This document shows positions 1 through 40,862 of a stretch of DNA of 40,862 bases, in pieces. The stretch comes from a virus. The stretch lies in the IMG/VR virus record IMGVR_UViG_3300044827_000011, positions 1-40,862 of that record; one strand, given 5' to 3'. Numbering within the stretch: position 1 is the stretch's first letter; each line of letters opens with the position of its first letter. A model generated the notes under the pieces. The model worked only from the letters and a program-made list of their open reading frames with translations. It had not been told where the DNA came from and ran no database searches. Both the position numbers and the translations under genes were made by a program.

Positions 1-127
1 AGGGTGCAAAAAAATGGCATGGCTCACCGGAGGGCAGAGCTTGGCACAGCAAGCATGGTCGGGAAGTCTGGGCCAATAGAAAGAAAAAAGGTTTGGGATC
101 TAGAAATTGAGGAAGAACATGAATTTT
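1..127. repeat. Left copy of the 127-bp terminal direct repeat (circularity signature)
   Basis: These 127 bases are identical to 40736-40862. One reading frame, and an otherwise split gene, continues without interruption when the two copies are merged. This is the usual signature of a circular or circularly permuted molecule assembled with an overlap of one k-mer. It is therefore probably an assembly overlap and not a biological repeat. The true circle would be 40,735 bp. Confidence 0.95.
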
Positions 128-153
128 TTGCCAATGACATTCTCGTTCATAAT
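1..153 (+). other. Intein, C-terminal splicing domain
   Basis: This is the continuation of the intein from 40862. Block F reads VWDLEIEEEHEFFANDI and block G is LVHN followed by Cys+1 of the extein. The terminal His-Asn pair and the +1 Cys nucleophile are intact, so splicing should work. The first codons of block F are also the last codons of the nested HNH frame. Confidence 0.9.
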
Positions 154-837
154 TGCGATTCTTTTTCTGGTGCTATTGCTGACCGGCGTCTTGGCTCTTT
201 TGGGCACGTTTCTTTCACTTCCTTTCACGCGGCCCATATTATTTCTATGGGTGTTGGCGGTGGTGTTTTTACTTCTGATCCTGTCCTAGCCAAGAACGTC
301 AGGATGTACCGGGATTGGGGACGGCAGGCGGATTCGACGAAGATGAATACCTATAAATCTTTGCCGAAAGACTATAATCCCCGTTTCATTTACGAGAAGA
401 TTGGATATAACTTTCAAATCTTGGACTTGCAGGCGGCGATGGGCCGGGTGCAACTGAAGAAAGTATCCACATTCAAGAGATTGAGAAAAAAGAACTTTGA
501 TTATCTATACAAGTATTTCAAAGAACATACGATGTTTTGTGTGCCTGAATCCGTGAAGGGTGCCGATGTCTGTTGGTTTGCTTTCCCCCTGACGTATGCG
601 GGCGATAGAGGGAAGTTGGTAGCTCATTTGGAGAAGAATGGCATTGAGACGAGGAGCATGATGAGTGGGAATATTCTTCGTCATCCCGCCTATGGAAACG
701 TCGAGTATAGGATCGGAAGTACTTTGAAGGAAGCCGACTATATCCTTGAACACAGCTTTTGGATAACGTGTCATGTAAGTCTTACGAAGAAAGATTTGGA
801 CAGGATTGTAAAAACCTTCGATGATTTTTTTGCCTGA
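1..837 (+). CDS. ColD/RfbH-like NDP-sugar 3-dehydratase, C-terminal part (continues from 39707)
   Basis: The frame is continuous with the end of the window. Bases 1-153 encode the C-terminal part of the intein and the C-extein starts at Cys codon 154-156. The extein continues CDSFSGAI, then FHAAH with His188 (spliced numbering) at the PLP-lysine position, then SMGVGGG, RDWGRQ and YNFQILDLQAAMG. The tail has WFAFPL, GIETR and a GN motif, all as in ColD/RfbH. In ColD-type enzymes His at this position makes the protein remove the C3 hydroxyl of a 4-keto-6-deoxysugar. The apparent start inside the intein is not real. It overlaps the next gene by 17 bp. Confidence 0.85.
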   Translation, partial: RVQKNGMAHRRAELGTASMVGKSGPIERKKVWDLEIEEEHEFFANDILVHNCDSFSGAIADRRLGSFGHVSFTSFHAAHIISMGVGGGVFTSDPVLAKNVRMYRDWGRQADSTKMNTYKSLPKDYNPRFIYEKIGYNFQILDLQAAMGRVQLKKVSTFKRLRKKNFDYLYKYFKEHTMFCVPESVKGADVCWFAFPLTYAGDRGKLVAHLEKNGIETRSMMSGNILRHPAYGNVEYRIGSTLKEADYILEHSFWITCHVSLTKKDLDRIVKTFDDFFA

Positions 838-1399
838 AATTACACTTTGTTGTATTACAAACCGCGATTTCGATGGTCATCTTTCGGCTGTCAGAAAATC
901 CTGCGAGGGTATAGATTTCGGTGCGGTCAAGATTATCTGGGATGAAAAATGCAATTCCATCGAGGAATGGAATAGGAAGATCATCTTTGACTTGCCGCAT
1001 TATGTCTTTACGTCTCATGCGCTTTTGATTCATGCGGACGGCCATATCATTCATCCTGAACTGTGGGACTATGGCTGGCTCAAATACGATTACATCGGCG
1101 CACCGTGGCCTTTGCCAAAAGACGATTATTCGTATCGGGACGAAGAAGGTAATGTTGTCAGAGTGGGTAACAGCGTTTCTTTACGAAGTAAGAAACTGAT
1201 GAATTTGATTGCCGTCAGAAGAATGGATTTTCACTTTGGCAACAATAACGAAGACGGCCAAATATGCTGCTGGAATAGGAAGTGGTTAGAGAGTAAGGGT
1301 TGTGTTTTCGCTCCGTTGGAAGTCGCTATCCATTTCTCCAAAGAGCACGAGATTGATGAGAATAAGGGGCTTTCTACGTTTGCTTTTCACTCACTATGA
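821..1399 (+). CDS. DUF5672-type putative glycosyltransferase
   Basis: A 192-aa protein. The central motif ALLIHADGHIIHPELWD followed by YDYIGAPWP is the hallmark of DUF5672 proteins, which are regarded as glycosyltransferase-like. The Asp in HADG could serve as the metal/donor-binding acid. GNSVSLRS and a late His/Glu-rich segment (HFSKEHEI) also fit. It overlaps the dehydratase stop by 17 bp and its own stop shares ATGA with the next gene, so it is translationally coupled in the sugar operon. Acceptor and donor are unknown. Confidence 0.7.
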   Translation: MIFLPEITLCCITNRDFDGHLSAVRKSCEGIDFGAVKIIWDEKCNSIEEWNRKIIFDLPHYVFTSHALLIHADGHIIHPELWDYGWLKYDYIGAPWPLPKDDYSYRDEEGNVVRVGNSVSLRSKKLMNLIAVRRMDFHFGNNNEDGQICCWNRKWLESKGCVFAPLEVAIHFSKEHEIDENKGLSTFAFHSL

Positions 1400-2154
1400 T
1401 TGCCGGCATTTTCCATGAGGGCAGCGGAATAGGAAACCAATTGCATCGTTTTGTGATGACAAGAGTTTTGGCTTTGGATAAAGGACTTGAATGGGGAATG
1501 ATTAACACGCACAATTTCAAGGCCAAAGATTTCATGTCGATTGATTTTCAAGATTTTGTTGTTGATTTTAATCCTGCCAAATACGAGGAAAAGAAAGAGA
1601 TAAATGAATTTGGCAACGATGTCAGGGATTACGATTGGCCGGGAGTTTTAAGAGTAAGGGACAATACGATTATTGACGGCGAATTTCAGGGTGAAAAGTA
1701 CTTTGAGCACCATTTGGACGAGATAAGGGAATGGCTGAAGGTAGAACCTTTGGATATGCCGGACGATCTTTGTGTCATCGCTCATCGGGGCGGCGAATAT
1801 GTCGGAGTCAAGGACCTATATCTGCCTTTTGAGTATTGGGATATGGCGATTATCCATATGAGAATTAAATATCCGAAAATACGATTTGAAGTGCAGACTG
1901 ATGATCCTGTTTCGGCAAAGAGGATGTTCGATTTTCCGATTATTCACGATCCCGGATATAACTGGCGGGCTATCAGATATGCCAAGCATTTAATCGTCGG
2001 CAATTCTTCTTTCTCAATCTTGCCTTCGCTATTGAATGAAGATGTCAAAGAGATTCTGGCGCCGAAATTTCATGCCGGCTATAACAAGGGCTATCAACAG
2101 CAAAAACAGAACGTATACAAAAGATATACTTATTTACACCATGAAAGTCTTTGA
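1396..2154 (+). CDS. Putative GT11/fucosyltransferase-like glycosyltransferase
   Basis: A 252-aa protein that keeps the outline of the GT-B fucosyltransferase family (GT11): GIGNQLHRFVMTRVLA at the start, VIAHRGGEY in the place of the HVRRGDY donor motif, QTDD, and VGNSSFSILPSLL in the place of the SNSSFSWW motif. The HRGGEY variant differs from the canonical form, so donor use may differ. It starts on ATGA with the upstream gene and its end overlaps the next start by 14 bp. A second, more canonical GT11 protein is encoded at 37144-37698. Confidence 0.6.
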   Translation: MIAGIFHEGSGIGNQLHRFVMTRVLALDKGLEWGMINTHNFKAKDFMSIDFQDFVVDFNPAKYEEKKEINEFGNDVRDYDWPGVLRVRDNTIIDGEFQGEKYFEHHLDEIREWLKVEPLDMPDDLCVIAHRGGEYVGVKDLYLPFEYWDMAIIHMRIKYPKIRFEVQTDDPVSAKRMFDFPIIHDPGYNWRAIRYAKHLIVGNSSFSILPSLLNEDVKEILAPKFHAGYNKGYQQQKQNVYKRYTYLHHESL

Positions 2155-2914
2155 CTGCTTCATGTTCGGAGGCTATGACTTGGATATCTTGGAGATACGC
2201 TTTAATATCCTCGATCCTTTTGTCGATTACTTCGTTCTTGGAGAGAGTCGGCAGACTTTTTCGGGCAAGTGGAAGCCTATGCACTATGCCAACAACAAAG
2301 ATAGATTTGCCAAATGGAAAGACAAGATAATAAGGGTAATTCCGCCGCTTTTGACGACGGAAGACCCCTTTGTGAGAGCTGGATTCCAAAAGGAATATCT
2401 GAAGAATGGCTTGGATGAAGCAGGAGACGAAGATATTGTCTACTTCGGCGATACTGACGAGATATGGAAACCGAAAAAAGTATCTGTTTTAGAAGAATAT
2501 TATGGCGATAACGTCTATAATCTCCGCCAGTTGAATTACTGCTATTATCTGAACCAGCGCTCGCGGGAAGAATGGATCGGCACTATTGTAGGAAAGTGGA
2601 AGACCGTCAAAACCAATTCATTCAATCATTGGCGGGCCAATAAGAATAATGTTTTGGATGACGGCGGCTGGCATTTTACAAATGCATATGACGTTGAGGG
2701 AATTAAGAATAAATTGGACTATTACGACCATCAAGAATTTAATACCGAGGAGATTAAATTTGCTTTGAGGCAACGGATGGAATTCGGTGAAGATTACGTT
2801 GGACGCTCGACGGATCATCTCGGACATCGTTTTGAGTTCTGGCTTGAAGAAGAAAATTTGCCGCAGTATATACTGGACAATAAAGAAAAATATGGACACA
2901 TCTTTAAAAGTTAG
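2141..2914 (+). CDS. GT17-family glycosyltransferase (N-acetylglucosaminyltransferase-like)
   Basis: A 257-aa protein from the ATG at 2141. This start is preferred over upstream in-frame codons because MKVFDCFMFGGYDLDILEIR is the family N-terminus. The following motifs LDPFVDYFVLGESRQTFSGK and NKDRFAKWKDKII, plus the acidic IVYFGDTDEIWKP segment, match GT17 enzymes. Members transfer GlcNAc beta-1,4 to mannose in eukaryotes; bacterial and viral members are mostly uncharacterised. It overlaps both neighbours, as expected for one co-translated operon. Confidence 0.75.
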   Translation: MKVFDCFMFGGYDLDILEIRFNILDPFVDYFVLGESRQTFSGKWKPMHYANNKDRFAKWKDKIIRVIPPLLTTEDPFVRAGFQKEYLKNGLDEAGDEDIVYFGDTDEIWKPKKVSVLEEYYGDNVYNLRQLNYCYYLNQRSREEWIGTIVGKWKTVKTNSFNHWRANKNNVLDDGGWHFTNAYDVEGIKNKLDYYDHQEFNTEEIKFALRQRMEFGEDYVGRSTDHLGHRFEFWLEEENLPQYILDNKEKYGHIFKS

Positions 2915-3605
2915 CATCATCATTCCCTGCTACAAATATGCGCATTATCTGAAAGAATGTGTAGATTCAGTTCGCGCGCAGACCTATCCTATCCACGAGA
3001 TCATCGTCGTTTCTGACGGATCGCCGGATAATACAGTCGAGGTCTGCCTAGAATTAGGCGTCACTGTTTTAGTAAAGAGCAATGGCGGTTTGTCATCGGC
3101 TCGGAATGACGGTATCGCCAATTCGACCGGCGATTACATCATGTGCCTCGATGCCGACGACAAGCTCGTACCGGGGGCGATCGAGGAACATGTCAAGCTC
3201 TTGACTGACGATATGACTATTGCCCAATGTGCTCTTATGGAATTCGGGGACAGGCATGTTATTATGATTCCGACCTCGCCTACGGGCTTGGAGAGGATCA
3301 TGCAATCCAATACTATTTTCTGCAATGCTATGTTTCCCCGTAAGGCTTGGGAAGAAATCGGCGGATTTGACGAAAGCGAGATTATGAGGTTTGGTTACGA
3401 AGATTGGCTGGCTTGGATTGAAATGCTTGCTTTAGGGTATCGGGTAAAAACTTCCGATTTTATTGCTCTTCGTTATCGGGTACACAGTGGGCAGATGACG
3501 CAAGCGACTGCTCACCCGCATCGTCAGAAATTATACCGCTACATCTATAATAAACATCGGGATTTATACGAGAAAAAAGGCTTGACCATAGCCGGAATGA
3601 CATGA
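2892..3605 (+). CDS. Family 2 glycosyltransferase (GT-A fold)
   Basis: A 237-aa protein from the ATG at 2892, where the GT2 fold begins: VSIIIPCYKYAHYLKECVDS, then SDGSPDNT, NGGLSSARNDGIANSTGDYI and the DXD metal motif in CLDADDK. The C-terminal part has GGFDE and GYEDW, the usual GT2 acceptor-side motifs. It overlaps the GT17 gene by 23 bp and ends on ATGA with the next gene. It is the last sugar gene before the virion block. Confidence 0.85.
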   Translation: MDTSLKVSIIIPCYKYAHYLKECVDSVRAQTYPIHEIIVVSDGSPDNTVEVCLELGVTVLVKSNGGLSSARNDGIANSTGDYIMCLDADDKLVPGAIEEHVKLLTDDMTIAQCALMEFGDRHVIMIPTSPTGLERIMQSNTIFCNAMFPRKAWEEIGGFDESEIMRFGYEDWLAWIEMLALGYRVKTSDFIALRYRVHSGQMTQATAHPHRQKLYRYIYNKHRDLYEKKGLTIAGMT

Positions 3606-4120
3606 TCACCCTCGAAAACAAAAAACTCCACGACTACATTGTTCTGAAAGACAACCTCGTTTCCGATGGGCGGAAAATACAAGGCAATTTGAATCGGATT
3701 GAGGACAAAATTAAGAAATACGAAGAAAAAGAGAAGGCCATCACCGCTAAGACAGTTCCTCCGCAGGAGCTCATAGAGAGAGGCGATGCTCTGGTGAAAA
3801 AAGTCACGGAATTGGATGCCGAACTTGCAAAAATCGTCAAAGAGATAAACGATTTCAAATTGGCCGCTATACCTTCCGATATAAAAGAAGAACATCAAGC
3901 CCTTCTTAAAGAAAGAGAAGCCCTTGAACGAGACAGGAATAAAGTGGCACTGAAAGTTCAAAAGATAAAAGACAAAGTGGTTCCTCTCATTCAAAAGGAA
4001 GTAAAACCCCTTTTGAAAGACCCCTATGACGACATTGAGACTGCCAAAACTAAAGACGGCAAGGTAATCATATCCACATATAACAGGTTAGAGGACTGGA
4101 AAAAGACTTTTAGAGGATAG
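3602..4120 (+). CDS. Coiled-coil protein of unknown function
   Basis: 172 aa, highly charged (Lys/Glu), with long heptad-like stretches such as LVKKVTELDAELAKIVKEIN and KEREALERDRNKVALKVQK. It has no signal peptide or membrane segment. It starts on ATGA with the GT2 gene and precedes virion genes, so it could be a small structural or assembly protein. I do not recognise a family. Confidence 0.6.
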   Translation: MITLENKKLHDYIVLKDNLVSDGRKIQGNLNRIEDKIKKYEEKEKAITAKTVPPQELIERGDALVKKVTELDAELAKIVKEINDFKLAAIPSDIKEEHQALLKEREALERDRNKVALKVQKIKDKVVPLIQKEVKPLLKDPYDDIETAKTKDGKVIISTYNRLEDWKKTFRG

Positions 4121-4126
4121 CTGTGG

Positions 4127-4132
4127 TACAAT
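4127..4132 (+). promoter_or_regulatory. Extended -10 promoter element, leaderless start of the 4139 gene
   Basis: TGG-TACAAT with no clear -35. Exactly six bases (TTGTTC) separate it from the ATG at 4139, and no Shine-Dalgarno is present. It sits where the sugar/coiled-coil operon ends and the virion block starts. Confidence 0.45.
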
Positions 4133-4138
4133 TTGTTC

Positions 4139-4855
4139 ATGGTATTTTCTTCGTCTGCGGACGGAACAGGCATCGTCGAACAGACTCGTTTTATAATGAG
4201 AGTAGATTCGACGCAATGGCCCACCAACCGCATAGTCAATTCCGTAAATAATTATTTGGATACCGTCACGGGCTATGCCATCGGCGCTGACAGGAGATTT
4301 CAGTTCGATGACACCAATCACTCCAAGTTGCCTATCGGCACGACTAACTTAATAGCCAATCAGTCGGATTATTCTTTCTTATTGGATGAGCAAGGCAATG
4401 CCATACTTAATTTAGAGAGAGTCGATATCTTGGATTCAGGCGGTTTCTGGCATCAACTATATCCCCGTGATCAGGCGGAGATCGGCCGCGCCATAGCCGA
4501 AGACCAAAGAACGGCCGGATTGCCTGTCTATTACGATAAGATAGCGGATAATATTGTTAGGTTATCTCCCAAACCAATAGCCTCGGTCACTTCTGGCTTA
4601 AAATTCTTCTTCCAGCGTATGCCCTCGTACTTTGTATCTACTGACACGACTAAGGCTCCGGGTGTGCCGCCTCTTTTACATAGGGGCTTTGTCATAAACT
4701 CCGCCTATGACGGGGCTTTGACTTTGGGACTTCAAAATCTGAATTCCCTCGCCGCCGAAAGACAGTTGGAAGAACGGAAGATGACGGATTACTTCCTGAA
4801 TAGGAATACCGATGAGCATAAATATGTGCGAGCCGTAATTCGTTCTTCACGCTGA
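4139..4855 (+). CDS. Putative head-tail connector or tail structural protein
   Basis: 238 aa from the ATG at 4139; a TTG two codons upstream is in frame but overlaps the promoter spacing. No signal peptide. The composition and position (first gene of the virion block, before a Trp-rich small protein and fibre genes) suggest a connector or adaptor. It has MRVDSTQWPTNRIVNSVNNY at the N-terminus and mixed alpha/beta content. Its stop overlaps the next ATG by one base. The function is inferred from context only. Confidence 0.5.
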   Translation: MVFSSSADGTGIVEQTRFIMRVDSTQWPTNRIVNSVNNYLDTVTGYAIGADRRFQFDDTNHSKLPIGTTNLIANQSDYSFLLDEQGNAILNLERVDILDSGGFWHQLYPRDQAEIGRAIAEDQRTAGLPVYYDKIADNIVRLSPKPIASVTSGLKFFFQRMPSYFVSTDTTKAPGVPPLLHRGFVINSAYDGALTLGLQNLNSLAAERQLEERKMTDYFLNRNTDEHKYVRAVIRSSR

Positions 4856-4983
4856 TGGCTATTACTAACGAAAGCAGGGTGTCAATCGGCGAAACGTGGG
4901 CGACCGTCACGACTACCTGGGCCAGCGAAACGAGAACGTGGCAGGCGATGTCATCTTTAATAATTAACGAATCTAAACCATGA
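4855..4983 (+). CDS. Small Trp-rich virion-block protein (42 aa)
   Basis: Starts at ATG 4855, sharing a base with the previous stop, and ends on ATGA with the next gene at 4980. It has the repeated pattern ETWATVTTTWASETRTW. Tight overlaps on both sides argue that it is real. No function can be assigned. Confidence 0.6.
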   Translation: MAITNESRVSIGETWATVTTTWASETRTWQAMSSLIINESKP

Positions 4984-5912
4984 GCAGCATTACTGTTATA
5001 GCGTCGGGTGACCAGATTACAAATTCGCGGGCGGTCATAAACACGAATTTCGCCAATCTGAATACGGACAAGCTCGAAGCCTCGTATTTGGACACTGATA
5101 CCTCTCTTGCGGCTAATTCCGATGTGAAAGTAGCCTCGCAGAAAGCCACGAAGGCCTATGTCGATACTCTTGGAAACGTCAATGCCTCGACTTCTTTAAG
5201 GGGTATTGTCGAGGAGGCGACGGCGGCTGAACTGGCGGTCTTAACGGCTGCCGGTGGTACCGGCGCGAGGCTGTTCGTCAATCCCTCGATTATGCTGGTC
5301 CCGACTATCCAACTCTTTGCCACCTCTGGTACTTGGACTAAGCCGGCCAATCTAAAATATGCCGTCATCGAATTAGTCGGTGGAGGCGGCGGAGGCGGAG
5401 GTTCTGGCGGGAGTGCCGGCATGGCCGGTGGTGGTGGTGGTGGTGGTGGATATTCTAAGAAACTCGTCATCAGTGCCACTCTCGGCGCAACGGAAACTGT
5501 CACGATCGGGGCGGCAGGGACAGGCGGTGTTACTACTGCCGCCGGCGGTACTGGTGGGACAACTTCTTTCGGAGCTCATTTGCAAGCGACTGGCGGAGGC
5601 GGAGGAGCCGTCGGCAGCGTGACTTCGACTAACGGCGTACCCGGCGGCGACGGCGGCGTCGGGTCGGTCGGCACGATAAACTTCACGGGAAATGGTGGTA
5701 GTGTCGGGGTCAACTCCGTCACGACTGCCGGTTGCAGCGGTGCAGGCGGCGGCAGTTATTTCGGCGGCGGAGCCAGAGCCGGAACGAATACTAACGGCAT
5801 AGCGGGCACGGCTTTCGGCGGCGGTGGATCGGGCGGCGTCTATTTCGGCAATGCCACGAATGGCGGCGCGGGCTTTGCGGGTTACGTCATCGTGAATGAA
5901 TACTACGCATGA
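4980..5912 (+). CDS. Glycine-rich tail fibre or adhesin
   Basis: 310 aa. The N-terminal 100 residues resemble a fibre stem (NSRAVINTNFANLNTDKLEA, then VASQKATKAYVDTLG, an assembly motif common in phage fibres). From about residue 135 there are runs of up to eight glycines and many Gly-Gly-x segments to the end. Such glycine-rich domains occur in phage receptor-binding proteins and may form polyglycine bundles. The GC content is well above that of neighbouring genes because of the GGC/GGT codons. ATGA overlaps on both sides place it in the virion operon. Confidence 0.75.
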   Translation: MSSITVIASGDQITNSRAVINTNFANLNTDKLEASYLDTDTSLAANSDVKVASQKATKAYVDTLGNVNASTSLRGIVEEATAAELAVLTAAGGTGARLFVNPSIMLVPTIQLFATSGTWTKPANLKYAVIELVGGGGGGGGSGGSAGMAGGGGGGGGYSKKLVISATLGATETVTIGAAGTGGVTTAAGGTGGTTSFGAHLQATGGGGGAVGSVTSTNGVPGGDGGVGSVGTINFTGNGGSVGVNSVTTAGCSGAGGGSYFGGGARAGTNTNGIAGTAFGGGGSGGVYFGNATNGGAGFAGYVIVNEYYA

Positions 5913-7417
5913 GCATACAAACCAGACAGACCGGATACTTCGGGGGCATCGCTGACGATCCAAGAAGCGTCAGGCTGTATCGCGGCAACTTCTATGCCGA
6001 TGCCTATGCCATCACCAAGCATTTCGATATCTTTTCTAAGCCCGGAGAGCTTGTACCCTATCGTTCATTCGAAGGTGACATGGACGATGGCTCCACACCG
6101 ACCGGCATGAAGCAGTATTTTGTCCGTGATTTCCTCTATCCCACGGCATCCGGCAGGTTATTCGGCTTGGGACAGACAGCGGCTGGACTGACTAAGATAG
6201 TGCAAAAGGCCGATGCTCTTTCCGGTTCTTGGTCGGCAGCCGTTGACGGTATTGGCGATGGCGTAGTCCAAAACGGCTGTTTCGTGGAATATAAGGACAG
6301 GATATGGGGCTTTCAGGGTACGAACCGGGTTTTTAACTGGGGATTGCTGTCGGCTACGCCAGTTATGACCAATACTAAGGCCACGGTAGGCACGATAACC
6401 TCGGTCGCTCAAGGTGTTGTGGCGAGAGACGACAATCTCTATCTTCCCTACAACTATAAGCTCGTCAGGGCTACGGCTTCAGTCGTCCAAGACGCCGCTT
6501 TGACTTTGCCGACGAACTACAAGATAAATTCAATCTGTAATTACAATAATTATCTGGCTATCGCTTGCGCTCCCTTGGCTACATATAACGGAACGTCCAA
6601 AGTCTTCTTGTGGAATTTAATATCTCCCGACGTGCAGGAAGTCATCGACTGGGGAGAAGGAGAGCTCCGCGTCTTGGAGACGATCGAGGGCAGCTTAGTC
6701 GGCATCACTGACCGATATCTTTCTTCTTCGGCTGGTGCGGGAAGGGGTTCGATGATCATCCAAACGTATCAAGGCGGTACGCCGCAAGTCGTCAAGGAGA
6801 TTTTTACGCAGACGACGGTCGGGCAGGTCATGCCCCTTTCAAAGACCGTGAAGAATAACCGGGTCTTCTTTTCGGCCAAGATCATGAGCAATGCCTCTGG
6901 TACTGAATATAACGAGGGCATCTGGTCTTTTGGCCGCAAGAGCTCGGCATATCCTTCGGTCTTGTCATTGGATTACATCGACGAGAATGTCGGACAATCC
7001 GGCATCCAGGCTTTCGGTTCGGCCGCCAATTTCTTTTTTATTTCCTATAATTCCGACGGTTCGATCGACAAGACCAACGATGCCGCCAGCTATACTTTCA
7101 CCAGCATCTTCGAGAGCCAGATATTCAATTTCGGTTCAAGCGGTGATGATAAGCGGCTGGATGATGTCAAGGTCTCTATGAGAAAACTGCTGGCGGGTGA
7201 GAGTTTGACGCTTAAATATAAGGTAGACAATGCATCCGTTTGGACGACCATCGGCACATATAATACTGTCGGTGGCATATCCCATACCTTCTTGAGGGAA
7301 GAATCCAATGACAAAGAGTTTTCTTCGGGCAAGGAGTTCATCTTCCGTATGGAGTCTACGGGCGGACTAGAAATAATCGGTTTGGCAGTCAATGCCACGC
7401 CGTTCATCCATCCATGA
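5909..7417 (+). CDS. Large virion protein, probably tail-associated
   Basis: 502 aa, starts on ATGA with the fibre gene. It has no signal peptide and is rich in short beta-type repeats (for example GRLFGLGQTAAGLTKIVQKAD, then DRIWGFQGTNRVFNWG), suggesting an all-beta fold, possibly propeller-like. The C-terminal HTFLREESNDKEFSSGKEF and FRMESTGGLEI pattern recurs in phage tail proteins. I infer a tail-tube or nozzle-type role from position and fold type, not from a named family. Confidence 0.5.
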   Translation: MSIQTRQTGYFGGIADDPRSVRLYRGNFYADAYAITKHFDIFSKPGELVPYRSFEGDMDDGSTPTGMKQYFVRDFLYPTASGRLFGLGQTAAGLTKIVQKADALSGSWSAAVDGIGDGVVQNGCFVEYKDRIWGFQGTNRVFNWGLLSATPVMTNTKATVGTITSVAQGVVARDDNLYLPYNYKLVRATASVVQDAALTLPTNYKINSICNYNNYLAIACAPLATYNGTSKVFLWNLISPDVQEVIDWGEGELRVLETIEGSLVGITDRYLSSSAGAGRGSMIIQTYQGGTPQVVKEIFTQTTVGQVMPLSKTVKNNRVFFSAKIMSNASGTEYNEGIWSFGRKSSAYPSVLSLDYIDENVGQSGIQAFGSAANFFFISYNSDGSIDKTNDAASYTFTSIFESQIFNFGSSGDDKRLDDVKVSMRKLLAGESLTLKYKVDNASVWTTIGTYNTVGGISHTFLREESNDKEFSSGKEFIFRMESTGGLEIIGLAVNATPFIHP

Positions 7418-7677
7418 TAGAAGAAACAGACAAACTTAGACAAGAGATTGAGAGCTTGAAGAATGCCTTACAGGCCCTGTCCGATGAATTCCATCGGGCC
7501 AATTTCTCTTCACGACAGGACTTTACTAAGATGATCGACGTCAAGTACCGCTTCAAGGTCCCGCATTACGATTCAGTACCTCCTTTCGGAGAGACCGGGG
7601 AGCTCATGGAGATCGGCGGAAAGCTTTACATATGCAACTCCACCAATAATTTCTCGAAAGTCGGCTTGCAAACATGA
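7414..7677 (+). CDS. Small coiled-coil virion-block protein
   Basis: 87 aa. The N-terminal half is an amphipathic helix (EETDKLRQEIESLKNALQAL). The C-terminal half, PPFGETGELMEIGGKLYIC, looks like a small beta attachment module of the kind seen at the end of phage fibre-associated proteins. It starts on ATGA with the previous gene. Confidence 0.55.
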   Translation: MIEETDKLRQEIESLKNALQALSDEFHRANFSSRQDFTKMIDVKYRFKVPHYDSVPPFGETGELMEIGGKLYICNSTNNFSKVGLQT

Positions 7678-7683
7678 TAGACT
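7678..7683 (+). promoter_or_regulatory. Extended -10 element, leaderless start of the 7690 gene
   Basis: TGA-TAGACT followed by exactly six bases (AATTTT) and the ATG at 7690. No Shine-Dalgarno lies between. It overlaps the stop of the preceding gene. Confidence 0.4.
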
Positions 7684-7689
7684 AATTTT

Positions 7690-9342
7690 ATGCCACAAGT
7701 ACCTAATTATACAGTTCAATATTCTGGTGGAGTCCAAAGCGGTTTGACAAATACCACGTCGCCTGATGTCGGGACTATGGCTCCGCCGGCTCAAGCGACG
7801 GCGACTCCGCCTAACGTTTCCGTCGGTACGGGAATAGGGCAATGGAGCGATCCTAGCGGGAGAACGGCCGGTGTTACGCCTCCGGGTTTTACGGCACAAA
7901 GCTGGCAGACGCAACAAGCCGATATGGCTAAGTATTTTCCTAGTCTCAATTCGGCGACGGGTCAACCGATAAACGCCGCTACCGTGGCCAATGGAGGCAA
8001 TCCCATTACCTTGCCTGGAACTCCGGTCCCGCAACATCCGGGAGACGTTGTTACCGGAAACAACGCCGGCATTGCCAGCGGTTCGGGCGGTTCGCTCGTG
8101 ATGAATCCCGATGGCACCTTGAATCCGGCTGCACAGAATGCCGATGGTCTTGACAGGGTCAGGGCCTTGATGGGCGTCACTCCTCCATCCTTGACGGATC
8201 AATATAATTCCTCACCGGAGAAAGCCCAGAGGGACCAAGCCCAGCGAGATACCAACAACTACATGGCACAAGTGAATACTATCGTCGCCAAGTCCCAAGC
8301 CGACCAATTAAGGGTCGTGGGACAGGGCAGGGGCATACCCGAAGCTGTGATTGGCGGCCAACAGGCCCAGATAGCCAGGGAAGCGGCCATAGAAGCATTG
8401 CCTGTTCAAGCATTGCTCTCGGCTTCACAGGGGAATCTGCAAATGGCCCAATCCAACTTGGATACAGTCTTCAAATTGAGAAGTGAGGATGCCAAACAGC
8501 AGTATGATTATAAGATAGGGATAATAAATGCGGTCTATGATGCGGCTGATAAATCTGACCAGAAAAAACTGGATGCCGTTAAGGCGCAAAATGAGCAGGC
8601 ATACAATGAAAAACAGGACTTTCTGAAGACCCAGAATCAACTGCTATCAAGTGCCGTACAGCAGGGTGCGCCAGGTTCGGTCGTACAAGCGATCAACAAA
8701 GCGACGACGGCTGCGGAAGCCATTACTGCGGCCGGTGCGTATGGCGGAGATATCCTTGATAGGCAATACAAGCAGGCACAGATAAGTAATCTTCAACAGA
8801 AGGCCAAACAAGCGTCTACGGCGCTTCCTCCGGCTACGCAGACCAGAGTTCAAGGAGTGGCATCGCAGTTTGACGCAGAACCGGTAGTCAAAGAATATAA
8901 TACGATTGCCACTTCCATTGATGCGGTAAGAAATGCCGGAGTTACCCCGACTGACGATATACAGAGAATATATGCTTTTGCCAAAGTGATGGACCCAAAC
9001 TCTGTTGTTAGAGAAGGGGAATATAAGACTGTGCAGGATTATGCCACGTCTCTCATGCAGCGGGCAGGGATAAAAGCAAAAAGAGTATTCGATAATTCTG
9101 GTTTCTTGACGGATGAAGCCAGGGGATTTCTTTTGAAAACACTGGAAAATCGTTTTAGTTCCACGGAAAAATCATACAATAATATCTATAAAGAATACGG
9201 CAGGAGGATAGATAAAGTGACTGGAAGAAATGATGGTACGGACTATATAACCAATTACAGCGAGGGGTATAATAATAACGATGATCCTTTGGGTATAAAT
9301 GATTCAAAGGCAGGCGGGCCTGATCCTCTTAAAATAAAATGA
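7690..9342 (+). CDS. Putative internal virion protein (550 aa)
   Basis: The N-terminal 170 residues are low-complexity, rich in Pro, Ala, Thr and Gly. The middle (about 180-330) is Gln/Ala-rich helix such as QRDQAQRDTNNYMAQVNTIV, and the C-terminal third is helical with many charged residues. There is no catalytic motif that I recognise. Long Gln/Ala-rich helical proteins placed just before another internal-type protein are typical of ejected proteins of short-tailed phages. It ends on ATGA with the 9339 gene, so the two are coupled. Confidence 0.5.
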   Translation: MPQVPNYTVQYSGGVQSGLTNTTSPDVGTMAPPAQATATPPNVSVGTGIGQWSDPSGRTAGVTPPGFTAQSWQTQQADMAKYFPSLNSATGQPINAATVANGGNPITLPGTPVPQHPGDVVTGNNAGIASGSGGSLVMNPDGTLNPAAQNADGLDRVRALMGVTPPSLTDQYNSSPEKAQRDQAQRDTNNYMAQVNTIVAKSQADQLRVVGQGRGIPEAVIGGQQAQIAREAAIEALPVQALLSASQGNLQMAQSNLDTVFKLRSEDAKQQYDYKIGIINAVYDAADKSDQKKLDAVKAQNEQAYNEKQDFLKTQNQLLSSAVQQGAPGSVVQAINKATTAAEAITAAGAYGGDILDRQYKQAQISNLQQKAKQASTALPPATQTRVQGVASQFDAEPVVKEYNTIATSIDAVRNAGVTPTDDIQRIYAFAKVMDPNSVVREGEYKTVQDYATSLMQRAGIKAKRVFDNSGFLTDEARGFLLKTLENRFSSTEKSYNNIYKEYGRRIDKVTGRNDGTDYITNYSEGYNNNDDPLGINDSKAGGPDPLKIK

Positions 9343-10673
9343 ATCCAACTGACTTCGCCAACAAAATAAGGCAGAAATATCCAGGAGCTTATGACAAAGT
9401 CCCTGACTATGAGCTGACCAAAAGGATAATTGATAAATATCCAGTCTATAAAAGCCAAGTCAATTTGGGAAAGATAGGACAATATGAACAGGAGGCGAGT
9501 CAAGCAATGGCACAAGCTAAAGAAGCGGAGGGTAAGGCAACCTTAGGCCATGCGATAACTTCCACTCTGATCGATCCTGCGGTCAAATTCATCGCCTCGG
9601 CGGTACGTTCTCCGGTTGATATCGTTCGCGGATTGCAAGGCCAGGCTCCATTACAGGATGAGATAACCCTTCCTTCGGGAGATAAGACGCAATCTATCCA
9701 AGCGGGATTCGGTAAGACGGCACAAGATGTCATTGAGGGTAAAGTTTCTCCATTAGCGGCGACAGCTGGCGTAGTCGGGGAGACTGTCGGTGGTGCAGGG
9801 GACGTTCTAGGAGGGGAGCAGGCCGTAAAAGCAGGTCTTCGATTGGCTGAACCTCTGAATAAGGTAATCGCAAGTAAAATTTCTTCTTCTATCGGCCAGA
9901 AAGCGGCAGCGGATGCTTTGGAAGTGGTGTCTCCACAACTCACTAAGAAAGAGACAGAGGCGGCAATCGCGGCTGGTCGAGGTCAAGGCGGAGGCATGTT
10001 TTCCAAAACAACGATTGAGCCGAATAAAAGATTGCTTGATGTAGCCGATGCGTCAAAAGGCATAGTAAGCAAAGGAATATCGGGAGCAGAAAATGTCAAT
10101 AATCTTCGATCCGCCATATCCTCCGAGGCCGAAACCTTAAGTCAGAAAGTAGCCAAGATAAAGCAACCTGTTTCAGAGAAAGGTGTCAAGACTTTCCTTG
10201 ATGCCGTAGAGAAACCGATTGAGATAGCTTCCGATGCCACACAAAGCAGAAAGTTTGACATTACCAAGAATGCTCTAATCAAGATAATTGCCAAGAATGA
10301 AAAGACGGTCGGAGGATTGTTAAAATCCAGGAAAGAATTCGATGCTCTTGTAGAGAAGGAATTTCCGACTCTCCATGATCGCGCCAATGCCCCATTTAAG
10401 AACGCAATTACCGGAATGCGAAATGCCTTGAATGACGCTATTGAATCCAATTTGCCTGATGGATTCGGCTATAAAGAAAGTCTGCGTTTGCAGAGGTTGT
10501 GGTATGAGGCAATAGATAACATATCCGGTAAATCGACAGGAGAAGTAGGTAGAACAGGTTTGGGAGCAAAAGCAACCAAGTTTGCAAAAAAACATCCCGT
10601 ACTTACGGCAGGCGCAGCTTATGCAGTTGGACAAAAGGCAGTCAATACTGCTAAGAAAATAACGGGTCAATAA
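9339..10673 (+). CDS. Putative internal/ejection virion protein (444 aa)
   Basis: Starts MNPTDFANKIRQKYPGAYDK and continues with KYPVYKSQV, an N-terminal pattern seen in phage internal proteins. The middle has Ala/Gly-rich amphipathic segments (SPLAATAGVVGETVGGAGDV) that could associate with membrane, and the C-terminus ends in a Lys/Ala-rich helix. It starts on ATGA and is the last gene before a small leftward gene. No enzymatic motif was seen. Confidence 0.5.
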   Translation: MNPTDFANKIRQKYPGAYDKVPDYELTKRIIDKYPVYKSQVNLGKIGQYEQEASQAMAQAKEAEGKATLGHAITSTLIDPAVKFIASAVRSPVDIVRGLQGQAPLQDEITLPSGDKTQSIQAGFGKTAQDVIEGKVSPLAATAGVVGETVGGAGDVLGGEQAVKAGLRLAEPLNKVIASKISSSIGQKAAADALEVVSPQLTKKETEAAIAAGRGQGGGMFSKTTIEPNKRLLDVADASKGIVSKGISGAENVNNLRSAISSEAETLSQKVAKIKQPVSEKGVKTFLDAVEKPIEIASDATQSRKFDITKNALIKIIAKNEKTVGGLLKSRKEFDALVEKEFPTLHDRANAPFKNAITGMRNALNDAIESNLPDGFGYKESLRLQRLWYEAIDNISGKSTGEVGRTGLGAKATKFAKKHPVLTAGAAYAVGQKAVNTAKKITGQ

Positions 10674-10776
10674 TGAGATTTATTATAAAGACAATCAATA
10701 GTCCAGTCCAAAAACTAAAACCCAATAATGCTAGGATCATTCCGCTGATAAAAAATAAAAGTATTATATTCATAGT

Positions 10777-10944
10777 TTAATAACCGATTATTATTACTCT
10801 TGCCACGAAAAACGCTACAACGAGAAATAGCAATGCTCCGATAAATATGAGGGATTTTACGGCAAATCCCACAGGACTGTCGGAGACAAAATATCCTATT
10901 GATAATAAAAGGCAGAATAGTCCGATAATGATGATGATAGTCAT
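10777..10944 (-). CDS. Small two-helix membrane protein
   Basis: 55 aa from the ATG at 10944, which has a good ribosome site (AAGGGAG) upstream. Two strongly hydrophobic segments (TIIIIIGLFCLLLSIGYF and SLIFIGALLFLVVAFFVA) flank a short polar loop. It lies alone on the minus strand inside the rightward virion block, under its own TTGACA-16-TATACT promoter. It could be a superinfection or lysis-timing protein, but there is no direct evidence. Confidence 0.6.
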   Translation of the reverse strand: MTIIIIIGLFCLLLSIGYFVSDSPVGFAVKSLIFIGALLFLVVAFFVARVIIIGY

Positions 10945-10986
10945 GTGTTTTGATAGCTCCCTTAAAATGTGGCGAGTTATGTAACA

Positions 10987-11014
10987 AGTATACACCTAAT
11001 GTATTTATTGTCAA
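10987..11014 (-). promoter_or_regulatory. Leftward sigma70-type promoter P1
   Basis: On the minus strand: -35 TTGACA (11009-11014), 16-bp spacer, -10 TATACT (10987-10992). It drives the small membrane protein gene. A perfect DnaA-box sequence lies 8 bp upstream of the -35. The layout is nearly identical to that at 25253-25280. Confidence 0.75.
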
Positions 11015-11022
11015 GCATGAGA

Positions 11023-11031
11023 TGTGGATAA
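11023..11031 (-). promoter_or_regulatory. DnaA-box sequence TTATCCACA at promoter P1
   Basis: A perfect 9-mer TTATCCACA on the minus strand, just upstream of the -35 of P1. A second site with one mismatch lies at 11044-11052. It could be a binding site for host DnaA or a phage regulator with the same target. Confidence 0.5.
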
Positions 11032-11110
11032 CTCTGTGGAGAGAGTGGATAAGGCCATTTCCTTGACATTCTGTGCCATATAACCTAAGGAATTGCTAGA
11101 ATGGGAGGTA

Positions 11111-12673
11111 ATGACACCTGAACTTAAAAGATTGAACGATCTCCTTTCCTTGCTGGAAGAACCTGCCGTCCGCAAGGATGACCTCGCTAGATATCTGGCG
11201 GATTTCAGTACCGTTGTCCGTGAGATTAAGGTTGCTCTCGAAGACCAGATTGCGTCAAGCGAGGAGAAACTGGCGGAAGACGTGAGGACAGTGGAAACCA
11301 ATCTTCGTGATTCGGAATCCCGCGTTAGAAATGTCATCGACAGCGTGCGGGAGCAGACATCCGCCGATTTGCAAACGGCCATTGCTTCTATCTCCAAAGA
11401 ATTGAAATCGGTTCGAGACCTCATTCCCCAAGTACCCGATTTATCTGACGAACTCTCGGCTTTGAAGGCCGATATAATGTTAGCCGAAGATCGGATAGCC
11501 AATATCAAAGTCGAGACTGCCGTAGAAGTTAGAGACAAACTGGAGACTCTGAAAGATGAAGAGCGCCTGGATGCTTCCGCCATCAAAGGACTGGAATCAG
11601 GCGGCAAGAAATTGGGCGATGACATTTTGAAAAGAGCCATAGGTATTGTCGACCAGCGCACCTCTTTTCTTATAAACAAGGTCAGCAACCTTCAAAGTAC
11701 GGTCAATACTTTAGGCACAGCTTCCGGTCTTTCGCTTTCAGGAGATGTCATAGGAAGTCAGTCAGGGTCCGTCATCGGTACGACTATCGTTCCCCATGCT
11801 GTCTCATTCGCCAAGTTTCAGGAAATCGGGGGATTGAAACTATTAGGTAATGTCGATGTCGGTTCGGGTGAGATAGAAGAAATAACTCTTGGTACTAATC
11901 TTTCTTTCGACGGTTCTACTCTTAATGCATCCGGCGGTGGTGGCTCTGGGACATCAGTAACATTCTTCGTCGATCAGACTGCCCATGGGTTTACAGTGGG
12001 TAATGTCCTTCGACTGGTTGCGGGTAGCGCCAATACTTATGCCAAAGCCCTGGCTGATTCTTCAGCCAATGCCGAGGTCGTGGGCATAGTCTCTGTCGTG
12101 GTCAATGCCAATAGGTTTGAACTTACCACTCATGGCATCGTGACTGTCGGCGTGCCGGCCGAGACTGCTGGCTCGGTACTCTTTCTCTCTGATTCAGTAG
12201 CCGGACTCCTTACCACGACCGAACCTACAACAAGCACTTCCGTTTCCAAGCCTCTGTGCGTAGTCAATGAATCAGGAGTGCGAATGACCTTATTCAATTG
12301 GCGTGGAATGTTGCTTTCAGGAGGTTCTGGCGGCGGAGGAGGCGGTTTGCCTCTTACGGTAACAGAGATAGACGCTATTCCTTCGGTGGCCAACGTCACT
12401 ACTATCAGATTCTCCAACAGTACGGTTACGGATAACGGATCAGGTACTGTCACGGTCACATCGGGAGGCGGCGGAGCTGGCATGGCTATGGAGGATGCCA
12501 CTGGTACTGTGGGAGGAGGCAATGTGACTTTCACCACAGTCAACTCTCCGGTCTGGGTTACTGTAAACGGACAGACTTTGGTAAGCGGAGACGGCTTTGC
12601 CCTATCAGGCACTTATACACTTACGTTCGATTCCGCTCCGACATCGCGGCCGCATTCGTTCTATAATCTATAA
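11111..12673 (+). CDS. Tail fibre protein with coiled-coil stem
   Basis: 520 aa from the ATG at 11111, with a GGGAGGT element immediately upstream. An in-frame TTG six codons earlier is an alternative start. Residues 1-200 are a charged coiled coil. They are followed by LSLSGDVIGSQSGSVIGT, a domain around VDQTAHGFTVGNVLRLV and NAEVVGIVS that is common in phage fibres, and Gly-rich linkers. A final module (FTTVNSPVWVTVNGQTL, then GTYTLTFDSAP) also resembles the 75-aa protein at 16644. Confidence 0.75.
   Translation: MTPELKRLNDLLSLLEEPAVRKDDLARYLADFSTVVREIKVALEDQIASSEEKLAEDVRTVETNLRDSESRVRNVIDSVREQTSADLQTAIASISKELKSVRDLIPQVPDLSDELSALKADIMLAEDRIANIKVETAVEVRDKLETLKDEERLDASAIKGLESGGKKLGDDILKRAIGIVDQRTSFLINKVSNLQSTVNTLGTASGLSLSGDVIGSQSGSVIGTTIVPHAVSFAKFQEIGGLKLLGNVDVGSGEIEEITLGTNLSFDGSTLNASGGGGSGTSVTFFVDQTAHGFTVGNVLRLVAGSANTYAKALADSSANAEVVGIVSVVVNANRFELTTHGIVTVGVPAETAGSVLFLSDSVAGLLTTTEPTTSTSVSKPLCVVNESGVRMTLFNWRGMLLSGGSGGGGGGLPLTVTEIDAIPSVANVTTIRFSNSTVTDNGSGTVTVTSGGGGAGMAMEDATGTVGGGNVTFTTVNSPVWVTVNGQTLVSGDGFALSGTYTLTFDSAPTSRPHSFYNL
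12662..12667 (+). promoter_or_regulatory. -10 element before the tailspike gene
   Basis: TATAAT with a weak -35-like CCGACA 18 bp upstream. Seven bases separate it from the ATG at 12675, with no Shine-Dalgarno. It lies in the last codons of the upstream fibre gene. Confidence 0.4.
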
Positions 12674-12674
12674 C

Positions 12675-15600
12675 ATGGCACAACCTATCTTAGGCGTATA
12701 TCAAGGAGGAACTTCAAGCGGGGTAATTACGACTGCCCGGCACAATCTGAATGCCCAGAATAAACTTTTCTATACCGTGGGCTTCGATGCCAACGACGAC
12801 TATGTCTGCGACGGCGTGGCGGACAACGTACAGATTCAGGCAGCTATTGATGCGGCAGTGGCGGACGGCGTGAATCACGTTCACATTAGAGGCAATACCA
12901 CGATCTACGACATCCAAGCTACTATCCATATCTTGAATGACAACTTCATGCTGACGGGCGACGGCAAGCAGACGCAACTGAAAATTAAAGACCATTTGGA
13001 CGACTTCACTATTGAAGTCGGAGATGATGTGACTGACATTTATAATATAACGCTTAAAGACTTCTCCCTTGATGGCAATAAGTTCAATCAGAATGGAAAT
13101 GAGGTTACGGCCGGCACGGCCTGGGGCATCTACTGCTGGAAAGCCCACAATTGCACTATTGACAATGTCGTAGCAAATCACTTCTCCCCCGTTGGAATTT
13201 CATTCGCCGATGCTTCTACCCATAATAAAATCGTAAATTGCGAAGGATCGTACTGCTTTTTCGATGGTTTCAATATCAATAGTTCAACTGACAATATCGT
13301 CGCCAACTGTATTGGACAACACAACGGCCACGGCGGAGTCATCTCGCGTTACGGCGAGGACAACATCATCACGGGTAATAATTTCTCATATAACGATTAC
13401 CTTTTAGGTTTCGGCGGGCAGGGCGTGGTTTCAGAGAAAGGAAAAAGGAATATCATCACCAACAATAATCTGCAATACAACTATGGTTCAGGTGTTTCAG
13501 TTTGGGATGAGGAGCAGGTCATCATCGCAAACAACCAATGTAATGAATGCGGTTTTAATGGCATAAGGTTGGATGGCGTCAAGCGCTCTATCATCAAAGG
13601 CAACATGTGCGTCAACAACGGGCAATTCCTCGGATCACAGAGAAATGGTATTTACCTGCAAAAGGCAGCCGGTGTGGGAACGTTGGATGCCATTGATAAC
13701 CTGATTGACGGCAACTGGACGTCCAACACCGGAGCGAATACCACGCAGCTCATGGGCATCAGACTGGAAGATGGGGCGGATACGAATATGATAATCAACA
13801 ATCATTTGCAAGATGCAACGACGCACGGCATTTCCCTTACCCTTGCAGGTGCGAATAACGTTGTAAAGAACAATCACAACTACAATCCTGATCAGCCTGT
13901 CTCACGAGGAAATATGACGGGCGTTCAAACATTCAATCGTTCTTCGGGCAGCGTGCAGTTCGCCACTTTGACAGGAAACATTACTGCGACCCTGACCGAT
14001 GGCGTGGTTATTGGTGACGTCTTTACTCTTGTCTTATCGCAAGACGGCACCGGTTCTCGAATCTTGACGATGGCCGGCACGAACTGGTCTTTCGCCCAAG
14101 GAAAACTTGTCTTGTCAACGGCTCCCAATTCCATCGATACCGTATCGTTCGTATGGACTGGAACTTTGTGGAGGGAATTATCGCGTGCGGTCAATTCCGT
14201 GGCGGTCGATGCTACTCTGGCTTCTATACCGATACCCTTTCAGGTTACGTCAAACGCCGATGCCCAGACCCTTTTCAGATTCAACATGGACAGAGCATGG
14301 AAATTCTGGCAAAGCGGCACCGGTGCTTCTACCAACTTGGTCTTACAAGATGAGACCGGTGACAAACATTTCCTTCTTAAAAATAGCGCGGGAAATACCG
14401 TCATAGATTTCCTGATGAACAGCGCCTCGGCTACCGCATCCGTCACACTTACACCACAGGTAGCCGGACAAGAGGGATTCAATGTGACTACTACCAAAAC
14501 TGGAAGAACGGCTTTACTCTCAAAGATCATTACGAACCTTGCCAATACCGCCAACAATCTGCAACTGACTTACAACTCTGTTGTGACAGACGCAGCAACC
14601 TACGCCAAAAGCGGTTCTGCTTTGCAGATAGATGCCAACAATACCCAGACATCGGGAACGATTACGGACACTTCTAATCTTTTGAAATTGACGCAGAGTT
14701 TTGCCGGGGCAACGGGGACAGTATTGGATATAAATAACCTTGGAAGTGGAAAGGGCATAGACATACGGAATAACGCTACGTCGTACTTCTCTGTGACCAC
14801 CGCTGCTACGACTATTGGAGCGTTGAATGGAGTATTGAAAGGTACCACAGGCGTTGTTTCAGGCGGTGCTACCTTGACTGACGTTGGAACTCCCACGGCT
14901 GACTTCTCGATGGGTACTCACAAACTCACAAGCGTTACCGATCCGACTTTGGCCCAGGATGCGGCTACCAAGAATTATGTTGATTCCGTGGCCGCCGGAC
15001 TTGATGCCAAAGCTTCTTGCGTTGTAGCTACCACGGCCAATATCGCTCTATCCGGTACGCAAACAATAGACGGCGTGGCTCTCATAGCAGGCGATAGGGT
15101 ACTTGTAAAGAACCAGACTGCCGCAGAGACCAATGGCATTTACACAGTGAACGCAAGCACTTGGCCTCGTGCCACGGACGCCGATACCGATGCTGAAGTC
15201 ACGTCGGGAATGTTTGCTTTCATCACTTCCGGCACGATGAATGCCAATACCGGCTGGGTGCTTTCGACGTCGGGGGCGATCGTCGTAGGGACGACGCCTC
15301 TTTCATTCACGCAGTTCTCGGCCATCGCTTCTATAAATGCAGGCAATGGCATCGTGAAAAACGGCAGCGATATACATTTTGCCCAATTGGCCGCCTATAC
15401 CACTGGTCGGATTCCTTTTGCTTCTTCGACTTCTGCCATCGGATTTCATGCAAGTTTGGCCTGGGATACGAGTAACCACCAACTTCTAATCGGACCTGGC
15501 ATTACTCTTGATTCGGTGACCTCTAATGCCGAGATAGTCGGTAGACTGACGGTCGGTTCGATAACCATGAATACCTCGACGGTTAGTACCATAGCCGTAT

Positions 15601-16634
15601 TTGATGCTTTTAATTCTTTGGAGAGCCTGACCAATGGTACGGGAGTGCTCACGAATAATGGCAGTGGCGGATTGACCTGGACAACGCCTGCCACGGGTGA
15701 TGTTCATGGAGCAGCATTTTCGACAGACAACGCACTAGTCAGATTCGATTCTACTACCGGTAAACTAATTCAGAACAGTACGGTCATCATGGATGACATC
15801 GGCAATCTGACATTACCTTCAAATATAACTATCGCGGGAGGCACGATTATTAACACCGTAACCTACGGCTGGCCCAATGCTCAAGGGGCCGATGGGGCGA
15901 TATTGACCAATGACAGCAATGGCAATCTGTCATGGGCTACGGACCTTACTACGGGCATGACCATCGGCGGAGCGTCCATATACCGCGGAGCGGGTTCTGA
16001 CGTTCTTGTAACCGACGGCGGAACCGGCGCTTCGACCAATACCGCTGGATTCAACAATCTCTCTCCCGCGACCACCCAAGGAGACATGATCTACCATAAT
16101 GGCACTAACAACGTCAGACTGGCCAAGGGCACGGCATTGCAGATGTTGCGCATGAATAGCGCGACGACTGCACCAGAATGGTTTACGGGTTCTAATAGGA
16201 ATCTGGTCAGCTTGGCCTCGGACGTATTATTAACTTCTGTGTCTTTCGCTAATATAACCGGTATGTCTTTCCCGGTTACAAGCGGAGTCAATTACCGATT
16301 CTACGCCATCATCTGTTACACGGCGTCCGTGGCGACGTGCGGCATCAGAGTTTCCTTGACCGCTCCAACGACAACTCTTCTTGCATACAAGACATCTACC
16401 GGACTTTCATCAACGGGTAGTACCGACACGAGCTGGGATAACTACCAATCCACCACCGATTCCGGCACCGTGTCGTCGAGCTCGGTTACTACATCTCAAG
16501 GGAATCTAGTCATACTCGAAGGCTTTATCAGGCCTTCGGCATCAGGCACGGTCCAACTTAGGGCAGCTATAGAAACTGCTACCGGTTCTCCAGTTTTGAC
16601 CGTAAAAAAAGATAGCAGTTTGGAGTGGTGGTAA
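12675..16634 (+). CDS. Giant tailspike/tail fibre with right-handed beta-helix (1319 aa)
   Basis: Start ATG 12675. Residues about 30-430 are a pectate-lyase-like parallel beta-helix: GVADNVQIQAAIDAAVADGV is the usual entry motif of tailspikes, followed by NosD-type rungs rich in Asn and Gly (IITGNNFSYN, IITNNNLQYNYGSGVSV). This domain may bind or cut surface polysaccharide. The rest is a fibre shaft with several known modules: DPTLAQDAATKNYVDS, and RVLVKNQTAAETNGIYTV. The C-terminal 100 residues form a beta-rich tip. It is by far the longest gene and probably the main receptor-binding spike. Confidence 0.8.
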   Translation: MAQPILGVYQGGTSSGVITTARHNLNAQNKLFYTVGFDANDDYVCDGVADNVQIQAAIDAAVADGVNHVHIRGNTTIYDIQATIHILNDNFMLTGDGKQTQLKIKDHLDDFTIEVGDDVTDIYNITLKDFSLDGNKFNQNGNEVTAGTAWGIYCWKAHNCTIDNVVANHFSPVGISFADASTHNKIVNCEGSYCFFDGFNINSSTDNIVANCIGQHNGHGGVISRYGEDNIITGNNFSYNDYLLGFGGQGVVSEKGKRNIITNNNLQYNYGSGVSVWDEEQVIIANNQCNECGFNGIRLDGVKRSIIKGNMCVNNGQFLGSQRNGIYLQKAAGVGTLDAIDNLIDGNWTSNTGANTTQLMGIRLEDGADTNMIINNHLQDATTHGISLTLAGANNVVKNNHNYNPDQPVSRGNMTGVQTFNRSSGSVQFATLTGNITATLTDGVVIGDVFTLVLSQDGTGSRILTMAGTNWSFAQGKLVLSTAPNSIDTVSFVWTGTLWRELSRAVNSVAVDATLASIPIPFQVTSNADAQTLFRFNMDRAWKFWQSGTGASTNLVLQDETGDKHFLLKNSAGNTVIDFLMNSASATASVTLTPQVAGQEGFNVTTTKTGRTALLSKIITNLANTANNLQLTYNSVVTDAATYAKSGSALQIDANNTQTSGTITDTSNLLKLTQSFAGATGTVLDINNLGSGKGIDIRNNATSYFSVTTAATTIGALNGVLKGTTGVVSGGATLTDVGTPTADFSMGTHKLTSVTDPTLAQDAATKNYVDSVAAGLDAKASCVVATTANIALSGTQTIDGVALIAGDRVLVKNQTAAETNGIYTVNASTWPRATDADTDAEVTSGMFAFITSGTMNANTGWVLSTSGAIVVGTTPLSFTQFSAIASINAGNGIVKNGSDIHFAQLAAYTTGRIPFASSTSAIGFHASLAWDTSNHQLLIGPGITLDSVTSNAEIVGRLTVGSITMNTSTVSTIAVFDAFNSLESLTNGTGVLTNNGSGGLTWTTPATGDVHGAAFSTDNALVRFDSTTGKLIQNSTVIMDDIGNLTLPSNITIAGGTIINTVTYGWPNAQGADGAILTNDSNGNLSWATDLTTGMTIGGASIYRGAGSDVLVTDGGTGASTNTAGFNNLSPATTQGDMIYHNGTNNVRLAKGTALQMLRMNSATTAPEWFTGSNRNLVSLASDVLLTSVSFANITGMSFPVTSGVNYRFYAIICYTASVATCGIRVSLTAPTTTLLAYKTSTGLSSTGSTDTSWDNYQSTTDSGTVSSSSVTTSQGNLVILEGFIRPSASGTVQLRAAIETATGSPVLTVKKDSSLEWW

Positions 16635-16643
16635 TATAATCAC

Positions 16644-16871
16644 ATGAGCAATTCAGCTTTTGCAAGAGCCGCCTTACAAACCCTCGCCGCCACGGGAGCG
16701 GTGAACGGCGTCAATACTTCTTTCACTTTCACTTCTCAACCGACATTCGTCATTTCCGATGGCATCATGCTAAGTCCAACCAACTACAATGCGTCTGTCA
16801 ATTGGGCATGGTCAGGGTCTACGGCCACGATGACGATTCCGCCACAGAGTAGTATAATGGGGTTACTGTGA
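16644..16871 (+). CDS. Small beta-domain protein, fibre-associated
   Basis: 75 aa starting at ATG 16644, ten bases after the spike gene. The pattern VNGVNTSFTFTSQPTFVISDG then MLSPTNYNASV is the short beta module found at phage fibre ends. TATAAT ends three bases before the ATG. Its stop overlaps the GTG start of the next gene (GTGA). Confidence 0.55.
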   Translation: MSNSAFARAALQTLAATGAVNGVNTSFTFTSQPTFVISDGIMLSPTNYNASVNWAWSGSTATMTIPPQSSIMGLL

Positions 16872-18424
16872 AGAAAAATATCCTCATTGTAATTTTGGCC
16901 GTGCTTCTGGCATTTCCCGTGATTGCTTTGTCGGTGCCTGTATCGGTTCCAAGTTCTCCGAGTGCTGGATACATGCTTGTCTCGACGACCACTGGTAATT
17001 ACATCTCCACCACCACTTCTCCTATCCATGCCGACTACTACTTCGCCACTTCGACCATGGCTTCCCAATTGCCGTACGCTTCCTCTACCGCCCATACATT
17101 ATCCGGCTCCTTATTCGACCGGCTTTCATTGCCCGGTACCGCTGGACAGCTTCTTGAATCCACGGCCTCGGGCATCCAATGGGCGGCCTCGACCACCTTT
17201 GCCTCTCCGCTTTCATATTCCGCCGGCCAAGTCTCTTGTCCGACGTGTAGTACGGGCCTTACCGGAGGATCGCCGAATACCTTGACCTACTGGACTTCCA
17301 CAAGCGCGGTTTCCGCCACATCCTCTCCGACGGTCGGTAATGTCTATGCGACCACGACCACGGCCACTTCCACTTTCCTGGGGGGAGTAACGATAGGCAA
17401 TCCCACTACGGGATTCAATGTCACTCCCAACGGCTCTACAACTATTGGTGCATCAACTGGCGTAGGAGTTCTTGAGGTGCAGGGTATAGATTCTCTCTCA
17501 ACCAATGGCCGTTTAACGCAATTGGGTGTCTATAACACGGGCACGCAATTGGTCGATAGGGGCGGTGTCATTGCTTTGGGAGGTATATCGGGATCGGCTA
17601 TAACCTCTTTCGCAGCGATCGCCGGAAGAAAGGAGAATGCCACCGGCGGCAATACCCAAGGATATTTAGCATTTTTCACTCGCCCGCCTTCAGGGGCGAT
17701 GACCACGGAGTCGATGAGGATATCTTCGATAAGAAACGTGGGTATTGGTACGACGACCCCCGTTTGGCCTCTTCAAGTGGCGTCTTCGTCGGGTCCGCAA
17801 CTCACGCTCTCGGATGGCGGCATCACACACTGGAGCTTCCGATCGTCTTCCGACGGTTTTCTCTACATTGCCACTTCTTCTCCGATCAATCTTAATCCCA
17901 TGCCGGCGACTTCGACGCAGGCGGTCGTCCAAATCGACAAGAATGGCAAGGTGGGCATCGGCACTACCACGCCCGCCGGAGTCCTCTCGGTCAAAGGCAC
18001 AGGCTTCTGGTCGGGGCTTACATCTTCGGGGGCAACGCAATCGGCCTCCATCTGCCTTTCAGTGTCGAATGAGCTCATCGCCGACTCGGGCGTCTGCATC
18101 GTATCATCGGAAAGGTTCAAGGATAATATCTCCAAACTCTCGCCTAGTTTGGAAGAAGTGCTTAAGCTTAATCCAGTGTCGTTTACGTATAAGAAAACGG
18201 GCAATCCGTTATTCGACGGCCGTGGAGAGCAGGTCGGTCTCATCGCCGAGCAAGTGGAGAAAATCGACCCGCGGCTGGTCGAATACGGGGCCGACGGCAA
18301 GCCTTACAGCGTCCGCTACGAGAATCTGTCCGCCGTCTTGATCAAGGCTCTCCAAGAGCAGCAACAGGAGATCGACGGATTGAAGGGGGAAATTAAAGGA
18401 TTAAGAGCGATCATATATCCATGA
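16868..18424 (+). CDS. Secreted-type fibre protein with C-terminal S74 peptidase/chaperone domain
   Basis: 518 aa starting with GTG. Residues 1-25 form a signal peptide-like helix (KKNILIVILAVLLAFPVIALS), unusual for a tail protein. The body is very rich in Ser/Thr, with NVGIGTTTP and KVGIGTTTP repeats. Residues about 413-510 are an intramolecular chaperone of the S74 family: SSERFKDNI with the catalytic pair Ser413/Lys418, NPVSFTYK, VGLIAEQVEKI and VRYENLSAVLIKALQEQQ. S74 domains trimerise fibres and then cut themselves off. The Ser/Thr-rich style is typical of Parcubacterial surface proteins, so the gene may have come from the host. Confidence 0.8.
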   Translation: MKKNILIVILAVLLAFPVIALSVPVSVPSSPSAGYMLVSTTTGNYISTTTSPIHADYYFATSTMASQLPYASSTAHTLSGSLFDRLSLPGTAGQLLESTASGIQWAASTTFASPLSYSAGQVSCPTCSTGLTGGSPNTLTYWTSTSAVSATSSPTVGNVYATTTTATSTFLGGVTIGNPTTGFNVTPNGSTTIGASTGVGVLEVQGIDSLSTNGRLTQLGVYNTGTQLVDRGGVIALGGISGSAITSFAAIAGRKENATGGNTQGYLAFFTRPPSGAMTTESMRISSIRNVGIGTTTPVWPLQVASSSGPQLTLSDGGITHWSFRSSSDGFLYIATSSPINLNPMPATSTQAVVQIDKNGKVGIGTTTPAGVLSVKGTGFWSGLTSSGATQSASICLSVSNELIADSGVCIVSSERFKDNISKLSPSLEEVLKLNPVSFTYKKTGNPLFDGRGEQVGLIAEQVEKIDPRLVEYGADGKPYSVRYENLSAVLIKALQEQQQEIDGLKGEIKGLRAIIYP

Positions 18425-18552
18425 AAAAAATCAGCACCGACCAGCTTAAGGCCCTGCAAAACGACATCTATCGTTTGAATCCTCCAGTTCAAGTCTGGGA
18501 GGCGATGGTCAAGTTCTTCGATTCTCTGCCAGATGCCGATGAGAACAAGTAG
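18421..18552 (+). CDS. Small protein of unknown function (43 aa)
   Basis: Starts on ATGA with the S74 gene; its own end overlaps the next start at 18539. It is a helical, charged peptide (STDQLKALQNDIYRLNPPVQ then VWEAMVKFFDSL). Coupling to both neighbours supports a real gene in the fibre/lysis operon. Confidence 0.55.
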   Translation: MKKISTDQLKALQNDIYRLNPPVQVWEAMVKFFDSLPDADENK

Positions 18553-18634
18553 CCTACTTTGGCTCACATTCCTAGTGTTTCTCATAATCTTTGGCGTGCT
18601 GGGACTTGTGGCCGAGATAATACATATTCTATGA
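18539..18634 (+). CDS. 31-aa single-pass membrane peptide, possible lysis protein
   Basis: ATG 18539 to TGA 18634. It is almost entirely hydrophobic (LLWLTFLVFLIIFGVLGLVA). It overlaps the previous gene by 14 bp and ends one base before the next ATG (18636). Its place just before a holin-like gene and the endolysin suggests a role in lysis. Confidence 0.5.
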   Translation: MRTSSLLWLTFLVFLIIFGVLGLVAEIIHIL

Positions 18635-18635
18635 C

Positions 18636-18956
18636 ATGGAAAGACGCAACCAAAAGTCAGAGGACATGCCCGACATCCCCACCAACATCTCTTTCATTTG
18701 GAAGGAGCTCAACCAGTTCTCCGTGGTCATCGAGAAATTGGGAAACAAGATGGACGCCGGCTTCAATGACCTTAGGGGCTTCTACATCAACCGAAACGAA
18801 TTCGACATGTACAAGAAGTCGGTGGATGACTTGGCCGAGCATGTCAAAGACAAAGAAAAGGAAATACCTCTTACAACCAAGATCGTCTACGGAGCCGTCA
18901 CCCTCATCATCGTGGCCTTCATGGGCTTCCTTATAAATCTAGCGTTTAATAAATGA
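18636..18956 (+). CDS. Putative holin-type protein with C-terminal membrane anchor
   Basis: 106 aa. An N-terminal soluble coiled-coil part (IWKELNQFSVVIEKLGNKM) is followed by one membrane segment at the very end, IVYGAVTLIIVAFMGFLINL. This is the layout of XhlA-like and related phage lysis accessory proteins. It ends on ATGA with the endolysin gene, which supports a lysis function. Confidence 0.6.
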   Translation: MERRNQKSEDMPDIPTNISFIWKELNQFSVVIEKLGNKMDAGFNDLRGFYINRNEFDMYKKSVDDLAEHVKDKEKEIPLTTKIVYGAVTLIIVAFMGFLINLAFNK

Positions 18957-19801
18957 ACCCTCAAACTCCCACAGTCACGCCCGAACCCGTTACGGTCTAT
19001 CCCAAGCTCCGTTTGTATTTCCCGGTGAAACCGTGGTTCGTAAACCAGAAGTTCGGGGAGGTCGCCAATCTTCAATATTACAAGGATAACGGTTTGACCA
19101 TCATCGGCCATAACGGCATAGATGCACAGGCCAAGCACGGACAGCCCATATACGCCTCACATGATGGCGTCTGCTACCCAGAGATAGATGACAAGGCCGG
19201 CAATGGCGTGGTCATTATGACAAAAGAGATGTTCGACTACGACGGTAAACCCGTGTATTTCAAAACGATCTACTGGCATCTCATACAAGACGATGCGGTC
19301 GTAAAGACAGGTCAGATAGTCCGGGCCGGTGATCTGATAGGCTATGCCGACTCGACCGGGCTGTCCACGGGGGATCACCTTCACCTCGGATGCAAGCCTG
19401 TCTTACCCAACGAAGCAGCCGGGACGTGGTACAACGTCCTTCAGACTAACGGCTATTTCGGGGCCATCGATCCTCAACCTTACTTCAATGGTTTATTCGC
19501 ACAGGACATAAACGTCAATCTTTCAAAGCAGCCCTTGAAGCATACGTTCTACATCCACATGAAGCGTGGCGACGCCAATTCCGAGGTCTTGTGGCTTCAA
19601 AGGTGTTTGGCCTCAATCGGATTCTTCCCGGAGAACGTCATCCCGAATGGAATATATGGCCCGGTCACGCAGGGTGCGGTCTTTGCTTTCCAGAAGAAAT
19701 ATGCGACGTACAGCCTTTCAGCCTTTATGAATGTCTGGATCAATATGGGAACGAACGCCGGAGCCTTGACCCTGGCCGCCCTCAACAAAATCTTCTCGTG
19801 A
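18953..19801 (+). CDS. Endolysin: M23 metallopeptidase with peptidoglycan-binding domain
   Basis: 282 aa. The N-terminal catalytic domain is an M23 (LytM-type) endopeptidase: zinc ligands His53 and Asp57 in HNGID and His144 in DHLHLG, with His109 in YWHL as the likely catalytic base. Residues about 204-250 form a peptidoglycan-binding domain (GDANSEVLWLQRCLASIGFF then GIYGPVTQGAVFAFQKKY). M23 enzymes cut peptide cross-links of the cell wall. It has no signal peptide, so it needs a holin for release. It starts on ATGA with the holin-like gene. Confidence 0.9.
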   Translation: MNPQTPTVTPEPVTVYPKLRLYFPVKPWFVNQKFGEVANLQYYKDNGLTIIGHNGIDAQAKHGQPIYASHDGVCYPEIDDKAGNGVVIMTKEMFDYDGKPVYFKTIYWHLIQDDAVVKTGQIVRAGDLIGYADSTGLSTGDHLHLGCKPVLPNEAAGTWYNVLQTNGYFGAIDPQPYFNGLFAQDINVNLSKQPLKHTFYIHMKRGDANSEVLWLQRCLASIGFFPENVIPNGIYGPVTQGAVFAFQKKYATYSLSAFMNVWINMGTNAGALTLAALNKIFS

Positions 19802-19807
19802 TATAAT
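19802..19807 (+). promoter_or_regulatory. Extended -10 element upstream of the 19836 gene
   Basis: TGA-TATAAT overlaps the endolysin stop codon. It lies 28 bp before the ATG of the small membrane protein. No clear -35 is visible. Confidence 0.4.
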
Positions 19808-19835
19808 TAACAGGATTATCAGCTATCTTTTTAAG

Positions 19836-20021
19836 ATGAAAACAATTTTTGCAAGTAAGACGTTCTGGCTCGCGGTGATACAGGCAATCGTAGGCGTATG
19901 GGCATTGGTTGCCGCCGATCCGGCGTATGATGCCGTAGCGTGGGTTGCCATCGTGAAGTCAGTCCTTGATGTCGGCCTGCGTTTCGCGACATCGAAGCCG
20001 GTTTCAATAGGGGGGCAATAA
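19836..20021 (+). CDS. Small membrane protein, putative holin
   Basis: 61 aa with two hydrophobic stretches (FWLAVIQAIVGVWALVAA and AVAWVAIVKSVLDVGLRF). Similar 60-70-aa proteins with an FxSKTFW-like start and a VLDVGLRF-like end are common beside phage endolysins and are usually annotated as holins. It follows the endolysin by 34 bp. Confidence 0.55.
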   Translation: MKTIFASKTFWLAVIQAIVGVWALVAADPAYDAVAWVAIVKSVLDVGLRFATSKPVSIGGQ

Positions 20022-20047
20022 AAATGCGCTGTTTTTTAGGCGGCGCA
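20017..20047 (-). terminator. Leftward rho-independent terminator
   Basis: Read on the minus strand, TGCGC (20043-20047) pairs with GCGCA (20025-20029) across a 13-base loop and is followed by TTTTTATT. It ends the small leftward zinc-finger gene at 20065-20247. Confidence 0.6.
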
Positions 20048-20064
20048 CGAAACATGAATCTGAA

Positions 20065-20247
20065 CTAGGTATTCATCATACCTGATTCTCCCTTTTTGTC
20101 GACTTCATATTTTGACCAAAGTATTTTATAAATCTTTAGGCAATGCGGGCGGCAGAATACATGCCGCTTCCACACTCTCCAACGTCTCCACCAGTTCTTG
20201 CGGAATGGCTTATTGCAAAGATCGCAACAGTAGAACGTTTTGTCCAT
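20065..20247 (-). CDS. Small cysteine-rich (zinc-finger-like) basic protein
   Basis: 60 aa, with CCDLC near the N-terminus and FCRPHC later, giving four or more zinc-ligand candidates, and many Arg/Lys/Trp residues between them. A GAGG ribosome site precedes the ATG and a minus-strand TATAAT lies about 13 bp upstream of that start. A terminator follows the gene. It could be a nucleic-acid-binding regulator. Confidence 0.55.
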   Translation of the reverse strand: MDKTFYCCDLCNKPFRKNWWRRWRVWKRHVFCRPHCLKIYKILWSKYEVDKKGESGMMNT

Positions 20248-20287
20248 AGAAACCTCGTGGTATTATACCGAAAGAAAGGAGGACTTT

Positions 20288-20575
20288 ACGAACAGAATCG
20301 TTGAAATTACCAGAACGCCTGCCAGAATCTCTATCCTCTTGGACAATGGCCGCCTCGTGAAAATCGAGCGTCTGACTCTGATAGACGGAGCACAGACTTC
20401 GTATCCTGCAAAGTCTGTCGGAAGCATCGAAGCCCGTTTCGCAGGCGGAATAATGATCTTGGTAGTGGTCTTCCTGCCGCCGTTCAAAACTTGGGAAATA
20501 GGCTACAGCCCGGACAAGCCACTGATTCAGGCGGTTGCACGGGACGCGATGTTACTTGTAAAGGAGGGAAAATGA
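20288..20575 (+). CDS. Hypothetical protein with probable non-standard ACG start
   Basis: The open frame reaches back to a TTG at 20240, but a very strong ribosome site (AAAGGAGG, about 20275-20282) lies five bases before ACG 20288-20290. A TGG-TATTAT -10-like element is located just upstream of that. Starting there gives about 95 aa, and the N-terminus aligns with the next protein (NRIVEITRTPARISILL versus KEIVSIAYLTEAKPYPFARV). The two look like diverged paralogues: beta-rich, then a C-terminal helix (PLIQAVARDAMLLV versus QLLAEQVASVINKLL). It ends on ATGA with its paralogue. The function is unknown. Confidence 0.5.
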   Translation, partial: TNRIVEITRTPARISILLDNGRLVKIERLTLIDGAQTSYPAKSVGSIEARFAGGIMILVVVFLPPFKTWEIGYSPDKPLIQAVARDAMLLVKEGK

Positions 20576-20883
20576 AGGAAATCGTCTCTATCGCATACCT
20601 CACGGAAGCCAAACCCTATCCTTTTGCGAGGGTCGGACTGTCCAACCATCGGACGTGGCTCATTACAGGCCATGCGGTCATTTCCGACAGGATGGAACAG
20701 ATACCCTCTGGGGTCATCAAGGAGGTGGTCATCACCAAGATGGACTCGAATTATTTGGTCACGCTCAATCTCTTGGGCGATATCGATTCTTACGATTTAG
20801 GCTATACGAAAGAGCAATTGTTGGCCGAACAAGTAGCCTCGGTCATAAACAAGCTCCTCTGGCCGCAACCTCTAATCGGGTAG
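20572..20883 (+). CDS. Hypothetical protein, paralogue of the preceding gene
   Basis: 103 aa from the ATG at 20572 with a strong AAGGAGGG ribosome site. It shares length and overall pattern with the gene before it, including the closing GYTKEQLLAEQ helix that matches GYSPDKPLIQA. It is the last rightward gene before the convergent terminators. No known family. Confidence 0.6.
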   Translation: MKEIVSIAYLTEAKPYPFARVGLSNHRTWLITGHAVISDRMEQIPSGVIKEVVITKMDSNYLVTLNLLGDIDSYDLGYTKEQLLAEQVASVINKLLWPQPLIG

Positions 20884-20894
20884 CGGTCTTTTTA

Positions 20895-20918
20895 ATAACA
20901 AAAACCGCCTACTGGCGG
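20895..20918 (-). terminator. Leftward terminator at the end of the early block
   Basis: On the minus strand CCGCC-AGTA-GGCGG (20905-20918) is followed by TTTTTGTTATT. It would end the leftward transcript that carries the genes from 25225 down to 21049. Confidence 0.75.
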
Positions 20919-20996
20919 CTTCTGTGCTATAGCAGAGGTGATACTACCAAAGCGTTAAAATGGCTTTGGCGAGGATAACCCGTATCCACGGGCAGG

Positions 20997-21020
20997 GCAG
21001 ATGAGCGACATCTGCGTTTT
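20997..21020 (+). terminator. Rightward terminator at the end of the late block
   Basis: GCAGATG-AGCGA-CATCTGC (20997-21015) with perfect 7-bp pairing, then GTTTTCATT. It faces the leftward terminator 80 bp away and separates the convergent operons. Confidence 0.65.
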
Positions 21021-21048
21021 CATTATACAACATCTTAGTCTTTCTTCT

Positions 21049-21207
21049 TCATGGTCTTTTAAATCTTATTTGGATTGCCTTGCCATTTCTTTCCTTAATC
21101 AGTCTGAAATCCAAAAGATGGACAACTCGGCATTTGCAACAGCGATGGCGGTAATTCTTCCTAATGGGGCTGAACCATTTATTTTCCTCGATGTCATCGT
21201 ATCTCAT
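21049..21207 (-). CDS. Small Cys-containing phage protein (52 aa)
   Basis: ATG at 21207 lies inside the end of the upstream gene (13-bp overlap). The sequence KWFSPIRKNYRHRCCKCRVV followed by HLLDFRLI matches a small zinc-ribbon-like protein frequent in phage and metaviral genomes, where it reads KGYRHxCCDCGLVH. It is the last gene of the leftward early operon, right before the terminator. Confidence 0.65.
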   Translation of the reverse strand: MRYDDIEENKWFSPIRKNYRHRCCKCRVVHLLDFRLIKERNGKAIQIRFKRP

Positions 21208-21442
21208 CTTGTGTCATTTTTATCTTGTAATCTTTAACACATTTTTTTAGGTATTCTTTGGAATAATTGAGTATCTGTTCCTCGTTCCATTCTCTGTATT
21301 TCATCGCCTGATACGCCATGAAGCCCGTAACTTCAAGCCAATAACCGAAATCCGCCCACGGGTCTTTATCGTTCGGCACGACTCTGACCTCGGCAGGTTC
21401 AGTCGTCAAATCTATTTCAGCTTCAAGTTTTATCTTCTTCAT
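21194..21442 (-). CDS. Hypothetical early protein
   Basis: 82 aa from ATG 21442. An in-frame TTG seven codons upstream is an alternative. It is acidic and has an aromatic-rich centre (WADFGYWLEVTGFMAYQAMK). Its end overlaps the next small gene. No recognised family. Confidence 0.5.
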   Translation of the reverse strand: MKKIKLEAEIDLTTEPAEVRVVPNDKDPWADFGYWLEVTGFMAYQAMKYREWNEEQILNYSKEYLKKCVKDYKIKMTQDEIR

Positions 21443-21455
21443 GTTTTTGGCGGGG

Positions 21456-21776
21456 TCAATCAAGCGGGCTTCTCAAGCCGCCTATACCCAACCCGGAACT
21501 TCGATACTCTTTCCACGGAACTTTAATCTTATCTCCGTCATGCGTATGCTTTCCGAAATCGTCTTTTAATCCATACAGCGTCTCGGTAATATTCTGAATC
21601 CGCCTCTGCATTTCCGTGCAGACATCCTTCAGTCGCTCAATCTTCTCGTCCGCAGTCAGGTCTTTCCATTCCTTAAAATTGGGGGATGTCGGTCCACCTA
21701 CATTTGATTCATTCATGGTATTATTAGGTAATATTTTACGGCCTTCTGCTAATATTTCTCTGGATTCTTTAGTCAT
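21456..21776 (-). CDS. Hypothetical early protein with coiled-coil segment
   Basis: 106 aa; TSPNFKEWKDLTADEKIERL then MQRRIQNITETLYGLKDDF suggests a short helical dimerisation segment, followed by HTHDGDKIKVPW. It overlaps the upstream zinc-ribbon gene by 8 bp. No function can be assigned. Confidence 0.55.
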   Translation of the reverse strand: MTKESREILAEGRKILPNNTMNESNVGGPTSPNFKEWKDLTADEKIERLKDVCTEMQRRIQNITETLYGLKDDFGKHTHDGDKIKVPWKEYRSSGLGIGGLRSPLD

Positions 21777-21930
21777 ATATTTTTCTCATTTCTACGCTGA
21801 CCGCGATTAAAGGCCCTAGACATTCCTTACACATGGCTTCCTCGCCTTTTCTCACATCCTGTAAATGACCGCACTCGACACATTTCGAGAACATGACTGC
21901 TTCGTATTCTTTTTTACCAATGTTTTTCAT
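21769..21930 (-). CDS. Small zinc-ribbon protein (53 aa)
   Basis: ATG 21930 to TAA 21769. Two CxxC knuckles, KCVECGH and MCKECLG, are spaced about 17 residues apart, the classic zinc ribbon. It overlaps the next gene by 8 bp. It probably binds nucleic acid or a host protein; the target is unknown. Confidence 0.65.
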   Translation of the reverse strand: MKNIGKKEYEAVMFSKCVECGHLQDVRKGEEAMCKECLGPLIAVSVEMRKIYD

Positions 21931-21932
21931 AT

Positions 21933-22250
21933 TTAAAAATAAATATATTCCCCAGGTTGGCCGCCATCTATCATCCTCGTCCGAATAGCAATCCTAGACG
22001 CTTCCGATATTTTCTGACTCAATTTAGCCTGATTGGCGTAGTCGAACATAGCGACAATGGTCATTAAATTGTCTCCGACATTCTCGAAATCTTTAATCCT
22101 AAGTTTTTCTTCGAGATAAAGTAAATCTCCTCTGGTCATTTCCACTCCTGGTTGTTCAAGTCCAGCTATTTCCCTCCATAACTCTATGGCTTTGGCCTTC
22201 ACTTCATTGAAGACTTCATCAACAGGAGGTGTGTAGTATATTCTAGTCAT
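21933..22250 (-). CDS. Hypothetical early protein
   Basis: 105 aa from the ATG at 22250, which forms ATGA with the upstream stop. The longer in-frame start is not needed. The pattern TRIYYTPPVDEVFNEVKAKA then ELWREI resembles a small protein seen in many environmental phages (function unknown). The C-terminus is MIDGGQPGEYIYF. Confidence 0.6.
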   Translation of the reverse strand: MTRIYYTPPVDEVFNEVKAKAIELWREIAGLEQPGVEMTRGDLLYLEEKLRIKDFENVGDNLMTIVAMFDYANQAKLSQKISEASRIAIRTRMIDGGQPGEYIYF

Positions 22251-22558
22251 AGTGATTTCTTCAACCCTTGAAGGAAGGTGGCGAGTTTCTTTGCGTGTGT
22301 ATTCCAACCGATATTTTCCCCTTGGTCGGTTAAGTGAGAAGGAAAATTGATATTCGACAAGTCTACATTTTTTATCACCTTATTCCACTTCTCCACCTCC
22401 TCCACCACCTCTCTCAATGCTTGGCGGAGGAAGTCTTGAATAGACGGTTCTGTAACTGGCGGCATACCATGATTTTGAGCCAGTATTTCAAGTGCATCAA
22501 GACGACCTAGATAGTTTTCATCAAACTGTTTCAGGATTTTCTGTATAGGGGTGGTCAT
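22247..22558 (-). CDS. Hypothetical early protein (103 aa)
   Basis: ATG 22558 begins TTPIQKILKQFDENYLGRLD and runs to the ATGA junction at 22247-22250. Helical and acidic, it contains LRQALREVVEEVEKWNKVI. It is in the same frame as a longer open frame reaching 22816, but I read it as a separate gene because another frame ends exactly at this ATG (see the next entry). Confidence 0.55.
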   Translation of the reverse strand: MTTPIQKILKQFDENYLGRLDALEILAQNHGMPPVTEPSIQDFLRQALREVVEEVEKWNKVIKNVDLSNINFPSHLTDQGENIGWNTHAKKLATFLQGLKKSL

Positions 22559-22816
22559 TTGTTTTCTCGGCGCTTTATCCTGTCGTAATCGGCGGCCGTC
22601 GGTCTGTTGTCGGGATACTCTTTGCTTGCTCACGGGGGTTACAGAGACTGTTGCTAGGAAAAGTCCGACTAGCCTTTTCCAAAAAGATTTAATCTTAAAC
22701 TCCATGACTGCTCCGCAATGCCGACAATGGGTAATCTGATATTCGGGTCGGTTACTGCTAATCCAACCTAGCGGGTCATGGGCGCATACTTCTATATTGG
22801 CGTCTGCTCCGTTCAT
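22555..22816 (-). CDS. Zinc-knuckle protein with probable frameshift near its end
   Basis: Starts at ATG 22816 with VCAHDPLGW and ITHCRHCGAVMEFKIK, a zinc-knuckle motif. In the plain reading it runs on as an Arg/Gln-rich stretch into the next gene. A single-base shift at about 22628-22640 instead gives KEYPDNRPTAADYDRIKRRE and a stop that overlaps the next ATG as ATGA, the junction used throughout this operon. This suggests an indel, either real or from sequencing. Without it the two genes are fused as a 189-aa protein. Confidence 0.5.
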
Positions 22817-23175
22817 AGTGGTGATGGGGCATCAATACTTTTCTCAAGGTCATACAAGAAGTCCCGTAGATGCCGTGAATAAATTCGTTGCGCCGCCTGA
22901 AAAGTATTTCCTGGTTCATAAAGATTTTCATCAAACTCGTTCCATTTGCCGATAACCTTCAAGAGGTCGTGGAGACTTCTCATAATGACGCTGTGGATGA
23001 CGGATGTGGTCTCCTTGTAGGTGCAGGTGCAACCGACTCCGTATTTTTGCTCGCAGAAATTGGAATGAGGGAACATTCTCTTGGCGTCTCTGATTATTTC
23101 TATCATGTCATTGACCAGATGTTGGTTAGCTACATGGTCAATTTCCGACGGACTGGATTGGTATACATCAGTCAT
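22813..23175 (-). CDS. Hypothetical early protein
   Basis: 120 aa from ATG 23175. Earlier in-frame codons fall inside the upstream gene. It contains CEQKYGVGCTCTYKE, a Cys cluster, and helical flanks (DMIEIIRDAKRMF, LHDLLKVIGKWNEFDE). ATGA junction with the next gene. No recognised family. Confidence 0.55.
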   Translation of the reverse strand: MTDVYQSSPSEIDHVANQHLVNDMIEIIRDAKRMFPHSNFCEQKYGVGCTCTYKETTSVIHSVIMRSLHDLLKVIGKWNEFDENLYEPGNTFQAAQRIYSRHLRDFLYDLEKSIDAPSPL

Positions 23176-23488
23176 GTTTTTGCGGGGTAGATTTAATGTA
23201 TAAATTCGGCGGGGGAGACGTATTGCATAAATCATCAAAGAACTTGTCAACGTTCCCGAAATCAGACAAATGACAAATGAAAAGTTTCCATTGGGTTCTC
23301 CATACAAACTCTTTCCATCCGAGATATTTTCCCAGGAACTGCCAAAAATAAGGGTCAAGCAAGACAGAGTTCTTTTCCAAAGTCTGTTCGAGATAAATCC
23401 TTATGCCATCTTCCTTGATATTCGGGTTGGCAATGAGAAAAGGAATCTTGTAGCCCGCTTTGGTTGCTTTTAATATGGCTTCTTTCAT
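23168..23488 (-). CDS. Hypothetical phage protein
   Basis: 106 aa. The segment SVLLDPYFWQFLGKYLGWK followed by a Trp-rich stretch and SDFGNVDKFFDDL matches a small phage protein of unknown function that usually reads LLDPxFWQALGKALGW. It overlaps both neighbours by a few bases. Confidence 0.65.
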   Translation of the reverse strand: MKEAILKATKAGYKIPFLIANPNIKEDGIRIYLEQTLEKNSVLLDPYFWQFLGKYLGWKEFVWRTQWKLFICHLSDFGNVDKFFDDLCNTSPPPNLYIKSTPQKHD

Positions 23489-23700
23489 AGTTTTTTATCT
23501 ACACTCGCCCTGCAATGAATAGTTCCAAGAACCTCTATCACGTCGTCAATCGCCAAGTTATATGCCTCAATCGGCTCCGACGAGAGAGACGATACTTTAC
23601 CGCCCATAGGTATCTTCATCTTCTTTACAGTATCAGCCAATTCCATGAGGAAGGTATTGAGTGCAATCGCCGTTGATTTGTTTTTGAATGTGGTATTCAT
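23485..23700 (-). CDS. Hypothetical early protein (71 aa)
   Basis: Helical protein with KSTAIALNTFLMELADTVKK and EAYNLAIDDVIEVLGTI. ATGA junctions upstream and downstream. No recognised family. Confidence 0.55.
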   Translation of the reverse strand: MNTTFKNKSTAIALNTFLMELADTVKKMKIPMGGKVSSLSSEPIEAYNLAIDDVIEVLGTIHCRASVDKKL

Positions 23701-23939
23701 TTTAGATAAAGGATTTCCGTAATCTCGTTAGTTAAATCGGCGGATTCATTATTGACAGCTTCGACGGCAGATGCAATCCATATAATCGCCCTCTCAATCC
23801 TCGTAAACCTCGCCTCCAATTCTTCGGGAGTCATAGCGGATTTAGTTCTCTCGTTTGAGGGTATGTCCATACTATCTCTATAATTGGTTATCCTGCTTGG
23901 ACCATCGTTGTATCTTATGTCGAGATATTTCTTCCCCAT
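23697..23939 (-). CDS. Hypothetical early protein (80 aa)
   Basis: Starts at ATG 23939 (GKKYLDIRYNDGPSRITN), inside the end of the methylase gene. An earlier in-frame start is unlikely because it would be buried deeper in that gene. The C-terminal half is a helix (TPEELEARFTRIERAIIWIA). Confidence 0.5.
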   Translation of the reverse strand: MGKKYLDIRYNDGPSRITNYRDSMDIPSNERTKSAMTPEELEARFTRIERAIIWIASAVEAVNNESADLTNEITEILYLK

Positions 23940-24565
23940 TTTTTTTGTGTTAGTTCTATATTGCTCTTGACTTCGTTGCCCCACACATCCCAACTTTTGC
24001 CCATTAAAGTATTTCTTCCACGGCGGGCAAAAATATCTATTCTCTCACCATCCAATACATCTAGCATTTGATAGAACTCATCTGGTTTGGCAGAATGGAA
24101 TGGCGATTTGGTTGTAAAGCTAGTTCGGATAGTTGATCGTTTCGGGAACATCTCATGTTTGCCCCGCAAGCCGACTACAATGAACTCTGTCTGACGGGTA
24201 AAACCATAGAGAGCGATACCGTTTGTTTTGTCCCATGCCATTGTCAGGTGATATTTGAACCCCCAATTCTCTATAATATCTTTGGTCTCAAAAAGAAAAC
24301 CACTTATCGTCCAACAAAATATTATACTTTTGTCATCTGCAATATTCTCAATATCAAGATTCTTAATATCCTCAATGCTCATCATCAGATACTCCATATT
24401 GACTTGATTTGGCCTAATACGTCTTTTCAGCTTTGAAATCGGCCACGGTGGGTCTATGACAATTATCTGGTACTTCTTCATTTCTGCGGACTTATTTATT
24501 TCGTTCTCTCGATCCCCGCGGTCAAACATATCCTCAAACTCTTTTGGGCTTGGTGAGGCGGTCAT
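23915..24565 (-). CDS. MT-A70 family adenine-N6 DNA methyltransferase
   Basis: 216 aa. Motif IV DPPW is at residues 38-41 (QIIVIDPPWPISKLK), followed by LMMSIEDIKNL, SIIFCWTISGFL, GFKYHLTMAWDKTNG and ERIDIFARR with a C-terminal GKSWDVWGNE, the standard MT-A70 order. The enzyme would methylate adenine in phage or host DNA, often as protection from restriction. No cognate endonuclease is visible. A second Met at residue 29 could be the start. It sits in the leftward early operon. Confidence 0.9.
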   Translation of the reverse strand: MTASPSPKEFEDMFDRGDRENEINKSAEMKKYQIIVIDPPWPISKLKRRIRPNQVNMEYLMMSIEDIKNLDIENIADDKSIIFCWTISGFLFETKDIIENWGFKYHLTMAWDKTNGIALYGFTRQTEFIVVGLRGKHEMFPKRSTIRTSFTTKSPFHSAKPDEFYQMLDVLDGERIDIFARRGRNTLMGKSWDVWGNEVKSNIELTQKKWGRNIST

Positions 24566-24568
24566 GTT

Positions 24569-24739
24569 TTATGCCCCTTTCCCTTCGAGGTCAGGAGTGA
24601 TGGGGATGGTTTGGGTAGGAGTAGGCGTAGGTTTCGGCTCTACCGAGCTATTACGGGGCCAGACAAAGAAGGCGATCACGATTAAGACGATCACCACGAA
24701 AGCGGCGACGATACCGAGGATGCGATTGGGTTCATTCAT
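24569..24739 (-). CDS. Small membrane protein with Pro/Thr-rich tail (56 aa)
   Basis: ATG 24739 (ATGA with the upstream gene) to TAA 24569. One membrane helix, RILGIVAAFVVIVLIVIAFF, is followed by a PKPTPTPTQTIPITP tail that would be extracellular. It was found by reading the minus strand and the tight junctions support it. Possibly an envelope or superinfection protein. Confidence 0.6.
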   Translation of the reverse strand: MNEPNRILGIVAAFVVIVLIVIAFFVWPRNSSVEPKPTPTPTQTIPITPDLEGKGA

Positions 24740-24888
24740 GAAAGTTGGTTAAAAAGATACGCTGCTAATAGGATAAGCATATCAGATGCCACGACCTTCC
24801 AGCCGGCTAATGCGGCAAGTAAGAGGCCGCCCAGAGAGATGAGGCCGATTACTGTGTAGCCGATGAGTTTTGTTTCAGATGGTGTCAT
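24736..24888 (-). CDS. Small membrane protein (50 aa)
   Basis: ATG 24888 to TGA 24736, with ATGA junctions on both sides. It is hydrophobic over most of its length (YTVIGLISLGGLLLAALAGW, then MLILLAAYLFNQ), so two membrane helices are likely. No family. Confidence 0.6.
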   Translation of the reverse strand: MTPSETKLIGYTVIGLISLGGLLLAALAGWKVVASDMLILLAAYLFNQLS

Positions 24889-25055
24889 ATATTTTGTTTC
24901 ATTTTCTGATAAGAGTCGAGCATTCCTTCCACGATTTCATTTAAGTTGAATGCCAAATCAGGGTCCGAAAAATCTCCATGACTAGAATGCAGTTCGATAT
25001 TCCGATACGAGACCGATCCCTCGTGGTCGTCTATGAGTTCTAGGCGGAGTTTCAT
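24885..25055 (-). CDS. Hypothetical early protein (56 aa)
   Basis: ATG 25055 to TGA 24885, coupled by ATGA to the genes on each side. Acidic, it reads KLRLELIDDHEGSVSYRNIE then a C-terminal helix. No family recognised. Confidence 0.6.
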   Translation of the reverse strand: MKLRLELIDDHEGSVSYRNIELHSSHGDFSDPDLAFNLNEIVEGMLDSYQKMKQNI

Positions 25056-25225
25056 ATGAGTGTATTGAATAATTCCGGTAAATAAACTTTCTCGAATCCA
25101 TCCTCATTCTCGGAGAGAATGTAGTGGCCCTCGTCGTCTTCTAGGACGTCTTTTGCACTGCGGCCGTGATCGTAAAGCCAATCGGTCAGGTTCTCAAAAA
25201 TTATGTCGTTTTGTATTGTGCTCAT
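25052..25225 (-). CDS. Hypothetical acidic early protein (57 aa), first gene of the operon
   Basis: ATG 25225 to TGA 25052. Very acidic centre (KDVLEDDEGHYILSENED). It is the first gene after promoter P2, 27 bases below the -10, and no Shine-Dalgarno is evident. Small acidic early phage proteins sometimes mimic DNA or inhibit host enzymes, but that is only a guess here. Confidence 0.6.
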   Translation of the reverse strand: MSTIQNDIIFENLTDWLYDHGRSAKDVLEDDEGHYILSENEDGFEKVYLPELFNTLI

Positions 25226-25252
25226 ATTTTGTTGTTAGCCAGTAATGTGGTA

Positions 25253-25280
25253 AGTATACACCTTGTGTATTCATTGTCAA
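25253..25280 (-). promoter_or_regulatory. Leftward sigma70-type promoter P2
   Basis: Minus strand: -35 TTGACA (25275-25280), 16-bp spacer, -10 TATACT (25253-25258). It starts the operon of small genes and the methylase (25225 down to 21049). The spacer and flanks resemble P1 at 10987-11014. Confidence 0.8.
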
Positions 25281-25288
25281 GCATTGGG

Positions 25289-25297
25289 TGTGGATAA
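25289..25297 (-). promoter_or_regulatory. DnaA-box sequence at promoter P2
   Basis: A perfect TTATCCACA on the minus strand, 8 bp upstream of the -35 of P2 and directly after the stop of the HU-like gene. The same arrangement is seen at P1. Confidence 0.5.
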
Positions 25298-25567
25298 CTA
25301 TTTACGCTTCATCTTGGCCTTCAAATACTGATGCGGGCTGAAGTTTATCTTATGCATGGTCTGCTTCTTGATGACGTATTTCGTTTCCATCCGCCGGTTG
25401 GCGGGTGGCCGGCCGGTTAGGATCGGATGCATCTTCTTGTACGGAGTAACGGAAAAAGTCCCGAATCTTTCAATAAGGACTTCTCCCTTTTTCAGATGAA
25501 AGACGATCTCGTCGTAAATCATCTCCGGCAGTTTTATTTTATGTCTTTCGACGTTAGTCTGTCGCAT
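25298..25567 (-). CDS. HU/IHF-like DNA-binding protein
   Basis: 89 aa, the normal HU length. The region FHLKKGEVLIERFGTFSVTP matches the HU core, where a GFGTF turn leads into the beta arms; here it reads RFGTF. The arm region carries Pro and Arg (TGRPPANRRM) and the end has FSPHQYLKAKMK, like the HU FKPGKxLK end. Such proteins bend DNA and help replication, packaging or recombination. It overlaps the NinG-like gene by 34 bp. Confidence 0.7.
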   Translation of the reverse strand: MRQTNVERHKIKLPEMIYDEIVFHLKKGEVLIERFGTFSVTPYKKMHPILTGRPPANRRMETKYVIKKQTMHKINFSPHQYLKAKMKRK

Positions 25568-25941
25568 AGTTCCGTGTATTCAATTAAGAGCTTTTGATAA
25601 TGGTCGTAGGCTTTTACGATTTTATGTCGATCCTTTTCGAGCGCTTTCATGTACTCCTCGCCGTTTTCTCTCTGCATCCGCTTGTAGAAGTCCGCGCCCA
25701 TACCGCCTCTCCAAAGATTGCAGGTGGCGCACTGGGGCCGAAGGATTCTTAGGTCGTACTTCAAGTAGGCCCCCAGACTTGCCTTCGACCATAAGTGTCC
25801 AGTCTGCCAATTTGTACCCGTCAAGTTCGAACTGCCGCAGGTAAAACACGAGTTGCCGTATCTTTTCCTGATTATCTGTTTGCAGAGTAGCCATAATTTT
25901 CTTTGAAGTCTTGATATGGACTGTTTAGATGATTTTCTCAT
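25534..25941 (-). CDS. ninG: NinG/Rap-like recombination nuclease
   Basis: 135 aa. The zinc motif is CFTCG (Cys32, Cys35) with the invariant GH in QTGHLWSK (His49), then RPQCATCN (Cys71, Cys74), as in lambda NinG (Rap). NinG is a structure-specific nuclease that helps phage recombination. It sits between an uncharacterised gene and the HU-like gene and downstream of an SSB-like protein and exonuclease, which together form a recombination set. Confidence 0.8.
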   Translation of the reverse strand: MRKSSKQSISRLQRKLWLLCKQIIRKRYGNSCFTCGSSNLTGTNWQTGHLWSKASLGAYLKYDLRILRPQCATCNLWRGGMGADFYKRMQRENGEEYMKALEKDRHKIVKAYDHYQKLLIEYTELCDRLTSKDIK

Positions 25942-26275
25942 TGAATTTAATCATGGCCTTTTTCTTTCTCTTGGATATATCTTTCCGGCAATGTTCGTAT
26001 CCTAAAAAATAAGATTCGTTGTCCATTACTCCCTTACGGATTAAATCCTCGATTTTTCTAAAAATAAACGGAGAAGTGTCATCTCTTCCGAATCCGTCCA
26101 TTTTCGGAGGTTTTATTTTTCGATAGAATAATTCTATGAAATATCTTAGTTTTTTGATGATGGTTTCCGCCGAAAGGAAGACCGTATGCAGACTGACGTC
26201 CGACGTTAGTTTGGTCGCTTTGGCCATCTCATCCCGGAGCAAAAGCGCAGTTTCTTTGATATCGTGTTCCTTCAT
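25925..26275 (-). CDS. Hypothetical protein in recombination operon
   Basis: 116 aa, helical, basic C-terminus (CRKDISKRKKKAMIKFNEK). It starts one base into the upstream stop and overlaps the NinG-like gene by 17 bp. There is no recognisable motif. Context suggests a DNA-metabolism accessory role. Confidence 0.55.
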   Translation of the reverse strand: MKEHDIKETALLLRDEMAKATKLTSDVSLHTVFLSAETIIKKLRYFIELFYRKIKPPKMDGFGRDDTSPFIFRKIEDLIRKGVMDNESYFLGYEHCRKDISKRKKKAMIKFNEKII

Positions 26276-26733
26276 CAGAATGGTATTCCGTCATAATCTG
26301 TGTCATCGGTAGGCGGCGGCATTTCCTCCGTCCCGACCTTTGATTCGACGTTAGAGCCGTTGGCTTTACGGCCTTTGATCACCCAGTTGAATCCCCTGTC
26401 ATCCTCGACGATCTCCGCCTGGGGATGGGCTAAATAGGCGACTTTCTGCAATTTCCCCGAAACTGACTGGGTTATGAGCCACACTCGGACTTTCTTACCC
26501 ACCCATTGCAAAGAATCTTCGCCGTAGGCGGTTATTAGGTTATTGATTGAGGTTTGGTTCAGCCCGAGGTTTCCCTCCTTTCCTAGCGCATTTTTGACAA
26601 GAAAGACGTTTTGCAGGCCGAATGTTCCCTGAACCTGCTTACCTTCATTACCGATAACCAGTATATCTCCGTCCTTAAAATCCTCTCCTTTCCGCAGAAA
26701 TGATCCCACTGACACTTTTTTGGTGTATTTCAT
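26275..26733 (-). CDS. Putative single-stranded DNA-binding protein
   Basis: 152 aa. The body is beta-rich (KVSVGSFLRKGEDFKDGDIL, GKKVRVWLITQSVSGK), consistent with an OB-like fold. The C-terminus is acidic and ends DDTDYDGIPF, the acidic tip typical of SSB proteins that recruits repair partners. It lies between an exonuclease and NinG. I do not match it to a named SSB family, so the call rests on the tail and context. Confidence 0.6.
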   Translation of the reverse strand: MKYTKKVSVGSFLRKGEDFKDGDILVIGNEGKQVQGTFGLQNVFLVKNALGKEGNLGLNQTSINNLITAYGEDSLQWVGKKVRVWLITQSVSGKLQKVAYLAHPQAEIVEDDRGFNWVIKGRKANGSNVESKVGTEEMPPPTDDTDYDGIPF

Positions 26734-27431
26734 ATGGTATTCTTTATTTTCTCTTGTAAGCGATAGATTGACAGAGCGGCTTTGAAGAATTTTCGGTTAT
26801 CGGCATTCGATACCGAACGCTTTTCTTCCATTTTTCCGTCCTTCTTCAGATTTAAGATAATGTACCCCTCGACCTCCGGGTACAGTCCCATTTCACCTAA
26901 GCAGATATCATAGGATGCTATTTGAGCGAACGCTTCAGGGTATATGCCGGAGGACGTTTTGACATCCATTAGCCACACCTTTCCATCGATCTCCACAACC
27001 ACATCGCACGTGCCGCCGACCCATAAATCGCGTGAATAGACTCTGATTTCCGATTGCAGTATCTTCTTGTCTTTAATCCATTCCCTGAAGTGCCCGAAGG
27101 CCTCCTTCATCTCTCCGTCCAAACTAGGCATTGTCCCTTCCTTACAATAGTTCTCTATGTGCTTATGCAGGATCGTACCCCAGTCCCCGGCTTTTTCCTT
27201 CTTCTTGCGGTGAGCAGACTTGGCTTCTTCCAAGGTAGTACGCTTGACTATGATCGTTTCCGGGCCAGAGGTCAGCGCATGGGAAATCACATACTCAACG
27301 GCCTGATTGGCGGCCCAGCCTATCAAAGCCGGCTTGGCAATCACTTGGAGCACCGTGGTGGTACCCGTCAGGGCCTTACCATCCAAGAAGTAGAGGTGCT
27401 TCGCTTCATCGAATACGAATGTTTCAGTCAT
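26730..27431 (-). CDS. PD-(D/E)XK exonuclease (RecB/Cas4-like)
   Basis: 233 aa. GTILHKHIENY (residues 85-95) is followed by Glu128 in SEIRVYS, GTCDVVVEIDG with Asp143, and LMDVKTSSG with Asp156-x-Lys158. Gln170 and Tyr174 in AQIASYD complete the RecB-type motif. This order is typical of phage recombination exonucleases that resect double-strand ends. It is the first gene of the leftward recombination operon; its ATG lies six bases after the -10 of promoter P3. Confidence 0.8.
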   Translation of the reverse strand: MTETFVFDEAKHLYFLDGKALTGTTTVLQVIAKPALIGWAANQAVEYVISHALTSGPETIIVKRTTLEEAKSAHRKKKEKAGDWGTILHKHIENYCKEGTMPSLDGEMKEAFGHFREWIKDKKILQSEIRVYSRDLWVGGTCDVVVEIDGKVWLMDVKTSSGIYPEAFAQIASYDICLGEMGLYPEVEGYIILNLKKDGKMEEKRSVSNADNRKFFKAALSIYRLQEKIKNTI

Positions 27432-27437
27432 GCATCC

Positions 27438-27465
27438 ATGATAGCATATGGTGTTATATTGTCAA
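27438..27465 (-). promoter_or_regulatory. Leftward promoter P3 with leaderless geometry
   Basis: Minus strand: -35 TTGACA (27460-27465), 16-bp spacer, -10 TATCAT (27438-27443), then six bases and the ATG at 27431. The transcript would start at or next to the start codon. It overlaps the 3' end of the frameshifted gene at 27462-27762. Confidence 0.75.
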
Positions 27466-27546
27466 GCACTAGGTGTGAACACATGCCAGTTAAAACAGGC
27501 GGAGAAATTCTTGGCTTTATCACACTTCATCCGCAGATAATATAAG

Positions 27547-27555
27547 TTATCCACA
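27547..27555 (+). promoter_or_regulatory. DnaA-box sequence TTATCCACA
   Basis: A perfect 9-mer on the plus strand, about 80 bp upstream of the P3 -35 and inside the frameshifted gene. Confidence 0.4.
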
Positions 27556-27574
27556 GAATAGATCAGAATAGATC
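27555..27574. repeat. Tandem duplication of a 10-mer
   Basis: AGAATAGATC occurs twice without spacing. The last base of the DnaA-box sequence at 27547-27555 is the first base of the duplication. A 10-bp change shifts the reading frame of the minus-strand gene. Confidence 0.9.
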
Positions 27575-27589
27575 GAGAGGAAGTAAGCG

Positions 27590-27610
27590 ACAGTTTCAAA
27601 AGAAACAACT
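27590..27610. repeat. Distant copy of the GTTTCAAAAGAAAC repeat
   Basis: 21 bases identical to 30506-30526, 2.9 kb away in a different gene and on the coding strand of neither common function. Could be a protein-binding site or a trace of recombination. Confidence 0.7.
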
Positions 27611-27755
27611 GCGGAAAGCGCAAATTCCTTAAGGCCGCCCTTTTTTCTTTCGACATTTATCCTTTGCCAAAAGTATTCAACAAGGTCGCCGCGCTCGCTC
27701 CGTCTTGATTTAACGGGAACGACCTTGTAATCAGAAAATAATTGGGCGGTGGATT

Positions 27756-28139
27756 TTACCATTGTTTCGGTACGACTTCGTCATTATAGATACCAGCCAG
27801 ATTTTCTTCCCGTCCTTCCCACAGAAGAAGAACATTTTTGGAGTCTAAAATATATCTGGCTGAAGAAATAGCCTCTCCTAAATCTGGTCGGGCTTTGGAC
27901 TTTCCTCTCCTTATCCAGGAAATCGTATTCATGCTGTCGGTTGAGATTTCGTCATCTGTATCGCAGTACTTCTCCAAACAGAACTTAACTGCCAACAGTT
28001 CTGCTTCGTTATTGGTGAATCCTTTCTTCTTAACTTCAAAACGGATCAGGACTTTTCCTTCTTCGTCTGTGATGGTGAATCCTCCGCCTATTGGCGATGG
28101 ATTCCTTTCCCTAGTGTAGCCGTCTACGTAGTATTTCAT
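27756..28139 (-). CDS. RNase H-like protein
   Basis: 127 aa, the RVT_3/RNase HI fold: YYVDGYTRE (Asp6), GFTITDEEGKVL, NNEAELLAVKF (Glu45/Glu47), STDSM (Asp68) and a last acidic residue in AGIYND (Asp120). These four acids are the metal-binding site. It could remove RNA from RNA-DNA hybrids during phage replication. It is the first gene left of the non-coding divergent region and overlaps the next gene by 7 bp. Confidence 0.8.
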   Translation of the reverse strand: MKYYVDGYTRERNPSPIGGGFTITDEEGKVLIRFEVKKKGFTNNEAELLAVKFCLEKYCDTDDEISTDSMNTISWIRRGKSKARPDLGEAISSARYILDSKNVLLLWEGREENLAGIYNDEVVPKQW

Positions 28140-28482
28140 ATAGTTTGATGAGAACGTGTCGGGTTATGTGCTTTGTGTTAAACCCACTACATCTTCAGAA
28201 CTGACTGGTGGTATGCGACAACGAAGGAGCATACAGAGGGGGATTGACCTCTGTGGTTTCGGTTCTGTGGTATCCCTTGTCTCTGGTCAGAACGATAGCT
28301 ACGTTTGTGCTCTCTCCATTCGCAAGCGATATGGGTGGACTCGCCCTAGTAGCTAGAGCTTTCACTCATCAACGTCAGCCGAGGTTTCCCCGCCATCGGC
28401 ACGGTCAAAGTGGAGTTATACCCTGCGTTTTAACCCTACCAGCAGGCACTATCTCAAGTGAGGGGATGCGTTCAGTCGTAAA

Positions 28483-28570
28483 CGACAAAACCGCCCACAA
28501 GGAGCGGCTTCATCGTGACGAGCGACATATTATTTCCACGACAGAAATCGTGGTTGTGCCACGATGGTAT
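28483..28570 (-). ncRNA. Candidate small structured RNA with terminator
   Basis: On the minus strand a TTGACG...TACCAT promoter-like pair (18-bp spacer) near 28563-28593 is followed by alternative hairpins (CGTGG/CCACG or CCACGA/TCGTGG). A terminator stem then follows, CCGCTC-CTTGT-GGGCGG with TTTTGT after it, near 28484-28508. A transcript of about 75 nt would result, containing no coding frame. It could regulate the divergent operons. Weak evidence. Confidence 0.3.
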
Positions 28571-28638
28571 CATGATTCATTGTCGCGCGTCAATACCGAC
28601 ATGAGGATAAGTATAATCGGGCGCAAATAAATTGCAAG

Positions 28639-28647
28639 TGTGGATAA
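28639..28647 (-). promoter_or_regulatory. DnaA-box sequence upstream of the packaging operon
   Basis: A perfect TTATCCACA on the minus strand. It lies in the spacer of a possible rightward promoter whose extended -10 TGG-TAGAAT follows at about 28653-28661. Confidence 0.45.
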
Positions 28648-28655
28648 CTTTTATG

Positions 28656-28661
28656 GTAGAA
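28656..28661 (+). promoter_or_regulatory. Extended -10 of a rightward promoter for the packaging operon
   Basis: TGG-TAGAAT, with a TTGCAA at a suboptimal 19-bp distance. It is placed 30 bp before the first small gene of the packaging operon. Confidence 0.4.
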
Positions 28662-28690
28662 TATCATCATTAGCAAGTAATTTAATCAAA

Positions 28691-28819
28691 ATGATAATCA
28701 ATATCACCGTGAATAACGACGATGGAACGAATACCGTTTTCGTACCGCAAGGAACCGTGTCTGAACCCCGCAAGATAACGGTCCCTTTGAATACGCCCAT
28801 TATCCTCGTGGCCGAATAG
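28691..28819 (+). CDS. Small beta-rich protein (42 aa) at start of packaging operon
   Basis: ATG 28691 to TAG 28819. The sequence IINITVNNDDGTNTVFVPQG then VPLNTPIILVAE looks like a small beta domain. It lies between the regulatory region and the terminase genes. No family. Confidence 0.5.
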   Translation: MIINITVNNDDGTNTVFVPQGTVSEPRKITVPLNTPIILVAE

Positions 28820-28823
28820 GGAG

Positions 28824-28829
28824 TATAGT
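28824..28829 (+). promoter_or_regulatory. -10 element with six-base spacing to the small terminase start
   Basis: TATAGT followed by exactly six bases (TAGGGA) and ATG 28836. The GGGA could also act as a weak ribosome site. Confidence 0.35.
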
Positions 28830-28835
28830 TAGGGA

Positions 28836-29159
28836 ATGGAAGAAACTGATAATCAATCGCAAAACAGCACAGATCGCCCGTGGCTTTGGAAAAAAGGGCA
28901 AAGTGGAAATCCAAAAGGTCGGCCCAAAGGAAAAACAATGAAAGAATATGCCCGGGATTACTTATCTCACATGACCGAAGAAGAGCGTGAGGATTTTCTT
29001 CATGGATTACCTAAAGAGACGATATGGAAAATGTCGGAAGGAATGCCTCACCAAGACAGTCAATATGAAGTAAAAGGAAATATCCTCGTGGAAATCTCAA
29101 AAGAAATAGCCGAAAAAAACAATGTATCTGACACCGGCACAGTCGATCATAGCGCGTGA
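28836..29159 (+). CDS. Putative small terminase subunit (DUF5681-like N-terminus)
   Basis: 107 aa. WLWKKGQSGNPKGRPKGKTM is the DUF5681 signature, often found in the gene before a large terminase. The central KEYARDYLSHMTEEEREDFL is helical. It overlaps the large-terminase gene by 38 bp. By position it is the DNA-recognition subunit, but no helix-turn-helix can be assigned with certainty. Confidence 0.65.
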   Translation: MEETDNQSQNSTDRPWLWKKGQSGNPKGRPKGKTMKEYARDYLSHMTEEEREDFLHGLPKETIWKMSEGMPHQDSQYEVKGNILVEISKEIAEKNNVSDTGTVDHSA

Positions 29160-30357
29160 TGTCCACCGATACCGCGTCATCAACTGCGGGAGACAATTCG
29201 GCAAGACAACTTTGGCCGTGGAGGAGATAAAGGGCGTGGCAATATCCAAACCCTCTAAAATCGTCTATATTGCTACAACAATCCAACAGGCGAGGGATAT
29301 AGCATGGGGTATGCTGAAACACGAGCTACGGGGCATTTCTGTGCGTATACGCGAGTCTCCGGGCCATGAGATAGAAGTCAGGAACTTAAAAGGCTCTACT
29401 TCTCTGATTCAGATAAAAGGCTGGGAAGCCATCGAGACTCTTCGCGGACAGCAATTCGATTTCATTGTCCTTGACGAAGTAGCGAGCATGAGGAACTTCT
29501 GGCTCAATTGGCAGGAGGTCTTACTTCCCACATTGTCATTCCGTCAGGGCAGCGTGATGTTCATTTCCACGCCTAAGGGCTTCAATCATTTTTACGATCT
29601 CTACAACTTCGAGAGTAAAGACCCGGCCTTCAAATCTTTTCATTTTACTTCCTACGATAATCCCCATCTGAAAAAAGAAGAACTGGAAGAACACAGGTCT
29701 AAATCAACCGAGGACAGATTTGCCCAAGAATATCTGGCTGATTTCAGGAAGCAGCAAGGTTTGGTCTATCGGGAGTTTTCAAGAGATCGGCATGTCATTG
29801 ACTCTCTGCCTCAAAGAGTCGATGAGTACATCGCCGGCATAGACTTCGGCTTCACCAATCCCACGGCGGTCATTCACATAAAAAGAGATGGCGATGATAA
29901 CTATTTCGTAACGGAGGAATGGTATAAGACGGGAAGGACGGAAGAGCAGATAGCCGAATATGTGAAATCATGTAATTTCAACCGGGTATATCCCGATCCC
30001 GAAAGTCCTAGTGCCATAGAAGTTTTGAACAGAAAAAGCATAGCGGTCGTGGAAGTGGTGAAGAATAAGGATTCGGTGAAAAACGGAATCGATCGAGTTC
30101 GACAACTATTAAAAATGGGAAAGCTCCATGTCCATCGCTCTTGTATAAATCTCATTTCAGAATTCGAGACGTATACATATCCCGAAAAACGCCCCGACAT
30201 GAATGAATATGAGAATCCGGTGAAGGAACACGATCACGCTCTCGATGCTTTAAGATACGCTCTCTCCACCAACAAGAACGATAATACACTCTCGACGGAA
30301 GAACGCGCCCAAAGATGGTTCGAGCAGAAAAGGAATCTCTCGGCTTCTTCGCGCTGA
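29122..30357 (+). CDS. terL: Terminase large subunit (DNA packaging ATPase/nuclease)
   Basis: 411 aa. Walker A GRQFGKTT is at residues 23-30, Walker B FIVLDE at 114-119 and the coupling motif region STPKGFNHFY follows. The nuclease domain has Asp241 in IAGIDFGFTN, Asp292 in YPDPES, and HDHALDALRYA with Asp371/Asp375. The enzyme cuts concatemeric or circular DNA and drives it into the prohead through the portal. It is slightly shorter than typical TerL (450-550 aa) but all motifs are present. Confidence 0.95.
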   Translation: MYLTPAQSIIARDVHRYRVINCGRQFGKTTLAVEEIKGVAISKPSKIVYIATTIQQARDIAWGMLKHELRGISVRIRESPGHEIEVRNLKGSTSLIQIKGWEAIETLRGQQFDFIVLDEVASMRNFWLNWQEVLLPTLSFRQGSVMFISTPKGFNHFYDLYNFESKDPAFKSFHFTSYDNPHLKKEELEEHRSKSTEDRFAQEYLADFRKQQGLVYREFSRDRHVIDSLPQRVDEYIAGIDFGFTNPTAVIHIKRDGDDNYFVTEEWYKTGRTEEQIAEYVKSCNFNRVYPDPESPSAIEVLNRKSIAVVEVVKNKDSVKNGIDRVRQLLKMGKLHVHRSCINLISEFETYTYPEKRPDMNEYENPVKEHDHALDALRYALSTNKNDNTLSTEERAQRWFEQKRNLSASSR

Positions 30358-30362
30358 TGTGG

Positions 30363-30368
30363 TAAAAT
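30363..30368 (+). promoter_or_regulatory. Extended -10 element, leaderless start of the 30375 gene
   Basis: TGG-TAAAAT, then exactly six bases (AGATCC) and ATG 30375. No Shine-Dalgarno. Confidence 0.45.
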
Positions 30369-30374
30369 AGATCC

Positions 30375-30614
30375 ATGCATCATTTAGACTGCGAAGCTCC
30401 GCTCTGCCAAAGCGATCCAAATCAAAATTGGAAGCATGAAGTCTTGTGGTATCCGGGTGAAAGAGTTTGCCAAAAGGCCCCTTATCAGAAGTTTCAAAAG
30501 AAACAACAGTTTCAAAAGAAACAACTCGACATAAATTTCTGGGTAGCTCAGGGAAAGTTCAGAAAGACCGACATTCCGCTGACTGCTGATGCCCTTGAAA
30601 ATCGCTCTATTTGA
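30375..30614 (+). CDS. Small protein with an 18-bp tandem repeat
   Basis: 79 aa between terminase and portal. It starts HHLDCEAPLCQSDPNQNWKH and contains two copies of FQKKQ encoded by an 18-bp tandem repeat at 30491-30526. The two Cys and His residues at the N-terminus could bind metal. No family recognised. Confidence 0.5.
   Translation: MHHLDCEAPLCQSDPNQNWKHEVLWYPGERVCQKAPYQKFQKKQQFQKKQLDINFWVAQGKFRKTDIPLTADALENRSI
30491..30526. repeat. 18-bp tandem repeat built on GTTTCAAAAGAAAC
   Basis: Two copies of GTTTCAAAAGAAACAAC, period 18, each with the palindromic core GTTTC-AAAA-GAAAC. A third copy is at 27593-27609, and 21 bases around it (27590-27610) equal 30506-30526. Confidence 0.8.
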
Positions 30615-30685
30615 AACACCCGTTTTTTTCCACCCTTATTCTAAGCCATTAGTTTTTAATCCAAGAAGCTCATATAGCAAAGACG

Positions 30686-32512
30686 ATGGACAGCACCACT
30701 TACAAAATCTACGAAGAACTGAAGGACATCAAATCCAATTATGAGGGCACATCGCTTGAAAAGGTTTCGGGACTGAAAAGAAGCCAGTATAAGGTGATAA
30801 AGATGTGCGAGTATTACAGCGATTCACGCTATTTGGGATCATACGCCAACAACAAGAAATCGGTGGGCGGCGGAAGCATAGACGTTCCCTTTTACAACAT
30901 TGTGAATTATCGCGTGGCTCTGGCCAAAACCGCTACTGACTTGGATATAAAAGATATTCAGATCGTAGCCGACCACCCGGAGGACGAAGTGGCTTCGATG
31001 CTCCTTAATCGTGAAGCCTATGAATGGATGAAGGATTCTGAATTCTCTAAGACTTTAAATGATATGGGTCTGACCCGTCCCAAATACGGAGGTTATCTGG
31101 TGAAGAAGACCGAGGACAAGGATTTGAAGATTGAAGTCGTCAGGTGGACAAATGTCTGGACGGATCAGAATGACATCATGGCTGGGCCATTTGTGGAATG
31201 CCATCATCTTTCGCCGGTTACGATTAAGAAGAAAGAAGGAATCTGGTACGACGTGGATGATCTTCTTCGTGTATGGAAAAAGATGAAGGCCGCCGACCGC
31301 CCGACTGCCATAGATGTCTATGAGATCACCGGAGAATTCCCTATTTCCATCTACAAAGACGCCGAAGGAAAGAACTATACCGATAAGGACGAATACACCT
31401 ATTCCCTGCAAAGATATTTCTGCGCCAATCTCGATGGACAGTATCATTTGCTCTACGCCGAAGAATTGTCGGGAGAATTGGATGACTACTACGAATATCT
31501 TGGCTGGGAGGACAACGGCTATGGACTTGGCAGAGGCGTGATTGAAGATAGCGAAGAAGCGCAAGTGTGGACCAACGATTCTGTAATAAACGAGATGATC
31601 GCTATGACTTTGGCAGGCAGGGTGGGAATAAAGACGACCTCAAAAAAACTGGGCAATAACATCTTGGAACACGACCACGGAAAGATTTATGAATTAGATG
31701 AGGGAAAAGATATGAACTCTTTCTCTTTCGCTCCTGGGGCTTTGGGCCAATATCAGAATCAGATTGAGAAGTGGCGTACACAGGCGGACAATGTTACTTC
31801 ATCATTCAATTCAATTACCGGCGAGCAGCCTCCTTCCGGCACTCCCTATTCTCAAACTGCATTACTGAATCAAGTGGCCTCAAAACCATTTGACTACAAG
31901 CGCGAAGAATGGGGCATACATCTGACTAAGATATTCGATAAGTGGATCATTCCCTATTTGATAAAGAAGATAAAGAAAGAGCATATCCTGGTATCAAATT
32001 TCAGCGATACCGAACTTGAAGCCATAGATGAAGCGTTTTCCAATAAGAACGTCAATCAGGGATTGTTGAAGATGGTCCTCGCCGGCGAAGACCCCACTCC
32101 CGAACTGCAATCGGGCATGAAGGACATGTACAAGCAACACATTAAGAAGCAAGGCAAGAAAAGATTCCTGAACGTGCCTGATGGATTCTTTACTGACATC
32201 GAAGCCAAAGTGACGGTTGTGACGACGGGCGAGCAGAAGAACAAGGCGGTCATCTTGCAATCGCTCTCTGAACTGATGAAGACCGTCATCGGCTCGATGA
32301 ATCCGGCCACAGGGAAGTTCGGAGTCTTGGAAGACCCGACCTTGAATAAAATCTTCAAGGAGATTTTGGAGATAGCGGGATCAGGTATAAGTCCCATATC
32401 CATTCCCACTCCCACTGGTCAAGTCCCGCAGGCGCCACAGACTCCGCAAGCGCCGGCTCCGGCTCCGGCTTCTGGTGGCGTGTCGATGCCGATGTCTCCT
32501 GCTTTGGCATGA
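30686..32512 (+). CDS. Portal protein
   Basis: 608 aa, directly after the terminase, as usual. Long alpha/beta protein with DVPFYNIVNYRVALAKTATD near the N-terminus and a helical region containing SFAPGALGQYQNQIEKWRTQ. The segment ITGEQPPSGTPYSQTALLNQ resembles the helix before the tunnel loop in portals of short-tailed phages. The C-terminus is Pro/Ala-rich (VPQAPQTPQAPAPAPASG). It forms the dodecameric DNA gate. The stop shares ATGA with the next gene. Confidence 0.8.
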   Translation: MDSTTYKIYEELKDIKSNYEGTSLEKVSGLKRSQYKVIKMCEYYSDSRYLGSYANNKKSVGGGSIDVPFYNIVNYRVALAKTATDLDIKDIQIVADHPEDEVASMLLNREAYEWMKDSEFSKTLNDMGLTRPKYGGYLVKKTEDKDLKIEVVRWTNVWTDQNDIMAGPFVECHHLSPVTIKKKEGIWYDVDDLLRVWKKMKAADRPTAIDVYEITGEFPISIYKDAEGKNYTDKDEYTYSLQRYFCANLDGQYHLLYAEELSGELDDYYEYLGWEDNGYGLGRGVIEDSEEAQVWTNDSVINEMIAMTLAGRVGIKTTSKKLGNNILEHDHGKIYELDEGKDMNSFSFAPGALGQYQNQIEKWRTQADNVTSSFNSITGEQPPSGTPYSQTALLNQVASKPFDYKREEWGIHLTKIFDKWIIPYLIKKIKKEHILVSNFSDTELEAIDEAFSNKNVNQGLLKMVLAGEDPTPELQSGMKDMYKQHIKKQGKKRFLNVPDGFFTDIEAKVTVVTTGEQKNKAVILQSLSELMKTVIGSMNPATGKFGVLEDPTLNKIFKEILEIAGSGISPISIPTPTGQVPQAPQTPQAPAPAPASGGVSMPMSPALA

Positions 32513-32730
32513 ATTCTAACCTCAAACACTTTTACGATAATGTCCCAGAGAGGGAGGCGGTCAAAACTTTCCTCATCGAGACATTGCAGGAAATGGCCAT
32601 CAAGCGCGTTTTCGACAAGCAGACTGTGGCAGGAATATATGAGGCTAATAAGGCGATCGAGAGATGTTTCGACCGATTGGAGGAATTATACGGCGCGACT
32701 CCACCGCCAGTAAATATAAATTCAAGATAA
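32509..32730 (+). CDS. Small helical head-block protein (73 aa)
   Basis: Starts on ATGA with the portal and ends on TAATG with the next gene. Helical (VKTFLIETLQEMAIKRVFDK, KAIERCFDRLEELYG). A small protein at this position is frequent in phage head operons, but its role is not known. Confidence 0.6.
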   Translation: MNSNLKHFYDNVPEREAVKTFLIETLQEMAIKRVFDKQTVAGIYEANKAIERCFDRLEELYGATPPPVNINSR

Positions 32731-32942
32731 TGCCATATAAAAGTTCAGCTCAAAGAAAATTCTTCCATACGGCGACTGCCCGTAAAAAAGGCATTAAGGC
32801 CGCTGTTGTCGATGAATTCGATTCTGCCAGCAAAGGCATGAAATTGCCCGCCAAGAAAGGCTTGCCTGCCGGTTTAGCGAAATACCAGGCGAATAAGAAG
32901 AAGGCGGCTTTCCATGCATCCCGTGGAAAAATCAAATTGTGA
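32730..32942 (+). CDS. Small basic phage protein (70 aa)
   Basis: ATG 32730 overlaps the previous stop (TAATG). It reads PYKSSAQRKFFHTATARKKG then VVDEFDSASKGMKLPAKKG, a pattern seen in many phage head-block proteins (PFKSxAQRRFF...). Basic, so it may bind DNA or the scaffold. Confidence 0.65.
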   Translation: MPYKSSAQRKFFHTATARKKGIKAAVVDEFDSASKGMKLPAKKGLPAGLAKYQANKKKAAFHASRGKIKL

Positions 32943-32945
32943 TAT
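32936..32945 (+). promoter_or_regulatory. Extended -10-like element before the scaffold gene
   Basis: TTGTGA-TATACT occurs over the stop codon of the preceding gene, about 55 bp before ATG 33000. No strong -35 seen. Confidence 0.3.
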
Positions 32946-32999
32946 ACTTTTACCAACCGGAGCCTGACCGAGAAAACAGGTTTAACTGTTCACATCTAC

Positions 33000-33497
33000 A
33001 TGCAACAAGATGATACCGGCGAGAACCAAGCCGAGCAAAAAGAAGTTCAACCGGAAACCCCGGAGCAGCCCGCCGAGGAATCGCAGGGCGAGACCAAAGA
33101 GGAAACTGCTGAAGACAAGTTAGCAAAAGCTGAAGCCGAGGCCGCCAAATGGCGACGGCTGTTCGAGAAGGCGTCAAAGCCTTCAAAGGTCGAGGCACCG
33201 AGCCTCGCTTCAACAGCGCCTGTTGAGGAGACCGTCTTACTGGCACAGGGCATGAGCGAAGAACTCTTGACAGAGTTGAAAGCCGTAGCCCAAGTCCGTA
33301 AAACTACACTCATCAAAGCGCAGAGCGATCCCATATTCGTCTCCATCAAGGAAAAGTATGAAAAGGATGCGCAGACGAAGAACGCCAGCTTGCCGGCCTC
33401 CCGGGGTTCGGGTCAGATGAAAGCCCAAAAGACTTTCACCTCACCTGGCTTAACGCGAGAGGAACACCGGAAGATGGTCATGGAATCTAATATATAA
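33000..33497 (+). CDS. Putative capsid scaffolding protein
   Basis: 165 aa, immediately before the capsid gene. It is strongly acidic and Gln/Glu/Pro-rich in the first 45 residues and helical after that (EDKLAKAEAEAAKWRRLFEK). A basic C-terminal helix ends LTREEHRKMVMESNI. Acidic N-terminus plus basic helical tail and this gene order are hallmarks of phage scaffolds that line the prohead. Confidence 0.75.
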   Translation: MQQDDTGENQAEQKEVQPETPEQPAEESQGETKEETAEDKLAKAEAEAAKWRRLFEKASKPSKVEAPSLASTAPVEETVLLAQGMSEELLTELKAVAQVRKTTLIKAQSDPIFVSIKEKYEKDAQTKNASLPASRGSGQMKAQKTFTSPGLTREEHRKMVMESNI

Positions 33498-33503
33498 AAT
33501 AAT

Positions 33504-35840
33504 ATGGCAGTTTTAACAGGTACGTTTCCCCTTGCGACGGCGACCAATACGAGTTTGGACTCGTGGATTCCGTTAACTTAAATCAGCGGAATTAAAATCT
33601 CACTTAATTAATGGCGAAAATCCGACAGGACAACGCTCAACAACCTTGAAAATACATGCGTGTTATGATACCCTAATTGGGTATGAAAATAACACCACAA
33701 TATATAGCTGGATTTATTGACGGAGAAGGTTATTTTGGAATTGTGAAGAAGAACGACACGAGATTTGGGATGGATTATTATTATGTTCCGGTATTAAAAA
33801 TCTCCCAAGTGACTCAACATCGTGCAGTTCTTGACGCAATAAAAAAATATTTAGGATATGGAATATTCTGGGAAGGAAAAAACACGAGTACGTCTAATGG
33901 CAAGCGGGTCTCCTCATTAGAGTTTCGTGGTATGAAACGAGTATTCCCGATAGTCAAAAAATTATATCCGTATCTTATAGTCAAAAAACCGCAAGCTGAA
34001 ATCTTATTAGAGTATTCAAAATTACCAGTCTACACCTATAACAAAAGAGGTGAAGCAAAAATGATAGAACTGGATAGACAACGAACAATTTTGTATAAAA
34101 AAATAAGGGCATGTAATCATCGAGGAGTTGCAGAGACTAAATAGAGAGAACCCGAAAGGGTATGCAATAGTCCGACCTACGACAATAAATAAAATCGTAG
34201 ACCGAGCAGAAATGCCTCGGCGCTCCATATGGAGTAGTAACAAAAAGTGATCTGGGGAGAGAAAGTGAATGAGTTCTATCGTAATAAACTGGTAGCCGCA
34301 CCGTTCTTCACTGACCGGTCGGATGAAGTCAGTGGCGGCGGTGATACTTTGTACACGCCGAACACCACGGAGTTCACCGCGAGCGCAAAGGCGACCGGTG
34401 TAGCCGTGACCTTGAATAGCAATAGCGACACCAAGCAGACCTTGAATATCAATAGTTGGTTTGAGGCGTCGTTCGGGATCGAAGACGCCGAAGCCGCGCA
34501 AGTGAAAAGGTCTTACTCGTTGATGGAGAGATACTCGAAGAACGTGGCTTACGCCATCGCCAAGAAGTTGGATACGGCTATCGTTACGTTATTCGCGACT
34601 TTCACCAATGCTGTTGGTTCTTCATTGAACACTTTGGGAGATTCGGATATTCGCGCGGCCTTCGCCTATTTGGAGACGGCCGGCGCGGATGTCATGGAGT
34701 CGGCATGGTTTGTTTCGCCGAACGTAAACATAAATGCGTCATCCATTGGCGACAATGGAAAGAAAACGATTGAAATTGCGGGGAACACCCTTTGGGTCAA
34801 TCCGCAGCCAAGCCCCTATTGGGGAAGGTTCAGAGACTATAATAATCGCATCTCAATTGAGATGAAGGGATAGTCCAAACTATGCGGTAACGCATAGAGT
34901 AAGGCAGAAATGACCTTACCGCCTTGAAAATTAGAGTTGTTTGTACTATACTTATAGTATGAACAAAAAGAGACTAGAAGAGTTCCGTGGATTCTTTTAT
35001 GCGGATGGTTCTGTGACACTTCATAAACGACGGGCAAAAGGCCGTTACGTGAAGGTTGACGGGACGAAAGTAGATCATTATCGAAATCTTTATACAGTCC
35101 GGATCCATGTCGGGCAAAGGATTGATAATCTTCCGCTTTTGAAAGAGTTTCAAAAAGAATACGGCGGATATGTATATCTCATGCGACCAACGGCGACAAA
35201 GTTCTCTAGGAACATGTCTGCTCAATGGTCAGTTCAATCTCTCGTAGGATGTTACGTGCTTTTGAAATCGCTTCTTCAAACCCAGTTTACATATAGGGGC
35301 ATGGATGCGGTCAGGGCATGTTATGAATACTGCGATTGGAAATTGAAACGCGGGGTACAGGTAAAACTTACTCCGAAAGACAGAGAGTATGTAGATAGTT
35401 TAATCGCGAGATTAAAAAAAGCTCATGAGTTTTCTCTAAAATATCAAGGTCAGCAAGCAATAGATTGATTTTGGAAGCAGATACAGGGTATCGATAAGTT
35501 CAGCTTGGCGGTCAATTCGCCGGTGAATGACCCGACAGCTAAGATGCCGGATGGGCACTTGTATGGACGTCCGATCTATGTGACGAATCAGATCATCACG
35601 GCCAACGTGGCTTCGGGCGGAGTGGCAAATGCCCTCGCCGTGCCCGATGCGATCCATTGGGCTACTTCACCGTTGGGTGCGGGAGGTTCAAAGGCACCGG
35701 CAATGGTCGGGTCACAGGGCATTCGCGTTCAGTCCAATTACATTCCCGAATATTTGACAACGGTAACGACGGCGGATATCTTGTACGGGTCTGTATTGAA
35801 TAGGGCGACGGGTGGCGTGTGGGTAAAGACATCGGCTTGA
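33504..35840 (+). CDS. Major capsid protein gene, three exons (two group I introns)
   Basis: Exons proposed: 33504-33573, 34248-34725 and 35474-35840. Together they are 915 nt, an open frame of 304 aa. The protein runs AVLTGTFPLATATNTSLDSW, IPLIWGEKVNEFYRNKLVAA, PFFTDRSDEVSGGGDTLYT, and after the second junction KQIQGIDKFSLAVNSPVND. Chymotrypsin-like features are absent; the order fits an HK97-fold capsid of short-tailed phages. Each junction follows a U in the exon and a G at the intron end. The second 3' site could be shifted; the alternative is after base 35488. The gene follows the scaffold. Confidence 0.85.
33646..33674 (+). promoter_or_regulatory. Candidate promoter of the intron 1 endonuclease
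   Basis: -35 TTGAAA (33646-33651), 17-bp spacer, extended -10 TGA-TACCCT (33669-33674), then eight bases and ATG 33683. The -10 is a poor match, so confidence is low. Confidence 0.35.
33683..34144 (+). CDS. LAGLIDADG homing endonuclease of intron 1
   Basis: 153 aa from ATG 33683. The motif YIAGFIDGEGYFGI is the LAGLIDADG helix with its catalytic acid; only one motif is visible, so it probably works as a dimer. It ends at 34144 within the P7 strand of the intron. Promoter-like TTGAAA-17-TACCCT (extended TGA) lies 8 bp before the ATG. It would cut intron-free capsid genes and spread the intron. Confidence 0.85.
   Translation: MKITPQYIAGFIDGEGYFGIVKKNDTRFGMDYYYVPVLKISQVTQHRAVLDAIKKYLGYGIFWEGKNTSTSNGKRVSSLEFRGMKRVFPIVKKLYPYLIVKKPQAEILLEYSKLPVYTYNKRGEAKMIELDRQRTILYKKIRACNHRGVAETK
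34248..34725 (+). CDS. Major capsid protein, exon 2
   Basis: This is the largest capsid exon. The frame continues past 34725 into intron sequence to an artificial stop at 34873, and begins with the completion of the Leu codon split by intron 1. Contains TLYTPNTTEFTASAKATGVA, GIEDAEAAQVKRSYSLMERY and the end of the conserved SAWFVSPNV. The 5' splice site is supported by AACGT/GCGT P1 pairing of only 4 bp. Confidence 0.8.
34924..34952 (+). promoter_or_regulatory. Promoter of the intron 2 endonuclease (leaderless geometry)
   Basis: -35 TTGAAA (34924-34929), spacer 17, -10 TATACT (34947-34952), six bases (TATAGT), ATG 34959. No Shine-Dalgarno. It allows expression of the endonuclease without reading through the capsid message. 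Confidence 0.65.
34959..35468 (+). CDS. LAGLIDADG homing endonuclease of intron 2
   Basis: 169 aa from ATG 34959. The motif FRGFFYADGSVT is the LAGLIDADG helix (single motif). The basic region KRRAKGRYVKVDGTK likely contacts DNA. It stops 5 bases before the proposed 3' splice site, in the same frame as exon 3. TTGAAA-17-TATACT with six bases to the ATG is present upstream. Confidence 0.85.
   Translation: MNKKRLEEFRGFFYADGSVTLHKRRAKGRYVKVDGTKVDHYRNLYTVRIHVGQRIDNLPLLKEFQKEYGGYVYLMRPTATKFSRNMSAQWSVQSLVGCYVLLKSLLQTQFTYRGMDAVRACYEYCDWKLKRGVQVKLTPKDREYVDSLIARLKKAHEFSLKYQGQQAID
35474..35840 (+). CDS. Major capsid protein, exon 3
   Basis: The C-terminal 122 codons plus stop. It contains GIDKFSLAVNSPVNDPTAKM, HLYGRPIYVTNQ and VQSNYIPEYLTTVTT, typical of the C-terminal half of a capsid protein. 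Without splicing there is no start codon of its own except a TTG at 35505. The upstream frame ends at the endonuclease stop 35468. Confidence 0.85.
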
Positions 35841-35858
35841 TTGTGTAAATGTATTTGG

Positions 35859-35864
35859 TACAAT
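35859..35864 (+). promoter_or_regulatory. Candidate -10 before the sugar module
   Basis: TACAAT preceded by TGG (extended -10), with TTGATT 16 bp upstream (35837-35842) over the capsid stop. It would start a transcript at about 35871 leading into the structured leader at 35873-35949. Confidence 0.45.
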
Positions 35865-35872
35865 CCGATATC

Positions 35873-35949
35873 ATATGGGCTTAGGTCCATAGGATTGTTA
35901 GGGAAGAGACCTCAAAGCTTTCTTCCCTAGCTTTGAGAGCAATCTATGG
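35873..35949 (+). ncRNA. Structured 5' leader with three competing pairings
   Basis: Outer stem CCATAG-ATTG (35887-35897, one bulged G) pairs with CAATCTATGG (35940-35949), which contains the ATG of the next gene. Inside, TAGGGAAGA (35899-35907) pairs with TCTTCCCTA (35921-35929), and CTCAAAGC (35911-35918) pairs with GCTTTGAG (35930-35937). The two inner pairings interleave. TATGG (35875-35879) can also pair with CCATA (35887-35891), opening the outer stem. It is an attenuator- or switch-like element, function inferred. Confidence 0.5.
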
Positions 35950-36080
35950 AAAAACAAAATAATCCAAAAGTCGTCGTCTCGCCTCATCCGGTGAAAGAGA
36001 GGATCATGCTGGATGTAAACGGGAATGAAATCGACCCGAAAACAAAAAAAATCGTGCGACGCGCCGAGGAGATAAAATGA
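35946..36080 (+). CDS. Small protein (44 aa) before the sugar module
   Basis: ATG 35946 to TGA 36080, ATGA junction with the glycosyltransferase. It reads KVVVSPHPVKERIMLDVNGN then EIDPKTKKIVRRAEEIK. Its start codon is inside the outer stem of the structured leader, so translation may depend on leader folding. No family. Confidence 0.6.
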   Translation: MEKQNNPKVVVSPHPVKERIMLDVNGNEIDPKTKKIVRRAEEIK

Positions 36081-37147
36081 AGGTCTATTATGTGACGTCG
36101 AATAATTGGGGAGCCTATGTTGTTAGATGCTTATTGCCCTTGGTAGCTAACGGTTGGGATGGCGATTCGGTTTCTCTCATTCCTTTCAAGAAAACTCCTG
36201 AAGACAAATTTCGGGCGGCCAATGATGCGGATATCGTTGTGATTCATCGACCGTCAGACAAAACGAGATTGGAGCTCGTGCGCCTTCTCAAGCAAAAAGG
36301 CAAGAAGATCGTGGTGGATAACGATGATACTTTCAAAGACCACCAGTCCGTAAAGCTGAACGAATACTTTGACAAAGAAAGGGTCAGGAGAGGACTAGAA
36401 AATGTGAACATGATATTCGATGCCTGCCTCATCGAAGCCGACCTTGTTACCACCACAACAGAATTCTTGGCCGAGGAATATAGAAAACTGAATAAGAATG
36501 TCGTTGTCCTGCCAAACTGTGTTGATCCCTTCTACTTCGATGAACCTCTCCGAAATGAAACTGATATTGTGAGAATTGGTATTACGGGTTCCATCACCAA
36601 TACCGGAGATTTGGATGTGGCTGCTCCTATAATCAGACACTATGAGAAAGACAAGAGAGTGAAGATAGTCTTCTTCGGTCTTCCATCAAACAGAAAAGAC
36701 AATCCCCGGACCGAAGCCATATACCGTGATGAGTATGCTTTTCTCGATTCAGTTGATGTTGAATGGCATCCGGCCGTTGACGCCGACAAATGGTACGACA
36801 AGATAAACGAATTGAGACTGGACATCATGCTCATACCGAGGGAGGACAACTATTTCAATAGGTGTAAATCAAATCTTAAATTCTTGGAAGCCAGCATGTT
36901 TGAAATTCCTTGTATATGTTCTGCCTTTGCCGATGAGAAATCTCCTTACCAGGCCAATCCCCTCGACAGAGAGAATCTGGTTTTAGTCTATGACAATTCC
37001 AAGTGGATAGAGGAGATTGAAAAGCTGATTGCCGACAAAGAAGGGAGAAGGGCTTTAGGAAAAAAAGCGCACGAATATGTTCTCACGAATTACAATATCG
37101 ACGACAAAGCGCATTTGTGGGAAGAAGCGTATCGAAAGATACTATGA
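36077..37147 (+). CDS. GT-B glycosyltransferase (GT4-like)
   Basis: 356 aa, first large gene of the sugar module. N-terminal part: VYYVTSNNWGAYVVRCLLPL, a Rossmann half. C-terminal half: RIGITGSITNTGDLD, then KIVFFGLPSNRK, and the GT4-like LKFLEASMFEIPCICSA followed by ENLVLVYDNSKWIEEIEKLI, the donor-binding E-x7-E region. It would transfer a nucleotide-activated sugar to a glycan. ATGA at both ends. Confidence 0.75.
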   Translation: MKVYYVTSNNWGAYVVRCLLPLVANGWDGDSVSLIPFKKTPEDKFRAANDADIVVIHRPSDKTRLELVRLLKQKGKKIVVDNDDTFKDHQSVKLNEYFDKERVRRGLENVNMIFDACLIEADLVTTTTEFLAEEYRKLNKNVVVLPNCVDPFYFDEPLRNETDIVRIGITGSITNTGDLDVAAPIIRHYEKDKRVKIVFFGLPSNRKDNPRTEAIYRDEYAFLDSVDVEWHPAVDADKWYDKINELRLDIMLIPREDNYFNRCKSNLKFLEASMFEIPCICSAFADEKSPYQANPLDRENLVLVYDNSKWIEEIEKLIADKEGRRALGKKAHEYVLTNYNIDDKAHLWEEAYRKIL

Positions 37148-37698
37148 TCCATCCTGATCGCATCTTCGGCAGAATCGGCAACCGTATGTGGCAAGGCGCT
37201 TTCTTATATTCCTATTCGAAAGACCACGATACAGATTTCTACTTCCAAGACCCCTACTACTTCAAAGACCACGAGGAAGCCGTCAGGACTTTATACTCGT
37301 CTGATATTCCTTCTCCGATAGACGCCGTGGCTATACATGTGAGGCGCGGCGATTATGTGAATAACCCTTTCTATGTCGATTTGATGAAGACTGACTATTA
37401 TAAAAAAGCCATGAAGCATTTTTCTCCGAAAGAGAAGTTCATCGTTTTTTCCGACGACATCGTCTGGTGCGAACTTCAACCGATATTCAAGGGTTGTGAG
37501 TTTTCCTATGAAGATGAGATAGACGACATGAATAAAATGGCCGCTTGCAAAGCCCATATCATTTCGAATTCTAGCTTTGGATTTTGGTCAGCATGGCTCT
37601 CACCGGAATATCCGCATAACAAAGTGATCGCGCCAAAGAATTATTATGCCGATGGCATCGAAAGAACTGTCCTGCCGGAGCATTGGATAAAAATTTAA
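37144..37698 (+). CDS. GT11 alpha-1,2-fucosyltransferase-like glycosyltransferase
   Basis: 184 aa from ATG 37144 (ATGA with the upstream gene). Canonical GT11 motifs: GRIGNRMWQGAFLYS, AIHVRRGDYVNNP, FIVFSDDIVWC, and SNSSFGFWSAWLSP. The HVRRGDY Arg residues bind the GDP-fucose phosphates. It is shorter than usual (280-300 aa), because the region after the first motif is compact. Acceptor unknown. Confidence 0.85.
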   Translation: MIHPDRIFGRIGNRMWQGAFLYSYSKDHDTDFYFQDPYYFKDHEEAVRTLYSSDIPSPIDAVAIHVRRGDYVNNPFYVDLMKTDYYKKAMKHFSPKEKFIVFSDDIVWCELQPIFKGCEFSYEDEIDDMNKMAACKAHIISNSSFGFWSAWLSPEYPHNKVIAPKNYYADGIERTVLPEHWIKI

Positions 37699-37700
37699 TT

Positions 37701-38075
37701 ATGAAAACCTGCTGTCATTGCAAAAAGATAGGAAATGATTTTATGGTCAGGACAACTACCAAATCTGGTATTTATTATATTTGTCATGATTGCCAGAATG
37801 ATAAGACTATAAAATATATGAGAACTGAACGAGGTAGAAGGAATGCAAGTTTGAATACAAAAAGGATGGTAAAAAAATATCATGATAAAAATCTATCAAG
37901 ACAAAAATTACAATATGCTGTGAGAGTTGGAAGTCTTTTAAGACCGAAAAGATGTGACCAATGTAAAAAAATTGGAAAGATAGGAGCACATCATAGGGAT
38001 TATAAACAACCTTTGGATGTTATGTGGCTTTGTCCTAGATGTCATAGCTTGATGCATAGGCAATTAAAAATATGA
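37701..38075 (+). CDS. HNH-type zinc endonuclease
   Basis: 124 aa from ATG 37701. It starts with a knuckle CCHCKK, followed by CHDC. The second zinc pair is RCDQCKK (Cys85, Cys88) with the catalytic AHHRDY (His97-His98), and WLCPRCHSLMHR completes the HNH (Cys111, Cys114, His119). A free-standing homing-type enzyme inserted in the sugar module. No Shine-Dalgarno; the AT-rich codon use differs from the neighbouring sugar genes, suggesting separate origin. It ends on ATGA with the next gene. Confidence 0.8.
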   Translation: MKTCCHCKKIGNDFMVRTTTKSGIYYICHDCQNDKTIKYMRTERGRRNASLNTKRMVKKYHDKNLSRQKLQYAVRVGSLLRPKRCDQCKKIGKIGAHHRDYKQPLDVMWLCPRCHSLMHRQLKI

Positions 38076-38722
38076 TAATCCTTCAACCGAAAATTTCCGT
38101 GGCGATTCCTATCCATTCCATGAACCGAGCCGATTACTTTCTCAATCGGGTTTTGGAATCTATCGTTGACCAAACATATCAGGATTTTGAAGTGGTCATT
38201 ACGGACAATTCCAATGATGACATTTTAGAGAGGATCGTAAGGACATATGCTATGCCCATTGTCTACCATCGCAATCCCATAAAGGGCATGGCGCAAAATA
38301 CCAACGAAGCGATAAAACGCTCTGTGGGGCGCTTGATCAAGATACTGTACATGGATGACCTTTTCGCCCATAAGGACGCCTTAAAAGACATTGTAGAGCA
38401 TTTTAAAGGCCATTGGCTTATAACTGCGACCGATAACAACCGCCATCCGCGTTATACGAGCAATATTCACACGGGAAACAATCATCTGGGCAGTCCTTCG
38501 GCCTTGACGATCTTGAATGAAAAACCTCTCATGTTTGACGAGAAGCTGACATGGCTCCTCGATTGCGCGTATTATCGGGAGATGTACGACAAATACGGCG
38601 CACCAGTTATCTTGAAGAAAGTCAATGTCATGATTGGAACCCACCCCGGCCAGATGACTCACTTGATTTCCGATGAAAGGAAAAAATGGGAAGAAGATTA
38701 TCTTAAAGAAAAATATGACTAG
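38072..38722 (+). CDS. Family 2 glycosyltransferase
   Basis: 216 aa. ISVAIPIHSMNRADYFLNRV, then SIVDQTYQDFEVVITDNSND and GMAQNTNEAI are standard GT2; the acidic metal motif is LYMDD. The C-terminus is short, so only the catalytic domain is present. It overlaps the 4,6-dehydratase by 8 bp. Confidence 0.8.
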   Translation: MIILQPKISVAIPIHSMNRADYFLNRVLESIVDQTYQDFEVVITDNSNDDILERIVRTYAMPIVYHRNPIKGMAQNTNEAIKRSVGRLIKILYMDDLFAHKDALKDIVEHFKGHWLITATDNNRHPRYTSNIHTGNNHLGSPSALTILNEKPLMFDEKLTWLLDCAYYREMYDKYGAPVILKKVNVMIGTHPGQMTHLISDERKKWEEDYLKEKYD

Positions 38723-39716
38723 GGTTTTATTAACAGGCGCATCGGGTTTTTTCGGTTCGCATCTTCTGCGGCATCTTCTTGCCAAGACCGATTGGCAGTT
38801 TGTTTGCATAGCTTCATGGAAATATAAGGGTACTCCTGAAAGGATCGAGAACGCTTTGAAGGACATGGACAAGAGCCGAGTGGAAGTCATTACCCACGAT
38901 CTTGTTTCTCCTTTAACGTCGATGACGAAAAAGCGCTTGGGGAAAATAGACGATATCCTGAACATTGCGTCAAATTCCCATGTCGAGCGCTCGATTGACG
39001 AACCCGGAGAATTTATCATGGGCAATACGGCTTTGGCTTTCAACATGCTCGAACTGGCAAGGGAATTGAAACCGGAACTCTTTTTGCAGTTTTCTACTGA
39101 TGAGGTTTATGGCCCGGCGCCAATCGGTACCGATTTCAAAGAGTGGTCGCCCATTGTTCCTTCCAATCCCTATTCCGCGTCAAAAGCGTGTCAGGAAGCT
39201 ATTGCCATATCGTATTGGAGAACCTATGGCGTGCCGGTCATCATCACTAATACCATGAATCTTTTCGGGGAAACTCAAGACCCTGAAAAATATATCGCCC
39301 GTCTCATAAAGAAGATTTACAACGGAGAAAAGGTGACGGTTCACGGCAGAGAAGGACAAATCGGCTCGCGTTATTATCTCCATGCTAGGAACGCCGCCGA
39401 CGCTGTTCTGTATCTTTTGGATGAAGGGCCGCCATCGCACTATGCCGAAGGCGTTTGCGATAGGCCGGACCGTTTCAATATCGTCGGAGATGTGGAAGTG
39501 GATAACCTCGAATTGGCTAAATTGGTGGCCGATATGCTTGACAAGGAATTGGATTATGAGCTTGTCGATTTCCATTCTGCCAGGCCGGGGCATGATAGGC
39601 GGTATGCGCTCGATGGTACAAAGCTGAAGGCACTCGGTTGGATTGCGCCGGTTGAGTTCGAACCTTCGCTTAAAAAAACGATTGAGTGGACTCTTAAAAA
39701 TCCTCAATGGCTCTGA
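38715..39716 (+). CDS. NDP-sugar 4,6-dehydratase (extended SDR family)
   Basis: 333 aa from ATG 38715. NAD-binding GASGFFG at residues 8-14, the 4,6-dehydratase catalytic triad STDEVYG (Thr128, Asp129, Glu130), and Tyr153-x3-Lys157 in NPYSASK. NTMNLFGETQDPEKYIARL and REGQIGSRYYLHARNAADA follow as in this family. It would make a 4-keto-6-deoxy sugar for the neighbouring ColD-like enzyme. The nucleotide (dTDP, GDP or CDP) cannot be told from motifs alone. Confidence 0.85.
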   Translation: MTRVLLTGASGFFGSHLLRHLLAKTDWQFVCIASWKYKGTPERIENALKDMDKSRVEVITHDLVSPLTSMTKKRLGKIDDILNIASNSHVERSIDEPGEFIMGNTALAFNMLELARELKPELFLQFSTDEVYGPAPIGTDFKEWSPIVPSNPYSASKACQEAIAISYWRTYGVPVIITNTMNLFGETQDPEKYIARLIKKIYNGEKVTVHGREGQIGSRYYLHARNAADAVLYLLDEGPPSHYAEGVCDRPDRFNIVGDVEVDNLELAKLVADMLDKELDYELVDFHSARPGHDRRYALDGTKLKALGWIAPVEFEPSLKKTIEWTLKNPQWL

Positions 39717-40862
39717 AGTATTTAAAATACGGCGGAACTCTGACCAATGCCAAAGAGCGCCGCGCCATTATCAAGTCCGTTTATGAATGCTTATCGACCG
39801 GCCAATGGCAAGCCGGTAAACAAGCTAAACTATTCGAAGATGAACTGGCACAATATATTGGTACACGATTTTGTTGTCTCGCTAATTCCGGCAGCTCTGC
39901 TGGCTTACTCGCTCTTTGTTCGTTGGAATTACCGAAAGGGTCTGAAGTTATCATATCGGCTTGCACTTTCCCTACAATTTTTAACATTATCCTTAATTGC
40001 GGTCTGGTCCCTGTGGTCGTCGATGCCAAAATAGGGACGTATAATCTTGATGTAGATGAAGTCGAAAGGGCTATCGGTCCGAAGACCAAAGCGATTATAG
40101 CCATTCACATCCTGGGAAATCCCGTGGACATGGTGCGTTTAATGAAAGTAGCCAAAAAACATGATCTATATGTTATTGAAGATTGTTGTCTGGCCGAGGG
40201 GACTCTAGTCAAAACATCTAAAGGCAATCTTGCTATACAAGATATAAAAGTTGGTGATGAAGTTCTTACTCGTAAAGGTTATAGGAAAGTATTGAGGACA
40301 ATGTATAAGGGTGAAAAAGAAGTCATAACACGACTTGGAATTACAGCTACGCCGGATCATCTTTTTATAACTTCCGGCGGCGTCAAAAGGTTTGATTCTT
40401 TGAATCCATCTGATATACTATACAAATGGAACGAGAGACTATCGTCTATAGAGGAAAAAAGTACAACAGATTGCCAAAATCTCCAAGACGGCAAGCACGA
40501 GTCTATTATTGGAGGCACAGTTCCTATGAATCGCCTTTTCCGCTTCATAGACAGATTTGGATTGACAACAATGGGAAAATCCCTAAAGGAATGGTTGTTC
40601 ATCATAAAGACGAAAATCCTCTCAATAACCGATTGGATAATTTGGAACTTATGTCAAGAAGCGAACACGCCAGTTTACATACTTCACAGCCAAAACATAT
40701 TAGAATCGTCCTCAAAAATCTCAAATTGGCAAGAGAGGGTGCAAAAAAATGGCATGGCTCACCGGAGGGCAGAGCTTGGCACAGCAAGCATGGTCGGGAA
40801 GTCTGGGCCAATAGAAAGAAAAAAGGTTTGGGATCTAGAAATTGAGGAAGAACATGAATTTT
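39707..40862 (+). CDS. ColD/RfbH-like NDP-sugar 3-dehydratase (DegT/DnrJ/EryC1 family), N-terminal part with intein
   Basis: This is the 5' part of a gene that runs through the artificial end and continues at 1-837: 621 codons in all, 387 aa after intein removal. PLP-dependent DegT-fold enzymes act on nucleotide-4-ketosugars. The N-terminal extein (160 aa) has the family start, an SGSSAG-like phosphate-binding loop (NSGSSAGLLAL), a GNP turn and the conserved VIED aspartate that contacts the PLP ring. After splicing, the position of the usual Schiff-base lysine is His188, as in ColD and RfbH, which are dehydratases and not aminotransferases. ColD is also about 388 aa. The start ATG overlaps the upstream 4,6-dehydratase stop by 10 bp, consistent with a two-step deoxysugar pathway. 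The exact sugar is not readable from sequence. Confidence 0.85.
   Translation, partial: MALKYLKYGGTLTNAKERRAIIKSVYECLSTGQWQAGKQAKLFEDELAQYIGTRFCCLANSGSSAGLLALCSLELPKGSEVIISACTFPTIFNIILNCGLVPVVVDAKIGTYNLDVDEVERAIGPKTKAIIAIHILGNPVDMVRLMKVAKKHDLYVIEDCCLAEGTLVKTSKGNLAIQDIKVGDEVLTRKGYRKVLRTMYKGEKEVITRLGITATPDHLFITSGGVKRFDSLNPSDILYKWNERLSSIEEKSTTDCQNLQDGKHESIIGGTVPMNRLFRFIDRFGLTTMGKSLKEWLFIIKTKILSITDWIIWNLCQEANTPVYILHSQNILESSSKISNWQERVQKNGMAHRRAELGTASMVGKSGPIERKKVWDLEIEEEHEF
40392..40419 (+). promoter_or_regulatory. Candidate promoter for the nested HNH gene (leaderless geometry)
   Basis: -35 TTGATT (40392-40397), 16-bp spacer, extended -10 TGA-TATACT (40414-40419), then six bases and the ATG at 40426. 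The start of transcription would fall at or next to the start codon. This promoter lies within intein coding sequence. Confidence 0.5.
40426..40845 (+). CDS. HNH homing endonuclease nested out of frame inside the intein
   Basis: A 139-aa protein is encoded in a frame different from the intein that fully contains it. It shows a typical phage HNH_3-type core: IWIDNNGKIPKGMVVHHKDE with His59-His60, then NPLNNRLDNLELMSRSEH with Asn68 and His81. The basic tail SPEGRAWHSKHGREVWANR is common in free-standing phage HNH enzymes. Its frame has a TGA at 40411-40413, so it cannot be an in-frame extension of the N-intein. It ends in the codons of intein block F. It would cut intein-less alleles and drive homing. 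No Shine-Dalgarno is visible. A -10-like TATACT ends six bases before the ATG. Confidence 0.85.
   Translation: MERETIVYRGKKYNRLPKSPRRQARVYYWRHSSYESPFPLHRQIWIDNNGKIPKGMVVHHKDENPLNNRLDNLELMSRSEHASLHTSQPKHIRIVLKNLKLAREGAKKWHGSPEGRAWHSKHGREVWANRKKKGLGSRN
40736..40862. repeat. Right copy of the 127-bp terminal direct repeat
   Basis: Exact copy of bases 1-127. It lies inside the intein of the dehydratase gene and holds the 3' end of the nested HNH reading frame. Removing one copy closes the circle and keeps both frames intact. Confidence 0.95.

Follow-up and report, generated by a model that had tools for sequence, protein, structure and literature searches.

Phage inteins that appear to carry their HNH homing endonuclease as a separate gene in an alternative reading frame

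We identified a mobile intein, inserted in an aminotransferase gene of a circular phage contig, whose homing endonuclease is very likely a separate −1-frame gene within the intein coding sequence and not, as is normal for inteins, a domain of the intein polypeptide. The stretch analyzed, hereafter the window, comprises the whole 40,862 nucleotides of IMG/VR record IMGVR_UViG_3300044827_000011. On the basis of comparisons with related inteins, this two-genes-in-one layout looks like a widespread class of mobile element rather than a single oddity.

The nested gene is an ORF of 139 aa with an ATG start (40426 to 40845, plus strand) that matches the Pfam HNH_3 domain (PF13392; 3.7e-18) and sits entirely within the intein in the −1 frame; as a sequence-only reading of this DNA had noted, the intein frame is open throughout it. 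The surrounding ORF, one frame away, starts at 39707 and continues past the right end of the window. Self-search and comparison of the ends revealed an exact 127-bp terminal direct repeat, probably an assembler overlap, with a left copy at 1 to 127, which holds the same intein/HNH sequence, and a right copy at 40736 to 40862 (both plus strand), indicating a circular contig. When the ends are joined over this repeat, a single 621-aa ORF is obtained that consists of a DegT aminotransferase and a complete 234-aa intein, in the order N-extein (...YVIEDC), intein (CLAEGT...LVHN), and C-extein (CDSFSGA...), with the stop codon at 835 to 837. The N-extein (39707 to 40186, plus strand) corresponds to the N-terminal 160 aa of a DegT/DnrJ/EryC1-type aminotransferase, as indicated by its match to Pfam DegT_DnrJ_EryC1 (3.2e-44) and by intein-less homologs, and the C-extein, together with the stop, occupies 154 to 837 on the same strand. 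Intein-less homologs (L177 to L181), which display the empty insertion site VIED[CN]-CD, align with the closed DegT over its full length at 61 to 64% identity; hence, the joined ends and the reading frame can both be trusted, and the intein sits in frame, at a conserved position, within an otherwise intact host protein. At the DNA level, the window matched no known phage. The circular map also carries a sugar/glycosyltransferase cluster, and a second endonuclease-like gene with CxxC pairs (37701 to 38075, plus strand; phrog_2340, 1.2e-22), ~2.4 kb upstream of the nested HNH, is flanked by glycosyltransferase genes.

The splicing domains of the window copy are complete. The Hint-N half, with Cys1 and the block B motif TPDH, spans 40187 to 40420 (plus strand; HintN profile match, 6.3e-37) and is followed by an open linker that is antiphase to the HNH gene (40421 to 40807, plus strand), as delineated by frame and substitution analysis. 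Profile matches and the closed sequence place the first part of the Hint-C half, with block F VWDLEIEEEHEF, at 40808 to 40862, of which 38 nt (40808 to 40845) are shared with the HNH 3′ end; past the junction, the intein ends with ...ANDILVHN at 128 to 153 (both plus strand). The intein hallmarks, namely, Cys1, a block B TxxH, and a C-terminal His-Asn followed by Cys, Ser, or Thr, are all present (CLAEGT..., TPDH, and ...LVHN followed by C), and these columns are conserved across the family. An AlphaFold model of the intein frame of a relative inserted at the same site (L004) predicts a Hint fold, with pLDDT mostly 93 to 98 in the Hint halves and mostly 40 to 50 in the linker; among PDB structures, the gp41-1 intein is its best match, and the Mtu RecA intein is also among the top matches. 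Taken together, the intact motifs and the predicted fold suggest that the window intein is capable of protein splicing. The possibility that the intein-frame spacer constitutes a novel domain was rejected, as the spacer is disordered in the L004 model. The HNH frame of the window copy, on the other hand, is modeled with a pLDDT of 89.7, and its closest PDB structure is I-HmuI, albeit with a modest score (E = 0.036); a sequence search of the HNH against PDB gave no match.

A search with the HNH protein recovered two close relatives, one in a terminase large subunit (TerL; L003) and one in a different DegT (L004), in each of which the HNH lies within an intein whose frame is open, and the same nested layout occurs in the TerL genes of Tetrasphaera phage TJE1 and phage Highwayman. 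Profile searches then gave 160 rows, which were placed by using HMMs for Hint-N, Hint-C, and HNH; removal of copies with ≥95% DNA identity left 118 nonredundant inteins of this Hint family, including that of the window. An HNH is present in 116 of the 118 and is invariably at frame offset +2 (equivalent to −1) within an open intein frame; because the loci were collected with queries from this Hint family, this is a figure for the family and not for phage inteins overall. The sequence-only reading had held that related inteins with the HNH in frame would overturn it: there are none among these 116, and in-frame HNH inteins do occur in another lineage, that of the conventional intein of cyanophage CL131. 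The relatives of the latter give an offset of 0 (several of the matches being weak), which indicates that the pipeline can also detect other frames. The host genes are DegT and TerL, mostly phage terminases, and five bacterial genomes, including Bacteroides mediterraneensis strain Marseille-P2644T (from a genome contig search), carry the same layout in a TerL-like gene.

The two remaining family members (L110 and L143) are mini-inteins without an HNH. In the first (L110:4001-4429), the linker WHENLSSIAEKRIID by eye looks like the 5′ end of an HNH gene read in antiphase, the pattern that an in-frame loss of the HNH would leave behind. A TerL intein in a Pelotomaculum MAG (L169:4001-4720) has the same Hint and linker start with no detectable HNH and is possibly a decayed version of the nested form. 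In three loci (L155, L052, and L093), a single host ORF has two intein regions, and in L155, a LAGLIDADG domain and a nested-HNH intein occur in one host ORF.

To evaluate how often such an open frame would arise by chance, we kept the HNH amino acids fixed and resampled synonymous codons from the codon usage of each host gene. Under this null model, the probability that the intein frame of the window copy stays open across the 120-codon HNH core is 0.0007, in line with the roughly 0.1% estimated earlier from the sequence alone. A single open copy is weak evidence; the weight lies with the family, in which 116 of 116 intein frames are open against 6.8 expected, bearing out the claim that selection keeps this frame open. 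Although membership required an ORF spanning Hint-N to Hint-C, every Hint-N match qualified, such that this criterion excluded none. The other alternative frame averages 11.7 stops in the same analysis, which explains why nearly all survivors share one frame. HNH genes with no Hint-N match in their locus often contain stops in the corresponding frame (8, 6, 6, 3, and 9), though several have 0 or 1; at least two stop-free cases (L074 and L088) are apparently inteins cut by contig ends.

How the out-of-frame HNH is expressed can be approached from the signals at its 5′ end. A start codon lies near the HNH core in 105 of the 116 members and is ATG in 93 of them. Across the family, Shine-Dalgarno (SD) sequences of at least 5 nt are found at 34 HNH starts against 14.9 expected, and an extended −10 motif (TGnTANNNT) positioned 5 to 7 nt upstream of the start is found in 31 members against 9.2 expected; neither signal is present in 30 of the 105 members that have a start. 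Programmed −1 frameshifting that fuses Hint-N to the HNH, with no separate initiation, would be consistent with the −1 position of the HNH in all 116 members and with the A AAA AAA or similar sequences in a few of them. However, slippery heptamers at frame entry are not enriched in the family (11 against 8.8 expected) and are absent from the window copy, the stop density of the other frame already accounts for the constant frame, and a divergent TerL intein described below has its HNH in +1 instead. Furthermore, the HNH frame of the window copy has a stop (40411 to 40413) 15 nt ahead of its ATG. Given the start codons and the enrichment of SD and −10 signals but not of slippery sites, initiation of the HNH on its own is favored, and frameshifting appears improbable.

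The window HNH start has no SD, and only 3 of the 46 ORFs in the window have one; across contigs, SD use in general and SD use at the nested HNH start are not significantly linked (P = 0.065). Instead, the window copy reads TGATATACT-ATACAA-ATG, in which the extended −10-like motif TGATATACT (40411 to 40419, plus strand) ends 6 nt before the ATG and, in light of the family enrichment, may act as the promoter of a leaderless HNH transcript. Its TGA doubles as the stop codon that precedes the HNH in its own frame, and the motif in part overlaps codons for the conserved Hint motif SDxLY. We accordingly put forward leaderless initiation as a hypothesis for the window copy.

The frame on which selection acts was determined by counting substitutions by intein codon position in 24 independent pairs. 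At positions 1/2/3, the counts are 408/226/1140 in the exteins, 143/95/406 in Hint-N, and 19/11/76 in Hint-C, as expected of ordinary coding sequence in this frame. Across the HNH stretch, the counts change to 291/857/425, which correspond to HNH positions 2/3/1, such that HNH third positions dominate (phase switch relative to Hint-N, chi-square P of ~3e-72), with 0.39 changes per HNH third position, close to the 0.45 at extein third positions. The 24 pairs show no sign of amino acid selection on the intein frame within the HNH stretch except in the short Hint-C overlap, and this frame appears nearly free there save for stop avoidance. Selection preserves both a stop-free intein frame and a functional HNH in its own frame; the linker is passive, and the HNH is the selected protein. 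The region had earlier been read as true double coding, which holds for the 38-nt overlap of the HNH with Hint-C; frame-specific comparison of the homologous inteins finds constraint on the HNH frame but, for the rest of the linker, nothing beyond the avoidance of stops.

These patterns also bear on the view that the HNH is a relic and that the intein frame alone matters now, which we regard as marginally less credible than frameshifting. The window HNH lacks the C-terminal zinc ribbon present in its relatives and may on this account be weakened or decaying; likewise, mini-inteins exist, one of them (L110) with what appears to be a residue of the HNH 5′ end in antiphase. Against this, substitutions in the family are depleted at HNH codon positions 1 and 2 and not at the intein positions, pairs of the window copy and its relatives show the same phase bias, and the catalytic His/Asp/Asn residues of the HNH_3/I-HmuI-like motif are invariant, including in the window copy (H59, H60, D62, N68, N72, H81, and H85). 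An assembly or sequencing artefact, in the form of paired indels or a false contig-end junction, can be set aside: the intein does cross the contig ends at a probable assembler overlap, but the layout is repeated in 115 other nonredundant inteins, including those of sequenced phages, and in bacterial genomes, and the closed DegT aligns with its intein-less homologs over its whole length, which refutes the artefact at the class level and excludes the paired-indel error contemplated earlier.

The distribution of the family indicates mobility. The window intein and that of L004 share the DegT insertion site, with exteins only 24% identical and Hint halves 56% identical; the closest host proteins found for the window DegT (62 to 64% identity) carry no intein; and the Hint family occupies several sites in TerL. 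The presence of the family in both DegT and TerL, along with the existence of intein-less DegT homologs, renders lateral spread of the element well supported. The identities of the HNH and Hint parts are only moderately correlated (r = 0.37), which makes some exchange of modules between them likely. In the HNH tree, which is poorly resolved, nested and free HNHs interleave; a single origin is not supported by it, as one and several origins are indistinguishable at this resolution. A divergent TerL intein (L076:3649-4527; C...HN followed by S), a singleton with no relatives found in IMG/VR, has an open intein frame and an HNH positioned at +1 relative to it, which suggests a second origin of the out-of-frame layout.

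The arrangement can be compared with several known systems. The ShiLan domain and the Pacc40 insertion are out-of-frame HNHs in phage DNA methylases, for which the authors predict that the insertion remains in the host protein, infer homing, and report no detectable RBS (Arsenault, Gosselin, and Gogarten 2025; PMC11855218). As in ShiLan, the HNH here occupies an alternative frame, and the frame of the host gene is uninterrupted; unlike ShiLan, which has no splicing domains, the HNH is flanked by intact Hint halves that could allow excision, and the hosts are DegT and TerL rather than methylases, with over 100 members that all share a single frame. A further methylase case is mentioned in a genome note (PMC12613952), and the portions consulted of a mycobacteriophage intein survey (PMC5050341) do not mention an out-of-frame HNH layout. 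In the PMC literature, to which our survey was confined, only the ShiLan work treats out-of-frame HNH insertions in depth. Thus, the proposal that the arrangement is undescribed needs narrowing: an out-of-frame HNH has a precedent in ShiLan, and it is its combination with splicing domains that is apparently new within this literature. The dCTP deaminase of cyanophage vB_AphaS-CL131 has a conventional HNH intein, self-excision of which was shown by its authors (PMC6293099); it similarly has an HNH_3 endonuclease between Hint halves in a phage gene, but its HNH is in the intein frame, which is never the case here. With the group I intron endonuclease I-HmuI (PDB 1u3e), the window copy shares the HNH fold and the proposed condition of a separately translated endonuclease within a self-splicing element; the difference is that the intron is spliced at the RNA level, whereas in the present element, ribosomes making the host protein have to read through the endonuclease gene. 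A free-standing endonuclease accompanying split inteins in fractured genes was reportedly described by Dassa and colleagues in 2009. In that system, too, the endonuclease is encoded apart from the splicing domains, but the host gene is in two parts, whereas here, the host gene is a single unbroken ORF that overlaps the endonuclease gene.

The comparative data support the earlier proposal of a free-standing-type HNH gene lodged in a mini-intein linker, with the host translating its antiphase, and a mechanism can be conceived along the following lines. Ribosomes on the host gene would translate Hint-N, ~130 to 220 residues of meaningless antiphase HNH, and then Hint-C; judging from the intact motifs and the predicted fold, the Hint halves would fold together, the disordered linker would loop out, and the host protein would be spliced. 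Other ribosomes, as conservation and the start signals suggest, would initiate at the HNH start, with some members relying on an SD site and others, the window copy among them, probably on a −10/leaderless route, to yield a free HNH endonuclease. Site sharing, empty sites, and horizontal spread are consistent with this endonuclease cutting intein-less alleles, into which the whole element would be copied. The element would thereby be equivalent in its action to an intron-encoded homing endonuclease, except that splicing takes place in the protein and not in the RNA.

More broadly, we consider it probable that these elements represent a large unrecognized class of phage inteins in which the intein only splices, its linker being antiphase sequence, and the endonuclease is independently translated from an overlapping gene in a fixed alternative frame, by way of SD or promoter-coupled leaderless starts within the Hint-N coding sequence; such a class would have arisen at least twice, once as the −1 class and once as the +1 version in L076. 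The expression route of out-of-frame endonucleases, an open question, hereby becomes directly testable. For annotation, the finding means that long linkers in phage inteins can hide endonuclease genes, as in the TerL of the published Tetrasphaera phage TJE1. It also provides a sizeable natural collection of overlapping phage genes for which the logic of selection is known and suggests how a free-standing gene may colonize an intein without compatibility of their folds.
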